From positions 1 to 59,841 of the forward strand of contig JAQXCD010000027.1 in the NCBI GenBank assembly GCA_029252045.1: DNA of 59,841 bases. Reading direction: 5' to 3'. Source of the stretch: Sulfitobacter sp. (lineage in GTDB: Bacteria; Pseudomonadota; Alphaproteobacteria; Rhodobacterales; Rhodobacteraceae). The position numbers and the translations under genes were made by a program. The notes under the pieces are model-generated. The model saw nothing but the letters and a program-made list of their open reading frames with translations, was not told the origin of the DNA and searched no databases. Positions 1 to 59,841 of this stretch are shown piece by piece; within the stretch, counting starts at the first letter, position 1, and each line of letters starts with the position of its first letter.

Positions 1-2
1 TA

Positions 3-65
3 CGCATCGCTGTGCTGAACCGCTACACTGCTCTTGGCATACCTATCACTGAGCCCATAGGCTAA
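3..65 (+). CDS. Transposase, C-terminal 20 residues only
   Basis: Reading frame 3 gives the tail RIAVLNRYTALGIPITEPIG followed by TAA at 63-65. Its position directly upstream of a terminal inverted-repeat-like sequence and its resemblance to IS5-family transposase tails support the call. The catalytic DDE part is outside the window, so activity cannot be judged. Confidence 0.5.
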   Translation, partial: RIAVLNRYTALGIPITEPIG

Positions 66-100
66 ATCCGTCCGGGGTAAGGGGAAGAATGCTCTTCAAC

Positions 101-119
101 TGATTTGTGCAACAAAGCC
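101..119 (+). repeat. Terminal inverted repeat of the IS element
   Basis: The motif TGATTTGTGCAACAAAGCC ends the element at about base 119. The sequence that follows (TATTAAAG) would hold one copy of any target-site duplication. The other copy is not in the window. Confidence 0.5.
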
Positions 120-501
120 TATTAAAGTCAGAGACTGGTTCGATAAGAAACTTTGCTCAGCCACTTTCGCTCAGAAAAGAATGACTATGCTGCGTTCCGG
201 GCGCTCGCGCTAACCGCAAGGGTGTTCTAGCGCAAAGCTGGGATGTAGCGCGAAAAATGTGTTGTCCTAAAAACAAAGTTCATTTGTCAGCGCTTTAAAC
301 GTGCTGGAGTTCAAACTCGCCCGATGAGGGCACACTTTCATTTAAAAGAAGAGAGCGCGCCAGAAAACCCTCCGTTCAAACGCCTTATACGAAACTCAAA
401 CGATGTTTTTGGCTAAAGTTGACTGTTGGGCAGTTTCTACGTTCCTGAGAAAAAGAGCGAATGTTAGCTCGTCACAAGGCCAAATAGCCTCACGGAAACA
501 T
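120..501. other. Non-coding stretch between the IS end and the GntR gene
   Basis: No convincing gene is seen here. Short open frames in this stretch lack ribosome-binding sites and recognisable content, and one that enters the GntR gene runs antisense to it. No RNA gene or strong terminator hairpin was recognised. Confidence 0.5.
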
Positions 502-1188
502 TCAGCCCCGCTTTGCTCCTTCAGCTTGAAGCCATCTTACAACCGACAGGCGCTTGGAGTTCATATGACCCGTCAGGGTCCGCGCCAGGTTGGGGCCATC
601 CCGCGCAACAAGAAACTCCAAGATGCGTTCGTGCTCCTGCACGGCTTCCTGCCATCGACCTTGCGTCATATTGGCCAGATATCGGGCCCGCTGCATGCGC
701 AGTGACAAGGCCTGGCAGGATGAAGTCAACGTACCGTTCCGGGCGGCAAGCAGAATAGCGCGGTGAATTTTCTGGTTGATACTGAAGTACGCGTCCAGAT
801 CACTGTCCCCATAGCTTTGCATCATTTGCGCGTGCAAATCTTTGACCGTGTCAATCTCGGCGTCGGTAATGTTCTGGCAGGCCAACTCACCCGATAACGC
901 CTCCAATGCCCCTAGCACTGGAAACACCTCTTCAACCTCTTCAATTGTAACGCGGGTCACCCATGCACCGCGATTGGGCTCAAGCCGCACCAGACCGTCC
1001 GAAGCAAGCACTTTAAGCGCTTCACGCAGCGGGGTGCGCGACACTCCGAATTGGTCGCAGAGCAATTTTTCGGGCACCTTCAACCCCGGCTCCAAGTCCG
1101 CATTGATGATCAATGTCTGAAGTCGGCCTACCAACTCGTGATGTAGCGAGGTGCGGGTGATCGCCTGAGGGTTTGTTATTTGATCCAT
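502..1188 (-). CDS. GntR-family transcriptional regulator, FCD subfamily
   Basis: A 228-residue DNA-binding regulator. Residues about 12-80 form the winged helix-turn-helix, with the typical FGVSRTPLREALKVL recognition region followed by the wing GLVRLEPNRGAWV. Residues about 90-215 match the all-helical FCD ligand-binding domain (histidine-containing FSINQKIHRAIL and later MNSKRL segments), which in FadR/GntR relatives binds small acids, often with a metal. It lies 13 bp downstream of the FAD/Fe-S dehydrogenase on the same strand and is probably co-transcribed with it. By context it likely controls the divergent dehydrogenase and aminotransferase/TRAP arms through the palindrome at 4143-4162. 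The ligand is unknown; a 2-hydroxy or keto acid is inferred. Confidence 0.9.
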   Translation of the reverse strand: MDQITNPQAITRTSLHHELVGRLQTLIINADLEPGLKVPEKLLCDQFGVSRTPLREALKVLASDGLVRLEPNRGAWVTRVTIEEVEEVFPVLGALEALSGELACQNITDAEIDTVKDLHAQMMQSYGDSDLDAYFSINQKIHRAILLAARNGTLTSSCQALSLRMQRARYLANMTQGRWQEAVQEHERILEFLVARDGPNLARTLTGHMNSKRLSVVRWLQAEGAKRG

Positions 1189-1201
1189 TGGGTCAGTAAT
1201 T

Positions 1202-4099
1202 TCACTTTTTCAAAGCCATTTCCAGTAGGCGCGCCATGTGGATGGGTTGGCGTGCAGTCAGGTCTGCGACCTGATGTCGGCAAGAAGTGCCATCTGCAAC
1301 TATTAGGGTCTCTTTATCTGCTTTCCTTACCGCAGGCGCCAGATCCAACTCTGCCATGGCGCGGGAAGTCTCGTGTGTGTCGGCACTATACCCGAATGCA
1401 CCCGCCATGCCACAGCACGATGTTTCCACAGTCTCGATCTGTGTATCAGGCAAGAGCGACAGGGTCTTCTCGATGCTGGACATAACGCCCATCGCCTTTT
1501 GATGGCAATGGCCGTGCAGTAAAACCTTCGGGGCCGGGGAGACCAACGGAAGATCGAAATCTGGATTGCTTTCCTGATCGGCGATGTATTCTTCCAGCAT
1601 ACGCGCCTTGGCAGCGATCTTTGCAGTGTCTTCACCAGGCAGAAGGGCCGGAATCTCATCGCGTAGGGTCAGCAAGCAGCTAGGCTCCAGCCCGATAATG
1701 GGCAGGCCCTGTTCGACGTAGGGCATCATCGCGTCAACCAGCCGCTGCGCTTCTACTTTTGCCTCATTTATTAAACCGGCAGACAGGAACGTTCGGCCAC
1801 AGCATAGCGGTCGCTCGCCTTTGGGGGCCTGTACCAATTGCACGGGCACATTCGCGGCTTCCATCACCTTGAGGGTGGCGCGCAGGTTTTCAGGTTCAAA
1901 GTAGCGATTGAAGCAATCTGCAAAAACAACCGCTTCGGGGCTTTTGTGCGGGGCGACCTCTTTGTCCTTGAACGGGTTCTTGTGCCAGGTTGGCAGTTTG
2001 CGGGTGGCCGTAAAGCCCGTCAGCCGCTCTGTCAGCTTTGCCAAACCGGGCACCGTGTTACGCAGGTTTGCAACCGACGGCAGCCGTGCAGCCCATGGAG
2101 CATAAAGCGGAAGGAAAGCGGTGAGACGATCCTGCAAGCGCAACCCGTCCTTGCGCACGCGGGCCGCTTGCACTTCGATCTTCATACGCGCCATATCCAC
2201 ACCGGTTGGACATTCGCGCTTGCACCCTTTGCACGACACGCACAGCTTCATCGTTTCGGCCATCTCGTCAGAGGTCAGCGCGTCTGGCCCCAGTTGTCCG
2301 GAAATTGCGAGCCGCAGCGTATTGGCCCGCCCGCGGGTAAGATCCTGCTCCTTGCGGGTCACGCGGAACGACGGGCACATGACCCCACCTTTGAGCTTAC
2401 GGCAGGCGCCGTTGTTGTTGCACATTTCAACCGCGCCCTGAAAACCGCCTGCGCTTCCGGTCCATTCGGACCAATCAAGACCAGTCTTAAACTCCGGCAC
2501 TGTATAGTCGGGGCCATAGCGGAACAGGCGGCGGTCATCCATCTTGGGCGCATCGACAATCTTGCCCGGATTAAACAGCCCGTTCGGATCAAACCGTTTT
2601 TTGACCTCGCTGAAATTAGCCACCATACGGGCGCCGAACATCTTCTCGTGGAATTCAGAGCGAACCAGTCCATCACCGTGTTCGCCGGAATGAGACCCTT
2701 TGTACCGCGCCACCAAATCAAAACACTCTTCGGCGATTGCACGCATGGTTTTGACGTCTTGATCCAGCTTGAGGTTGAGGACCGGACGCACATGCAGGCA
2801 GCCGACAGAGGCATGGGCATACCATGTCCCGCGTGTGCCATTGCGCTCAAAAATCTCTGTCAGGCCAGCCGTGTAGGCGGCAAGATCGGGCAGCTCCACG
2901 GCGCAATCCTCGACAAAGGACACCGGCTTACCGTCGCTTTTCATCGACATCATAATGTTGAGGCCCGAGCTGCGCAGATCAGCAATGCGCGCCTGCATCT
3001 TGGGATCGGACACAGCCGTCATCCCGCCCCAGTTTTTACCCGTACCAGACCACGAGAAACCCAAGTCGCCCATCATCTCGTCCAACTCGCGCAGTTTTTG
3101 CGGATGCAGGCTTGGGTCTTCTTCGGCAAACTCAACCAGCAACAAGGCGTCGGGCTTGCCTGTCACGAACTCCGCGATGGTTTGGCGGAACATGGGGATA
3201 TCGCGGGCCAAACCGATCATGGTGGCATCGACCAACTCAACGCCTTGAGGTTTCAGGGTGACCAGATGTTGTGCGGCGTCCATCGCCTGATGGAAGGTGG
3301 GGAAGTGGCACACCCCCAGAACCTTTTGCGAGATGATGGGCCAGAGTTTCAGCTCGATCGCCGTGGAATAGGCAAGTGTGCCCTCCGACCCTACCAGAAG
3401 ATGCGCAAGGTTATTTGGCATATCGCGCGGCACAAGTGCGTCAATATTATACCCGCCGACGCGGCGCGTGACCTTGGGGAATCGGGCGTCGATTTCCGCA
3501 GCCTCGCGGGCGCCAAGATGCAGCAGGTCATCCGTCAGGCTTTGCAATTGGGTGGAGACCGCAGATTTAACAGGCCCAAAATGATGTTTGCTACCATCGG
3601 CCAGAAAGGCATCAATCGACAGCACGTTGTCCCGCATCATGCCATACCGCAGGGATTTACCGCCACACGAGTTGTTGCCGGTCATACCGCCGATGGTGGC
3701 ACGGGACGCAGTTGAAACATCTACAGGGAACCACAGCCCGTGCGGTTTGAGCGCACGATTAAGATCATCCAGCACGATACCGGGGCGCACGACACAGCGC
3801 TGCCCCTCCACATCAAGCTCAAGAATATCATTAAAGTACTGTGTGTTATCCAGCACCAGTGCTTCGTTCACAGTTTGCCCGCATTGTGATGTACCACCAC
3901 CCCGGGCCATCAGGGGCAGACCCTGATCGCCCGCAATATCAATGGCCGCGCTGATGTCATCCTCGGACCTCGGAGACAGAACTCCCAGTGGCATCATCTG
4001 ATACAGCGACGCATCTGTGGCATACCGTCCGCGCGAAAAACGGTCGAACATTAGGTCGCCCTCAACACGGGCTTTCAGGGCATCAAAGAGATCAGACAT
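1202..4099 (-). CDS. FAD-linked 2-hydroxyacid dehydrogenase fused to Fe-S/CCG domains (YdiJ/GlcD-GlcF-like)
   Basis: A 965-residue flavo-iron-sulfur dehydrogenase. Residues about 40-220 are the PCMH-type FAD-binding domain (GLPLMARGGGTSQCG, then TIGGMTGNNSCGGKSLRYG). Residues to about 520 are the FAD-oxidase C-terminal domain, including GSHSGEHGDGLVRSEF with its conserved histidine. The last 400 residues carry cysteine clusters for Fe-S centres (CNNNGACRKLKGGVMCPSF, LCVSCKGCKRECPTG) and two CCG motifs (PLCCGRTF, TSCCGMAG). This is the architecture of E. coli YdiJ and of fused GlcD-GlcF proteins, which oxidise D-2-hydroxyacids and pass electrons to the respiratory chain. The substrate here could be D-2-hydroxyglutarate, D-lactate, glycolate or a relative. 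It is divergent from a glyoxylate-type aminotransferase, which makes a glyoxylate or 2-keto acid product plausible. It is probably a peripheral cytoplasmic enzyme; no signal peptide is seen. Confidence 0.88.
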   Translation of the reverse strand: MSDLFDALKARVEGDLMFDRFSRGRYATDASLYQMMPLGVLSPRSEDDISAAIDIAGDQGLPLMARGGGTSQCGQTVNEALVLDNTQYFNDILELDVEGQRCVVRPGIVLDDLNRALKPHGLWFPVDVSTASRATIGGMTGNNSCGGKSLRYGMMRDNVLSIDAFLADGSKHHFGPVKSAVSTQLQSLTDDLLHLGAREAAEIDARFPKVTRRVGGYNIDALVPRDMPNNLAHLLVGSEGTLAYSTAIELKLWPIISQKVLGVCHFPTFHQAMDAAQHLVTLKPQGVELVDATMIGLARDIPMFRQTIAEFVTGKPDALLLVEFAEEDPSLHPQKLRELDEMMGDLGFSWSGTGKNWGGMTAVSDPKMQARIADLRSSGLNIMMSMKSDGKPVSFVEDCAVELPDLAAYTAGLTEIFERNGTRGTWYAHASVGCLHVRPVLNLKLDQDVKTMRAIAEECFDLVARYKGSHSGEHGDGLVRSEFHEKMFGARMVANFSEVKKRFDPNGLFNPGKIVDAPKMDDRRLFRYGPDYTVPEFKTGLDWSEWTGSAGGFQGAVEMCNNNGACRKLKGGVMCPSFRVTRKEQDLTRGRANTLRLAISGQLGPDALTSDEMAETMKLCVSCKGCKRECPTGVDMARMKIEVQAARVRKDGLRLQDRLTAFLPLYAPWAARLPSVANLRNTVPGLAKLTERLTGFTATRKLPTWHKNPFKDKEVAPHKSPEAVVFADCFNRYFEPENLRATLKVMEAANVPVQLVQAPKGERPLCCGRTFLSAGLINEAKVEAQRLVDAMMPYVEQGLPIIGLEPSCLLTLRDEIPALLPGEDTAKIAAKARMLEEYIADQESNPDFDLPLVSPAPKVLLHGHCHQKAMGVMSSIEKTLSLLPDTQIETVETSCCGMAGAFGYSADTHETSRAMAELDLAPAVRKADKETLIVADGTSCRHQVADLTARQPIHMARLLEMALKK

Positions 4100-4142
4100 G
4101 TGCGATCCAATAGCGTTTAGGGGCCATCATTTTTTGTTGACT

Positions 4143-4162
4143 TAATTATGAATTCAAAATTA
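4143..4162. promoter_or_regulatory. Candidate GntR operator, 20-bp AT-rich palindrome
   Basis: Between the divergent dehydrogenase (start 4099) and aminotransferase (start 4247) lies TAATTATGAATTCAAAATTA. It equals its own reverse complement except for one symmetric base pair. An AT-rich dyad midway in a 147-bp divergent promoter region, with a GntR gene at the end of one arm, is the usual layout for an autoregulated operator. Its function is inferred. Confidence 0.45.
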
Positions 4163-4246
4163 CGCTGGTTCAACTGAAAAGAAAATCTGCGGGTCAAACG
4201 GTTCTCCGTTGGCCGCTCTAACCCAGCAAATGTGAGACTGATTGCC

Positions 4247-5404
4247 ATGAGAAAAGCCGGACGCCACTTTTTACAAATCCCCGGCCCGAGCGCCGTACCC
4301 GACCGGATCCTAAGCGCAATCGGACAGCAAACCATCGACCACCGCGGCCCCGATTTTGCACGCGTTGGACTAAAAGCGCTTGAGGGGCTTAAAACCATCT
4401 TCAAGACAGAGCAGCATGTGTTCATTTATCCCGCGTCCGGCACCGGCGCGTGGGAAGCCGCATTGGTCAACACGTTGTCGCCCGGTGATCGCGTGTTGAT
4501 GTTCGAGACAGGCCATTTCTCGACCCTGTGGAAAAAGCTGGCCGAAAAGCTGGGCCTACAGGCCGAGTTCATCCAAGGCGATTGGCGCGGTGGCGCCGAC
4601 CCGGAACAGATCGAAGCCCGTCTGGCCGAAGACAAAGGTCACGAGATCAAAGCCGTTTGTGTGGTTCACAACGAAACTTCAACAGGCTCTGTTTCGCCAA
4701 TTGCCGAGGTCCGCAAAGCCATTGACCGCGCCGGGCACCCTGCCCTGTTTATGGTCGATACTATCTCTGGTCTCGCCTCGCTGGAATACAAACATGATGA
4801 ATGGGGTGTGGATGTTACGGTTTCCGGTTCCCAAAAAGGGCTGATGCTTCCCCCCGGTCTGTCCTTCAATGCCGCCAGCGCCAAAGCAGTCGCTGCCAAC
4901 AAAAAGGCGGGCTTGCAGAGGTCGTACTGGGATTGGGAGGAAATGATCGGACCCAACAAAACCGGCTATTTCCCATACACGCCCGCAACCAATCTTCTCT
5001 ACGGGCTGAACGAAGCCGTAGACATGCTGCACGAAGAAGGGCTGGACAACGTCTTTGCCCGCCATGCCCGCCATGGCCAGGCGGCAAGGGCTGCTGTGCG
5101 TACGTGGGGCCTTGAAGTGCTCTGCAACAAGCAAGGCCAGGAAAGCGGCGTGCTGACGGCGGTAAAACTGCCCGATGGCCACAGCGCGGATGCCTTCCGC
5201 GCCTCCACATTACAGCACTACGATATTTCCCTTGGGAATGGCCTGTCCAAGGTTGCCGACAAAGTATTCCGCATCGGTCACTTGGGCGACTTCAACGATC
5301 TGATGTTGGTTGCAACCCTTGCCGGCGTCGAGATGGGCCTGAAACAGGCGAACGTTCCGCATGAAGCCGGCGGTGTCCAAGCGGCAATGAAATTACTCAC
5401 ATAA
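4247..5404 (+). CDS. Class V PLP aminotransferase, serine/aspartate-glyoxylate aminotransferase-like
   Basis: About 385 residues with the class V aminotransferase fold. The N-terminus FLQIPGPSAVPDRIL and the segment FMVDTISGLASLEYK (aspartate that holds the pyridine nitrogen) are typical. The PLP lysine is in SGSQKGLMLPPGLSF. Relatives use glyoxylate as amino acceptor, with serine or aspartate as donor. I chose the ATG at 4247 over a GTG five codons upstream because it better fits the family's short N-terminus; neither has a strong ribosome-binding site. The gene heads a plus-strand set with a TRAP transporter, an enoyl-CoA hydratase and a CoA-transferase, and is divergent from a hydroxyacid dehydrogenase. 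The other beta-hydroxyaspartate-cycle genes are absent, so that pathway is not supported by this locus. Confidence 0.85.
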   Translation: MRKAGRHFLQIPGPSAVPDRILSAIGQQTIDHRGPDFARVGLKALEGLKTIFKTEQHVFIYPASGTGAWEAALVNTLSPGDRVLMFETGHFSTLWKKLAEKLGLQAEFIQGDWRGGADPEQIEARLAEDKGHEIKAVCVVHNETSTGSVSPIAEVRKAIDRAGHPALFMVDTISGLASLEYKHDEWGVDVTVSGSQKGLMLPPGLSFNAASAKAVAANKKAGLQRSYWDWEEMIGPNKTGYFPYTPATNLLYGLNEAVDMLHEEGLDNVFARHARHGQAARAAVRTWGLEVLCNKQGQESGVLTAVKLPDGHSADAFRASTLQHYDISLGNGLSKVADKVFRIGHLGDFNDLMLVATLAGVEMGLKQANVPHEAGGVQAAMKLLT

Positions 5405-5476
5405 AGCAATGCCTCCGCAGAACGAGGCAAATACTAAAAACAATAAATATCATTCAATCTCTGGGAGGAGAAAGTC

Positions 5477-6457
5477 ATGAAGATCATTGCAAAACTGCTT
5501 GCAGCAACCACTGCCATTGGTATGGCCACGGGTGCGTATGCTGCTGATATGACGTTAAAGTTTGGACACGTCGGCAATCCCGGCTCGTTATTCGAAGCAT
5601 CAGTTGATAATTTTGCAGCCTGTGTGAACGGCGCTATGGGCGATGCGGTCGAGGTTCAAACCTTTGGATCGTCTCAGCTGGGCAAAGACAAAGAGCTGCT
5701 GCAAAAGCTGAAACTCGGGCAAGTTGACTTTTCACTGCCGTCCTCGGTGATGTCTTCGGTTGATGACACTTTCGGCATCTTCGAGATGCCCTACATCATC
5801 AAGGACCGTGACCACATGCGCCGCGTCCAGGCCGCCATGATGGACAAGTTTCAGGCTGCGGCCAATGACAACGGCTATCACATTGTCGGTCTTGCCGAAA
5901 ACGGCTTTCGGCACATAACAAACAACGTGCGGCCGATCACATTGCCTGCCGATCTGGAGGGCGTCAAACTGCGTACTCCGAACGGTGTCTGGCGTCTGAA
6001 GATGTTCCAGGAGTATGGGGCCAACCCCACACCTATGGCTTTCTCGGACGTCTTTACCGCGCTGCAAACCGGTGTAATCGACGGGCAAGAAAACCCGTAT
6101 GCCCAGATCGCATCAGCCAAGTTTCAGGAGGTGCAAAAGTATCTGTCTGTGACCGGCCATGTTTATACCCCAGCGTATATCCTCATGTCGAAAAAGAAGT
6201 TCGACGGAATGGACGCTGCTATGCAAGCTGGCCTGACAGATTGCGCCAACAAGACGCAAGATTTCACATACGAAAAAGCGGCAGAGCTTGAAGCAAGCCT
6301 TCTGAAAGTGATCGAAGATGCGGGCGTCGCTGTTAACACAGCAGATAAGGATGCTTTCATCGAAGCTTCCAAGCCGATTTACAAACAGTTTGCAGACGAA
6401 GTCGAAGGCGGTCAGGAAATGATCGACGCGGTGCTTGGTCTCGGCAAGTCAAGCTAA
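5477..6457 (+). CDS. dctP: TRAP transporter substrate-binding protein, DctP family
   Basis: A 326-residue periplasmic binding protein. It has a cleavable signal peptide (residues 1-22, predicted to end after GAYA) and the DctP signature: GVKLRTPNGVWRLKMF contains the conserved arginine that grips the carboxylate of the ligand, followed by FTALQTGVIDGQENP. A strong ribosome-binding site (GGGAGGAG) precedes the ATG. It starts 72 bp after the aminotransferase and is followed by a hairpin and then the two membrane subunits. The ligand is presumably a carboxylic acid processed by the neighbouring enzymes; the exact one cannot be read from the sequence. Confidence 0.92.
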   Translation: MKIIAKLLAATTAIGMATGAYAADMTLKFGHVGNPGSLFEASVDNFAACVNGAMGDAVEVQTFGSSQLGKDKELLQKLKLGQVDFSLPSSVMSSVDDTFGIFEMPYIIKDRDHMRRVQAAMMDKFQAAANDNGYHIVGLAENGFRHITNNVRPITLPADLEGVKLRTPNGVWRLKMFQEYGANPTPMAFSDVFTALQTGVIDGQENPYAQIASAKFQEVQKYLSVTGHVYTPAYILMSKKKFDGMDAAMQAGLTDCANKTQDFTYEKAAELEASLLKVIEDAGVAVNTADKDAFIEASKPIYKQFADEVEGGQEMIDAVLGLGKSS

Positions 6458-6467
6458 ACCAATAAAA

Positions 6468-6492
6468 GGCGGCAGGTGCATTACTTGCCGCC
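6468..6492 (+). other. Intercistronic hairpin after dctP
   Basis: A 10-bp stem, with one G-U pair, and the 5-base loop GCATT lies 10 bases after the binding-protein stop codon. There is no U-run, so it is more likely an mRNA-stabilising or attenuating hairpin that raises binding-protein yield over the permeases than a full terminator. Confidence 0.5.
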
Positions 6493-6583
6493 CCACTTCG
6501 CTTCTCAATCCCCTACAACGGCACGCATCCGCAACTGCGGATCATATAGCGTGATATCCGGTATCCCACAGGTTTGAACCCAT

Positions 6584-7150
6584 ATGGAACATGCTGCCTA
6601 CCCGACTCTGTCGCGCATCAACCGGATGCTCAGCAAAGTCCTTGAATGGATCACGATCGGCCTCATGATCTTGCTAACATTTATCGTCATCATGTCCGTG
6701 ATTGCCCGCCTCATGGGCCAGAGCTTTGCGTGGTATGATGAAGTAGCCGCGATAATGCTCGCCTGGATCACCTATTACGGCTCTGCGCTTGCAGCCCTAC
6801 ACCGTCGCCACATCGGCTTTGACACGGTGCTGCTGGCCCTGCCGAAAAACGTGCGCGTCGCGGCCTTACTGCTAAGCGAAGCGATTGTCCTCACGTTCTT
6901 CTTTCTGATGGCCCGTGCCGGCTTGCAGGTGCTTGACGTCCTTGCGGGAGACACCCTCGTCTCGCTGAGATGGGTCCCCATCCAGTTCACCCAGTCTGTC
7001 ATCCCGATTGGCGCAATCCTTTTCATGCTGTGCCAAATGCTCAGCCTCCCCGGATTTCTCAAACTCACTGCTGCCGGCATTTCGCTTGAGCACGCAGAGA
7101 TCGAAGAAGAAGTCGAAACCGAACTTGAAAAAAACAAGGACCGTGTCTGA
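6584..7150 (+). CDS. dctQ: TRAP transporter small permease subunit, DctQ family
   Basis: A 188-residue inner-membrane protein with four hydrophobic segments (about residues 20-42, 55-72, 90-112 and 138-160) and the DctQ motif WYDEVAAIMLAWITYYGS between the first two. It pairs with the large permease, whose ATG overlaps its stop codon (ATGTCTGATG region, shared base 7150), so translation is coupled. A charged, acidic C-terminal tail extends after the last helix. Confidence 0.9.
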   Translation: MEHAAYPTLSRINRMLSKVLEWITIGLMILLTFIVIMSVIARLMGQSFAWYDEVAAIMLAWITYYGSALAALHRRHIGFDTVLLALPKNVRVAALLLSEAIVLTFFFLMARAGLQVLDVLAGDTLVSLRWVPIQFTQSVIPIGAILFMLCQMLSLPGFLKLTAAGISLEHAEIEEEVETELEKNKDRV

Positions 7151-8430
7151 TGTTGATGGCCGCTATTTTCATTGCGATGCTGATCATGATTTGCATCAAC
7201 ATGCCCATCGCTGTCGCATTGGCGATGGCTGGTGTGATGGGTCTTCTCCTTACCGAAGGGCCCGGCAGCCTCGTTACCATCGCGCTGGATATGTACGATG
7301 GCTCGACCAAATTTTCCCTGATCGCCATTCCGATGTTCGTTCTGGCCGGTGCAATCATGAACGCGGGCGGCATCACCGACCGGCTGATCAACTTCGTCAC
7401 CGCGATCATCGGGTTCATTCGCGGCGGGCTTGCCATGGTCAACATCGGCGTGTCCCTGTTCTTCGCCGAAATCTCCGGCTCTGCGGTGGCAGATGTCGCT
7501 GCAATGGGCTCCATCTTGATCCCACAAATGAAAAAGCGCGGATATTCTAAGGAATTCTCGGCTGCGGTCACATCATCGTCCGCCTCGCTGGCCATTATCA
7601 TCCCCCCATCAATTCCGATGATCCTCTATGCGGCCTCGGCAAACACGTCGGTGGAACAGCTGTTTGTCGCGGGTGTTGTACCCGGATTGCTGGGGGCAGC
7701 GGGTCTTATGACCGTCGCTTATTTCTTTGCCAAGAAATACAACTTCCCGACCGAAGCAGCATTCAACCTCGCCCGCCTCCGTGAAACCTTCATCGACGCG
7801 ATGCCCGCGTTTACCCTGCCTGTGATCATTCTTGGCGGTATCTTCGGCGGATATGTCACTGCGACCGAAGCCGCAGGCCTTGCAGTTCTGGCAGCGATTG
7901 TCGTCTCTGCCTGGTACGGTAATCTGGACGTACGGCACCTGCGCCGCGCAATGTTGGACGGGGGAATCCAGACGGCTGTCGTCATGCTGCTGGTTGCCGC
8001 GTCGGTGCTTATGGGCGGTTTCCTGACCCGCGCACAGATTCCCCAGCAACTCGCCGAAAGCATCCTGTCCATCACCAATCAACAATGGGCGATCCTGCTC
8101 ATCTTGAACTTCTTCTTCCTGATTATCGGCTTCTTCCTGCATTCTGCTGCGGCTATCATTCTTGTCATCCCGATTGTGATCCCGCTTATCACAGCGGCGG
8201 GCATTGATCCTGTGCACTTTGGTCTTGTGGTCACACTGAACCTTGCGATCGGGCAGCAAACACCGCCTGTGGCCTCTGTTCTGATCACCGCCTGCTCTGT
8301 TGCGCGCGCCAACATCTGGGAAGTATCCAAGGTCAATATCTGGTTCGTCGGGGTTCTTTTGGCTGTGCTCATGCTGTGTACCTATGTGCCCGCCGTACCG
8401 ATGTTCCTAGTGGAGTACTTCTACCGATGA
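7150..8430 (+). CDS. dctM: TRAP transporter large permease subunit, DctM family
   Basis: A full-length (426-residue) sodium-driven permease with 12 predicted hydrophobic segments. Typical landmarks include IAIPMFVLAGAIMNAGGITDRL, IIIPPSIPMILYAASANTSV and GIDPVHFGLVVTLNLAIG near the C-terminus. Its stop overlaps the enoyl-CoA hydratase start as ATGA. It is an internal comparator for the decayed DctM copy at 39507-40197. Confidence 0.93.
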   Translation: MLMAAIFIAMLIMICINMPIAVALAMAGVMGLLLTEGPGSLVTIALDMYDGSTKFSLIAIPMFVLAGAIMNAGGITDRLINFVTAIIGFIRGGLAMVNIGVSLFFAEISGSAVADVAAMGSILIPQMKKRGYSKEFSAAVTSSSASLAIIIPPSIPMILYAASANTSVEQLFVAGVVPGLLGAAGLMTVAYFFAKKYNFPTEAAFNLARLRETFIDAMPAFTLPVIILGGIFGGYVTATEAAGLAVLAAIVVSAWYGNLDVRHLRRAMLDGGIQTAVVMLLVAASVLMGGFLTRAQIPQQLAESILSITNQQWAILLILNFFFLIIGFFLHSAAAIILVIPIVIPLITAAGIDPVHFGLVVTLNLAIGQQTPPVASVLITACSVARANIWEVSKVNIWFVGVLLAVLMLCTYVPAVPMFLVEYFYR

Positions 8431-9212
8431 CCGATCAAGCAGCCGAGATCACCGACGATATCCGCGATGGTATAATGTGGATCACCTTCAACCGCCCGCA
8501 AGCGCGCAATGCGCTAACCTTCGGGATGTACGAACGGCTGGCGCAACTGTGCCGCGAAATGCCCACAGACGGGACAGTGCGTGCTGTGGTGATTTCAGGG
8601 GCCGGTGGAAAAGCATTCGCCGCAGGTACTGATATGACCCAATTCCGCGCATTTGAAACGCCACAGGACGCGCTGGATTATGAGGCGCAGATTGATGCCG
8701 TTCTGGAAGCGGTTGAGTGTTGCCCGGTCCCCACCATTGCAGCGGCGCACGGGGCCTGTACAGGTGGCGGCGGCTCAATTGCGGCCGCCTGTGACATCCG
8801 CATTGCCTCGGCCAGCCTGAAATTCGGATTCCCGATTGCACGCACGCTGGGCAACTGCCTAGCCGCTGGAAACCTTGCCCGATTGTCCGAACTGATCGGA
8901 GCAGGCCGCGTTCGCGAGATCATCTTCACCTCCCGCCTGATCGAAGCCGAGGAGGCGTTGAGCGTCGGGCTTGTCAGCGAAATTCTTCCCGATGAGGCCA
9001 GCCTTCTTGTTCGTGCAAGTGAACTTGCCACAACGGTAGGCGGCATGGCCCCCCTGACCCTGCGCGCCACCAAAGAGGCGCTGCGCCGCAACCGCGCCGC
9101 ATTGAAAGTCGAAGACGCCGATCTGATCGTCTCATGCTATATGAGCGATGATTTCCGGATCGGAATGGAGGCTTTTCTCGGCAAAACCAAACCCGCATGG
9201 ACAGGCAAATGA
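8427..9212 (+). CDS. Enoyl-CoA hydratase/isomerase family protein
   Basis: 261 residues of the crotonase fold. The oxyanion-hole segments are AVVISGAGGKAFAAGTDM and AAHGACTGGGGSIAAACD. It acts on a CoA thioester, but crotonases vary in chemistry (hydration, isomerisation, hydrolysis), so the reaction is not assigned. The ATG at 8427 overlaps the DctM stop (ATGA), which fixes the start against an upstream in-frame alternative. It is followed by a CoA-transferase with the same ATGA overlap, so the two enzymes probably act in sequence on an imported acid. Confidence 0.88.
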   Translation: MTDQAAEITDDIRDGIMWITFNRPQARNALTFGMYERLAQLCREMPTDGTVRAVVISGAGGKAFAAGTDMTQFRAFETPQDALDYEAQIDAVLEAVECCPVPTIAAAHGACTGGGGSIAAACDIRIASASLKFGFPIARTLGNCLAAGNLARLSELIGAGRVREIIFTSRLIEAEEALSVGLVSEILPDEASLLVRASELATTVGGMAPLTLRATKEALRRNRAALKVEDADLIVSCYMSDDFRIGMEAFLGKTKPAWTGK

Positions 9213-10414
9213 CACAGAAGACCGGCCCGCTCAAAGGCATGCGTGTGATTGAGCTGGCGCATATCATGGCCGGCCCTGTCTGTGGCTTGATGCTGGCTGA
9301 TATGGGCGCGGATGTTATCAAAGTGGAAAAGCCCGCAGGCGATGACAGCCGCCGCTTTGTCCCGCCCGAGATTGAGGGCGAATCCGCTGCCTACATGATG
9401 ATGAACCGTAACAAGCGAGGCATCTCGCTCAATCTCAAAGATCCTGCCGCCGTCGACATCCTGCGCAAACTACTGGCCGAAGCGGATGTGGTGATTGAAA
9501 ACTACCGCAAGGGCACGATGGAAAAACTCGGCCTGTCTTACGAGGACCTTGCCAAAGTAAACCCGCGGCTGATCTATTGCGAAATTTCAGGTTTTGGCCG
9601 TACCGGCCCATATGCTGAACGCGGCGGTTTCGACCTGATCGCGCAGGGCATGTCCGGACTGATGTCCATTACCGGCGAAGGGCCGGGCCGCCCCCCGGTC
9701 AAGGTTGCAGCGCCTATATCCGATATCAATGCAGGCATTCTCGGGGCGATGGGTGTGTCTGCTGCCTATGCCAACATGTTGCAAACCGGGCTGGGGCAGA
9801 AGGTCGACACCTCCTTGTTTGAGGCCGCCATTACCCAGACGTATTGGCAATCCGCGATTGCTTTCGCCACCGGCGAGAAACCCGAACCGCTGGGCTCTGC
9901 CCATCCACTCAACGCCCCCTATCAGGCATTCCAGACCAGCGATGGCTGGATCAATATTGGTGCCGCAAACCAAGCCAACTGGCTGCGGTTCCTTGATGTC
10001 ATCAAGGAACCCGAACTGGACATAGACCCACGATTCTCCTCCAATGCGCAGCGCGCGCAAAACCTGCCTGCCCTGATCGAGATCCTGAATACCTATCTGG
10101 CGCAAGACACGACGCAAAACTGGTTGACGCGTATGGAAACTGCCCAGCTCCCCGCGGGACCGGTCAATGACATTTTGCAAATGCACGCCGACCCGCAAGC
10201 GCTTGCGCGCGAGATGATCGTAGACGTTGATCATGTGGTAGCGGGTTCGGTCAAAACGATTGGCCATCCGGTCAAGTTCAGCCGCACGCCTGCACAAGTT
10301 TCAGCTGCGGCTCCGATTTTGGGTCAACACACCCGCGAGGTTCTGTCCGAGATGGGATATGACAGCACACAGATTGATAAGTTAATTAAGACGCAGGCCG
10401 TCATCGCCGCGTAA
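9209..10414 (+). CDS. Class III (CaiB/BaiF family) CoA-transferase
   Basis: 401 residues. It begins with GPLKGMRVIELAHIMAGPVC and contains GADVIKVEKPAGDD, typical of formyl-CoA transferase/CaiB proteins. The catalytic aspartate is expected in ERGGFDLIAQGMSG. Such enzymes move CoA between carboxylic acids, for example from succinyl-CoA to a hydroxy- or unsaturated dicarboxylate. The start overlaps the crotonase stop as ATGA. By context it would activate the acid brought in by the TRAP system. The substrate is unknown; citramalate-, mesaconate- or itaconate-type acids are possibilities, not conclusions. Confidence 0.88.
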   Translation: MTQKTGPLKGMRVIELAHIMAGPVCGLMLADMGADVIKVEKPAGDDSRRFVPPEIEGESAAYMMMNRNKRGISLNLKDPAAVDILRKLLAEADVVIENYRKGTMEKLGLSYEDLAKVNPRLIYCEISGFGRTGPYAERGGFDLIAQGMSGLMSITGEGPGRPPVKVAAPISDINAGILGAMGVSAAYANMLQTGLGQKVDTSLFEAAITQTYWQSAIAFATGEKPEPLGSAHPLNAPYQAFQTSDGWINIGAANQANWLRFLDVIKEPELDIDPRFSSNAQRAQNLPALIEILNTYLAQDTTQNWLTRMETAQLPAGPVNDILQMHADPQALAREMIVDVDHVVAGSVKTIGHPVKFSRTPAQVSAAAPILGQHTREVLSEMGYDSTQIDKLIKTQAVIAA

Positions 10415-10439
10415 CCTGACCCATGAAAAGGAACAGCCC

Positions 10440-10865
10440 ATGCCGCTTACTCTCGAACAGGCGCAAAGCATCATCAGCGATTGCCTCAGCTGGCGGAAAG
10501 ACAACGGATTAAAGCCCTTAACAATTGCGGTCTTGGACGCAGGTGGCAGCCTCATTGCGCTGGCCCGCGAGGATGGCACAAGCGCGCTGAGACCCGAGAT
10601 TGCACAGGGCAAGGCCCGGGGTGCGATCCAAATGGGGCTAGGGTCACGGGCGCTCTACGAGCGGGCAAAGGTTGAGCCGTTCTTTATTCAAGCAATGAAT
10701 GCCCTGTCAGATGGTTCGCTTGTCCCGGTGGCTGGTGGTGTGCTGATCAAGCGCGATGGCGTCATTCTGGGCGCGGTAGGCATCACGGGTGACAACTCCG
10801 ACAACGATGAGGTCTGCGCTATTTCTGCAATCGAGAAGGCGGGTTTTGTGGCGGATGGCGGGTAA
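10440..10865 (+). CDS. GlcG/HbpS family (DUF336) protein
   Basis: 141 residues matching the small GlcG/HbpS-like fold: LTIAVLDAGGSLIALAREDG, then GKARGAIQMG and a glycine-rich C-terminal strand (VPVAGGVLIKRDGVILGAVGITG). Members occur in glycolate (glc) and diol utilisation loci and some bind haem, but the role is unsettled. It closes the plus-strand operon 26 bp after the CoA-transferase. Its presence favours a glycolate- or hydroxyacid-related theme for this island. Confidence 0.8.
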   Translation: MPLTLEQAQSIISDCLSWRKDNGLKPLTIAVLDAGGSLIALAREDGTSALRPEIAQGKARGAIQMGLGSRALYERAKVEPFFIQAMNALSDGSLVPVAGGVLIKRDGVILGAVGITGDNSDNDEVCAISAIEKAGFVADGG

Positions 10866-11011
10866 GGGACAGTGAATGCTCGTCGGGTGGTAAAAGTTTA
10901 CAGGTAGTGAATGTTATCTTGACGTCCCATCGTGAAGGATTTCCAGCGCCTGCACTGCGGACGTCAGCATTATGCGCGATCTGTGACGGCGGGCAGACCT
11001 TCCCTGCGGGT

Positions 11012-11905
11012 TCAGGGACAATCTAGAATGTAATCTGGCCGTATGCCTGCAGCCGCGATTGGGGCAGTTACGTCGTGACCCGCAAAAAATCCATATCCGG
11101 CGACAAGCGCAGTTTTGATCCCCGCAGCCTGCCCCCCAAGAATATCGGTATGCAAGCTGTCTCCGACCATCACAGTACGGGCGAGATCAAATTCCCCAAG
11201 ACGGGCAAACGCAATGTCAAAGATGTTCCCGAACGGCTTGCCGAAGAAGACAGGCGCGATGCCCGTCGCATCCGCAAGCGCATGAGCAAAGCTGCCCGGC
11301 TCTACCGAAAAGCCGACATCGCGGGGTGCTACGATATCGGGGTTACCGACAAATACAGGGCGGGGACGAGCGCGTATAGCCGCAACCAACAGCGCTTGGC
11401 GCTCAGGGGTCCATTTGGCACTGCCCAACAGCAAAAACGCGTCAACGGTGGCATAGACGGCAGGGTCTTCAGCCAGATAAACCGTATCGAACGGATCAAG
11501 GTCGCGGTGCTCGAACTCAGGCGTAGCCATCAGGCCCCATTTGTACGCAGGTGCCGCTGCCAGCCCTGCCAATGTAGCATGACGGCTTGTGATCACGTCA
11601 TCTGTATCGAAGTTATACCCGAGCCGCGTGTATTTTTCCATCAACGTTGTGTGCGGGTATCCGGCAGCGTTGGAGACAACCAGCACCCGCTTGCCCGCAG
11701 CCTGAAGGCCCGCCACACGCTCGGGCACACCTGCTATCGCGTTCTCGCCGATGTTCAGAACACCAAAGGCATCCAGCAGAAAAACGTCAACATCATCAGC
11801 GATTGCATCCAGATCGGGCACGCGCAGACACGCGCCGCTGCGCACAACGGGCGGCAAGCGGTGTCGCACCCCTTCGTAAATCGAAAACGCCTGATCCGCG
11901 TTCAA
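11012..11905 (-). CDS. HAD-superfamily class IIA (NagD-like, TIGR01459-type) protein
   Basis: About 297 residues. HAD motifs are visible: DVFLLDAFGVL (motif I), VLVVSNAAG (motif II), FFGKPFGN (motif III lysine) and TVMVGDSLHTDILGG (motif IV). In motif I the residue two after the nucleophile aspartate is Phe, not the usual general acid/base Asp; I recall an aromatic residue there in this subgroup. The start is best placed at a TTG (11905) that forms a TTGA overlap with the stop of the upstream permease; a longer reading to 11995 would run through that gene. Coupling to a phosphonate-type transporter suggests a role on an imported organophosphorus compound, but the reaction is unknown. Confidence 0.8.
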   Translation of the reverse strand: MNADQAFSIYEGVRHRLPPVVRSGACLRVPDLDAIADDVDVFLLDAFGVLNIGENAIAGVPERVAGLQAAGKRVLVVSNAAGYPHTTLMEKYTRLGYNFDTDDVITSRHATLAGLAAAPAYKWGLMATPEFEHRDLDPFDTVYLAEDPAVYATVDAFLLLGSAKWTPERQALLVAAIRARPRPVFVGNPDIVAPRDVGFSVEPGSFAHALADATGIAPVFFGKPFGNIFDIAFARLGEFDLARTVMVGDSLHTDILGGQAAGIKTALVAGYGFFAGHDVTAPIAAAGIRPDYILDCP

Positions 11906-12717
11906 ATGATCGCACCCCGAACTTTCGCTGACACCCACTCCGAGATGACAACGGCGGCGAGGATCACCAAGAGGATCAACGACACTTGCGGCCATGCCAG
12001 TACATTAAGCGAAGACGACAACTGCAATCCGATGCCGCCTGCACCCACCAACCCGAGTACCGTACTTTCGCGGATGTTGATGTCCCAACGGAAGACAGCA
12101 ACGCCTGCAAGGGCGGGCATGATCTGGGGCATGATCCCATAGACCATCACCTGCCAGCGGGTCGCACCTGTTGCGGTGATCGCTTCGACCTGCGTGGTAT
12201 CAATCTCTTCGATCGCCTCATAAAGGAGCTTGGCACAGAACCCGATAGAACGGATCGCAATGGCGATGACACCCGCAAACACACCGGGCCCGATGATCGC
12301 AATCAGCAACAGCGCCCAGATGAGCGAGTTGATGGACCGCGTGGCCACAATGATGAGCAGTGCAATGGGCCGGACAAAATAGCGCGAAGGCGTGGTGTTG
12401 GATGCGGCCAGAAATGCCACCGGTATCGCAAGGATCAATGCAATGATCGTGCCCAGCGTAGCGATATTGAGCGTGTCCCAGATCGGCTTGCCCAACTGGC
12501 TGATGTATTCCCAGCGGGGCGGGGTTGCACGGGTCCAGATGTCATTGGCAATGCGCGGGGCATCCCAGACAAAGAACCATGTGGTGCTTTCGGAAATCCG
12601 CTGCCAGCAGACGGCAAAGATTGCGATGCCAATCAGCCAGAGTACCCAGTGAAACAGGCTTTCCCGGCCTGTGCGAGGTTGCCATATCTGGCGGCCTTTG
12701 AGGTCTTTTACCGGCAT
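11902..12717 (-). CDS. phnE: Phosphonate/phosphite-type ABC transporter permease (second PhnE)
   Basis: 271 residues of the binding-protein-dependent inner-membrane permease family. It has about six hydrophobic segments and the conserved cytoplasmic loop EAITATGATRWQVMVYGIMPQIMP, which contacts the ATPase. The C-terminal signature [17 protein letters not shown] is shared with its upstream paralogue and is characteristic of PhnE. Its start abuts the preceding permease (one shared base at 12717) and its stop overlaps the HAD gene. The two permeases probably form a heterodimer. Confidence 0.9.
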   Translation of the reverse strand: MPVKDLKGRQIWQPRTGRESLFHWVLWLIGIAIFAVCWQRISESTTWFFVWDAPRIANDIWTRATPPRWEYISQLGKPIWDTLNIATLGTIIALILAIPVAFLAASNTTPSRYFVRPIALLIIVATRSINSLIWALLLIAIIGPGVFAGVIAIAIRSIGFCAKLLYEAIEEIDTTQVEAITATGATRWQVMVYGIMPQIMPALAGVAVFRWDINIRESTVLGLVGAGGIGLQLSSSLNVLAWPQVSLILLVILAAVVISEWVSAKVRGAII

Positions 12718-13538
12718 TATTGCACCCGCGCCCGGACAACGCCCGAGATATATTCAAGTGCCATCACAATGCCGATGATGATCAGCAGGATGGCGGCCGC
12801 TGTGTCATATTCATACCTATCGAACGAGGTGTTGAGCGTCGCGCCAATGCCGCCTGCACCAACAAGGCCCAGAATAGCGCTTTCGCGAAAGTTGATATCC
12901 ACGCGGTAGATGCTGAGACCGATGAGCCGCGGCATAACCTGCGGCTGCACCCCGTAGTTGACCCACTGGGTCCAACGTGCACCCGACGCTTTTATCGCTT
13001 CGGCCTGTACACGGTCCATGCTCTCGATGTCTTCGGCCAGCAGTTTGGACAGGAAACCGATGCTGGCAAAGCTGAGTGTGAGAAAGCCCGCCAACGGACC
13101 AAAGCCAAAGATCGCAACCAAAAGGATCGCGACAATGATTTCTTGCAATGCACGGCTGATGGCAATGATGCTTCGGCAAATCAGATAAACCGGCAGCGGT
13201 GCGATATTACGCGCAGCGCCCAGCGCGATCGGGATAGAGATGGCAATGCCCACCACCGATGAGGCGACGGTCATGACGATACTCTCGATCATGCCGCTCC
13301 AGATGTCGGAGGAACGCGAGGTAAAGTCCGGATTGGTAAAGGCCAGAACAAACTGTTTGCCACGCTCCAGACCTTCGTAAACACGGCTCCAGTTCACATC
13401 AATCGTCAGGAAGGCCGCGATCAGATAGATCACAAACCCTGCCAGCAACCCGTAGCGCAACCATGCACGCTGGATGAAGGGCGGCTTTTTCCAGCGCTTG
13501 CCGATCAGCATAGTGATTTCGGTATCGGCGGCACTCAT
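12717..13538 (-). CDS. phnE: Phosphonate/phosphite-type ABC transporter permease (first PhnE)
   Basis: 273 residues with about six hydrophobic segments, the EAA-like loop [18 protein letters not shown] and the PhnE tail [18 protein letters not shown] short cytoplasmic N-terminus precedes the first helix ([18 protein letters not shown]). It overlaps the end of phnC by four bases and is immediately followed by its paralogue, so all four downstream genes are translationally coupled. Confidence 0.9.
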
Positions 13539-14329
13539 TGTGCTTCTACCTCGTCTTCATCGTCTTCGACCTTTTCGATGGTCGCTTCCCAGTCTTCCTC
13601 GCCGTAGATTGTGGTCAGCACGTCCGGTGTCAGCCCCTCAGGTGGGCCGTCAAATTCAACCGCGCCAAAGCGCAGACCGATGACACGCTGCACAAACATC
13701 TGCGCCAGCGCCACATCGTGGATGTTGATGATGGCGGCAAGTCCGCGCTCGCGGCAGAGCTCGCAAATCAGGCGCATGATCTGGCGTGAGGTTTTCGGGT
13801 CCAGCGACGCTGTGGGTTCATCTACCAACAGCAGAGCGGGGTTCTGGATCAATGCGCGGCAGATGCCCACCCGCTGGCGCTGTCCGCCCGACAATTCGTC
13901 AGCACGTTTGTCAGCCATATGGGCAAGGCCTACGCGATCCAGCAGGCGAAACGCCTCATCCACGTCAGACTGCGGAAACCGGCGCAGGAAGCTGCGCCAG
14001 AAACCCACATACCCCAAGCGGCCAGACAAAACGTTTTCCATCACGGTCAATCGCTCAACCAGTGCATATTCCTGAAAGATCATGCCCATGCGCCGCCGCT
14101 CACGGCGCAAACCTGAGGAAGACAGGCCCGTGAGCTCTACATCGCCCAAATGCACTGTACCTGAAGTCGGATCAACAAGACGGTTGATGCAGCGGATCAA
14201 GGTGGATTTACCCGCACCGGATGGCCCGATAAGGGCCAAAACCTGACCCTCGGGTATGTCCAACGTGACGGCCTTGAGCGCCTGATCACCGGTCTTGTAT
14301 GTCTTGGTTAGCTTGTTCAGCCGCAGCAT
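13535..14329 (-). CDS. phnC: Phosphonate-type ABC transporter ATP-binding protein
   Basis: 264 residues with every ABC ATPase landmark: Walker [10 protein letters not shown], the Q-loop near [12 protein letters not shown], signature [12 protein letters not shown], Walker [15 protein letters not shown] and the switch histidine in INIHDVALA. It powers uptake through the two PhnE permeases. The acidic C-terminal tail (about residues 245-264) is unusual for the family and may be disordered. It lies 66 bp after phnD with a hairpin between them. Confidence 0.92.
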
Positions 14330-14364
14330 GCCCGCTTACACCTTTGTTTTTATTGTTTGGGTAA

Positions 14365-14384
14365 GGCGGGCCCGAAAGCCCGCC
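14365..14384 (-). other. Hairpin between phnD and phnC
   Basis: GGCGGGC, loop CCGAAA, GCCCGCC form a perfect 7-bp GC stem in the 65-bp gap. No U-run follows on the minus strand, so it probably attenuates or protects the mRNA to favour the binding protein. Confidence 0.45.
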
Positions 14385-14394
14385 CCGCAGATGC

Positions 14395-15369
14395 TTATTC
14401 GCAAGCGTAGCTTACGTCGTTTGCCGCGTCGATTTTGCGGATCACATCCCAGAACTCTTTGTAGTTCATTGGCAAGAATTGGCCTTCATTCGATTTCTCG
14501 AACTCTGCTTTCAGCGTGGTGCCTTCCCACTCGAAGTTAAAGAACGCGCCTTCGATCTTTGCGCGCAGTTCTGGAGTCAGGTTATGGGCTGTTCCAAAAC
14601 CTGTGGTCGGGAAGGTTTGCGACTTGTAGATCGACACAACCTGCTCCGGCTTGATCACATCACGCTCGATCATCCGCGACATCACGGAATTGGCGATGGC
14701 AGCGGCAGGGTAATCCTTGTTCGCAACACCCAGAATCGAGTTGTCGTGCTTGCCCGAATAGACCGGCTCGAAATCAGTATCGGCAATCAGGCCAAACTCG
14801 GCTTTCAGGATCGCAGAAGGCGCTTTGAAGCCGGAGTTGGACGTGGGCGACGTGAAGGCAAGCTGCTTGCCCTTGATGTCCGCAGGGGTTGTGATGCCGG
14901 AATTCGGATAGGTGATGATTTCCATTTCATAACCGAAACTGCCATCTTCCGAGGCCATGATTGTGAACGGGTTAAAGCCCGCGCAGTTTACTGCCAACGG
15001 GTTGGAGCCGGTATTGAAGCCCGCAATATGCAAACGGCCCGAGCGCATCGCCTCAATCTGCGCAGCGTTGTTCTGAACAGGGAAGAACACAACCTCCTTG
15101 CCTGTCTCGGCCTTCAGGTGATCCAGAAAGTCGGACCATGCCTCGGCATAAACGGCAGGATCCTCAACAGGTGTGTAGGCAAACACCAATGTGTCAGGAT
15201 CAACCAACTGCGCAGGATCTGTCGGTGCATCGGCCAGCAAATCACCGTCGACGTCGCAGAACCGTTTATCCAACGTGCCACGCTCGCAATCCTGCGCAAA
15301 GGCGGGGCCAGCCAGAGAAAACGCCAGCGTGACAGCCGCGCTTGCCATAAGTGTATTCATCAGTTTCAT
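14395..15369 (-). CDS. phnD: Phosphate/phosphite/phosphonate ABC transporter substrate-binding protein
   Basis: 324 residues with a signal peptide ending near GPAFA (residue about 25). The mature protein starts with a cysteine-containing stretch (DCERGTLDKRFCDVDGD) rich in acidic residues and ends in SYACE, so disulfides are possible. The core shows PhnD-type features such as AFTSPTSNSGFKAPSA, the serine/threonine-rich turn expected to bind the phosphorus oxyanion. It heads the operon and has a ribosome-binding site (GGGAGGAAAA) before the ATG. The 273 bp upstream contain no Pho box that I can recognise. Confidence 0.88.
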   Translation of the reverse strand: MKLMNTLMASAAVTLAFSLAGPAFAQDCERGTLDKRFCDVDGDLLADAPTDPAQLVDPDTLVFAYTPVEDPAVYAEAWSDFLDHLKAETGKEVVFFPVQNNAAQIEAMRSGRLHIAGFNTGSNPLAVNCAGFNPFTIMASEDGSFGYEMEIITYPNSGITTPADIKGKQLAFTSPTSNSGFKAPSAILKAEFGLIADTDFEPVYSGKHDNSILGVANKDYPAAAIANSVMSRMIERDVIKPEQVVSIYKSQTFPTTGFGTAHNLTPELRAKIEGAFFNFEWEGTTLKAEFEKSNEGQFLPMNYKEFWDVIRKIDAANDVSYACE

Positions 15370-15642
15370 ATTTTTCCTCCCAGGTTTTTAACCAGCCTAG
15401 TGGATGGGATCGAAACTGCGCAACAGTTTTTATGCCTCGGCCTGAACTACGCATCGTACCGCCAGTAAACGAATCAAACCCGCGCTAGACTTGGGCCCCT
15501 TCGATGGCACTGCAGGCGGAGGGTGTGGCTACCCGCTTCAGCAACTCTAACAGGGTCGGTGTCATCCTTGGGCGGACTAACGGGCATCAAGTGCTAGTGT
15601 CGGCACCTAAGCTGCGCTAACCTCACCCGTCCTGCCAGCCGG

Positions 15643-16041
15643 TCAGCGGTCTATCTGCGCTGTCGCTTCGATTTCCAGCAGCGCCTCGTCTTCGACCAGC
15701 TCGGAAACAACCAACATCGACATTGCCGGAAAGACGCGGCCCAGCACGCGGCGATACATGTCACCGATTTCACGCTGATGCGCCAGGTAAGTCCTTTTCG
15801 ATGTCACAAACCACGTCAGCCGCACAATGTCTTCGGGCGCCCCCCCCGCCGCTTCTACGACCGCGACAATATTCCTCAGGGCCTGCTCCATCTGACCGAT
15901 GAAATCATGCACCTCAAAGACCTGCTGCGCATTCCAGCCGATCTGCCCCCCGACGTAGAGCGTGCCACCTTCGGTCAGCACACCATTGGCATAGCCCTTG
16001 GCCGGTGCCCAGCCTTCGGGTTGGATCACTTTGTGGGTCAT
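15643..16041 (-). CDS. RidA/YjgF family protein, probable enamine/imine deaminase
   Basis: 132 residues of the trimeric RidA fold. GGTLYVGGQIGWNAQQVF and the C-terminal ALLEIEATAQID match the family, but the canonical active-site arginine region reads WFVTSKRTYLAHQRE, so catalytic competence needs checking. The ATG at 16041 overlaps the thioesterase stop as ATGA, which fixes the start. It is the last gene of the 2-aminobenzoyl-CoA operon. Because ring reduction of 2-aminobenzoyl-CoA yields a cyclic enamine, a RidA that hydrolyses enamines or imines would fit this pathway; this role is inferred from context. Confidence 0.85.
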   Translation of the reverse strand: MTHKVIQPEGWAPAKGYANGVLTEGGTLYVGGQIGWNAQQVFEVHDFIGQMEQALRNIVAVVEAAGGAPEDIVRLTWFVTSKRTYLAHQREIGDMYRRVLGRVFPAMSMLVVSELVEDEALLEIEATAQIDR

Positions 16042-16445
16042 GTGTTTTCTCCGGTAAACTGCTCTAACGGCTTTTGAATGGATGGGGGCCACGCCGTGGC
16101 ACGGCCCGTTTGATTGACATAGACAAGTGTGGACTGCGCGGCAAAGCGGGTCTGATCGCCGCAGGTGGCAATGATGGTGAGCGTAAAACTGCTCCGCCCG
16201 AGGCGGACCGGCGATAGCGTGAGGGCCAGCTGATCCCCATGGCGTGATGGTGTCTGAAACTTGACAGTGATCTCTACCGTAGGGATGCCCGCCTCCGGCA
16301 TTATCTTCTCAAACGGGGTGCCCAGCACTTCGTCGAAGAAACACTCGACACAGTCGTTGATCATCTCGAAATAGCGCGGATAAAAGACGATCCCCGCCGG
16401 ATCGCAATGCTTGAACAGTACCTTTTGCGGCATCACAAACGACAT
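16038..16445 (-). CDS. Acyl-CoA thioesterase, 4-hydroxybenzoyl-CoA thioesterase-like hotdog fold
   Basis: 135 residues. The signature HCDPAGIVFYPRYFEMIND holds the catalytic aspartate of the 4HBT family, followed by the long hotdog helix and strands. It probably hydrolyses aromatic or alicyclic CoA thioesters, releasing CoA from dead-end intermediates. It sits one base after the CoA ligase stop and overlaps ridA, inside the 2-aminobenzoyl-CoA operon. Confidence 0.87.
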   Translation of the reverse strand: MSFVMPQKVLFKHCDPAGIVFYPRYFEMINDCVECFFDEVLGTPFEKIMPEAGIPTVEITVKFQTPSRHGDQLALTLSPVRLGRSSFTLTIIATCGDQTRFAAQSTLVYVNQTGRATAWPPSIQKPLEQFTGENT

Positions 16446-16446
16446 A

Positions 16447-18060
16447 TCAGGGCTTTGCCTTCAGCATAAACCGCTGGATCTTGCCTGTCTGGGTCTTTGG
16501 CAATGCCTCACAAAAGACTATGCTGCGCGGATATTTGAACGGCGCAATTGTCGCTTTCACATGATCCTGCAACGCCTTGATCAAGGCCTCTGACGGCTCG
16601 GCCTTGGTCACGATATGCGCCTGCACGATCATCCCGCGTGCCTCGTCCGGCACGCCAATCACGGCGCATTCCACAACATCTGCATGTGACAGCAGCGCCG
16701 CTTCCACCTCGGGTCCTGCGATATTATAACCGGAACTGACGATCATATCATCGTTGCGTGCGGCGAAATGCAGATAGCCGTTTTCGTCCATCGAAAACGC
16801 GTCACCGGTGATGTTCCATCCATCCACCACATATTTCTCCTGCCTATCGTCCGCCAGATAACGACACCCCGTAGGCCCGCGCACGGCCAGGCGACCGACC
16901 TCGCCACGCGGCACTTCTGCCCCGTCAGGCCCGATCACTTTGGCCTGATAGCCGCGCACCGGCTTGCCTGTACAGGCTGGCGCATGATCATCAAAACGGT
17001 TGGAAATAAAGATATGCAACATCTCGGTCGCCCCTATCCCGTCCAGCATCGGCTTGCCTGTTTTGGCCTGCCAATCCGCATAGACAGGCGCGGGCAAGGT
17101 CTCGCCCGCACTCACCGCGGCGCGGAGTGAGGACAAGTCCGCCCCCTGCTCCATCGCTGCCAACATCGCACGGTAAGCCGTTGGCGCAGTAAAACACACA
17201 GTCGCTTTGTACTTCTGGATAATCTCGATCATCTGCGGCGGGGAGGCATTTTCCAGCAAGGTAGCAGCCGCTCCAAAGCGCAGCGGGAACACCGCTAATC
17301 CTCCCAGCCCGAAAGTAAACGCCAACGGCGGAGAGCCAACAAACACATCGTCAGGCGTTACGCCAAGCACTTCGCGCGCATAGCCATCCGCAATGATCAA
17401 CAGGTCGCGATGAAAGTGCATCGTGGCTTTAGGGCTGCCGGTGGTGCCGGAAGTGAAACCCAATAACGCCACATCATCGCGCCCCGTTTGCACAGCATTG
17501 AACTGGACAGGCTTTTCCAACGCCAACCGGTCCAGCTCGGCGTCATGGTTAGAGGTCCCGTCAAAACCTGCTACGGTCCTCAGGAACGCGGATGTCTTGG
17601 CGCAGGCCCCCAACTCCTCCATCAAACGCATATCACACAGCGCGTGTGTGATCTCGGCCTTGTCTACAATCGCCGCCAACTCTCCCGCCCGCAGCATGGG
17701 CATCGTGTTGACCACAACCGCGCCAGCCTTGGTCGCAGCCAGCCAACAGGCCACCATCGCCGGATTATTCGCTGACCGGATCAACACCCGATTGCCGGGC
17801 TTTACGCCCAAATCATCAACCATCACATGCGCCAGACGGTTGGTCCAATCCGCCAGTTCCTTATATGTCCGCCGCCGCCCGTTCCCGATCAAGGCAGTGT
17901 GATCACCAAATCCGCGCGTAACCATCGCATCCGTCAACTCGACCCCGACATTGAGGTATTCCGGATAGTCGAACCCCTCCAGATCAAACTCCGGCCACTG
18001 GTCAAGCGGCGGCAGGTTATCGCGCGTATAGGTGTCTGTATGGCCGGTTGGTCCCAACAT
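16447..18060 (-). CDS. Aromatic acid-CoA ligase (2-aminobenzoate/benzoate-CoA ligase-like)
   Basis: 537 residues of the acyl-adenylate family. The P-loop-like motif GFTSGTTGSPKATMHFH, the A5 region DGIGATEMLHIF and the C-terminal lysine in LPKTQTGKIQRF are all present. The overall form (early DNLPPLDQWPEF, ATEMLH) resembles benzoate- and 2-aminobenzoate-CoA ligases. It would start the pathway by forming 2-aminobenzoyl-CoA from anthranilate, ATP and CoA. It lies 3 bp after the acyl-CoA dehydrogenase and directly before the thioesterase. Confidence 0.87.
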   Translation of the reverse strand: MLGPTGHTDTYTRDNLPPLDQWPEFDLEGFDYPEYLNVGVELTDAMVTRGFGDHTALIGNGRRRTYKELADWTNRLAHVMVDDLGVKPGNRVLIRSANNPAMVACWLAATKAGAVVVNTMPMLRAGELAAIVDKAEITHALCDMRLMEELGACAKTSAFLRTVAGFDGTSNHDAELDRLALEKPVQFNAVQTGRDDVALLGFTSGTTGSPKATMHFHRDLLIIADGYAREVLGVTPDDVFVGSPPLAFTFGLGGLAVFPLRFGAAATLLENASPPQMIEIIQKYKATVCFTAPTAYRAMLAAMEQGADLSSLRAAVSAGETLPAPVYADWQAKTGKPMLDGIGATEMLHIFISNRFDDHAPACTGKPVRGYQAKVIGPDGAEVPRGEVGRLAVRGPTGCRYLADDRQEKYVVDGWNITGDAFSMDENGYLHFAARNDDMIVSSGYNIAGPEVEAALLSHADVVECAVIGVPDEARGMIVQAHIVTKAEPSEALIKALQDHVKATIAPFKYPRSIVFCEALPKTQTGKIQRFMLKAKP

Positions 18061-18063
18061 TTC

Positions 18064-19215
18064 CTACCCTTTCAATGCGCCCATGGTTTGGCGCGCAATG
18101 ATCACCCGCTGCACATCCGAGGCACCTTCATAAATCCGCAAAGCGCGGATTTCGCGGTAGAGGCTTTCAACCATCATCCCGCTGCGCACACCGTCACCGC
18201 CGTGCAACTGCACTGCCTTATCGATAACCACCTGCGCGCGATCCGTCGCAAACAGTTTTGCCATCGCCGCCTCGCGGGTCACACGCGGCGCACCAGAATC
18301 CTTGGTCCACGCCGCGCGGTAAATCAACAGCGCGGAGGCATCCACATCCACCGCCATATCCGCAATATGCCCCTGAACCATTTGCAGATCAGCCAGCGGC
18401 GCGCCCTGAACATGGCGCGTGCTCACACGCTCTACCGCCTCGTCCAGCGCACGGCGCGCGAACCCCAGCGCCGCGGCCGCCACAGTGGAACGAAAGACAT
18501 CCAGAACAGACATCGCAATCCGGAACCCCGCACCCGGCGCATCCAGCATCGCACGCGCCGGAATACGACAATCCTCGAAACTCAAGGTAGCCAGAGGATG
18601 TGGCGCAATGGTCTGCAACCGCTTGGCCACACGCAGGCCAGCAGTCTGCGCAGGGACGATAAACGCACTCAACCCTTTGGCACCTTCACCCTCACCCGTC
18701 CGCGCAAAAACGGTGTAGACATCCGCGATGCCACCGTTGGAAATCCACGTCTTCTCACCGTTCAGGATGTACCCAGCACCGTCCCGCGTGGCCGTCATGG
18801 TAGAATTGGCAACGTCTGATCCGGACTGCGGCTCCGTCAAAGCAAACGCCGAGATTGCCTTACCCGCCCGCGTCTTTGGCAGCCACTCAGCCTTTTGCGC
18901 ATCCGTACCGAACAATGAGATCGCACCCGTCCCCAGCCCTTGCATCGCAAAACAGAAATCGGCCAATCCATCATGCCGCGCCAGCGTTTCGCGAATAATG
19001 CACAAGCTGCGCACATCCAGCTGACCATCCATCGCACCCGACAATTCCAGCCACCCGCCGTCACCCAGCGCCGTCACAATATTCCGGCATGCCGCGTCCG
19101 TATCGCGGTGATCCACGTCGGCAAGGTGCTTTACCGCCCACGCGTCCAATCCAGCGGCCAACGCCCTGTGCCGATCCTCAAAAAACGGCCAATCCAGAAA
19201 GCTACGATCCGGCAT
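18064..19215 (-). CDS. Acyl-CoA dehydrogenase
   Basis: 383 residues of the FAD-dependent acyl-CoA dehydrogenase family. [17 protein letters not shown] and [20 protein letters not shown] are the two flavin-domain signatures, and the C-terminal [18 protein letters not shown] is typical. A catalytic glutamate is expected in the YEGASD region. In the 2-aminobenzoyl-CoA pathway it would oxidise the reduced alicyclic CoA ester during beta-oxidation-like steps. It sits between the enoyl-CoA hydratase and the CoA ligase in one operon. Confidence 0.9.
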
Positions 19216-19270
19216 AATACCCGCCCCGCTTCTTTATTTTGCCACTAAACTCAATCCGCCGCTTCATCGC

Positions 19271-20071
19271 TCAGTTCCCTTCAAAAACCGGACGCTCCTT
19301 CACAACAAACGCATGATACGCCCGCTCGAAGTCGCCCGTTTTCATACAGATTGCCTGCGCTTGCGCTTCTGCTTCGATGGCCTGTTCAATCGACATGGAC
19401 CATTCCTGCGCCAGCATTGTCTTGGTCATCATGTGACCGAAATTCGGGCCTGCAGCGATGCGCCCCGCCAGATCCGCCGCCGCTTGCTCCAGGCTGTCCG
19501 CCTCGACCACCGAGTTATAAAATCCCCACGCGTGCCCTTCCTCCGCACTCATTGCGCGACCAGTGTAAAGCAAATCCGCTGCACGCCCCTGACCGATGAT
19601 CCGCGGCAGGATGGCACAGGCTCCCATATCACAGCCCGCCAAACCAACGCGGGTGAACAGAAATGCACATTTTGCTTCGGGCGTTGCTATCCGCAGGTCG
19701 GATGCCATCGCGATGATCGCCCCCGCGCCCACACATATGCCGTCAATCGCCGCGATGATCGGCTTGCCACAATTGATCATCGCCTTCACGAGATCGCCGG
19801 TCATCCGCGTGAAATTCAAAAGCTCCTTCATGCTCATCTTTGTGAGCGGCCCGATGATGTCATGCACATCCCCGCCCGAGCTGAAATTGCCACCGTTGGA
19901 ATTGAAAACAACCGCTTTCACTTCGTCGTCATAGCTGAGGTCGCGAAACCAGTCGCACAATTCGGCGTAGCTGTCAAAGGTCAGCGGGTTTTTACGCTCC
20001 GGCCGGTCCAGCGCCACATAGGCAATTCCGTCTGCGATCTTCAGTTTGAAATGTTTGACATCGGTACGCAT
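19271..20071 (-). CDS. Enoyl-CoA hydratase/isomerase of the 2-aminobenzoyl-CoA operon
   Basis: 266 residues of the crotonase fold: [19 protein letters not shown] and [19 protein letters not shown] form the oxyanion hole. It is longer than the other crotonase in the window at 8427-9212 and only distantly similar. It would hydrate or cleave the alicyclic CoA ester after dehydrogenation. Its start lies inside the last 31 bases of the MarR gene, so the two are coupled. Confidence 0.88.
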
Positions 20072-20541
20072 AACTTTTCCTTTGTTAGGGCCTTATCCAG
20101 CGCGTCGAGCCTGCGGCCCAGTTCAGTCGCTTCGTCTTGGGCAAAATCACCCAGCATCTTGTTGAGCCACGCCTCATGAGCCTCGGCCTGTCGTGCAAAT
20201 TCTTCTTGGCCCTTCTGGGTTAACCGCACCAAGGACGCGCGCCTGTCTCCCGGCACGGACACACGCACCACATGGCCGTCCTCGGCCAACCGGTCGATGA
20301 TGCCCGTTATGTTCCCGTTGGAGACGCGTAATGCGCCTGAGATCGCGCTCATCTTCATGCCCTCTGCATTGCGGGACAGGGCCGACATCACGTCAAAACG
20401 GGGCAAGGTGGTGGCGAATTCGACGCGCAGTTTTTCCCGCAACGCCGCCTCGATATGGCGGGTGGTTTTCAGCATCCGCAGCCACAAGCGCAGACGGTCC
20501 TTCGACACGGGGTCGTTTTGGTGCAGGCGCGGCTGGCTCAT
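20041..20541 (-). CDS. MarR-family regulator of the 2-aminobenzoyl-CoA operon
   Basis: 166 residues with the MarR winged helix: [13 protein letters not shown], then the recognition region [20 protein letters not shown] and the wing [18 protein letters not shown]. MarR proteins in aromatic-acid operons commonly sense the CoA thioester or free acid and derepress the operon. It lies inside the operon, overlapping the SDR upstream (ATGA) and the crotonase downstream. The inverted repeat at 23607-23634 ahead of the first gene is a candidate operator. Confidence 0.9.
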
Positions 20542-21257
20542 ATCTCGCCCCCCGATACGCTCATCGCGTGGCCGTTGACCATCGATGCCTCGGGGGATGC
20601 CAAAAACCGAACGGCGGCTGTAACTTCATCGGTCGTTATCATCCGACGCATGGGATTACCAGAAACGACCATACCTTCGGCTTTCTCGCGCGGGATATCC
20701 AGCCGCGCCATCACGCCTGTAACAGCAGCCTGCCCCATATCTGTATCCACAAAGCCCGGGCAGACGGCGTTGCAAGTGATGCCGCTGCGCGCCACTTCAA
20801 CGGCCAGTGACCGGACCAGCCCCAGCACGCCGTGCTTGGCTGCAGCGTAGGCAGCGATGTTGGCGCCGCCTTTCAGACTTGCCGTTGAGGCCAGCGCAAT
20901 GAGCCGCCCGCCGCTTTGCATCCCCCGCAACGCCTCGCGGAACGTCAGGAAGACACCGGTGAGGTTCACATTCAGCGTATTTTGCCAAACATCCAGCGGC
21001 GTATCCACTACGCGCATCGCATTGCCTGAACCCGCGTTTGCAACGACAATATCAAAGGGGGTGTTGAACAGTGACCGCACGGCGTCCTCGTCGGTGACAT
21101 CGACCACTTGGCAGTCCATATCAAAACCCTGCGCCGTCTCTTCCAGCGCGCTGATACGGCGGCCCGCAATGGTAACCTCGTGACCGCGCTGAGCAAAATC
21201 CTGTGCAACAGCACGGCCAATGCCCGAACCCCCGCCTGTAACCAAAACCCGGCTCAT
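20538..21257 (-). CDS. SDR-family oxidoreductase (3-hydroxyacyl-CoA dehydrogenase-like)
   Basis: 239 residues of a Rossmann-fold short-chain dehydrogenase: the cofactor motif [13 protein letters not shown], the NAG strand [10 protein letters not shown] and the catalytic pair in YAAAKHG. The ATG at 21257 overlaps the monooxygenase/reductase stop as ATGA, which rules out the longer upstream reading. In this operon it likely oxidises the hydroxyl made during beta-oxidation-type steps on the alicyclic CoA ester. Confidence 0.88.
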
Positions 21258-23548
21258 ACCCGATCCGCCATTTCTGCTTCGCGGTCGGCCAGACGCCACG
21301 CCTGATCGCGCCCCGGCATATAGGGCAGTGGCCATACCTCGTGACGATCGCCAATGGCAGCCCCGGCATGAAGTGTCCAATACGGGTCAGCCAAATGCGG
21401 CCGGCCAATGCACACCAGATCGGCTCGGCCCGCCATCAGGATCGAGTTGACGTGATCCGCCTCATAGATATTGCCTACCGCCATCGTCTTGATCCCCGCC
21501 TCGTTACGAATACGGTCAGAGAACGGCGTCTGGAACATGCGGCCATAAACGGGCTGTCCGGTGGTTGAGGTCTGGCCCGCCGAGACGTCGATAATGTCGG
21601 CACCCGCCTCCGCAAAACCTTGCGCGATCAGCACAGCCTCTTGCGGTGTAACACCATCGTCACCTGCCCAATCGGTTGCCGAAATGCGGACTGCCATCGG
21701 CTTGCCTTGCGGCCAGACGGCACGCATCGCTGCAAAAACTTCCAGCGGATAGCGCATGCGGTTCTCAAGACTGCCGCCATATTCATCCTCACGGATATTC
21801 GAGAGCGGCGAGATGAAAGAGGAGATCAGATAGCCATGTGCCGCATGCAGTTCGATCATATCAAAGCCCGCGCGCTCGGCCATTCGGGCGCTTTCAATAA
21901 ACGCCGCTTTCACCGCATCCATATCCACGCGGTCCATCGCACGCGGCACGGCGTTGCCCTCCGACCATGCAACGGCAGAGGCCGATAGCAGCGGCCAGTT
22001 GTCCGCTTTCAAGGGCTTGTCCATCCCCTCCCAACCGATCCGCGTAGAGCCTTTGCGCCCGGAGTGGCCGATCTGGCAACAGGTCATCGCGCCGGTCTCG
22101 GTGTGAATAAACGTATTGAGCCGTGCCCAAGCCGCTTCGTGCTCGGGCGCATAAAGACCCGGACAACCGGGAGTGATCCGGCCCTCGGGACTGACGCATG
22201 TCATTTCAGTATACACCAGACCGGCACCGCCTTTGGCCCGCTCGCCGTAGTGGATCAGATGCCAGTCGGTTGGCGCGCCATCTAGCGCTTTGTATTGCGC
22301 CATCGGCGAGACAACGATGCGGTTGGCCAGCTGCATATCGCGCAGCTTGAACGGCGCAAACATGGGCGAACGGGGCGTGGCACTTGGCTCTCCGCCCGCC
22401 TGTTGCTGGAACCAGTCTTCGGCGCTCCCCAGCCATTTGGCGTCCCGCTCACGCAGGTTCTCGTGGCTGATCCGCTGGCTTCGGGTCAGCAGGGAATAGT
22501 TCAACTGCACGGGGTCCAGATGCAAATAGCGCTCCACATCCTCGAACCACTCGACCGAGTTGCGGGCGGCCGATTGCAGGCGCAAAACCTCAAGACGCCG
22601 CGCATTCTGATATTTGTCAAACGCAGCATCCAGCGTCGGTTCTGTTGCGATGTATTCGGCCAGCGCCATCGCACTCTCCAACGCCAGCTTGGTCCCCGAC
22701 CCGATCGAGAAATGCGCCGTGGCCGAGGCATCGCCCAGCAGTACAACATTCTTGTGGCTCCAGTTTTCGCACAGCACGCGGGGGAACCTGATCCACGCAG
22801 AGCCGCGGATATGGCCCGCGTTGGTCATCAGGGCATGACCGCCAAGGTGATCCTTGAACACCTTCTCACAAATCGCGATGCTGTCTTGCTGGTTGAGGGT
22901 GCCGAAACCATAGGCATCAAACGTGGCCTGACTGCATTCCACAATGAAGGTCGCCGTGTCATCGTCAAACTGGTAGGCATGCGCCCAGAGCCAGCCCTTG
23001 TCGGTTTCCTCAAAAATAAACGTAAACGCACCCTCGAATTTCTGACGTGTGCCAAGCCAGACAAACTGGCATTTACGGGTGTCGATATCGGGCTGGAAAG
23101 TCTCGGCAAATTCTGTGCGTGTGCGGGAGTTCAGGCCATCCGCCGCAACTACAACATCGAAGTCGTCCATATAATCCGCAGCCGCACCCACTTCGGTTTC
23201 AAAGCGCAGATCAACGCCCAGTTCTTTGGCGCGCGCGTGCAGGATCAGTAGCAACCGCTTGCGCCCGATCCCGCAGAACCCGTGACCGGTCGAGAGCATC
23301 TTTTGCCCTTGGTGGTGCACAGCAATGTCGTCCCAATAGGCAAAGTGATCACGGATGGTCGCCGCACTTACGGGGTCGTTCCCCTCCAGATTTGACAGCG
23401 TCTCGTCCGACAGGACCACGCCCCAGCCAAATGTATCGTCAGGCTTGTTCCGCTCGAACACGACAACTTCGGCATCGGGTTGCCGCAGCTTGGTCGAGAT
23501 TGCGAAATAGAGGCCGGCTGGGCCGCCGCCGAGACAGGCAATGCGCAT
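21254..23548 (-). CDS. 2-Aminobenzoyl-CoA monooxygenase/reductase (bifunctional salicylyl-CoA 5-hydroxylase/oxidoreductase type)
   Basis: 764 residues joining two flavoenzymes. Residues 1 to about 385 are a group A flavin monooxygenase ([30 protein letters not shown] and [18 protein letters not shown]). Residues about 395-764 are an old yellow enzyme reductase ([36 protein letters not shown] with the catalytic histidines). In Azoarcus evansii such a fusion hydroxylates 2-aminobenzoyl-CoA and reduces the ring to 2-amino-5-oxocyclohex-1-enecarboxyl-CoA. Similar proteins are often annotated as salicylyl-CoA 5-hydroxylase/oxidoreductase. The ATG at 23548 puts the dinucleotide-binding motif at the N-terminus, as expected. 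It is the first gene of an eight-gene operon. Confidence 0.92.
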
Positions 23549-23606
23549 CAGGATGCTCCAATTTGGTGCTCTTCCTTCAACGCTAGAACCGCAGCAGATT
23601 CTTTTC

Positions 23607-23634
23607 AAGCATTAATATTTTAAACTTAAAGCTT
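23607..23634. promoter_or_regulatory. Candidate MarR operator upstream of the 2-aminobenzoyl-CoA operon
   Basis: AAGCATTAA and TTAAAGCTT form 9-bp arms (one mismatch) separated by 10 bases in a strongly AT-rich patch 59 bp upstream of the first gene, in the gap before the GMC oxidoreductase gene. The location suits a MarR-controlled promoter. The function is inferred from position and symmetry. Confidence 0.4.
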
Positions 23635-23649
23635 TTTCGTCGGGGGCCT

Positions 23650-25251
23650 TCAGACATGGTTTAGAATGAAGTCACTGGCACGTTCAGCAATCATGATGGT
23701 AGGCGAGTTCGTGTTACCGGATGTGATATTCGGCATCACAGACGCATCCACAACCCGCAGGTTTGACACGCCATTGACCCGCAATTGCGGGTCAACCACC
23801 GCACGCGCATCCACCCCCATACGGGCCGTGCCGACGGGGTGGAATATGGTGGAAGCGACGCGGCTGGCCCCCTCCATCAATTCTTCTTCCGACTGATAGT
23901 TTGCCCCCGGCTTGAACTCCTCCGGCAGATATTGCGCCAGCGCCGGCTGGCCCATAATCTGACGCGTCTTGCGGATCGCATTTACTGCAACAGCGCGATC
24001 ACCTGAGGTAGACAGATAGTTGGGTTGGATTTCCGGATGATCCATGTGATCGGGTGAAGTGATATGGACATGCCCGCGACTTTCGGGGCGCAGATGGCAA
24101 ACGCTGGCCGTAATCGCCGGGAAATCATGCGGCGCCTGCCCGAAGGCCTCCAACGTCACAGGCTGGACATGGTATTCTAGGTCCGGCGTGGCAATCCGCG
24201 CGTCGGAATAGGCAAACGCGCCCAGTTGGCTGGGCGCCATCGACATCGGACCCGTGCGGCGCAACGCATATTCCAGCCCGATCTTGGCCTTCCCCCAAAG
24301 GGTCGACGCCATCACATTCAGCGTCTTTGCACCCTGAATCTTATACGCACAGCGGATTTGCAAATGGTCTTGCAGGTTGCCGCCCACATCGGGCGCATCA
24401 TGCACCACGTCAATCCCGAACTTTTGCAGCAAGCCCCCCGGCCCGACCCCTGACAATTGCAGCAGCTGTGGCGTGCCAATAGCCCCCGAAGACAGAATCA
24501 CTTCGCGACGTGCGCTCACCTTTGAGGGTGCACCTTTGCGTAGGAATTGAACGCCACTTGCCTGCTTATCTGTAAACAGGACCTTCTGCGCTTGCGCGTG
24601 GGTCATCACCGTCAAATTTGGCCGCGACCTGGCGGGGCGCAAAAATCCTCTGGCAGCACTCCAGCGCCATCCGGCGCGCTGGTTCACTTTGAAGTAACCA
24701 ACGCCAAAGTTGTCGCCCCGATTGAAATCCGCAGTTTCAGGCAAACCTGCCTGAACTGCCGCAGCCTTCCACGCCTCCAGGATCTCCCAACTGAGCCGCT
24801 GTTCTTCCACCCGCCATTCACCGCCTGCACCATGCAGATCGTCGCTGCCCCCGTAATAGTCCTCGGACTTTTTGAAGAAGGGCAGCACATCATCCCAGCC
24901 CCAGCCCGTATTGCCCAACTGCCGCCAGCCATCATAGTCACTGGACTGCCCCCGCACATAAAGCATCCCGTTGATCGACGAACATCCCCCCAGTACACGC
25001 CCACGCGGATAGATCAGCGACCGGCCCCCCAACCCCTCACACGGGGCTGTTGAATAGCACCAATCCGTCCGCGGATTCCCAATGCAATAGAGATAGCCAA
25101 CAGGGATATGCACCCAGTGATAGTTGTCGCTGCCACCAGCCTCCAACAGCAAAACGCGGTTGTCGGGGTTTTCGCTCAGGCGGTTGGCGAGGACACATCC
25201 GGCAGAACCTGCACCAACAATCACATAATCGAATTCACCGAAGTGCTGCAT
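23650..25251 (-). CDS. GMC-family FAD oxidoreductase (choline/alcohol dehydrogenase-like)
   Basis: 533 residues of the glucose-methanol-choline family. [17 protein letters not shown] is the FAD-binding motif, [19 protein letters not shown] the first GMC signature and [17 protein letters not shown] the second. The catalytic histidine is in [11 protein letters not shown]. It oxidises a primary alcohol to aldehyde; the substrate is not evident, and betaine-pathway partners are absent nearby. ATG 25251 is chosen because the FAD motif then starts at residue 9. It is divergent from the old yellow enzyme gene. Confidence 0.88.
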
Positions 25252-25428
25252 GCTGTTTGTCCTTCGTTTCGGTCGGGGTGTCTGCATCCGTACAACAACA
25301 ACGATGGACTGCCCGTGCGGATTAGTCCAGCATCCGGCAATCAACACCTGCAACGGACGACGGCGTCCACGCAGGCGTCACCGAAACGAGCAAACGCGCG
25401 TTTCGCAGAGCCACACACAGGAGCGATC

Positions 25429-26580
25429 ATGTCCGCCACACCCCATCTGTTTCAACCCCTTGCCCTGCGTAGTCTACAGACCCGGAACCGCGTGGTCATC
25501 TCGCCGATGTGTCAATACTCTGCGCACGAGGGGCATATGAACGACTGGCATCTGGTAAATCTGGGACGCTACGCGATTGGCGGCGCGGGCATTGTGTTTA
25601 CCGAAGCGACAGCCGTCCAGAAACGCGGGCGCATCACCCATGGCTGCCCCGGCCTGTGGTCCGATAGCCAGATTTCAGGCCATGCGCGGGTAGCGGAATT
25701 CGCCATGCTGAATGGCGCGATCCCTGCGATCCAACTGGGACATGCCGGACGCAAAGGCGGTATGCAACGCCCGTGGTTCGGCAATGGTCCGCTGGATGCG
25801 GCTGACACAGCACGCGGTGATATGCCGTGGACCCCTGTAGGCCCTTCCGCCCTGCCAGTGGCGGATGGATGGCCGATGCCACATACACTGACGCAAGAGG
25901 ACATTAACGCGCTGGTCGCGGATTACGCGTCCGCCGCGCGGCGCGCGCTTGCCGCTGGCTACAAAATCGCCGAAGTACACGGCGCACATGGTTATCTTCT
26001 GCACAGCTTCCTGTCGCCCCTGTCGAACAAGCGTGAGGATAGATACGGCGGTGATCTGGCTGGCCGGATGCAACTGATACTGGAAGTGGTAGAGGCGGTC
26101 CGCGCCGTCTGGCCCGATGATCTGCCCCTATTCTTCCGCACCTCAGCTGTGGATGGCACGCCCGAAGGCTGGACGCTGGAGGACACAGTTGTGCTGGCCC
26201 GCGCCCTAAAGGACTTGGGTGTCGACGTGATGGATTGCTCATCCAGCGGGATTGCCGGATCAGCCACAGCCGGTGCGCCGAAAAAGCGCCAACCCGGCTT
26301 TCAGGTGCCCTATGCGGAGCGTGTTCGCACAGATGCGGATATGACCACCATGGCGGTGGGGCTGATTACCCATCCGCAACAGGCCGAAGATATTCTGGCC
26401 GCCGGACAGGCAGACCTGATTGCCATTGGCCGCGAAGCGCTGGTTGATCCGATGTGGGCACATCACGCGGCGCAAACGCTGGGGCATGACCCGCAGTTTG
26501 CAAACTGGCCCGAGCAATCCGGCTGGTGGCTGGCAATGCGGAACAAGACATCGGAGTATTACACCCCCGACGCCTCATAG
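25429..26580 (+). CDS. Old yellow enzyme-family NADH:flavin oxidoreductase (YqjM-like)
   Basis: 383 residues of the FMN-binding TIM-barrel ene-reductase family. It begins LFQPLALRSLQTRNRVVIS, and the substrate-binding histidines lie in VHGAHGYLLHSFLSPLSN. PMCQYSA is the typical YqjM-type start of the FMN pocket. The ATG at 25429 follows an ACAGGAG ribosome-binding site; upstream in-frame starts would run antisense to the GMC gene. It would reduce activated C=C bonds. It is similar in fold to the C-terminal half of the monooxygenase/reductase at 21254-23548 but a separate gene. Confidence 0.9.
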   Translation: MSATPHLFQPLALRSLQTRNRVVISPMCQYSAHEGHMNDWHLVNLGRYAIGGAGIVFTEATAVQKRGRITHGCPGLWSDSQISGHARVAEFAMLNGAIPAIQLGHAGRKGGMQRPWFGNGPLDAADTARGDMPWTPVGPSALPVADGWPMPHTLTQEDINALVADYASAARRALAAGYKIAEVHGAHGYLLHSFLSPLSNKREDRYGGDLAGRMQLILEVVEAVRAVWPDDLPLFFRTSAVDGTPEGWTLEDTVVLARALKDLGVDVMDCSSSGIAGSATAGAPKKRQPGFQVPYAERVRTDADMTTMAVGLITHPQQAEDILAAGQADLIAIGREALVDPMWAHHAAQTLGHDPQFANWPEQSGWWLAMRNKTSEYYTPDAS

Positions 26581-26586
26581 AAACCG

Positions 26587-27357
26587 TTACAGCTTGATGC
26601 CGCCCAACTCCGCCACGCCTGTGAAACTGCGGTTCCATGTCGGGCTTATCAACACCTCGTTTATGCAGACATGCGGAGGTGCTTCGGCGATATAGCGGAC
26701 CATGGCGCCCAGATCATCAGCTTGCAGCATCTTGGCAAGGTCCTCGGCTGAGGGCGGCTTGGGCCGTGATTGCATAATGGGCGTTGCCACCTCACCCGGC
26801 ATCAGGGCCGTGCAGCGGATACCATTCACGCCTTCGTCCTGATTGATCGAATGGCTGAGAGCGACCACAGCGTGTTTCGACGCGCTATAGGCGGGGCCTG
26901 TCAGTTTTGACGGGTGCCGCCCCGCCCACGACGACGTGAGGATCAGCGTGCCGCTACCCCTCGCGCGCATCTGAGGTAGCACTGCGAGCACGCCGTTCAT
27001 CACACCGTTCAGGTTGATATCCACGACGCGTGCAAAATCTGACGCCGTTACCGCCGCAACGGCGCGGTTCGGCACGTTGATGCCCGCGTTCGCCATAAAA
27101 ATGTCGATCCCGCCCAGACGGGCCGTCAGATCATCGGCGATGGCCTGTGTCGCTTCTGCATCCACCACATCCAACTGCGCCGTCTCCGCTGCACCGCCCG
27201 CTGCTGTGATGTTTGCCGCAACACGCGCAATTTCCTCCTGCCTGCGGCCTGACAGAACCACATGTGCACCGCTGGCTGCGAGCGCTTTGGCCGATGCCTC
27301 GCCAATCCCGCCCCCCGCGCCCGTCACCCAGGCAATTTTTCCGTTCAGCAGTCCCAT
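26587..27357 (-). CDS. SDR-family NAD(P)-dependent oxidoreductase
   Basis: 256 residues: cofactor motif WVTGAGGGIGEAS, strand motif IFMANAGINV and the catalytic pair in YSASKHAVVALS with the serine in LTSSWAG. The ATG at 27357 places the Rossmann motif at residue 11. It converges on the old yellow enzyme gene (6 bp gap) and is divergent from the SMP-30 gene. The substrate is not identifiable from sequence. Confidence 0.88.
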   Translation of the reverse strand: MGLLNGKIAWVTGAGGGIGEASAKALAASGAHVVLSGRRQEEIARVAANITAAGGAAETAQLDVVDAEATQAIADDLTARLGGIDIFMANAGINVPNRAVAAVTASDFARVVDINLNGVMNGVLAVLPQMRARGSGTLILTSSWAGRHPSKLTGPAYSASKHAVVALSHSINQDEGVNGIRCTALMPGEVATPIMQSRPKPPSAEDLAKMLQADDLGAMVRYIAEAPPHVCINEVLISPTWNRSFTGVAELGGIKL

Positions 27358-27488
27358 AACACGCTCCCTTTTGTGGATGGCCACAACGGCCTTCTCGGGC
27401 AGTCTTGATTGCACCATGCCTGTTTGCAAGTTTTAGCTGACGCGGGATGAATATGGTGAGACAGTTGAGCCAAACAGGGAGATTGAAC

Positions 27489-28403
27489 ATGAAGCTGACC
27501 AAAATATGTGACGGGCTGGATTTTCCCGAAGGACCCGTGGCGATGGCTGACGGCACAATCATTCTGGTAGAGATCCGCCGCCAGACCCTGTCACGGGTAC
27601 ACCCGGATGGCCGGATTGAGGTGATTGCGCATCTGGGCGGTGGCCCAAACGGTACCGCCGTAGGGCCGGACGGGATGATTTATGTCTGCAACAATGGTGG
27701 GTTTGTCTGGACGCAGGGCGACGGCATCACGCGGCCCATCGGGACACCGGACGACTATATCAGCGGCTCCATCCAGCGGGTCGACCCCGCGACAGGGGCC
27801 TTCGAGACAATCTATGACAGCTGCAATGGCCACCCGCTGCGTGGCCCTAATGACATCGTGTTTGATGCTGAAGGCGGGTTCTATTTTACCGATCTGGGCA
27901 AATCGACGCCCGAGTATGTGCACCACGGCGCGTTCTATTACGCCAAGGCAGACGGCAGCCACATCACCCGTGTACATGCACCTATGATCACCCCCAACGG
28001 CATAGGCCTATCACCGGACAACAAGACCGTCCACGTGGCCGAAACGCGAACCGGACGCGTCTGGAGCTATGACCTCACGGATCCGGGCCAGATCGCGCCG
28101 CAGCCCTTTGACATGCCCGGAAGGCTGGTCGCAACCTTACCGGATTACCAACTGCTGGACAGTCTGGCCGTTCAGGAAGACGGCGCGATTTGCGTAGCCA
28201 CCCTGATGCGCGGTGGGATCAGCGTGGTGCCACTGGATGGCGGCCCCGTGGAATTCATCGCCGTTGAGGGTGACCCCTATATCACCAACATCTGTTTCGG
28301 CGGCGCAGATATGCGTGACGCCTGGATCACCGCGTCGGGCACCGGATGCCTCTATCACGCCCGCTGGCCCACTGCAGGCCTGCGATTGAATTACAACGGC
28401 TAG
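27489..28403 (+). CDS. SMP-30/gluconolactonase-like protein
   Basis: 304 residues of the six-bladed beta-propeller lactonase family. The metal ligands expected for the family appear at the start (LDFPEGP, Glu) and in LRGPNDIVFDAEGGFYFTD (Asn) and GLSPDNKTVHVAET (Asp). It likely hydrolyses a sugar or other lactone in the cytoplasm; no signal peptide is seen. ATG 27489 follows GGGAGATTGAAC. It ends in a 4-bp overlap (CTAG region) with the convergent tex gene. Confidence 0.87.
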   Translation: MKLTKICDGLDFPEGPVAMADGTIILVEIRRQTLSRVHPDGRIEVIAHLGGGPNGTAVGPDGMIYVCNNGGFVWTQGDGITRPIGTPDDYISGSIQRVDPATGAFETIYDSCNGHPLRGPNDIVFDAEGGFYFTDLGKSTPEYVHHGAFYYAKADGSHITRVHAPMITPNGIGLSPDNKTVHVAETRTGRVWSYDLTDPGQIAPQPFDMPGRLVATLPDYQLLDSLAVQEDGAICVATLMRGGISVVPLDGGPVEFIAVEGDPYITNICFGGADMRDAWITASGTGCLYHARWPTAGLRLNYNG

Positions 28404-30718
28404 TCCTTGGACGACCGCTTGAACGCGTCTGCCAGCGCAGAGCCGAACGCGCCCTGACTGGTGGCCGCAGGGGGCGATGCTTTGGCGGGTTTTGGCGAAC
28501 GCGCCTGTTTGGGTTTTTCGGCTTGGGGGCCACGCGGTGCGACATCCCCGCCATTGTCCTTGCGCATGGTCAACCCGATGCGTTTGCGCGGCACATCCAC
28601 TTCCGTCACACGCACGCGGACGACATCGCCCGCCTTCACAATCTCATGCGGGTCTTTTACAAAGCGATCGGCCAGCTGGCTCACATGCACCAAGCCATCC
28701 TGATGCACGCCAATATCCACGAACGCGCCAAAGGCTGCAACGTTGGTCACGGTACCTTCAAGCGACATGCCCGCCTTGAGGTCTGTGATGCTATCAACAC
28801 CTTCGGCAAAAGTGGCGGTTTTGAATTCGGGGCGTGGGTCACGGCCGGGTTTTTCCAGCTCTGACAGGATATCGCGGACGGTGGGAAAGCCGAACTTATC
28901 ATCGACAAACTGCTCAGCGCTCAATCCCGCCAGCGCGCTGCTATCGCCCATAATCGCGCGGATATCACGGCCACAGGCCTGCACAATTTTGCGCGCCACA
29001 CCGTAGGCCTCGGGGTGGACAGAGGAGGCGTCCAGCGGCTCTGTCCCGCCTGTGATCCGTAGAAAACCCGCTGCCTGTTCAAAGGCCTTCGGCCCGACAC
29101 CTGCGACCTTCAGCAATGCCTTGCGGCTGGCAAAGGGCCCATTGGCATCACGGTGGCTGACAATAGCCTGTGCCAGCGACGGGCCAAGCCCCGCGATATG
29201 CGACAGCAACGGCGCGGAGGCCATATTGAGGTTCACGCCCACCGCGTTCACCGCGTCCTCGACCACAGCAGCAAGCGACTGCGCCAGACGGCGCTGGTCT
29301 ACATCGTGCTGGTACTGACCTACGCCGATGGCTTTGGGTTCAATCTTGACCAGTTCGGCCAGCGGGTCTTGCAAACGACGAGCAATCGACACCGCACCAC
29401 GAATGGACACATCCACATAGGGGAACTCAAGCGAGGCAAGCTCGGACGCGGAATAGACAGAGGCGCCCGCCTCGGAGACGATCACGGGTGTGGGGCGCGG
29501 GCTGCCTGCGGGCAGCAGCTTGATCACATCCGCCACCAGCTTTTCGGATTCTCGGCTGGCGGTGCCGTTGCCGATGGCGATAAGCGCGATGTTGTGTTTC
29601 CGGATCATGCCGATCAGCGTATCTGTCGCACCGCGCACATCCATCCGTGGCTGGAAGGGGTAAATCGTAGCGGTGTCCAGCAGCTTGCCTGTCTGATCCA
29701 CCACCGCAATCTTGCAGCCTGTGCGAATGCCCGGATCAAGGCCCAACGTGGCGCGCGGACCTGCGGGAGCAGCCAGCAGCAAATCACGCATGTTGCGGGC
29801 AAACACCTCAATCGCGGCATCATGAGCGCGGCGACGCAACTCGGTCATCAGGTCCACAAACATCGACAGGCTCAGCTTGATATTCCACGCCCAGCGCGCA
29901 GCATCTTGCAGCCAGACATCGCCTGCACCACTGCCCTGAATGCCGATTTCAGCGGCGACCATACCGATCACACGGGGGAGGCCCGCCTCTGCCTCAGGCG
30001 CGATATCGATGGTCACGATTTCTTCTTTCGACGCACGCAGGATGGCCAGTGCGCGGTGGGAGGGGATGGCTGACCACTTCTCGGTATGATCAAAGTAATC
30101 AGAGAATTTGGGCCCCTCCGCCTCTTTGCCCTTGATCACACGCGCGGTGATCACCGCCTCGCGCTGCATCACATCGCGCAGACGGCCCAGCAGGCTTGCA
30201 TTCTCGCCCAGCTCTTCGACCAAAATGTCGCGCGCGCCAGTCAGCGCGTCTTTGGGTGTAGCGACCGTTTCTGTGATATAGGCCTCGGCGAGTTTGACCG
30301 GTTCGGCATTGCGGTTAGAGAGGATGGCGCGCAGCAGCGGCTCCAACCCGTTTTCGCGCGCAATCATCGCTTTGGTCCGGCGTTTGGGCTTGAACGGCAG
30401 GTAGAGGTCTTCCAGCACAGATTTTGTATCAGCGCGTGCAATCGACAGCGCCAGCGTATCGGTCAGCTTACCCTGCGAGGTGATCTCGGACAGAATGCTC
30501 GCACGGCGTTTCTCCAAATCGCGCAGATATTCCAGCCGCTCGGCCAGCTTGCGCAGCTGAGTGTCGTCCAGCCCACCTGTCGCCTCTTTGCGGTAGCGCG
30601 CCACAAAAGGGACCGTATCACCACCGTCCAGCAGGGCCACAGCGGCAGCCACCTGTTCGGCGCGGGCGTCGATATCAGTGGCGATGGTACGGGCAATACG
30701 GTCTGCAATGGCGGTCAT
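28400..30718 (-). CDS. tex: Tex-family RNA-binding transcriptional accessory protein
   Basis: 772 residues with the usual Tex order: N-terminal helical domain (GGDTVPFVARYRKEATGG), YqgF-like nuclease-fold domain (LGLDPGIRTGCKIAVVDQ), helix-hairpin-helix repeats (HIAGLGPSLAQAIVSHRD; LKVAGVGPKAFEQAAGFL) and a C-terminal S1 RNA-binding domain (GMSLEGTVTNVAAFGAFVD), then a basic, alanine/proline-rich tail. It is a conserved cytoplasmic protein linked to transcription and RNA metabolism. ATG 30718 is chosen; the longer reading has no family match and overlaps the icd terminator region. Confidence 0.95.
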   Translation of the reverse strand: MTAIADRIARTIATDIDARAEQVAAAVALLDGGDTVPFVARYRKEATGGLDDTQLRKLAERLEYLRDLEKRRASILSEITSQGKLTDTLALSIARADTKSVLEDLYLPFKPKRRTKAMIARENGLEPLLRAILSNRNAEPVKLAEAYITETVATPKDALTGARDILVEELGENASLLGRLRDVMQREAVITARVIKGKEAEGPKFSDYFDHTEKWSAIPSHRALAILRASKEEIVTIDIAPEAEAGLPRVIGMVAAEIGIQGSGAGDVWLQDAARWAWNIKLSLSMFVDLMTELRRRAHDAAIEVFARNMRDLLLAAPAGPRATLGLDPGIRTGCKIAVVDQTGKLLDTATIYPFQPRMDVRGATDTLIGMIRKHNIALIAIGNGTASRESEKLVADVIKLLPAGSPRPTPVIVSEAGASVYSASELASLEFPYVDVSIRGAVSIARRLQDPLAELVKIEPKAIGVGQYQHDVDQRRLAQSLAAVVEDAVNAVGVNLNMASAPLLSHIAGLGPSLAQAIVSHRDANGPFASRKALLKVAGVGPKAFEQAAGFLRITGGTEPLDASSVHPEAYGVARKIVQACGRDIRAIMGDSSALAGLSAEQFVDDKFGFPTVRDILSELEKPGRDPRPEFKTATFAEGVDSITDLKAGMSLEGTVTNVAAFGAFVDIGVHQDGLVHVSQLADRFVKDPHEIVKAGDVVRVRVTEVDVPRKRIGLTMRKDNGGDVAPRGPQAEKPKQARSPKPAKASPPAATSQGAFGSALADAFKRSSKD

Positions 30719-30787
30719 GTTGGCATCCTTCGAATGGGTCAGAGTGCCGTGATACCGCCGCCATCCCCCCACGCCAAGGCGCAAACG

Positions 30788-30827
30788 AAAAAGGCCGCGC
30801 CCTCCGGTAGGAATGCGCGGCCTTTTG
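30788..30827 (-). terminator. Rho-independent terminator of icd
   Basis: AAAAGGCCGCGC (30789-30800) pairs perfectly with GCGCGGCCTTTT (30815-30826) around a 14-base loop. On the minus strand the stem is followed by TTTTTCGTTT. It lies 18 bases after the icd stop codon and ahead of tex. Confidence 0.85.
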
Positions 30828-30843
30828 CTGTTACTTCAGCGGA

Positions 30844-33033
30844 TTAGCCGATGATGCTGTTAAGCGTCGCCGAAGGGCGCATCACAGCAGTGGTCTTGGC
30901 TGCATCTGTGTGGAAATACCCGCCCAGATCAGCGGCTGGGCCTTGGACCGCCGCCAGTTCGGACAGGATTACCGCTTCGCTTGCGGCAAGCGCCGCTGCG
31001 ATAGGTGCAAAATGCGCTCCCAGATCAGCGTCGGAGTTTTGTGTCGCCAGTGCCTCGGCCCAGTAGCGTGCAAACCAGTAGTGGCTAGCGCGGTTGTCCG
31101 GCTCACCTACTTTGCGCGAAGGCGAACGGTCATGGTCCAGAATGCCTTGGGTCGCCGCATCAACGGCTTGGCCCAGCACGCGGGCTTTCTCGTTGCCTTT
31201 GGCATCGGCAAGGAACGTCAGGCTTTCGCCCAGCGCGCAGAATTCGCCCAGACTGTCCCAACGCAGATGGTTTTCTTCAACCAGCTGCTGAACGTGCTTC
31301 GGCGCAGAACCACCGGCACCCGTCTCGAACAGACCGCCGCCGTTCATCAATTTGACGATGGACAGCATCTTGGCAGAGGTCGCCAGTTCAAGGATCGGGA
31401 ACAGATCGGTCAGGTAGTCGCGCAGCACGTTGCCAGTGATGGCAATTGTGTTCTGGCCCTTGGTGATCGTCTCCAACGAGGCGCGGGTGGCTTCGCGCGG
31501 TGCCATGATCTCGAACTTGTCAGCAACACCTTTGGCTTCAAGGATCGGCTTCACATAAGCGATCAGCTCGGCGTCGTGGGCGCGCGCGGCGTCCAGCCAG
31601 AAAATCGCGCGGCAGCCTTCCGCCTTCTGACGGGCGATGGCAAGGTTCACCCAGTCTTCAATGGGCGCCTTGCGCGCGGAGGCGGAACGCCAGATGTCGC
31701 CCGCTTCCACTTTCATCTCGCTCAACACGGTGCCATCGCTGAGGATCATCTTGACGGTACCCGCCTCGGCAATCTCGAATGTGGTGGGGTGGCTGCCGTA
31801 TTCCTCGGCTTTCTGCGCCATCAGGCCCACGTTTTGCACGGTGCCTGCGGTAGCAGGGTTCAGCTTGCCGTTTTCTTTGAAGAACTTGATGCTCTCGTCA
31901 TAGACGGGGGCATAGGAGTTGTCGGGGATCACGCAGTTTGCGTCATGCTCTTTGTTGTCCGGTCCCCAGCCTTTGCCGCCAGCGCGGATAAGCGCGGGCA
32001 TAGAGGCGTCGATGATCACGTCGGAGGAGACGTGCAGGTTGGTGATGCCTTTATCGGAGTCGACCATATACATCAGTGGACGGGACGCCATGCAGGCATC
32101 GATATCAGCCATGATGGCAGCGTTGTCTTTGACGCGGGTCAGCAGATCACCCAGACCCGAGTTCGGGTTAACGCCAAGTGCGGCCATCGCATCACCGTGC
32201 TTGTCGAATACAGGAGCAAGGAAGGCGCGAACAGCGTGGCCGAAGATAATCGGGTCTGAGACCTTCATCATCGTAGCCTTCATGTGCAGCGAGAACAGGG
32301 TGCCCTCCGCTTTGGTCTTCTCGATCTCGGAGGCAAGGAAGTCCTTGAGGGCAGCGGCGCTCATGAAAGTTGCGTCAACCACAGTGCCTGCGGGATAGGT
32401 CAGACCGTCTTTCAGAACAGTCTCGCCATTGGCTGTTTCCAGAACAATCTTGGCTGTGGCTTCTTTCGCAAGCGTTGTCGAAACTTCGTTGGAGAAGAAA
32501 TCCCCCCCCGACATGGCGGAGACATGCGTTTTGCTGTCGGCCTTCCATTCGCCCATGCGGTGCGGGTTTTTCTGGGCAAAGCTTTTCACTGCCTTGGCAG
32601 CACGGCGGTCCGAGTTACCTTCCCGCAGAACAGGGTTCACAGCGGAGCCCTTGATGCCGTCATACTTCGCACGGATTTCTTTTTCTGCATCCGTTGCTGG
32701 CGCTTCTGGATAATCCGGCAGCGCAAAGCCCTGCGATTGCAGTTCTTTGATCGCACCCACCAGCTGCGGCACGGAGGCGGAGATATTCGGCAGCTTGATC
32801 ACGTTGGCATCTGCGGATTTGACCAATTGCCCCAGCTCGGCCAGATCGTCGGTGCGGCGCTGGTCTTCTTTCAGATGCTCCGGGAAGGTTGCCAGAATGC
32901 GGCCAGCAAGGCTGATATCCTTGGTGCCCACGGACACGCCAGCGGCAGCGGCAAACTTCTGGATGATTGGCAGGAAAGACGCGGACGCCAGTTCCGGTGC
33001 TTCGTCAACTTTGGTGTAAATGATATCGGACAT
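30844..33033 (-). CDS. icd: NADP-dependent isocitrate dehydrogenase, monomeric type
   Basis: 729 residues, the size of the monomeric class (about 740) rather than the 420-residue dimeric class. Recognisable stretches are [19 protein letters not shown] at the N-terminus, SMSGG-type substrate-site residues in [14 protein letters not shown], and [19 protein letters not shown] near the NADP site. It oxidatively decarboxylates isocitrate in the TCA cycle. It is transcribed alone, with its own terminator and a 200-bp upstream region containing a short dyad. Confidence 0.95.
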
Positions 33034-33098
33034 GAGAAACCCCTTGTGTGCTGTTTGGCCACCTCATAGCGGATGCAAAGGCATGCGTCGACTGTATA

Positions 33099-33111
33099 CC
33101 GTAGTATACGG
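33099..33111. promoter_or_regulatory. Short dyad upstream of icd
   Basis: CCGTA-GTA-TACGG is a perfect inverted repeat, and it overlaps two GTATAC hexamers (33094-33099 and 33104-33109). It lies 66 bp upstream of the icd start. It could be an operator or part of the promoter; no regulator can be named. Confidence 0.3.
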
Positions 33112-33185
33112 AGTGGGATTTCGACTTTATTCGGCATATATGCGCTGAATTTTATCCGACTGAGTTCAAAACGACGGACAAACGT

Positions 33186-33215
33186 ATAGAGCCGCCGAAA
33201 AACCGGCAGCTCTAT
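33186..33215 (-). terminator. Terminator-like hairpin after the Hint protein gene
   Basis: ATAGAGC pairs with GCTCTAT and GCCG with CGGC, with one C/A mismatch between and an AAAAAC loop. It lies 31 bases past the stop of the minus-strand gene ending at 33246. The U-run is weak, so termination is likely but not certain. Confidence 0.5.
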
Positions 33216-33245
33216 CGGGTCAGATCAGAGGCACTTCGGTGTCGA

Positions 33246-35576
33246 TCACGGGAGTGCGATCAACATTTTCGCCTCTCTCGCCTTTAGCGAAAGCCGCGCA
33301 GTGCTACCATATGCGCCAAGGTTGCTGCGCAGATCGGGGAACAGCGTGAACAGCTCCTCGCGGGCTTTGGCAGCAAGCGCATCCACACCAAACGCACCGG
33401 GGTGGAAGCTCTCGGCGGGAATGCCGTTGGCAAAGATGATCTCGTGCTGCTCGAACATGATGTGCACATAGGTGACTTCGTCCTGCTCAATCCGTGTGAC
33501 GTCCTTGCCGTCCAGCAGATGGATGGCAGGCACAAGCACTTCAGACTGACCGAACAGAAGTTCGGCACGGTAGCCCTTGATCAGCATCCGGTGCTGCGGG
33601 GAAACTGTCAGATCATCCATCGCACCCGGCCACATGGATTTGGCGAAATTCACAGGTGCGAAGCGGTCCTTGCCCGGTACTGTTGTCTTGCCGATCCAGC
33701 CGATATTCTGGATGCCGTTGTCCTGTGTCAGAACCGGATCACCCACACGCAGGTCTTCGATATTGCGCAGGCCCGTCGGTGTCGCGATCAACGTACCCGG
33801 AACGAAACAGATGATGTTTTCGATGTTGGTAAAGTTGACAACTGTCCCGTCCAAAAGCGTGACGGTACCCGTCAGGCCACCGTTTGCATCATCCGGGTCC
33901 GTGATCACCAGCGTGCTACGATCAGCAATACCGTTCAGGTTCAGCGTGTCGCCGTTGGTCTCGCCGCCTTCACCGCCGTTGATGGTGATTGTACCGGCAC
34001 CTGCCTCGCCCAAATCGGTAAGGTTAAAGGTGTCGTCGCCATCTCCGCCAGAGACTGTGTCGCCCTGAGCAGCTTGGATTACATCATCGCCCGTGCCACC
34101 GGTGATGCTATCAGCACCCTGACCGCCAGTGATGGTGTCATTGCCCGTGCCGCCGTTAACTGTATCGTCACCGGAGCCGCCAAGGACGCTGTCATCGCCG
34201 CCCATAGCGTTGATGTCGATGCCCGTGGTGGTCACGGTGTCGTTGTTATCGGCCAGCTCGAGACGTTCGATTTCGGAGAAGTCGAGGGTGTTGGCACCAG
34301 TGGTAAGTGTACCTGCCTCGTCGGCGGCAAAGGTAACTGCAACGGGGGCGGTCACAGAGACCGTGTTCAGTTGGATGGTGTTATTACCCGCGCCGCCATT
34401 TACGGTGTCATTGCCCGCGCCTGCGCGAATGGAGTCGTTGTTGGAGCCGTCCAACGCATCATTTGCGTCAACCAGATCACCTTCAGGATCCAGCGTATAG
34501 GCGGCATTAATCAGGTCGGCACCCGCAGTGCCTTCTACAACGTAGTTGAGTGGGGCCGAGGCGACAGTTGTGATCGTCGCAAAACCCGTGTCGGTGTTGC
34601 CGGCGTTATCGGCAATCGTATAGGTGAACGACTGACTGCCCAGATCACTGTCTGTAACAATCGTCAGCGTGTAATCCGCGTTCAGTGTAATTTGCTCACC
34701 CGTGGGGAGCGTAACTGTCTGGCCCACAACAATAGGTGTGCCGTTAATCTCGGTAATCGTCAGGCCGCCGTTTGAGGCGTCAAAATCGTTGGCCAGAATG
34801 TCTACGATTTTGGATGTGTTCGGCTCGATCACGACCTCGTCATCAAACGCCAGCGCAACCGTCTGGACGCTGTCTGCCGCGATCAAAACGTTACTGTCGT
34901 ATGAAGTGTCTCCGCCATCGGCCAACGCGATACGGATTGTGTTAAGCTGGCCGGAGTTTACGGGCGCCTTGATGGACAGAGTCCGGGTCAGGCCATCCAT
35001 TTCCGTATTGTAACCGTCGAGTGTCGAAGGGTTATCGATATAGAGGTTCGATGCGCTGGTGTTGTTGATGGTGTCGATCGAAACAACACCGTTTGGTGCA
35101 GGCGTAAACGGTACATAGACGTTGTTCACCCAGATGCCAAAGGCGTCATTTACGCCACTGTTCACAAAATCCAGATACTCCTCGGAGGAGAAGACAAACT
35201 GCATTGTGATATAGTCGCCGTCCGGCGTGAAGGTGGCTTCAAGCACAACAGCGTCAAAAGTGGTCTGACCTGTAACGCCATCCAACAACAAGTCACCCGC
35301 AGTGCCATTGTTGCCAGATGTACTATCAAGTATGTTGGTATCAGTTGTGCCGCTGGAGTTGGTAAAACTCTCTGCAAGACCCGTAGAAAGAATGATCCCC
35401 GTATCGGCGGGTGCAATCCCCCCCAATATGGCATCAGCACCCGAATATGTCGCGGACGCGCCCACAGCACCTGTCAGCGTCGCAGTCCCGACGACGACAC
35501 TATCACCGAAGATAGGTTGCGCCAGTGCAAGTGCGCTTGCGCTTGTGTCGATCAGCAACTCGGATGCTATTGGCAT
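33246..35576 (-). CDS. Type I secreted RTX-like protein with choice-of-anchor L and Hint domains
   Basis: 776 residues. Residues about 20-240 match the choice-of-anchor L domain (TMQFVFSSEEYLDFVNSG, DAFGIWVNNVYVPF). Residues about 255-345 are a cadherin-like/VCBS-type stretch (DIVDSDLGSQ-like SFTYTIADNAG). Residues about 385-540 hold RTX-type calcium nonapeptides (GGSGDDTVNGGTGNDTITGG). The C-terminal about 190 residues are a Hint domain: block A CFVPGTLIATPTG, block B VSPQHRMLIKG, block F EIIFANGIPAESFHPG. There is no N-terminal signal peptide, consistent with type I secretion. Hint domains can self-cleave; the Cys at the block A start is present. Very acidic, Asp/Asn/Thr-rich composition. 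Role on the cell surface is unknown. Confidence 0.85.
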   Translation of the reverse strand: MPIASELLIDTSASALALAQPIFGDSVVVGTATLTGAVGASATYSGADAILGGIAPADTGIILSTGLAESFTNSSGTTDTNILDSTSGNNGTAGDLLLDGVTGQTTFDAVVLEATFTPDGDYITMQFVFSSEEYLDFVNSGVNDAFGIWVNNVYVPFTPAPNGVVSIDTINNTSASNLYIDNPSTLDGYNTEMDGLTRTLSIKAPVNSGQLNTIRIALADGGDTSYDSNVLIAADSVQTVALAFDDEVVIEPNTSKIVDILANDFDASNGGLTITEINGTPIVVGQTVTLPTGEQITLNADYTLTIVTDSDLGSQSFTYTIADNAGNTDTGFATITTVASAPLNYVVEGTAGADLINAAYTLDPEGDLVDANDALDGSNNDSIRAGAGNDTVNGGAGNNTIQLNTVSVTAPVAVTFAADEAGTLTTGANTLDFSEIERLELADNNDTVTTTGIDINAMGGDDSVLGGSGDDTVNGGTGNDTITGGQGADSITGGTGDDVIQAAQGDTVSGGDGDDTFNLTDLGEAGAGTITINGGEGGETNGDTLNLNGIADRSTLVITDPDDANGGLTGTVTLLDGTVVNFTNIENIICFVPGTLIATPTGLRNIEDLRVGDPVLTQDNGIQNIGWIGKTTVPGKDRFAPVNFAKSMWPGAMDDLTVSPQHRMLIKGYRAELLFGQSEVLVPAIHLLDGKDVTRIEQDEVTYVHIMFEQHEIIFANGIPAESFHPGAFGVDALAAKAREELFTLFPDLRSNLGAYGSTARLSLKAREAKMLIALP

Positions 35577-36179
35577 GGCTTGATTATCCTAAACATATTG
35601 TCCCGCTACATACGGCTTTTCATCTTTACAGTCCGCTTTTCGCAGGAAATTGAGGGGATGCTGGGACGGGTTCGCGTCGAAAATTGGGCAAGCACCAAAT
35701 TTTACGCCCATGCGGATACACGTCAGGGTAGATACAAGGCTGTGAATGTGTCATTTCAAAGGTCACCATGCGGCGGCCTGTGCCCAAATTGAACACAGGA
35801 GCCCGTTTTCTTATCGGACTGACGTGAAGAATCTCTTAACGCACAGAGGAATATCCAATGCGCATTAGACTGCGCAACATTGGCAAGCTGACATTCAGAT
35901 GAACTTTCAGCCCCCCTGACGGGAACCCCCTCACGGAAGTCCGCCCGTTCAACCATCATAAAATCGCAGCAACTTCTCCGGCAAGACCGCAGAAGAATAG
36001 CTTGCTTATCCGTTAGTCTATAAGCTGCAACACGCTTGGTTCCAAAATCAACCGGACATCGCGTCCGGTGCCGGAGCGTTCCAATCCGCATTCATTGCTG
36101 TTGACAAAAAACACGCCACTGGACTACACACCGGACCAGTAGACCAATATGCAATATCAGGCTTTGGGAGGAGTACGGT
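35577..36179. other. 603-bp intergenic region between the Hint gene and the GntR regulator
   Basis: Divergent promoters are expected here. A minus-strand open frame of 111 codons (35756-36091) has no ribosome-binding site or recognisable content, and I do not call it. The last 80 bases hold a sigma-70-like promoter and a dyad (separate entry). Nothing else was recognised. Confidence 0.5.
36101..36140 (+). promoter_or_regulatory. Promoter and candidate operator of the sugar-acid operon
   Basis: TTGACA (36101-36106) and TACACA (36125-36130) with an 18-bp spacer form a sigma-70-like promoter. An inverted repeat ACTGG-N13-CCAGT (36118-36140) covers the -10 element, where a bound repressor would block transcription. 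The adjacent GntR protein is the obvious candidate. A strong ribosome-binding site (GGGAGGAG, 36166-36173) follows before the ATG at 36180. Confidence 0.5.
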
Positions 36180-36929
36180 ATGAACGATTCCATATTCCTC
36201 GCATCCCATAGCCCTGCATTGGAAAAAGTTGCCCATCGCTCGATGAAAGACGTGATCGCGGAGCGTTTCGCGGGGCTGATTGCTTCGGGCATCCTGAGCG
36301 TTGGCGATAGTTTTCCCAGTGAACGCGATCTGGCAGCAACGATGGGCGTGAGCCGTGAAACCATCCGTGGCGCGTTGTTGATCCTATCAACCAAAGGCAT
36401 CGTATCTGTTGTGCAGGGCGCGCGCACGCGGGTTGCCTCGGCGGATGTGGGTGATCTGGGCATGTCGGTTTTGTCGAGCAAACATGTCACGGATTACACA
36501 CTGGACGATGTGCATGAGAGCCGCCTGATGATTGAAGCAAGGGTGGCCGTTCTGGCAGCCAAACGGGTAGAGCCTGCCACGCTGGAGCAACTGGCTGCAC
36601 TGATTGTGGCACAAGAGGGGAGCACGCATGATCCGGTTCGCTTTTTGATCGCTGACCGCGAATTTCATACAACTCTCTACCAATCGTGCGGCAACGCGGT
36701 CCTCTCGGACATTGCAACGACACTATACTCATACCTGCTGGATCACCGGCGCCTCGCCGTAGCCGCACCCGGTGCCATAGCGCAGAGCATCGAGGACCAC
36801 CGCGTGATCCTGTCCGCACTTACGGCAGGCGATGGCGCCGCACTGATGCAGGCCCTAGGCGTCCATGAATGCCGGATTTATGACAGCACCCGCACGCTGA
36901 TAGCCGCGACAACCAAAGGGGAAAAATAA
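36180..36929 (+). CDS. GntR-family regulator (FCD) of the four-carbon sugar-acid operon
   Basis: 249 residues. Residues about 20-85 are the winged helix (SVGDSFPSERDLAATMGVS, then SRETIRGALLILSTKGIV), and residues about 100-235 the FCD ligand domain (LDDVHESRLMIEARVAVLAA, ADREFHTTLYQSCGNAVL). It is the first gene of the operon; its stop overlaps the denD start (TAATG). Likely a repressor relieved by a sugar acid such as threonate or erythronate, acting on the dyad at 36118-36140. Confidence 0.9.
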   Translation: MNDSIFLASHSPALEKVAHRSMKDVIAERFAGLIASGILSVGDSFPSERDLAATMGVSRETIRGALLILSTKGIVSVVQGARTRVASADVGDLGMSVLSSKHVTDYTLDDVHESRLMIEARVAVLAAKRVEPATLEQLAALIVAQEGSTHDPVRFLIADREFHTTLYQSCGNAVLSDIATTLYSYLLDHRRLAVAAPGAIAQSIEDHRVILSALTAGDGAALMQALGVHECRIYDSTRTLIAATTKGEK

Positions 36930-37930
36930 TGCGAGTGACCATCATCGGGGCTGCGGGAATGATCGGGCGCAAACTGGCCGAACGGATTGCCGCAACCGGT
37001 CAGATTGGCGGCGCGCCCGTCTATGCCATGACGCTTGTGGATGTGATCGAGCCGGATGTGGCACCTGACTTTAAGGGGAAACGCACATTGCTGGCTGCCG
37101 ATCTGGCGGACGCCGGTGTTGCCACCCGCGTCATCGCGGACCGTCCTGAGATAATCGTGCATCTTGCGGCCATTGTGTCGGGCGAGGCAGAGGCCGATTG
37201 CGCCAAAGGGTACCGCGTAAATCTGGACGGCACCCGCGCGCTGCTGGAGGCCATTCAGGCGGTTGAGGGTTACTGCCCGCGCGTGATCTATGCATCGTCT
37301 TTGGCCGTGTTCGGTGCCCCCTTCCCTGACCGGATTCCCGACACCCATCACCTGACACCGCTCACCAGCTATGGCACCCAGAAGGCGATGGGCGAGATGA
37401 TGTTGAACGACTATTCGCGTCGCGGTTTTCTGGACGGGATCGGCATCCGCTTTCCCACCATCTGCATCCGGCCGGGCAAACCGAACAAGGCCGCCTCCAG
37501 CTTTTTCTCTGGCATCCTGCGGGAGCCGCTGAACGGTCAGGAGGCGATCCTGCCCGTTGAGGACACAGTGCGCCACTGGTTTGCCAGCCCCCGCGCCGCT
37601 GTCGGCTATATCGAGCATGCCGCGACGATGGACACCGCCCCATTGGGCGCCCAGCGCTGCATGACAATGCCGGGCGTAACAGCCACCGTTGCCGAACAGA
37701 TCGAGGCATTGCGTGTAGTGGCAGGCGATGCAGCCGTCGCATTGATCAAACGCGCGCCCGATCCGGCAGTGGCCAGCATCGTCGCTGGCTGGCCGCGCAA
37801 CTTTGACACAGCGCGCGCCAATGCCGCAGGCTTTGTCGCCGAAACATCCTTTCAGGAAATCATCGCGGTTTATCTGGAAGATGAAATGGGCCAGCCGGCC
37901 CAGACAGGTACCGCCCCTCTGCGCCCATAG
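36929..37930 (+). CDS. denD: D-erythronate dehydrogenase-like SDR (DenD)
   Basis: 333 residues of the extended SDR/epimerase family. The cofactor motif is TIIGAAGMIGRKLAERI and the catalytic YxxxK lies in TSYGTQKAMGEM. Late segments RPGKPNKAASSFFSGILREPL and FASPRAAVGYIEHA are typical of DenD. It oxidises D-erythronate to 2-oxo-tetronate, which OtnI, OtnK and OtnC then convert to dihydroxyacetone phosphate. All of those genes are in this operon, which makes the call firm. Start at TAATG overlap with the regulator. Confidence 0.88.
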   Translation: MRVTIIGAAGMIGRKLAERIAATGQIGGAPVYAMTLVDVIEPDVAPDFKGKRTLLAADLADAGVATRVIADRPEIIVHLAAIVSGEAEADCAKGYRVNLDGTRALLEAIQAVEGYCPRVIYASSLAVFGAPFPDRIPDTHHLTPLTSYGTQKAMGEMMLNDYSRRGFLDGIGIRFPTICIRPGKPNKAASSFFSGILREPLNGQEAILPVEDTVRHWFASPRAAVGYIEHAATMDTAPLGAQRCMTMPGVTATVAEQIEALRVVAGDAAVALIKRAPDPAVASIVAGWPRNFDTARANAAGFVAETSFQEIIAVYLEDEMGQPAQTGTAPLRP

Positions 37931-37975
37931 CGCAAAAAGAACGACACGAACTGAACATCTTTGGGAAGAAACCAA

Positions 37976-38933
37976 ATGAAACATGCTCTTTTCGCAGTTG
38001 CGAGCACCTTTGCCCTGTTGGCTGGGACATCCGCCTCCGCCCAGCAACCCATCGTCATCGGCCACGCGCTGTCGCCGACATCGCACTACGGCCTTGGCGC
38101 CGATCCGTTCATCGCCAAACTCGAAGAGCTGTCCGACGGCGCGATAACTGGCACCCAAGCACCCGCAGGCCAGCTGGGCGGCGAGCGTGACATGATTGAG
38201 GGCTTGCAGATTGGCTCGCTGGATGTGGTCATCACCTCCACTGGCCCGCTGGGCAACTTTGTTCCGAAAATCTACGCGCTGGACCTGCCATTCCTGTTCC
38301 GCGACTATGATCACGCACGCGCGGTGCTGGTTGGCGAAATCGGTCAGGAACTACTGGCCAAGATCGACGAGAACAATCTGGTTGGCCTTGCATGGTCCGA
38401 AAACGACTTCCGCCATGTGAGAAACTCGCAGCGCCCTGTGCGCACGCCTGCTGATCTGGAAGGTCTGAAGCTGCGGACGATGGAAAACAAGGTCCACATG
38501 GAAGCCTTCTCGCAGATACCAATGGCCTTCCCCGAGCTGTTTACAGCGCTTCAGCAGGGTGTGGTCGACAGTCAGGAAAACCCTGTTACCGTGATCACCG
38601 CGTCGAAGTTCCGGGAAGTACAGGGCCACGTCTCGCTGACCGGTCACGTCTATTCACCCGTGGCCGTGCTGGCCTCGCCGATCCTGATCGACGGGCTGAC
38701 CGACGAGCAGAAGGGCTGGCTCAACGAGGCGGCGAAAGCCTCTGCCGTAGCCAAACGCGCCGAAGTGAACCGTCTGGAAGATACCGGTGTCGCCCTGCTG
38801 CGCGAGAACGCGCATGGAAGTCATCACCGATATCGACAAGGCACCTTTTGCGGCGCTGGCAGCACCTGCCTACAAAATCTACACCGACCAGTATGGCCCC
38901 GAGCAGGTGGAGCGCATCCAAGCGGTCAAGTAA
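37976..38933 (+). pseudogene. TRAP substrate-binding protein (DctP family), frameshifted near the C-terminus
   Basis: From the ATG at 37976 the frame encodes a signal peptide (to about ASAQQ), the DctP ligand site (GLKLRTMENKVHMEAFS) and FTALQQGVVDSQENPV. At about 38808-38814 the frame breaks. Beyond it the expected C-terminus (MEVITDIDKAPFAALAAP, ending RIQAVK) is found one frame over, stopping at 38931-38933. Removing one base from AACGCGCATG restores the reading. As written, the protein ends in an unrelated tail to 38971. It could be a real lesion or a sequencing error, but the DctM of the same system is also damaged. Confidence 0.8.
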
Positions 38934-39003
38934 CCCCGCAGACGTCAGGCGCGGGTCCGTACCGCACCTGACACTTTCACTCTGACCCGCTGAGGCCCCC
39001 GCC

Positions 39004-39510
39004 ATGCGCTATTTTTTGCATTTCGAAAACATCACCACCGGCGTGGCCTTACGGCTGTCGATTGCTTTTCTGGTTATTGCTGCCGGACTGGCGTTGTTTC
39101 AGGTGATCACCCGCTTTGCCTTTAGCGCGCCGTCACCCCGGTCCGAAGTGATCACACGCTCCGGAATGATCTGGTCGGTGTTTCTGGGTGTGGCTGTGGC
39201 CTTCCATCACGGCGCCATAATTTCGGTCGATGTGATCAAGAACGCGCTGCCGCCCCGTCTGGGTCTGGCCCTGTTTTTGGTTGCCAACCTTGGGTCTGTC
39301 GTCTTTTTTGCCGTCCTCATGTGGCAGGGGTATCTAATGACCTTGCGTGTCATGTCCCAGAGCCTTGCTGCTCTCGAAATTTCAATAGCCTGGGTCTATG
39401 CGGCGCTGCCTGTCGGCTCTGCGTTTATTCTGATTGCCATTATCGCCTCCATGATCCGTGCAGTGCAGGGTGACTGGCTGGCCGCCCGCGATCCGGAGGC
39501 GGCACAATGA
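39004..39510 (+). CDS. dctQ: TRAP transporter small permease (DctQ family), apparently intact
   Basis: 168 residues with four hydrophobic segments (about residues 17-36, 52-70, 85-108 and 128-150) and the interhelical RSEVITRSGMIWSVFLGVAV motif of DctQ proteins. Its stop overlaps the DctM start as ATGA. The subunit itself shows no lesion, but both partners are disrupted, so it is probably without function unless it pairs with another system. Confidence 0.85.
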   Translation: MRYFLHFENITTGVALRLSIAFLVIAAGLALFQVITRFAFSAPSPRSEVITRSGMIWSVFLGVAVAFHHGAIISVDVIKNALPPRLGLALFLVANLGSVVFFAVLMWQGYLMTLRVMSQSLAALEISIAWVYAALPVGSAFILIAIIASMIRAVQGDWLAARDPEAAQ

Positions 39511-40197
39511 ACAGTGCACTTGGTCTATCCCTCCCCATCCTTTTTGTTCTCGGTGTGCCCATTGCGGTCTCTATCGGTTTGGCTTCGATCATCGGGATTG
39601 AGGCGCAAGGCCGCCTGCCACTGCTGCTGGTTGCCCAGCGCATGTTTACCGGAATCGACAGCTTTCCCGTCATGGCGATCCCGCTGTTTATTCTGGCTGG
39701 TAATTTGATGTCTGCGGGCGGCATCTCGCAACGTCTGGTCGAGCTGGCGAAGTCGCTGGTGGGTGGTGTGCAGGGCGGTCTGGCCTGCACCTGCGTTCTG
39801 ACATGTATGCTGTTCGCATCTATCTCCGGCTCTTCGGTGGCAACCACATTCCCCATCGGGGCCATTCTGATCCCCGCGATGGTCAAACATAGCTACCCCA
39901 AACCACTGGCCGCTTCCATTCAGGCCTCTTCCGCAGAATTTGGCATATTGATCCCGCCGTCCATCTCGCTCAGCTATGGCGTCGATCCGGTCCACTTCGG
40001 CCAGATTGTCGTGGCCAATCTGGCACTGGGGATGATCACGCCGCCGCTGGGGGGTGAACCTGTTTGCCGCCTGCGCTGTGGCCGAGTTGCAGGTCGAGAA
40101 GATCATCCCGCAGTTGGTGTGGTTTGTGCTGATTGTTTTTGCCGCCCTTATGGTGATCACCTATGTTCCCGCGATCACGCTGTGGCCGGTGGAATAG
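39507..40197 (+). pseudogene. TRAP large permease (DctM) remnant: internal deletion plus frameshift
   Basis: The first about 153 residues match DctM well (MAIPLFILAGNLMSAGGIS, then FGILIPPSISL). The text then jumps directly to SYGVDPVHFGQIVVANLAL, which belongs near the C-terminus. Compared with the full DctM at 7150-8430, about 200 residues of the middle are missing. A second lesion follows: after ITPPLG a run of six G (about 40048-40054) has one base too many. The proper tail (VNLFAACAVAELQVEKI to ITLWPVE) is in the next frame, stopping at 40195-40197. The deletion cannot be a base-calling error. Confidence 0.88.
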
Positions 40198-40212
40198 TTT
40201 TTTGGAGGATAA

Positions 40213-41100
40213 ATGATGTTGATTGATTTTGTGGGCCTCGGCTCGATGGGGCTGGGGATGGCAACCAGCCTTGTACGCGCAGGACACGCTGTGCGCGGGC
40301 ATGACCCGGATGCTTCGCGGGTTGAAATGTTCATAGCCGCCGGCGGCATTGCGGCGTCGGAAAGCACCACACCCGCGGATGCGTTGGTGAGCGCGGTGTT
40401 GAACGCCGATCAAACACGCAGTGTTTTGTCGAATACACAGAGCGTTGCGGCGCGGCTGCGCAAAGGCGGCGTTATCGTGTCATGTGCAACCGTCTCTCCC
40501 GACTTTGCGAAAGAGATGGAGGTGGCAGCCGCCAACGCGGGTCATCTGTATCTGGACGCGCCCATTTCTGGCGGCGCCATCAAAGCGGCCGCTGGACAGT
40601 TGTCGATCATGGCATCGGGCACAGCAGAGGCTTTTGACCTCGCGGCTCCCATTTTGGACGCCATGGCTGAAACCGTACACCGCTTGGGCGATGGCGCGGG
40701 CGAAGGCTCGGCCATGAAGGCCGTGAACCAGTTGCTGGCAGGCGTGCACATCGCCGCTATGGGCGAAGCGATGGCCTTTGGCGCGTCTCAGGGCCTGACG
40801 CCCGAGCAGGTGCTGAATGTGGTCTCCGTCTCCGCAGGTACGTCATGGATGTTCGAGAACCGTGGCGCCCATGTAGTAGAAGCTGACTACAGCCCACGCT
40901 CCAAGGTGGACATCTGGCTGAAAGATCTTGGCATTGTCACAGAGATTGCCGCTACGTCGGGCCTACCCGTTCCTGTCTCAACCAACGCGCTGGCACAATT
41001 CCGCGCGGCCTCAGCTGCCGGTCTGGGCAATGAGGACGACGCAGCAATCGCCAAATACTTCGCCCGTGCAGGCGGCATCACTTTGCCAGGAGACGTATAA
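40213..41100 (+). CDS. ltnD: L-threonate dehydrogenase-like (3-hydroxyisobutyrate dehydrogenase family)
   Basis: 295 residues. N-terminal NAD motif FVGLGSMGLGMATSLVRAG, substrate signature DAPISGGAIKAAAGQLSIM and catalytic lysine in GSAMKAVNQLLAGVH. In tetronate operons this family oxidises L-threonate at C2 to 2-oxo-tetronate, parallel to DenD acting on D-erythronate. A strong ribosome-binding site (GGAGG, 40203-40207) precedes two consecutive ATGs (40213, 40216); either may be used. The stop overlaps otnK as TAATG. Confidence 0.87.
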   Translation: MMLIDFVGLGSMGLGMATSLVRAGHAVRGHDPDASRVEMFIAAGGIAASESTTPADALVSAVLNADQTRSVLSNTQSVAARLRKGGVIVSCATVSPDFAKEMEVAAANAGHLYLDAPISGGAIKAAAGQLSIMASGTAEAFDLAAPILDAMAETVHRLGDGAGEGSAMKAVNQLLAGVHIAAMGEAMAFGASQGLTPEQVLNVVSVSAGTSWMFENRGAHVVEADYSPRSKVDIWLKDLGIVTEIAATSGLPVPVSTNALAQFRAASAAGLGNEDDAAIAKYFARAGGITLPGDV

Positions 41101-42335
41101 TGCTGCTGGGATGTATCGGGGATGATTTCACAGGGTCCAGCGATCTGGCCAATACACTGGCCAAGGCGGGCATGCGGACGGTGCAATACAGCGGCATACC
41201 CAGCGGACCTGCGGACGCGGATTTGCAGGCAGGTGTTGTCTCCCTCAAATCCCGCTCAATTGACCCTGAAGAGGCTGTAAAACAGTCTCTAGCGGCATTG
41301 CGCTGGCTTCAAGATCAAGGCTGCGAGCAGATTTTTTTCAAATATTGCTCCACCTTTGATAGCACAGAAAAAGGCAACATCGGCCCTGTTGCCGATGCGC
41401 TGGCCGAGGCGCTTGATGCCCATAAAATCATCGTTTGCCCCGCCTTTCCGGGTGCAGGGCGCTCGATTTATCAAGGTTATCTGTTTGTCAAAGATGCCCT
41501 GCTGAACGAAAGCGGGATGGAGAACCATCCTCTCACCCCGATGAAAGACGCAAACCTCCGCCGATTGATGGCAGCACAGAGTGTGCATAGCGTGGGATTA
41601 GTGCCCGCAGAGACTGTTTTTAAGGGCTCTACCGAGATTGCAGCACGATTGCAGGCTGAGCATACCGCCGGTCACCGGATGATTGTGGTGGATGCCCTGC
41701 GCGATGAAGACCTGATGCAGATCGGTGCCGCCGCGACGGGGCTGCCATTGGTGACAGGTGGATCAGGTGTGGCCTTGGGGCTGCCCGCCAACTTTGGCAT
41801 CGCGCCCGCACAAGTGCCGTGGCATCCACAGGCTGGCAAAGCGGCCATCCTGTCCGGCTCCTGTTCCACAGCCACACGCGGCCAAATCGCCTATCACCTT
41901 GCCCGCTACAAAGGCCTCAGGATTGATCCCGCTGCCGTGATTGAAGGCAGCCAGACGCCTGAAGATGTTGCACAGTGGCTTGCTGTCACAGATGGCCTGC
42001 CCCTTGCCTATAGCTCTGCCGATCCTGCCGAAGTGGCGCAAACGCAAGCACGTTTTGGCACCAATACCGCTGCAACCGCGCTGGAGGGCTTTTTTGGCAA
42101 GGTCGCTGCCCGCCTCGCGTCACTTGGGGTGACCCGCATCCTGACCGCCGGCGGTGAGACATCGGGCGCTGTTGTTGAGGCGCTGGAGATTGAGACCCTT
42201 GCCATCGGCCCCGAGATTGATCCGGGCGTGCCCGCTTTGCGCGCAAGCGAAACATTGGTGATTGCCCTGAAATCAGGTAACTTCGGCAGCGAAGACTATT
42301 TTGAAAAGGCTGCCGCTGTGTTGGGACAAGACTAA
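41100..42335 (+). CDS. otnK: 3-oxo-tetronate kinase
   Basis: 411 residues of the four-carbon acid sugar kinase family (formerly DUF1537). The start LLGCIGDDFTGSSDLANTL, the FFKYCSTFDSTEKGNIGPV segment and the C-terminal ILTAGGETSGAVVEAL nucleotide site are characteristic. It phosphorylates 3-oxo-tetronate at O4. It sits between ltnD and otnC with TAATG overlaps at both ends. Confidence 0.93.
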   Translation: MLLGCIGDDFTGSSDLANTLAKAGMRTVQYSGIPSGPADADLQAGVVSLKSRSIDPEEAVKQSLAALRWLQDQGCEQIFFKYCSTFDSTEKGNIGPVADALAEALDAHKIIVCPAFPGAGRSIYQGYLFVKDALLNESGMENHPLTPMKDANLRRLMAAQSVHSVGLVPAETVFKGSTEIAARLQAEHTAGHRMIVVDALRDEDLMQIGAAATGLPLVTGGSGVALGLPANFGIAPAQVPWHPQAGKAAILSGSCSTATRGQIAYHLARYKGLRIDPAAVIEGSQTPEDVAQWLAVTDGLPLAYSSADPAEVAQTQARFGTNTAATALEGFFGKVAARLASLGVTRILTAGGETSGAVVEALEIETLAIGPEIDPGVPALRASETLVIALKSGNFGSEDYFEKAAAVLGQD

Positions 42336-42982
42336 TGGGTGAAACGGCACTGCGTGAGCAGATTTGCCTGCTGGCTAAATCCATGTTTGAGCGCGGACTG
42401 ACAGGCGGCAGCACTGGTAACATCTCGGCACGGACCGATGATGGCGGGCTGCTTGTATCCCCTACAGGGACCAGCTTCGGGCGGCTGGACCCTGCACGTC
42501 TGTCGCGCTTTAATGCAGCCGGCGCATTAATCAGCGGTGATCAACCGACCAAAGAAATGCCCTTGCACAGCGCCTTTTACGATACGCGCAGTAGTGCCGG
42601 CGCCGTTGTCCATCTGCACAGTTGCCATGCTGTTGCCCTGTCGATGATGCCCGATGCGGACCCTGACAACTTTCTGCCGCCCCTCACCCCCTACGGGATT
42701 ATGAAGCTGGGCCGCGTCAAGCTGCTGCCGTTCTACCTGCCAGGCGATCCCGCCATGGGCGATGCGGTGCGCGGGCTGGCAGGCAAGCGCAGTGCGGTGA
42801 TGTTGGCAAACCATGGTCCTGTGGTGGCCGGCAAAGATATAGAAGCGGCGTGTAACGCGATTGAAGAGCTGGAAGACACGGCACGTCTGGCGATGATGCT
42901 GCGCGGATTGAACGCCCGTGCGCTGACGGAAGACCATGTGCGGGCACTGGTGACCAAATTTGATGTGGAATGGGACGACTGA
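42335..42982 (+). CDS. otnC: 3-oxo-tetronate 4-phosphate decarboxylase (class II aldolase family)
   Basis: 215 residues of the class II aldolase/adducin fold. TGGSTGNISAR is the phosphate-binding turn, HLHSCHAVALS holds two metal-binding histidines and LANHGPVVAG the third. It decarboxylates 3-oxo-tetronate 4-phosphate to dihydroxyacetone phosphate. It starts in a TAATG overlap with otnK and ends in a TGATG overlap with otnI. Confidence 0.92.
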   Translation: MGETALREQICLLAKSMFERGLTGGSTGNISARTDDGGLLVSPTGTSFGRLDPARLSRFNAAGALISGDQPTKEMPLHSAFYDTRSSAGAVVHLHSCHAVALSMMPDADPDNFLPPLTPYGIMKLGRVKLLPFYLPGDPAMGDAVRGLAGKRSAVMLANHGPVVAGKDIEAACNAIEELEDTARLAMMLRGLNARALTEDHVRALVTKFDVEWDD

Positions 42983-43752
42983 TGAAATTCTCTGCAAACC
43001 TCGGGTTTCTCTACACCGACCTGCCGCTGCCAGATGCGATCCGCGCGGCCAAGGCAGACGGGTTTGACGCGCTAGAGTGTCACTTTCCCTATGATACACC
43101 GGCGCAGGTGATGCGTGATGCGTTGCATGAAACCGGTCTGCGGATGCTGGGGCTCAACACATGGCCGGGGGACCGTGCCGCGGGGGATTTCGGCCTTGCC
43201 GCCCTGCCCGACCGCCGCGACGAGGCCCGCAAGGAAATTGCCCGCGTGGTGAACTATGCCGCCGCCGCAGGTGTCGGGGCAGTACATGTCATGGCGGGGC
43301 GCACAGTTGGCGATGCGGCAGCTGAGAGCTGCTTTCGCGACAACCTGAACCACGCCTGTGATCTGGCCGCAGCACAGGGCCTTACCGTTCTGATCGAGCC
43401 GATCAATACCCGTGATGTAGCCGGCTATCACCTCTGCCGGACGGATCACGCAGAGCGGATCATAGACGATCTGGCCCGCCCCGAGCTGAAGATCATGTTT
43501 GACTGCTATCACATGCAAATCATGCAGGGCGATCTGGCGAAAACTGTTGAGCGTCTGCTACCCAAGATCGGGCATATCCAGATTGCTGCTGTGCCGGATC
43601 GTGGCGAACCCGACAGCGGCGAGGTGGATTACCGCTGGCTGCTGGGGCAGATTGCTGAATTTGGATACGAGGGCCATATTGGCGCCGAATACCGCCCCCG
43701 CGCCACCACGCAAGGCGGGCTGGGTTGGATGAAAACCCTCGCTAGAGCGTAA
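42982..43752 (+). CDS. otnI: 2-oxo-tetronate isomerase (hydroxypyruvate isomerase family)
   Basis: 256 residues of the Hyi-type TIM barrel. Metal and catalytic residues are in LIEPINTRDVAGYHL (Glu), MFDCYHMQIMQGD (Asp, His) and IGAEYRPRA (Glu). It converts 2-oxo-tetronate to 3-oxo-tetronate. The ATG at 42982 overlaps the otnC stop (TGATG), which fixes the start over one four codons upstream. It is the last gene of the operon and overlaps the convergent ThDP enzyme gene by 11 bp. Confidence 0.92.
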   Translation: MKFSANLGFLYTDLPLPDAIRAAKADGFDALECHFPYDTPAQVMRDALHETGLRMLGLNTWPGDRAAGDFGLAALPDRRDEARKEIARVVNYAAAAGVGAVHVMAGRTVGDAAAESCFRDNLNHACDLAAAQGLTVLIEPINTRDVAGYHLCRTDHAERIIDDLARPELKIMFDCYHMQIMQGDLAKTVERLLPKIGHIQIAAVPDRGEPDSGEVDYRWLLGQIAEFGYEGHIGAEYRPRATTQGGLGWMKTLARA

Positions 43753-45301
43753 TCTCGATCAGGTTCGGACCGCCACCGGTCAGCCCGTCCTCCAGTGCCG
43801 CCTCCAGCGCCTCGCAGGTTTCGACCCGCTGTGCCTCAACCCCCATAGAGCGGGCCATCTGCACCCAATCCAGCGCAGGACGATCAAGGCTGAGCATGTC
43901 AATCGCGCGGGGGCCCGGGTTGCCAACGCCCACATTTGTCAGCTCACCGCGCAGGATCTGATAGCTGCGGTTGGCGAAAATCAGCACGGTGATATCCAGA
44001 TTTTCACGGGCCATCGTCCAAAGCGATTGCACCGTGTACATCGCCGATCCATCACCCGACATGCACATCACTTTGCGGTCAGGGCAGGCAATTGCGGCCC
44101 CAATCGCCGCAGGCATCGCATAGCCGATAGAGCCGCCGCAATTGTTGAGCCAAGTATGCGCAGGCGCGCCTTTGGTCGCGGGCGAAAACGCGCGGCCTGT
44201 GGTCACGGATTCGTCTACGACGATGGCCTGTTCCGGAATGGCACGGGCAATGACAGCGGCGAGAGTATCAAGGTTAATCGGGCCCGTCGGCCGGTCAGGC
44301 ATGGACGCCTCAACCACATGGGCGGGGGCGGTATCCTCTGCGCCTGTCGCGTCGCGCAATGCTTCTAGTGCCGCAGTAAGGTCCGCGCTGGAATGGGCCA
44401 GCGTGGTGATCTGTGCCCCGTCACGCGTGAGGATTGCAGGCTTGTCCGGATAGGCGAAAAACCCGATAGGCGCGCGCGCACCCACAAGAACGATACGCTT
44501 GAACGGCTCGAGCACCTTAAGGGCGATATCAATCGGATAAGGCACACGATTGACAAAGACCCTTCCCGCGCCGCGCTCCAGCCGGGCGTTGGACCATTCC
44601 GATAGCAGTTTACAGCCGATCTTGGCCGCAATCTGGCCCGCAATCTTCAGGTTGTTTTCAGTCAGTGCGCGCCCACCCAACAGCAGCAGTGTCTCTTCGC
44701 CGCCCAGCGCAGTGGCGGCTGTTTCAAGTTGGGCAGCATCAAAGGGCGCAGGCGCTGGCATCTCTGCTGCTTCCTGTGCAACGCCGCCTCCGTTCCACGC
44801 CGTATCACTTGGCAGGATCAGCGATGCAATCTGGCCCGGCGCGACCATGGCCGCCTGAATTGCAGAAACCGCATCCTTGCCCACATCCGCCGCCGATTTC
44901 GAGCTGTGGACCCAATGGGACACCGGACGCGCAATCCCCTCTATGTCGGAGGTCAACGGCGCATCCAGCTCGATATGGGTCGAGGCATGTTCACCGATGA
45001 TATTCACCACACCGGAGCCTGCCTTTTTTGCGTTGTGAAGGTTGGACAGACCATTGGCCAGACCGGGCCCAAGATGCAGCAGCGTCGACGCGGGCTTGCA
45101 TGCCATCCGGTAGTACCCATCCGCCGCCCCCGTCGCTACACCCTCTTGCAGGACCAGCACCGAGCGCATGCCGGCGATGTGATCCAGCGCCGCGACAAAG
45201 TGCATCTCGGACGTGCCGGGATTTGTAAAACAAGTGTCGACCCCATTGGCGAGCAAGGTGTGCACAAGGCTTTCGGCGCCATTCATTTTCGTCTCGGTCA
45301 C
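43742..45301 (-). CDS. Thiamine diphosphate-dependent enzyme (acetolactate synthase/benzoylformate decarboxylase-like)
   Basis: 519 residues with the three-domain ThDP fold. The activating glutamate is in LVLQEGVATGAADGYYRM. The ThDP/Mg motif starts MCMSGDGSAMYTVQSLW and ends in a single Asn (IFANRSYQ). The N-terminus ANGVDTCFTNPGTSEMHF is typical of a widespread acetolactate-synthase-like group of unproven function. A GTG at 45301 overlapping the ligase stop (GTGA) is the favoured start; ATG 45286 is the alternative. With an acyl-CoA ligase upstream, decarboxylation or lyase activity on an acyl-CoA (for example 2-hydroxyacyl-CoA or oxalyl-CoA type) is possible but not shown. Confidence 0.8.
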   Translation of the reverse strand: MTETKMNGAESLVHTLLANGVDTCFTNPGTSEMHFVAALDHIAGMRSVLVLQEGVATGAADGYYRMACKPASTLLHLGPGLANGLSNLHNAKKAGSGVVNIIGEHASTHIELDAPLTSDIEGIARPVSHWVHSSKSAADVGKDAVSAIQAAMVAPGQIASLILPSDTAWNGGGVAQEAAEMPAPAPFDAAQLETAATALGGEETLLLLGGRALTENNLKIAGQIAAKIGCKLLSEWSNARLERGAGRVFVNRVPYPIDIALKVLEPFKRIVLVGARAPIGFFAYPDKPAILTRDGAQITTLAHSSADLTAALEALRDATGAEDTAPAHVVEASMPDRPTGPINLDTLAAVIARAIPEQAIVVDESVTTGRAFSPATKGAPAHTWLNNCGGSIGYAMPAAIGAAIACPDRKVMCMSGDGSAMYTVQSLWTMARENLDITVLIFANRSYQILRGELTNVGVGNPGPRAIDMLSLDRPALDWVQMARSMGVEAQRVETCEALEAALEDGLTGGGPNLIEITL

Positions 45302-46866
45302 GTCGGTTCTTTCTCCCAATAGGGGATGCGGAGTTCTTTCTTGAGTATTTTTCCGATGGTGCTGCGCGGAAGTGTTTCGCGGATTTCGACCGCTGACAAC
45401 CGCTGGCTTTTACCAAGGGTTGCGTTGGCCCGATCGCGGATATCCTCGGCGCTGCGGGTTGCCCCTTCGCGCAGTACGACCAGGCCCAGCGGCGTCTCGC
45501 CCCATGCATCGGACGGCACACCAATCACGGCAGCATCTGTCACGTCCGCATCGGCCAGCAGAACCAGCTCCAGATCATTGGCGTAGATGTTCAAGCCACC
45601 GGAGATAATCATATCCTTCTTGCGGTCCGACAGGGTCAGAAAGCCATCGGCATCAAATGAGCCCATATCGCCGGAGCGGAAATAGACCTCGCCCGCCTGA
45701 TTACGCCAGATGTAGTCGGAGGTCAGGTCATCGCGGCCATAGTACCCAGCCATCATTGTAGGCCCACGGCCGCAAATCTCGCCCACCTCACCCAGAGGCA
45801 CTTCGTGGCCTGCCGCATCGATGAGGCGGATGTCGTTTCCGGGGGCCAGCTTGCCCACGGTGTGCAGCTTGCTCGGGTTTTCGTCTGCGACCAATACCGT
45901 CACCCCGCCGCCCTCTGTCAGGCCATAATATTCCACCAGCTTGCCGGGGAAGCGGGCCAGCACATCCGCCTTCAACGCCGCACGCAAGGGCGCAGAGGTA
46001 GAGAACTTGACGCGCATGGAGGACAAATCAAAGCTGTCGAAATCCGGCACATCCATGATGCGTTTGTATTGCACAGGCACCAGCATCGTGTGGGTGATCG
46101 CCTCTTGCTCGACGATCTGCAGGTATTCGCGGGCGTCGAATTTGGGCATCAGATACACGGTGGAGCCACCAAAAAGTGTCGGCAAAAACGCTACAATCGT
46201 TGTGTTGGAATAGAGCGGCGTGGAGATCAGCGTGCGCGCGTTATCGTCATAACCGTTGGGCGTGACCCGGTCCATTTGCGCAGCGCGCATCTGATGGTTG
46301 TGCAAAATGCCTTTGGGCGTGCCCGTGGTGCCAGAGGAATAGATCAGGTTGAAGGCATCCGACATCGCAATCGGGATCAACGGATCGGTAGTGGCAGCAC
46401 TGGCCAGCGTTGCCTCGTAATCCGCAAAATCAGCGTGCTCAAAATCAATTGCAACACGCACCATTGGCAGCTCAGCAATGAAGTCTGCAAGCAGGTGCAA
46501 ATACTGCTCCGCCACAAAAACCGCACGCGCACCGCTGTCTTCCAGCATTTTGCGCAGCGCATCCGGCGAGGCCATGGAAGACAGCGGCGTAGCGCAGCCC
46601 CCGGCCCGCACGATGCCCATAAACAGCTCGGCGTAGGCGATGGAGTTGGCCGACAGGATCGCGACGTTATCGCCTTTGCCTACCCCCATATCCAACAGGG
46701 CATTCGCAACACGGTTGAGCCGCAGATCAAACGCGCCCCATGTGATGTGCTGTTCACCGCAGACAAGTGCGGTCGCATCGGGATGGGCAGCAGCGTTGGT
46801 GCGCAAGCGGTCAACAATTGTAACCATGGAGGACGGATCGGAAATCGGGGGGGATATTGTGAGCAT
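45298..46866 (-). CDS. AMP-dependent acyl-CoA synthetase/ligase
   Basis: 522 residues of the acyl-adenylate family. LIYSSGTTGTPKGILHNHQ is the P-loop-like motif, VEYYGLTEGGGVTVLV the A5 region, YFRSGDMGSFDADGFLTLSDRKKD the A7/A8 hinge and LPRSTIGKILKKELR the catalytic lysine. The substrate is not evident. It lies 3 bp after the fused TRAP permease and overlaps the ThDP enzyme, so the imported acid is probably activated here. An alternative start is ATG 46827. Confidence 0.88.
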   Translation of the reverse strand: MLTISPPISDPSSMVTIVDRLRTNAAAHPDATALVCGEQHITWGAFDLRLNRVANALLDMGVGKGDNVAILSANSIAYAELFMGIVRAGGCATPLSSMASPDALRKMLEDSGARAVFVAEQYLHLLADFIAELPMVRVAIDFEHADFADYEATLASAATTDPLIPIAMSDAFNLIYSSGTTGTPKGILHNHQMRAAQMDRVTPNGYDDNARTLISTPLYSNTTIVAFLPTLFGGSTVYLMPKFDAREYLQIVEQEAITHTMLVPVQYKRIMDVPDFDSFDLSSMRVKFSTSAPLRAALKADVLARFPGKLVEYYGLTEGGGVTVLVADENPSKLHTVGKLAPGNDIRLIDAAGHEVPLGEVGEICGRGPTMMAGYYGRDDLTSDYIWRNQAGEVYFRSGDMGSFDADGFLTLSDRKKDMIISGGLNIYANDLELVLLADADVTDAAVIGVPSDAWGETPLGLVVLREGATRSAEDIRDRANATLGKSQRLSAVEIRETLPRSTIGKILKKELRIPYWEKEPT

Positions 46867-46869
46867 CGG

Positions 46870-48864
46870 TCAGGCCACTCGTGGATCGTCTTTATTTGCT
46901 TGCCACGCAATAAAGACCGGGAATGCACAGAACGCAGCACCAACAGCGAAAGACCCCGCATAGCTCAGCGGCAGAAGCGCAGTCTCGGGCTTGGCGATGA
47001 GCACACCACCGATGAACAGCAATATTCGCATCGGGTAGCCCAGCGGCCCTTCCAGCGGACCGACAAGGCTAATGTAGCCTTGCAGCGCAGACGAGATAAG
47101 CGCGACACCGGTCAGCGCGCAGGTAAGTGCCACGACAACTTCCCATGCAGGCGCCTGACCGATCAGCGCCGGGTTGAGGACAAAGAAGAAGGGCGCGATG
47201 TAGATGACACCACCCAGTCGCATTGCCTCGAACCCCGTGGCAATCGGGTTGGACCCCGCCATGGTAGAGGCCGCAAAAGCGCCCAGCGCCACAGGTGGTG
47301 TGATAAAGCTGACCATGCCCCAGTAAAGGATGAACAGGTGCACGGCGAGTTGGTTCAGCCCACCCGCCTCAAGCGCGGGGGCCAGCACGACGGCAAGGAA
47401 AATGTAGCAAGCCGTAACTGTCATACCCATGCCAAAGATAAATGCGGTCAGCGCGCCCATGCCCAGCAGGACCAACGTGTTGTCCCCTGCCATAAACACA
47501 AGCTCGTTCACCAGCGTCCCCGCAAGACCGGTCGCAGAGAAGGAGCCGACAATCAGGCCCACACCCAGCAAGATCGCTGTAAGCTCGGCCAGTCCCATGC
47601 CGACACCAACGATCATGTTGCCCAGACGTTGCTTGTTCAGGCGGAACCGCGCGCGGAACTGGTTGACCATCAGCAGCAGAGCCGTCGCATAGAACGGTGC
47701 AGAGGATTCCTGCCGCAGGCCGATCATCATATAGAGCAGCAGGGCAAAGACGAAGATATAAGGCCAGCCTTCGGCCATGACCGCACGCAGTTGCGGCAGG
47801 TCAGGTTTGGGCAGGCCGCGCAGGCCCCGTTTGGCGGAATAGGCGTCGATGCCCGTGAACAGGCCCCAATAAAACAGAATGCTGGGGATGGCCGCCGCCA
47901 GTGCGATTTCCACATAGGGGCGCGAGAGGAACGAGGCCATGATGAACGCCGTGGCGCCCATGATGGGCGGCATCAGGACGCCACCGGTTGATGCGCAGGC
48001 TTCGGTTGCCGCCGCTGTCTTGGCGCTGAACCCTGTCTTGCGCATCGCGGGAATGGATACAGCGCCCGTCGTAAGCACGTTCGAGATAACCGAGCCGGAC
48101 ATAGACCCCATGAATCCGCTGGCAAAAATCGAGACCTTGGCCGCACCGCCGCGATAACCGCCAACCATACCAAGCGCGAGATCATTAAAGAATTGCCCGC
48201 CACCTGTGCGTTGCAGAACCGCACCAAACAGGATGAAGCCGATAACCACACCGCCGAAAGCTTTCATCGGGATGCCGAAGGAGCTTTCGGCAGAATAAAT
48301 GTGATAGGGAACCGTTTGCATAAACGTACTCTGGAAGCCCGAGAACGGATCCGGCACATGGCCTGCAAAGGTAGGATAGAACGCAAACAGCGTCACAATC
48401 AGGAACAGGACCAACCCGCCCGCGCGGCGTGTTGCCTCAAGCACCAGAAAGAAGAACACCACCGAGACATATTGCGCGGCCTCGGGTGCCGCGTATTCCC
48501 ACCCCTGCGACAGGTTTTGCTGTGCCGTTTGAACCAGATAGCCGGTGCATCCGAGGGCAATCGCGAAGAGCGCCCAGTCCAGCAGTGAAGGCACGCCACC
48601 TTTGCCACCGCGCATTTGGAAAATCAGGAAGCTGAGTGCCAGATACACCCCGCCCAGCAAATAAAGATACCGGCCCTCGATCAGGACAATGCCCGCAATC
48701 TGAAGGTTGAACAGCTGATTTACAACCAGCACCAGTGACATCAATGTACCGATAATCACCACCCAGCGGGCAGGGCCTGCCAAACGCTCTGACGGAGTCT
48801 CGCCGTCAATCGCTACTGCTTCGAGGCCCTTGGCGTTAGAGGTCGCTGTGATCTGGTCAGTCAT
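46870..48864 (-). CDS. TRAP transporter fused permease (4TM+12TM), TAXI type
   Basis: 664 residues. The N-terminal third corresponds to the small (DctQ-like) subunit and the rest to the large permease; about 16 hydrophobic segments are visible. Typical segments are GGGQFFNDLALGMVGGYRGG, GFMGSMSGSVISNVLTTGAV and TGGVLMPPIMGATAFIMASF. Fusion of the two subunits is the rule for TAXI-type TRAP systems. ATG 48864 is preferred because it gives a short cytoplasmic N-terminus. It is followed directly by the acyl-CoA ligase. Confidence 0.92.
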   Translation of the reverse strand: MTDQITATSNAKGLEAVAIDGETPSERLAGPARWVVIIGTLMSLVLVVNQLFNLQIAGIVLIEGRYLYLLGGVYLALSFLIFQMRGGKGGVPSLLDWALFAIALGCTGYLVQTAQQNLSQGWEYAAPEAAQYVSVVFFFLVLEATRRAGGLVLFLIVTLFAFYPTFAGHVPDPFSGFQSTFMQTVPYHIYSAESSFGIPMKAFGGVVIGFILFGAVLQRTGGGQFFNDLALGMVGGYRGGAAKVSIFASGFMGSMSGSVISNVLTTGAVSIPAMRKTGFSAKTAAATEACASTGGVLMPPIMGATAFIMASFLSRPYVEIALAAAIPSILFYWGLFTGIDAYSAKRGLRGLPKPDLPQLRAVMAEGWPYIFVFALLLYMMIGLRQESSAPFYATALLLMVNQFRARFRLNKQRLGNMIVGVGMGLAELTAILLGVGLIVGSFSATGLAGTLVNELVFMAGDNTLVLLGMGALTAFIFGMGMTVTACYIFLAVVLAPALEAGGLNQLAVHLFILYWGMVSFITPPVALGAFAASTMAGSNPIATGFEAMRLGGVIYIAPFFFVLNPALIGQAPAWEVVVALTCALTGVALISSALQGYISLVGPLEGPLGYPMRILLFIGGVLIAKPETALLPLSYAGSFAVGAAFCAFPVFIAWQANKDDPRVA

Positions 48865-48942
48865 GGGTTCATCCGCATCAGGTGGGAAACAGGAAAGACC
48901 GGCCCGCAAAATTGCGGGCCGGACACATGTGCTTTGCAGGTC

Positions 48943-50079
48943 TTAGAACGTAACTGGAAAGCCGCCGTCCTTAAGGGCCTTACGGCGGGCCTCGTCCCAT
49001 GCAGCCTCCCAATCAGCGGGTGCCGCTGCTTTGGTTGCTTCCCATGCGGCGATCAGGGCTGCCTGACGTGCGACCAGCTGGTCGTTATGCGCCTGCGCTT
49101 CGCCATTCCAGACGCCCGCTTCGGTGAAGTATTTGATCGCGCCGTTGTGGTACGGGACAACCCATTTCATGTTCTGCTTGTCCAGCGCCCAACCGCCGAT
49201 ACCGGGCGAGTTGCCGTCATACTTCGGGAACAGTTCAACCATCGCTTTGGTCATGTTGTAGACCAAGGCCTCGTCTGTCGTATCCATGGCGGTAAGAACG
49301 GGATAGGCGTATCCAGCCCCATGATAGCCGTCGGTTCCATCAATGCCCGCACCAACTGACGCTTTGTTGAGCGTGAAGAAGGGTGCAATCTCTTGCATTG
49401 CGGCAAAGCCTTCGGTGTTCGCAGGATCAATCGGGGGCCAGAACAAGCCGCGCGGGCCTGCCTCGGCCTCATAAGCCTTGCCGGAGTTGGTTGACGCAAA
49501 TGCCGCGTCAACCTGACCTTCGATCAGACCCGTCCAGCTTGCACCAAAACCGCCGAAATCAACGCGCTCGACATCATCCCATGTCAAACCGCCATAGGCC
49601 AGATAGGCCTCTGTGTTCACGTTCAGCGCGGGGGAGCCTACGATATAGGCAACGCGTTTGCCTTTCAGGTCTGCATAGGTCTCGATGCCCAGATCACCAG
49701 CGACGCCAACCGACAGGTTGATCGCGCCACCGTTGTTGGCCATCAGAACGCGCACTGCCTGCGGGCCCCAGTTCTCGGCACCGAAGTCAAACACGCCTTC
49801 TTGCGCCATAAAGCTACCGCCGACGCCGGTTGCCGAAAACTCTACCCGCCCCTGACGCAGTGGCTCGGTGCGCGAGATGTCGTTCTTGCCGGGCAGAACA
49901 CGCAGGTTCACGCCTGTGGCATCCTGCAACGCAGCACCGATTGCGACGGATTGGTTATAGCCCGCCGATCCGGTATCATATGCCGTCCAGTTCAACTGCT
50001 TTGGCAGATCAATGTCCTGAGCAACAGCCAGAGTGGCTGACATGCTGAGAACTGCAAATGTAGAAGCGATATATTTCAT
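48943..50079 (-). CDS. TAXI-family TRAP transporter solute-binding protein
   Basis: 378 residues with a signal peptide ending near TLAVAQD. The mature part has TAXI features: YDTGSAGYNQSVAIGAAL at the ligand-binding N-lobe, then GKRVAYIVGSPALNVNTEAYL. A good ribosome-binding site (GGGAGGAAA) precedes ATG 50079. It heads the minus-strand operon with the fused permease, ligase and ThDP enzyme. The ligand is unknown. Confidence 0.9.
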   Translation of the reverse strand: MKYIASTFAVLSMSATLAVAQDIDLPKQLNWTAYDTGSAGYNQSVAIGAALQDATGVNLRVLPGKNDISRTEPLRQGRVEFSATGVGGSFMAQEGVFDFGAENWGPQAVRVLMANNGGAINLSVGVAGDLGIETYADLKGKRVAYIVGSPALNVNTEAYLAYGGLTWDDVERVDFGGFGASWTGLIEGQVDAAFASTNSGKAYEAEAGPRGLFWPPIDPANTEGFAAMQEIAPFFTLNKASVGAGIDGTDGYHGAGYAYPVLTAMDTTDEALVYNMTKAMVELFPKYDGNSPGIGGWALDKQNMKWVVPYHNGAIKYFTEAGVWNGEAQAHNDQLVARQAALIAAWEATKAAAPADWEAAWDEARRKALKDGGFPVTF

Positions 50080-50393
50080 AGTTTCCTCCCAAAAAGTCCG
50101 TATTTTTGCCCACGTCTGGCGTGGCAAATCGGTCATCGCGGATGCGTTTTCTCCCGAAACGGCGTTCCGCTGTGTGGAAAAGGATACGAACCTTAACTTT
50201 CAGGAGTCAACAAAGTTCACGGTATTTCCGGGCTGGTTTGTATGTTTCATCGGATTTCCGTCATGTCGGCACGATTGCGTTTCGCATAGCAAAACGCAGG
50301 CGGCCCTCGCCCCCGAAAACACCTACGCGCTTTACGCTGGACCTTGGCGGTATGTGCAATAGAACGGGGTATTCCTGCCATCCGGAGCCCTGC
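50080..50393. other. 314-bp divergent promoter region between the TAXI operon and mnmH
   Basis: No gene is supported. An inverted repeat TGCGTTT-N9-AAACGCA (50276-50298) is a possible operator. The mnmH reading frame stays open upstream to 50106 but that part has no rhodanese similarity, so it is regarded as non-coding. Confidence 0.45.
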
Positions 50394-51440
50394 ATGATCC
50401 GCCAGACCCTCACATCACTATCGTCCATAGCCGGAATCGGGGCCGATACGATCATTGATGTGCGCGCACCACTCGAGTTTGCAGAGGACCATATTCCCGG
50501 CGCGATCAACCTTCCGGTGCTGAGCGATGACGAACGCGCGCAAGTCGGCACAATCTACACCCGACAGAGCGCCTTTCTGGCGCGCAAGGTGGGTGCCGCA
50601 CTGGTGGCCGCAAATGCCTCGCGCCACTTGCAAGGACCTCTTGCGGATAAGCAGGGCGATTGGCAGCCGTTGGTCTATTGCTGGCGCGGCGGGCAACGCT
50701 CAGGCTCGTTTGCGACGATCCTTGATCAGGTTGGGTGGCGCGTGCATTTGATTGAAGGGGGCTATCGCAGTTACCGCAAGCAAGTCACCGCACGTCTCTA
50801 CGACACGCCGCTCCCGCACCGGATCAGATTGATTGACGGCGGGACGGGCACTGCAAAGACGGCGCTCCTGCACCATCTGAGAGACGCTGGCGCACAAATT
50901 CTGGATCTTGAGGGATTGGCGGCACATCGCGGATCACTGTTCGGATCGCTCGATATCGCACAGCCCTCGCAAAAGATGTTTGAATCCCGCCTTGCTGCTG
51001 AACTGGAGGCACTGGATCCCGCGCAAATCACTTGGGTTGAAGGAGAGAGCAGCAAGATTGGCGGACGTATGATACCACCCGCGCTTTGGGCTGCAATGAT
51101 TGCAGCGCCCCGAATTGAGGTCAGCGCGCCGATTGCCGCCCGCGCCGCCTTTCTTGCCACCGCCTATGCCGATCTGACGCAAGACCGTGAAAAATTGAAC
51201 CAACAGATTGGCCAACTGTCGAGCTATCATGCTGCGGCCACGATCACGGGCTGGCATGCACTGGCAGAGGGTGCGGATTGGGAGACGTTGGCAGGGGAGT
51301 TGATGTCGCAACACTACGATCCGCGGTATACGAAATCACAGGCGCGGGCGGATCAGACTCCCGAACAGTTCACGCTGGAGGCACTCGACCCCGAGACACT
51401 CGCCGACGCCGCACGCAGCCTAATCGAACAGTTCAGCTAA
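50394..51440 (+). CDS. mnmH: tRNA 2-selenouridine synthase
   Basis: 348 residues. Residues about 1-125 are a rhodanese domain with the catalytic cysteine (C96) in VYCWRGGQRSGS, and residues about 140-348 a P-loop domain with Walker A GGTGTAKT at about 149-156. MnmH (also called SelU or YbbB) replaces sulfur with selenium in the wobble uridine of certain tRNAs, using selenophosphate. ATG 50394 is chosen because the rhodanese fold starts there. It converges on selD with an 8-bp overlap, placing the selenophosphate user beside its maker. Confidence 0.93.
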   Translation: MIRQTLTSLSSIAGIGADTIIDVRAPLEFAEDHIPGAINLPVLSDDERAQVGTIYTRQSAFLARKVGAALVAANASRHLQGPLADKQGDWQPLVYCWRGGQRSGSFATILDQVGWRVHLIEGGYRSYRKQVTARLYDTPLPHRIRLIDGGTGTAKTALLHHLRDAGAQILDLEGLAAHRGSLFGSLDIAQPSQKMFESRLAAELEALDPAQITWVEGESSKIGGRMIPPALWAAMIAAPRIEVSAPIAARAAFLATAYADLTQDREKLNQQIGQLSSYHAAATITGWHALAEGADWETLAGELMSQHYDPRYTKSQARADQTPEQFTLEALDPETLADAARSLIEQFS

Positions 51441-53598
51441 CGCGGATCGGGCCTGAGCCTGCCGACAATGCTCCGATGATGTGCCCTTCGCAACCTTGGT
51501 CACGCAGTGCTTCCAATGCCGTCTCGGCGGCATCGCGAGGCAGAGCAGCGAGAAGGCCGCCTGCTGTTTGCGGATCATGCAAAAGCGGATCGGGGAGGCC
51601 GGTTGTCAGCGCGTCAGCCGTATTGGCAGCCAGCAAAGACGAAAACACCCCTGCGTCAGACAGCTCACGCGCGCCTTCATAGACAGGTACCTTATCACGC
51701 CATATCTCGGCCTGCACACCGGACGCGGCACAAATCGCCTGAACATGGCCCGCAAGGCCAAAGCCTGTAACATCCGTCATGGCATGCGCGTTCTTCAGAA
51801 TGCCCGCCGCGATATGCTGGGGCTGCTCCATCATAGCCAGCGTTCGGGCCACAATCCGCGCAGGCGCCTTGCCCGCCATATGCGCAGCAAGAATCACGCC
51901 ACTGCCGATGGGTCGTGTGAGCAACAGCACATCCCCCGCTATCGCTCCCGCGACCGTGATCGGCATATCAGGCCGTATGCCTGTCACTGTAAAACCAATC
52001 GTCAGCTCCGCGCCCATAGTGGTATGTCCCCCCACAATAGTGGCACCAGCGACCTCGAAAACAGCGCGCGCGGCATCGTTGATTTCACGCAGTGTGCGCT
52101 CTTGAAGCCCTGCCGACATACGCGGCAGGATAATCGTGGACAAGGCCACTTGGGGCGCTGCTCCCATGGCCCAGACGTCGCCCAGCGCATGAACGGCCGC
52201 AATGCATGTCATCTGGACAGGGTCTTCGATAAAGGCGCGCAGGTGATCAGTGCTCAGGACTTGGAAGCTACCGTTCGGCCCCCGCAGAATAGCAGCATCA
52301 TCGCCCGGCCCCGCAATCACGTCAGCGTGCAGCGGAGCGGTGCCCGTACCAATCGCGCGGCCCAGAACGGCGCCACCCACCTTGGCACCACACCCGCCGC
52401 ACAGCGGGACGGATTGCGCATCATCTGCCACACCGCCTGCGACTACTTTCGGCAAGGCGGACGTCTCCATCACCGGAAGCTGGTCAAGCTTGGCCATAAA
52501 CGCACGGTCGATCCGGTCTTTCCACTGCCACAGCAGAGGAGCCGACGGCGCAAAGCCGTATTTCTCGGCCATCGCGGATTTGCCACCAAGCGAGATGAGT
52601 TTGAGATATGATTTCTGCGGGCGGAAGGGTTTAAGAGGCCCCCCTGTGAGAGCCGCGCGCAAGTTGTGATGGAGCACAGGCGCCGCGCGCACGGCAAAAA
52701 CACCCGCCTTGGGGCGCGGCGCAAAAGGCATGTGGGCACAATCGCCGACAGCAAACAGGGTCGCATCCCCCTGAACGCGCAACTCCGGATCGGTGAGGAT
52801 GAAGCCCTCATGCAGAGGCAAATCCGTCTGTGCAATCCAGCCATGTGGAAAGGCGCCAGCTGCGCCCACACATAACGCAGCCTCAACAGGAGGGTGCCCT
52901 GCAATCACAACTTCGCCTGCGCGGATTTCGGTAATCTGCGCGTTGGGGAGGATGGTGATGCCCAAATCAGTCATAGCAATATGCAGCTTGCTACGCGCCT
53001 GCGGCCCGACACCAGAAATCTCCGGTCCCGCCTCGATCACAGTCACTTGCGGAGTGGCGCCGCTGTTGCGCAGGGCAAATGCCATTGCCATTGCCAACTC
53101 GCAGCCCGCAACGCCGCCGCCAATCACGACGATCTTCGCGGGCTTGGTGCCGCTTTGCACGGTCTCCAGAAACACACGCCATGTTTGCGCGTAGACATCC
53201 AATGGCTTGGCACCGACCGCGTGTTCGGCGAAACCTATAATATCCATGCGCGCAGTGATGCCGATATCAATAGAGGCAACGTCATAAGCAACAGGCCCGC
53301 GCCCTTCCACATGCACAACGCCCGCCTTGCGGTCGATGCCGGTGGCGTGGCTCAGGATCAGGCGCGCGCCTGCAAAGCGCGCAAGGCGGACCAGATCAAT
53401 CTCTAACGTGTCGCGGCTGTAGTGGCCTGCGATATGCCCCGGCAACATGCCGGTGTAAGGCGCTGTCGGGCCGGGGTTGATTACCGTCAGCCGCGCGCCC
53501 GGTAGCGGGTCCATGCCCCATTTGCGCAGCACCAGCGCGTGCGCATGCCCGCCCCCAACTAGCACCAGATCACGGGTGTAAGGGACGGTGTTCAGCAT
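51433..53598 (-). CDS. selD: Fused FAD-dependent oxidoreductase / selenide, water dikinase
   Basis: 721 residues. Residues 1 to about 370 form a pyridine-nucleotide-disulfide-type flavoprotein (LVLVGGGHAHALVLRK; a second dinucleotide motif IVVIGGGVAGCELAMAM at about 156-172). Residues about 385-721 are SelD: the catalytic pair is Cys403 and Lys406 in CGGCGAKVGG, followed by GPGDDAAILRGPNGSFQV, STDHLRAFIEDP and the late HAMTDVTGFGLAGH. The active-site residue is encoded as Cys, not Sec. SelD makes selenophosphate from selenide and ATP for both SelA and MnmH; the fused flavoprotein may supply reduced selenium. It is separated from the selenoprotein gene by a terminator, so it has its own promoter. 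Confidence 0.94.
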   Translation of the reverse strand: MLNTVPYTRDLVLVGGGHAHALVLRKWGMDPLPGARLTVINPGPTAPYTGMLPGHIAGHYSRDTLEIDLVRLARFAGARLILSHATGIDRKAGVVHVEGRGPVAYDVASIDIGITARMDIIGFAEHAVGAKPLDVYAQTWRVFLETVQSGTKPAKIVVIGGGVAGCELAMAMAFALRNSGATPQVTVIEAGPEISGVGPQARSKLHIAMTDLGITILPNAQITEIRAGEVVIAGHPPVEAALCVGAAGAFPHGWIAQTDLPLHEGFILTDPELRVQGDATLFAVGDCAHMPFAPRPKAGVFAVRAAPVLHHNLRAALTGGPLKPFRPQKSYLKLISLGGKSAMAEKYGFAPSAPLLWQWKDRIDRAFMAKLDQLPVMETSALPKVVAGGVADDAQSVPLCGGCGAKVGGAVLGRAIGTGTAPLHADVIAGPGDDAAILRGPNGSFQVLSTDHLRAFIEDPVQMTCIAAVHALGDVWAMGAAPQVALSTIILPRMSAGLQERTLREINDAARAVFEVAGATIVGGHTTMGAELTIGFTVTGIRPDMPITVAGAIAGDVLLLTRPIGSGVILAAHMAGKAPARIVARTLAMMEQPQHIAAGILKNAHAMTDVTGFGLAGHVQAICAASGVQAEIWRDKVPVYEGARELSDAGVFSSLLAANTADALTTGLPDPLLHDPQTAGGLLAALPRDAAETALEALRDQGCEGHIIGALSAGSGPIRVS

Positions 53599-53708
53599 GC
53601 GAGTGCATCCTTGCTAATTATTATGAATTTCATGCTACTGTATCTGCCCGCTGCACACAGAAATGTCCAAGCACGATACCGTAATTTGCTGAAAGCCGCA
53701 CAAACGCA

Positions 53709-53738
53709 AAACACCGCCCCAAACGCGGGGCGGTGTTT
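53709..53738 (-). terminator. Strong terminator after the selenoprotein gene
   Basis: AAACACCGCCCC (53709-53720) pairs perfectly over 12 bp with GGGGCGGTGTTT (53727-53738) around a 6-base loop. It begins 3 bases after the minus-strand selenoprotein stop at 53742. The T-rich sequence TTTGCGTTTG follows on the minus strand. It ends the selA-to-selenoprotein operon and separates it from selD. Confidence 0.85.
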
Positions 53739-53741
53739 AAT

Positions 53742-54263
53742 CTAGTTTTGCGTCAGCGCCGCGATGATCTCCTTAAGAGCTTGCGCCGCTTTAATGCGCA
53801 TTTCATCGTCGGTTGCATCCTGTATCGGATGCGGCACCAGTACATAATGTGCGCCGTTCATACCCAGCGCGCGTCGCTGGCTTTCTGCAGCCTCTCCAAA
53901 CTCGCTGGAAGCGATAGAGACTGATGGGATCCCCTGGGTTTCAAACCAGACATTGTCGTGCATACTGCACGTTGTGCAGGATCCTCAGTCGGCCAATGCT
54001 TCGACCAGATAGGTGCAGGTGTCGCGGATTTCGTGCCGCAAGGCATCGGGACACGGCTTGGCAAACGTGGGCTTGGTAAAACGGCGCACCGTCACATCGG
54101 GCGCTTTTTGTTTCAGCAGTTTTTCCAGCTCGTCCAGCATGATGTTGCCGCGCGGCTTGCTGATGTCCAGCAGGCCGATCACACCAGACAGCGTGCCGCT
54201 GCGCGGGGTCACTTGCCGCTCAACCGGTACACGTTCGTCAGTGGGGTCGAGAATAATTGTCAT
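53742..54263 (-). CDS. UGSC-family selenoprotein (in-frame TGA at 53985-53987 read as selenocysteine)
   Basis: Read through one in-frame TGA, the gene encodes 173 residues with selenocysteine at position 93. The first 92 residues (to YLVEALAD) and the last 73 (from MHDNVWFETQGIPSVS) are in the same frame; nine intervening codons give U-G-S-C-T-T-C-S. This is the UGSC motif after which a family of (seleno)proteins of unknown function is named; I recall the family name only. Position 93 follows a helix, as in redox-active sites, and Cys96 and Cys99 could form a selenenylsulfide. An ideal ribosome-binding site (AAAGGAGG) precedes ATG 54263. The late VLVPHPIQDATDDEMR is probably conserved. Neighbours are selB, tRNA-Sec and a thioredoxin-like protein 24 bp upstream. 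No signal peptide: cytoplasmic. Confidence 0.93.
53965..53979 (-). promoter_or_regulatory. SECIS-like hairpin directly after the Sec codon
   Basis: CTGCAC-AAC-GTGCAG is a perfect 6-bp stem with a 3-base loop, beginning five bases after the TGA on the coding strand. Bacterial SECIS elements are coding-region stem-loops immediately 3' of the UGA that bind the C-terminal domain of SelB. The position fits. The hairpin also encodes the UGSC(TTC) residues, so its conservation would serve both protein and RNA. Confidence 0.7.
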
Positions 54264-54287
54264 ACATTCCTCCTTTCTGATCTCAGC

Positions 54288-55877
54288 CTAGCCGAGGTCG
54301 ATCTTTTTGGAAACAGATTGTGAGCCGACAGCCCCCGTGGCCCAGCCATGAAACGCCGACGAGAATTTGCCGGCGTCCGACCCTGCAACCACAATGTGAA
54401 TGAACTCGGTACCCGCAAACTTGGGAACAGATCGGGCCAGAGCCTCTGCTCCCATCGCCTTGGCCGCTTCGGGGGAGATGCCCGCGCCAGAATACGCATC
54501 TTGCACCATTTCCGCCAGTGGACGGGTTGTCACCTCCTGAATACGGTCGCGCAGACGGTCCTTTGAATACTCACCTTCGCGGGTCAGCGTATCGATATGT
54601 TCGGGACACACGACCAACAGCGCGTCAACGGGCAGGTTGCGCAACTTGGGCAAAAACACCCCTTCAAGGCCCATGCCAAGCGAGCCCGCGATCTGGTCGG
54701 GCGCCCGCGAAGTCTGATCGACGATATGTACGGGCCCGCCTGTCATCGCAAAAAGTGTGACCACTGAGTCCTCCGGCTCAAACCCGCGTTCCACATGCAG
54801 CGCGGGCCAGGGGGAGCGTTCCTCCCATTCTGCAAAGCACATGGTGAACTTCATGGGATTACCAAGGGTTGACCGCTCTACCCCACCCGTGGCCGCGCCG
54901 CCGACGTTTCGCACGACAAGACGCAGCGCGCGGCCGATTGTGGCATTGGCGCGGTTACCAGCCCCCAATGCACCCAGCTTCATGTTCATCCCGATTTTGT
55001 GCCGGATCGGGCCGTTTATGATCATCACAGGGGCGGCCCCCATCGTGGTTGCGGTGACTCCGTGAATGTTGAATTCATCGGTACATGCAGCCTCGACCGC
55101 GGCGATGATGACGGACATATATTCCGGCTTGCAGCCTGCCATCACAGCGTTGATTGCGATCTTTTCGACCGTGGCGATGCCCATGTTCGGGGGGACAGTT
55201 GCGATAACGTCCTGCGCGTCGCGGTGTGTGCCTGCCAACATCCGCAACACGCGCTCTGGCGTTGGTGGTACCAAGGGCAAGCCATCGGAAAAGCCCTGAT
55301 CAAACATGAACTCGGCCACGTCATCCGCGCTGGCAATGTCGATCTTGCGGGCGCGGATCGGGCTACCGTCCGCCTCTGCGCGCAACTTGTCATAGACGCT
55401 TGGATCGAGGTGCTTGGAGCCGCAACCGGGGCGCCAAGCGGGCAAAGCCTCCCAGTCTATTTGCGCGGCGGCGAGACCTGTTTGTGCGCTCATATCAGCA
55501 GCGAGCGTTTCCCAATCGGTGCGAATAAAACCTTCGAAGCGGGATAGAACAACGCCAGATTCATTCATCCAGAATACGGACGGTACACTTTCGATGTCCC
55601 AATCAAAGGCGGCTTTGCAGGTTCGGTCATCCAGCACCGGCATGCTGAGGCTGTGGCGCGCTGCAAAACTGGCATTCGTCGGCCCTGATTGGGAAACCAG
55701 CATTACCTCGACCTGCCCCGCGTGTGCCTTATGCAACGCCTCCAGAACGGGGGCCGCGGTATTGCAAGTTTCGCAATCGTCTTTGACAAAGCAGACGAGG
55801 GTGTTGCGCTGGGTCGGAAATGCGTGGGCCTGCCCCGACAGATCATCCAATGAAAACGCTGGCTGTTGGTTGTTCAT
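54288..55877 (-). CDS. Thioredoxin-like protein with a large uncharacterised C-terminal domain, in the sel operon
   Basis: 529 residues. Residues about 1-135 are a thioredoxin/peroxiredoxin-like fold with CxxC at C35-C38 (VKDDCETCNTAAPVLEAL) and a cis-proline-like segment (IESVPSVFWM). Residues about 190-529 form a large domain I cannot assign; it is rich in glycine and contains GLPLVPPTPERVLRMLAG, APVMIINGPIRHKIG and a C-terminal FSSAFHGWATGAVGSQSV. It lies between tRNA-Sec and the selenoprotein gene (24 bp gap), so the thioredoxin-like part could reduce the selenenylsulfide of the selenoprotein. That partnership is inferred. ATG 55877 is chosen: longer readings run back through the tRNA gene. 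Confidence 0.8.
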   Translation of the reverse strand: MNNQQPAFSLDDLSGQAHAFPTQRNTLVCFVKDDCETCNTAAPVLEALHKAHAGQVEVMLVSQSGPTNASFAARHSLSMPVLDDRTCKAAFDWDIESVPSVFWMNESGVVLSRFEGFIRTDWETLAADMSAQTGLAAAQIDWEALPAWRPGCGSKHLDPSVYDKLRAEADGSPIRARKIDIASADDVAEFMFDQGFSDGLPLVPPTPERVLRMLAGTHRDAQDVIATVPPNMGIATVEKIAINAVMAGCKPEYMSVIIAAVEAACTDEFNIHGVTATTMGAAPVMIINGPIRHKIGMNMKLGALGAGNRANATIGRALRLVVRNVGGAATGGVERSTLGNPMKFTMCFAEWEERSPWPALHVERGFEPEDSVVTLFAMTGGPVHIVDQTSRAPDQIAGSLGMGLEGVFLPKLRNLPVDALLVVCPEHIDTLTREGEYSKDRLRDRIQEVTTRPLAEMVQDAYSGAGISPEAAKAMGAEALARSVPKFAGTEFIHIVVAGSDAGKFSSAFHGWATGAVGSQSVSKKIDLG

Positions 55878-55946
55878 ATCTGCCCTCCCCGGCTGCTGCA
55901 CCATCTTGCAGAAGCGAAGCGGTTGTTGTCCAGCCCTTGTCTCGAT

Positions 55947-56040
55947 TGGCGGAGGTGGATGGGAATCGAACCCACCACACGCGTTAAAGCGCGTCCATGG
56001 TTTTGAAGACCAGGGAAGCCACCAGACTCCAATCACCTCC
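55947..56040 (-). tRNA. selC: tRNA-Sec, anticodon TCA
   Basis: About 94 bases including an encoded CCA, starting GGAGGTGATTGG at 56040. The acceptor GGAGGTG pairs with CACCTCC, followed by G and CCA. The anticodon loop CTTCAAA holds TCA (56006-56004). A long variable arm is formed by ACGCG and CGCGT around CTTTAA. The T-loop is TTCGATT. These features (UCA anticodon, length, long variable arm) are diagnostic for bacterial selenocysteine tRNA. It lies 14 bases after the selB stop and 69 bases before the thioredoxin-like gene, in the same transcription unit. Confidence 0.95.
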
Positions 56041-56054
56041 ACAATAGATTCAGC

Positions 56055-57941
56055 CTAGCAAGACGCAGCGGAGGGGGGAACCGGAATAACATCTGTCATT
56101 TGCCGTATGTCGTCGATGCGGACCGCCAGCCCGCATTTGTCGAAATACTCAAGCACAGGCACAATGACCTTGCGGGTTGTGGCCAACGTAGTACGCGCTT
56201 GCGACGTGGTGAAATCTTGCGGTGGCGGAAAGGCAATACGGAGCTGTTCTGCGGCGGCCATCAGGCTGTCGCGATGGAACAGCAAGGTCTGCTTGAGCGC
56301 GATATTATGGAGCGTGATAACGCGGCCCGTATCAAGCAGAAGTACCAAAAGGTCGGGATCGGCACCTCCCTCCAGAAGCGGGGGATTGGTCATACAGTGG
56401 TGCGAAATACGGGCTTCGATTTCGTCCATGCGGTTCTGTTGTGGCAGCGTCAGGTGGGACAACGGATTGTGCCCCGACAGCGCCAGTCCCGCGGGGTGCA
56501 CATGGATCTGATCCTCACGCTGTAAGGCTTCCAAGACGTATGTCATCAAGATTGGAGATACGTCATGCAGAGCTGTAACGGCGCGTTGCGCGCGCGGGTG
56601 AAGGGGGTATCTGCGGTGATAATCCTCCAGAGCGTCTATTACCGCTTGCTTCGCCCCCTTAATGATTTGCCGTGGCGCAGCCGATGTAAGCGCTACGTCC
56701 ACAAACGAAGTCCTCAGATTGTCGCGAACCTCTGCCTCGGCTTGCCGCGATAAACGTGCGACCTCTACCAGAGATGCTGTACCCCCATCACGCTGGCAAA
56801 GGCTGTGCGCGATTTCAGCGGGCGAGCGTGTTGTGATCGCATCCAATAGCGTTTGCCTGACTTTGTCACCTGTGCGCGTGGCTGTCGCATGTGTATCCAG
56901 TATCTCGGCACCCGCAATCGTCTCCGGCGGGGATAGGCGTCGCAAAATAGCGCGCTGTCCCTCGTACCCGCAAACTGCACGCGCAAAGCGGAGTTGCGCC
57001 AAGCCTGCCTGCGGCCTTGCCAACAGGTGAACCGTCGCGACCTCATGCGAAGTGCCTAAAAGCACCCGCACCTTTTCCATATGCTTGATTGGTTTCAAGA
57101 CCTCGGGCAGCGGGGTGAGCAAGACGTCCATACACATGCTTGCGGCTCCCTGCCCTGCCGCGCACAAGACATCACCGCGCGCAATATCATCAACTGCAAT
57201 GCCGCGCAGATTCACCGCCACACGGGTTCCGGAAGCCACCCCGGAGCGCGCAACGCCTCTGCATTGAAGGCCCCGAAGCGTGGCACGTTGCCCTTTAGGG
57301 TGAAGGATAACTTCCATATCTGCCGACAAGTCCCCTCCCAGCAAGGTCCCTGTTATGATCGTCCCCCGTCCCGCAACCGAAAACACCCGGTCAATTGGCA
57401 GCATTGGCATCCGCGGACCGGCGGGTTCGGGGATGTTGGTCAGCAAATTTTGTAATGAAACTTCAAGATCGCTGATGCCTTGGCCACTATGTGCGGAACA
57501 GATGGTGATAGAAGCATCAGAAAAGGGTGTGCCTGCCAGCGTGGCGGCCAGTTCAGCGATACAGCTTTGCAGATCGGCAGGGCAAGCAAGCTCGGCCTTT
57601 GTGACCGCAATCACTGCACGAGTGATACCCAACTGTTGAGCAATTGCCAGATGCTCATGGGTTTGAGCCTGTATGCCATCGGTCGCAGAGACCACCAGCA
57701 AAACTGCCTGTGCACCTGATGCACCTGCGACCATGGCCTGAATGAAATCCTCGTGACCGGGGGCATCAACAAAGTCGACTGTGCCCTGTTCATAATTTCG
57801 GTAGGCGTAGCCTGGTATGATGGACAGCCCACGCGCCTTTTCCTCGGGCAGACGGTCTGTCCGGACTGCAGTCAGGGCATGCACCAGTGTTGTCTTGCCG
57901 TGATCGACATGCCCGATCACGACCAAGCAGCAACTCTTCAT
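56055..57941 (-). CDS. selB: Selenocysteine-specific elongation factor
   Basis: 628 residues. The N-terminal GTPase (P-loop GHVDHGKTTLVHALT, switch regions with DAPGHEDFIQAMVAG, guanine specificity near VTKAEL) is EF-Tu-like, followed by two beta-barrel domains. The C-terminal about 220 residues are winged-helix repeats that recognise the SECIS hairpin. It delivers Sec-tRNA(Sec) to UGA codons. The start overlaps the selA stop by 4 bp (ATGA). Confidence 0.96.
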   Translation of the reverse strand: MKSCCLVVIGHVDHGKTTLVHALTAVRTDRLPEEKARGLSIIPGYAYRNYEQGTVDFVDAPGHEDFIQAMVAGASGAQAVLLVVSATDGIQAQTHEHLAIAQQLGITRAVIAVTKAELACPADLQSCIAELAATLAGTPFSDASITICSAHSGQGISDLEVSLQNLLTNIPEPAGPRMPMLPIDRVFSVAGRGTIITGTLLGGDLSADMEVILHPKGQRATLRGLQCRGVARSGVASGTRVAVNLRGIAVDDIARGDVLCAAGQGAASMCMDVLLTPLPEVLKPIKHMEKVRVLLGTSHEVATVHLLARPQAGLAQLRFARAVCGYEGQRAILRRLSPPETIAGAEILDTHATATRTGDKVRQTLLDAITTRSPAEIAHSLCQRDGGTASLVEVARLSRQAEAEVRDNLRTSFVDVALTSAAPRQIIKGAKQAVIDALEDYHRRYPLHPRAQRAVTALHDVSPILMTYVLEALQREDQIHVHPAGLALSGHNPLSHLTLPQQNRMDEIEARISHHCMTNPPLLEGGADPDLLVLLLDTGRVITLHNIALKQTLLFHRDSLMAAAEQLRIAFPPPQDFTTSQARTTLATTRKVIVPVLEYFDKCGLAVRIDDIRQMTDVIPVPPSAASC

Positions 57942-59329
57942 CCGGCTATCACGGCTTGAAATGCCGCAACGATTGCCGGAACATCACTGTCGCGGATCGT
58001 CCGCATATCCAGCAACACCCTCCCCCGCTCAATGCGTCCAATGACAGGCGTTTTGGCAGCGCGCAAATGTGCAGTCAGCTGATCAGCCGATATTCCATCT
58101 ATCTCGCAGGACACCGCGACGCTCGGCAATCCCCGCTCGGGCAGGGCACCCGCACCCACCTGCGCTATTGCCTCCTCGACGGATACGTTGCTGATGCCGG
58201 CTCCCTTCAGTTCGCGCGCCAGATTGGCGCCACGGGCAGCAATCTCTGCAAGCGGTGCAGACAGCATCGCCAGCACCGGAATCTCCTTCAACGGATCATG
58301 GGGTGGCAAGTACAAGCGCAGCGTTGCCTCAAGCCCGGCCAATGAGACTTTGTCAATCCGGACAGCGCGCATCAATGGATGGGACTTGAGTTGCGCAATC
58401 AAATGCCGTTTGCCAGCGATAATCCCCGCCTGAGGCCCACCGAGCAGTTTGTCACCAGAAAACATAACCAGATCGACACCGCTGCTTATGATATCCGCGA
58501 CAACCGGCTCGTCTCCAAGCCCGAAAGGTGACAGGTCAATCAGCACACCACTGCCCAGGTCTTCGATGAGCATGACCTCTTTTTCATCTGCAAGCTTGGC
58601 AAGGTCCTGACGTTTTGGTGAGGATGTGAAGCCGACAATCCTGAAATTACTGGTGTGGCTTTTCAGAAGAACTGCGGTTGTCTCATCAATGGCTGCTTCA
58701 TAGTCCGAAAGGCGGGTCTTGTTGGTGGTCCCCACCTCCCGGAGCACCGCACCGCTCTGAACAATCACATCCGGCAAGCGGTATGATCCACCAATCTCGA
58801 TCAGCTCACCGCGCGACGCGACAACGCTTTTGCCCGCGGAGGTGGCGACAAGGGACAGCAGGACCGCAGCAGCGCAGTTGTTTACAACCACGGCGGCCTG
58901 TGCCCCCGTGAGGTGACATATAAGGCGCTCGATGTGGCTGTGTCGCGAGCCCCGCTTGCCGGTGGCAAGGTCAAATTCAAGGTTGGAAGGCGCAATGGCA
59001 ACATCCTGCATTGCTTGGATAGCGTGTGAAGCCATGGGCGACCGCCCGAGGTTCGTGTGGATAATGACGCCGGTGGCGTTGATGACAGTACGTAGTGAGG
59101 GCGTCCGATCGGCCTTGATCTGCTCGGCGATTGCCTGAGAAAATTCAGAACTGTCAAATTCCGGAAGCACGGTCTGTTTACCTGCAACAATATCAGAGCG
59201 GAGCTCTGCTAGGCTGTTCCGAAGCGCCGTTACTGTTTCGGAACGGCTGAACTGCCGGATGAGGCTCATTATGTTTGGAGTGTTTAGGAGAGCTTCTAAA
59301 GCCGGAAGGTCTTTTGCGTTTCCGGTCAT
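57938..59329 (-). CDS. selA: L-seryl-tRNA(Sec) selenium transferase
   Basis: 463 residues of the PLP-dependent SelA family. VINATGVIIHTNLGRSPMA and the PLP lysine (about K294) in SGDKLLGGPQAGIIAG are diagnostic. It converts seryl-tRNA(Sec) to selenocysteyl-tRNA(Sec) using selenophosphate. ATG 59329 follows a CGGAGC ribosome-binding site; a longer upstream reading lacks family similarity. It heads the operon selA-selB-selC-thioredoxin-selenoprotein. Confidence 0.96.
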   Translation of the reverse strand: MTGNAKDLPALEALLNTPNIMSLIRQFSRSETVTALRNSLAELRSDIVAGKQTVLPEFDSSEFSQAIAEQIKADRTPSLRTVINATGVIIHTNLGRSPMASHAIQAMQDVAIAPSNLEFDLATGKRGSRHSHIERLICHLTGAQAAVVVNNCAAAVLLSLVATSAGKSVVASRGELIEIGGSYRLPDVIVQSGAVLREVGTTNKTRLSDYEAAIDETTAVLLKSHTSNFRIVGFTSSPKRQDLAKLADEKEVMLIEDLGSGVLIDLSPFGLGDEPVVADIISSGVDLVMFSGDKLLGGPQAGIIAGKRHLIAQLKSHPLMRAVRIDKVSLAGLEATLRLYLPPHDPLKEIPVLAMLSAPLAEIAARGANLARELKGAGISNVSVEEAIAQVGAGALPERGLPSVAVSCEIDGISADQLTAHLRAAKTPVIGRIERGRVLLDMRTIRDSDVPAIVAAFQAVIAG

Positions 59330-59841
59330 ATGAGCTCCGTTAATTGTGCAAGATAGCTGGTGAATGGCAGTAAGGGTCTTGCGCCAACGGTAGTGGCAGG
59401 AGTAGGCACCGTCGAGGTTCATTTTCGTATTCTTGGAATGCGTGGAGATTGATTTTGGTGGTCAAACTAGACGCAAATGGCGCAAGTACGGACGTCGGTG
59501 ATATTATTATGAGGCGTCGTCCCATTCGGTGGCAAACAAATTTCTGGGCTAACGAACTGGCTCCCGAAAAGTCTTGGTAGTATTTCCGAGCTTTGAACAG
59601 GATGCGGGAAGCTCCCGTTGCGAGCTCGGCACATTAGTGGATGTATTAGCAGAATATTGTGCTGGAGCGATACGTGGAGAAAGCGGAACCAAATTAGGTT
59701 TGTTATTTTTGGTTATCGGATCAGCAGTTTTCTTTGTAAAATTGTTTAAGATTTTGTTTTATTAAACGACAAACGCCGCGTGCTTTTCAGCGCGCGGCGT
59801 TTGTGTTGTATCATCGATTAGAGAGATACACATGAGGAACT
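59330..59841. other. Right-end intergenic region upstream of selA
   Basis: The selA promoter should lie here but no clear -10/-35 pair stands out. An open frame at 59574-59765 (plus, TTG start, 63 codons) ends in a hydrophobic segment (LGLLFLVIGSAVFFV) but has weak start signals, so I do not call it as a gene. A strong hairpin follows at 59769-59804. The last bases contain an ATG at 59832 that might begin a gene running out of the window. Confidence 0.4.
59769..59804. terminator. Strong terminator-like hairpin near the right end
   Basis: ACAAACGCCGCGTGC pairs over 15 bp (one G-U) with GCGCGCGGCGTTTGT around TTTTCA. The flanks are T-rich on both strands only weakly, so direction cannot be fixed. 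It may end the short plus-strand frame or a minus-strand gene beyond the window. Confidence 0.6.

Follow-up and report, generated by a model that had tools for sequence, protein, structure and literature searches.

A standard annotation of the minus strand between positions 53742 and 54263 of the window, by which we mean the whole stretch of 59,841 nucleotides of Sulfitobacter sp. DNA analysed here, would yield two short open reading frames, as the original prediction had anticipated. The question raised by the locus is whether these are two genes or one and, if one, what its product might do. The segments 54263-53985 (92 amino acids plus TGA) and 53984-53742 share one reading frame, the sole break in which is the TGA at 53985-53987, and read-through gives a product of 173 residues followed by a stop codon, with U93 lying within D-U-G-S-C-T-T-C-S; frame, coordinates and motif all agree with those first described. 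The strong ribosome-binding site claimed for the upstream part alone is also present, AGGAGG at 54269-54274 standing 5 nt before the ATG, and no AGGAGG-type sequence precedes the first in-frame ATG past the TGA (53963). Because the joined halves give a match that spans PF24696 (E 2.5e-47, 161.6 bits against a cut-off of 25, model positions 2-172 of 172) and NF041046 above its cut-off (171 bits, cut-off 125), the reading as a UGSC protein goes beyond chance. Judged from sequence, this marine bacterium has a single gene of 173 residues in place of the two apparent short ones. The TGA within it is predicted to be read as selenocysteine (Sec) in a UxxCxxC motif (UGSCTTC), and the protein belongs fully to the known UGSC family (PF24696, NF041046).

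This family has been in print since 2008 as the 'UGSC-containing protein' (PMC2398784), and the gene as such is therefore not novel. The available parts of that paper report UGSC beside or fused with an unknown domain and guess a thioredoxin fold for it. In its full-length match above both cut-offs, its Sec in UGSC and its adjoining unknown domain, the present gene is no different from the family described then. It adds one member to a family that is known but uncharacterised, and its interest lies in its placement and in the Sec cassette around it; the earlier statement that the family's biochemical function is unknown is consistent with the accessible text of PMC2398784, PMC13188914, PMC9312934, PMC9402790 and PMC5330540. 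What is added here to the original prediction is the partner gene, a likely relationship to GrdB/PrdB and the publication of the family since 2008.

In order to judge the TGA, we compared the corresponding codon in relatives, using 109 UGSC matches from 108 of 111 loci (L048-L158), which comprise 102 distinct sequences, seven pairs being the same contig twice. The alignment placed TGA in the Sec column in 105 matches and TGC in four. One of these four (L048_9479) proved to be an alignment slip, with TGA one codon further on, so that the column, after two alignments were checked by eye, holds 106 TGA and three Cys codons (L059, L064 and L065), and no other codon in any of the 109. Similarly, 47 of the 49 UGSC matches from whole-genome searches of 193 relatives contain exactly one TGA; the two exceptions are a match truncated by a contig end (G059) and a Cys form (G075), in a genome whose best SelB match is at the level of EF-Tu. 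At position 93, three stop-free database proteins (P0001, P0002 and P0004) have Gly, Arg and Trp; all are protein records, each a cluster of one to three sequences. The Cys-form gene at L064:7809-8282 has an unrelated in-frame TGA some 30 codons past the motif, and is possibly a broken copy or an error. Homologues spanning both parts of the gene do exist, namely the Cys forms of L059, L065 and P0005 and all 13 full-length fused proteins of alignment A5. Substitutions fall on the three codon positions in proportions of 0.268/0.180/0.552 before the TGA and 0.225/0.165/0.609 after it, a protein-like pattern on both sides. Available parts of one paper describe UGSC-motif selenoproteins in Geodermatophilaceae, whose tRNA-Sec has the anticodon CUA (PMC5330540). 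Family membership, the exchange of TGA and Cys, and the SECIS-like stem, linkage and co-occurrence described below all favour the proposed UGSC-type selenoprotein with Sec at residue 93, and the reading of this TGA as Sec is strongly supported by comparative evidence.

A bacterial SECIS element is a stem-loop with a G in its apical loop, located 16-37 nt after the UGA. The stem-loop CGUGCA-GUA-UGCACG at 53957-53971 (minus strand) agrees with this rule in both loop (GUA) and distance, the loop lying 19 nt after the UGA. A 6-bp stem with the loop GUN is conserved just past the TGA, and the motif CRTGCAGTNTGCAYG was found in all 78 sequences tested (the window and 77 of the 80 loci L079-L158); a looser stem pattern matches only once in the whole of the organism's own genome, at the UGSC site. 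Across 16 diverse sequences picked by hand, one pair of the stem is C-G in 14 cases and G-C in two, the latter probably related to each other, while another pair varies between GU, GC and AU. The G-C variants change Cys99 to Trp and residue 101 to Phe and, as the swap thereby alters the protein on both sides, the stem is kept at the protein's cost. The covariation score of the stem was reached in none of 500 shuffles and its share of paired cells in one of 500; two of the five covariation measures were not above shuffles (182 and 426 of 500). Stem stability in the window was not greater than in synonymous recodings (z -0.39, p 0.36), and the mean z over the 78 sequences was -0.95, with control windows at -0.44.

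The gene had been placed in an operon with selA, selB and tRNA-Sec, and all three do lie upstream of it on the minus strand, each identified above a family cut-off or by ARAGORN and Rfam. Read towards UGSC, they are selA (L-seryl-tRNA(Sec) selenium transferase, 57938-59422; TIGR00474, 581 bits, above the NCBIfam cut-off), selB (Sec-specific elongation factor, 56055-57941; TIGR00475, 286.9 bits, cut-off 242.25), which overlaps selA by four bases, tRNA-Sec with anticodon TCA (55947-56040; RF01852, 78 bits) and the partner gene (54288-55877). On the other side of UGSC, NCBIfam models identify a fusion of an NADH-dehydrogenase-like domain with SelD, the selenophosphate synthase (51433-53598, minus strand), which is apparently a Cys form, and mnmH, for tRNA 2-selenouridine synthase (50106-51440, plus strand), whose true start is probably downstream of the listed one. 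Between UGSC and the selD fusion, a stem-loop of 12 bp (53709-53738) is a possible operon terminator, in a region where the seven stem-loops of this kind are not above the number in shuffles (6.9). Acetolactate-synthase-like, acyl-CoA ligase, TRAP permease and solute-binding genes, named by eye, occupy 43742-50136, and genes related to them also lie close to the cassette in some Sulfitobacter and Planktotalea (clusters c17, c5, c8 and c13).

Across 62 genomes of the genus, UGSC occurs in 33, and SelB matches scoring 227-306 bits are found in exactly these 33; none of the other 29 has one above 203 bits, the level of EF-Tu. Ten of the 33 single SelB matches fall under the family cut-off of 242, three of which pass it when neighbouring pieces are included, and in 31 of the 33 genomes SelB and UGSC share one contig. 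Outside the genus, five genomes (G084, G094, G124, G131 and G172) have SelB without UGSC, and in one genome, 77% complete (G128), UGSC was found and SelB was not. The scores of the SelB of this genus (here 56055-57941), compared with 370-455 bits in 12 other genomes of the class, mark it as a divergent type. The same gene order, selA-selB-tRNA-Sec-partner-UGSC, is seen again in Caulobacteraceae, Hyphomonas and others, and tRNA-Sec is present in 75 of the 111 loci. The genes flanking the cassette vary among Sulfitobacter species, which suggests that the cassette travels, or disappears, in one piece.

The partner gene encodes 529 residues, made up of a thioredoxin/TlpA-like domain (C35-E-T-C38) and an unnamed domain of about 380 residues. 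The first 120 residues match AhpC-TSA/Redoxin above cut-off, with CETC, and it is to this part, not to UGSC, that the likeness to the Thioredoxin/TlpA-ResA family belongs; it is likely to be an electron donor. No Pfam or NCBIfam model matches the second domain, which is probably the 'Unknown_1' of 2008; Cys249 is among the Cys, Asn and Arg residues that are invariant in alignment A5. Of the 193 genomes searched, all 42 that carry UGSC give a partner match with E under 1e-30, and none of the 151 that lack it does; in seven other genomes there are weak matches (E 1e-4 to 1e-3), which fall in the thioredoxin part. By tblastn the partner domain is present in 105 of 108 UGSC loci; of the remaining three, L127 and L128 begin at UGSC, and in G181 the partner lies on another contig (L063). 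The two proteins also occur naturally fused: L048, L050 and L052 hold fusions with TGA, and a further 13 come from the database as full-length proteins, each with Cys at the Sec column; for one such fusion (P0242), AF2 gives a mean pLDDT of 88.3 and a pTM of 0.90. Read by eye, the 861-residue chain of P0244 contains two partner domains and, because the two are fused there, it suggests by analogy that the paired partner genes of L048, L050, L052, L054 and L058 may act as one complex.

The AF2 model of the window's UGSC protein (Sec modelled as Cys, 103 sequences) has a mean pLDDT of 94.1 and a pTM of 0.88. Its strands (27-33, 57-63, 85-91, 114-119 and 139-143) and helices (39-53, 73-82, 94-109, 120-132 and 152-171) form five alternating strand-helix units, and residue 93 directly precedes helix 94-109, the one after strand 3. 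The model thus predicts a Rossmann/flavodoxin-like sheet of five strands and departs from the thioredoxin fold that had been guessed in 2008. At the top of the Foldseek rows stand structures of flavodiiron/flavodoxin, SsuE, azoreductase and lumazine synthase, interspersed with TIR domains and others.

Profile comparisons point to a particular group of selenoenzymes, the glycine, sarcosine, betaine and D-proline reductases (GrdB/GrdF/GrdH/PrdB). When 28 stand-alone UGSC proteins were scanned against NCBIfam, the GrdB models TIGR01917 (seven of 28, best E 5.5e-4), NF040794 (six), NF040795 (three) and TIGR01918 (three) recurred, whereas every family other than UGSC and GrdB was matched in one member each; scanned singly, six of 10 stand-alone proteins matched GrdB models. 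The fused forms match the PrdB model TIGR04483 (nine of 61 in alignment A5, best E 4.1e-4; seven of 10 scanned singly), and PrdB or GrdB models were matched by eight of 10 fused proteins scanned singly. Thioredoxin-type families and TIGR03759 likewise match three to seven members of A5, an alignment that includes seven partner proteins with a thioredoxin domain. All of the GrdB/PrdB matches are under the curated cut-offs (19.9 bits vs 300 at E 4.1e-4, and 19 vs 602 at E 5.5e-4), the window's own UGSC protein matches none of these models in NCBIfam at E ≤ 1, and the Pfam GRDB model (PF07355) matches none of the 28 UGSC proteins at E ≤ 1. The Sec or Cys of UGSC and the Sec of a GRDB protein (L166) fall in about the same model column, approximately 347 in TIGR01917 and 149 in TIGR04483, as read from end points and precise to about one column (about three for L060).

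Comparison of profiles with hhalign gave E 0.012 (probability 3.5%), and also 3.8e-5, for UGSC against GRDB with first, smaller alignments. Larger alignments scored 32.1 (E 3.5e-4), where none of 35 other families exceeded 23.1, and the fused UGSC forms scored 47.2 (E 1.4e-6), where 34 others reached at most 24.4, a comparison that sets aside the partner cluster containing fusions (63.6); reversed profiles scored 12-15. A combined alignment of UGSC and fused forms scored 34.9 against GRDB and, against the fusion-containing partner cluster, 37.7. UxxCxxC, described in the available parts of PMC13188914 as the GrdB motif, with PrdB sharing homology with GrdB, is present in 103 of the 106 Sec forms of UGSC. 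The likeness extends from U-G-S-C-T-x-C to E-x-x-G-I-P-x-V and H-P, GrdB/PrdB having UxxC(xxC) and a following region with G-I-P and H-P/P-L, and the two families multiply in the same alphaproteobacterial lineage. UGSC differs from GrdB/PrdB (PF07355, TIGR01917, TIGR04483) in its matches below cut-off and in consisting of the Sec-bearing domain alone. Pfam and NCBIfam scans of the partner recognised no pyruvoyl proprotein of the GrdE/PrdA type, the partner having a thioredoxin domain instead; a search of the organism's own genome with PF09338 gave no match, as did the controls. The host, furthermore, is presumably aerobic, unlike the GrdB/PrdB systems compared. Because the profile comparisons agree, each of them below family cut-offs, we consider it likely that UGSC is distantly related to the domain that bears Sec in the GrdB/PrdB reductases, with the two Sec residues aligned. 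We found no such claim in the literature searched, outside which most subscription papers lay.

Some lineages have several copies of UGSC. Among 96 relatives of one genome (G183), UGSC was found in 23 (110 matches by table), with eight matches each in G578, G579, G583 and G590; every listed row shows one TGA, bar a contig-end fragment that is one of the eight in G590. Up to eight GRDB matches per genome occur in this lineage too, and the Sec proteome of these four alphaproteobacteria (L208-L223) is unusually large. The 20 neighbours scanned include acyl-CoA dehydrogenases, a CoA-transferase, aldehyde and short-chain dehydrogenases, a GMC oxidoreductase and transport genes, as well as regulator, TIR and TPR-S genes; in L214, a pyridine nucleotide-disulfide oxidoreductase adjoins a UGSC-partner fusion. 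TIR_2, TPR-S and MatE genes lie directly upstream of the partner-UGSC pair at L055:3935-8365. Different substrates for different copies would fit the presence of up to eight copies, some of them beside acyl-CoA dehydrogenase, CoA-transferase, aldehyde dehydrogenase and transport genes.

Taking these observations together, we put at about 60% the probability that the TGA encodes Sec in a single UGSC gene whose product, a distant single-domain relative of GrdB/PrdB, reduces a small organic substrate with its partner; a GrdB/PrdB-like reductase is the most likely function predicted from sequence. With the substrate bound between UGSC and the unnamed domain of the partner, the selenolate of Sec93 would attack it, Cys96 would resolve the selenium as a Se-S bond, and the partner's thioredoxin domain (C35-x-x-C38) would reduce this bond, recycling UGSC. 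The last steps may vary, because the Cys form in L059 lacks Cys96 (CGSS).

A true stop, leaving two short proteins or a decaying gene, would account for the two frames of a standard annotation and for the ATG at 53963, but it is very hard to reconcile with TGA or Cys at one column in every match, with protein-like substitution on either side or with the linkage of UGSC to sel genes, and we regard it as highly improbable. The guess of 2008, that UGSC has a thioredoxin fold and serves as a thiol/selenol oxidoreductase or peroxidase in a general redox or antioxidant capacity, might draw on the thioredoxin domain of the partner. The thioredoxin fold runs strand-helix-strand-helix-strand-strand-helix, an order that the AF2 model, with its strict alternation, does not follow; moreover, this fold is not named among the best 50 of 1799 Foldseek rows (41 at E ≤ 1e-3), no thioredoxin family of Pfam matches any of 28 UGSC members at E ≤ 1, and up to eight copies per genome would be odd for a housekeeping antioxidant. 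That role therefore seems unlikely.

Two further readings keep the Sec and differ in the chemistry. The selenol might be a ligand for a metal or organometal, and UGSC and its partner a detoxification pair comparable to the Sao and MerB-like selenoproteins; accessible text of PMC13188914 mentions such proposed roles for other small selenoproteins, and the invariant Cys249 of the partner could supply a second ligand. With no metal-resistance family at E ≤ 1e-8 among the 20 neighbours scanned, and superfamily matches that point to GrdB/PrdB, we judge this slightly less probable still than the antioxidant role. Alternatively, UGSC could have the ancestry of GrdB/PrdB without the chemistry, passing electrons between a thioredoxin and the partner's unnamed domain, the latter being the true catalyst. 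The profile evidence supports ancestry only, and the partner is the larger component, with its invariant Cys, Asn and Arg residues; the coincidence of the Sec and motif columns with the Sec of GrdB/PrdB argues against a mere relay, which we consider improbable, though the least so of these alternatives.

A reductase of the GrdB/PrdB kind would have wider consequences. Tentatively, and with somewhat less than even confidence, we suggest that UGSC and its partner form a second, aerobic branch of the glycine/proline reductases, in which a minimal Sec domain works with a substrate-holding partner with a built-in thioredoxin, and in which up to eight copies per genome attack different small molecules; in Sulfitobacter, the system would be a mobile one-enzyme cassette with its own selA, selB and tRNA-Sec. 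A genus with the whole set in 33 of 62 genomes and none of it in 29 offers a ready comparison. According to the available parts of PMC9402790, UGSC is the fourth commonest selenoprotein in the Global Ocean Sampling data, at 8.2% of 4324 selenoprotein genes. The link to GrdB/PrdB, if true, gives UGSC a specific chemical hypothesis and a named protein with which it should co-purify, and might account for the retention of selenocysteine by many aquatic bacteria.
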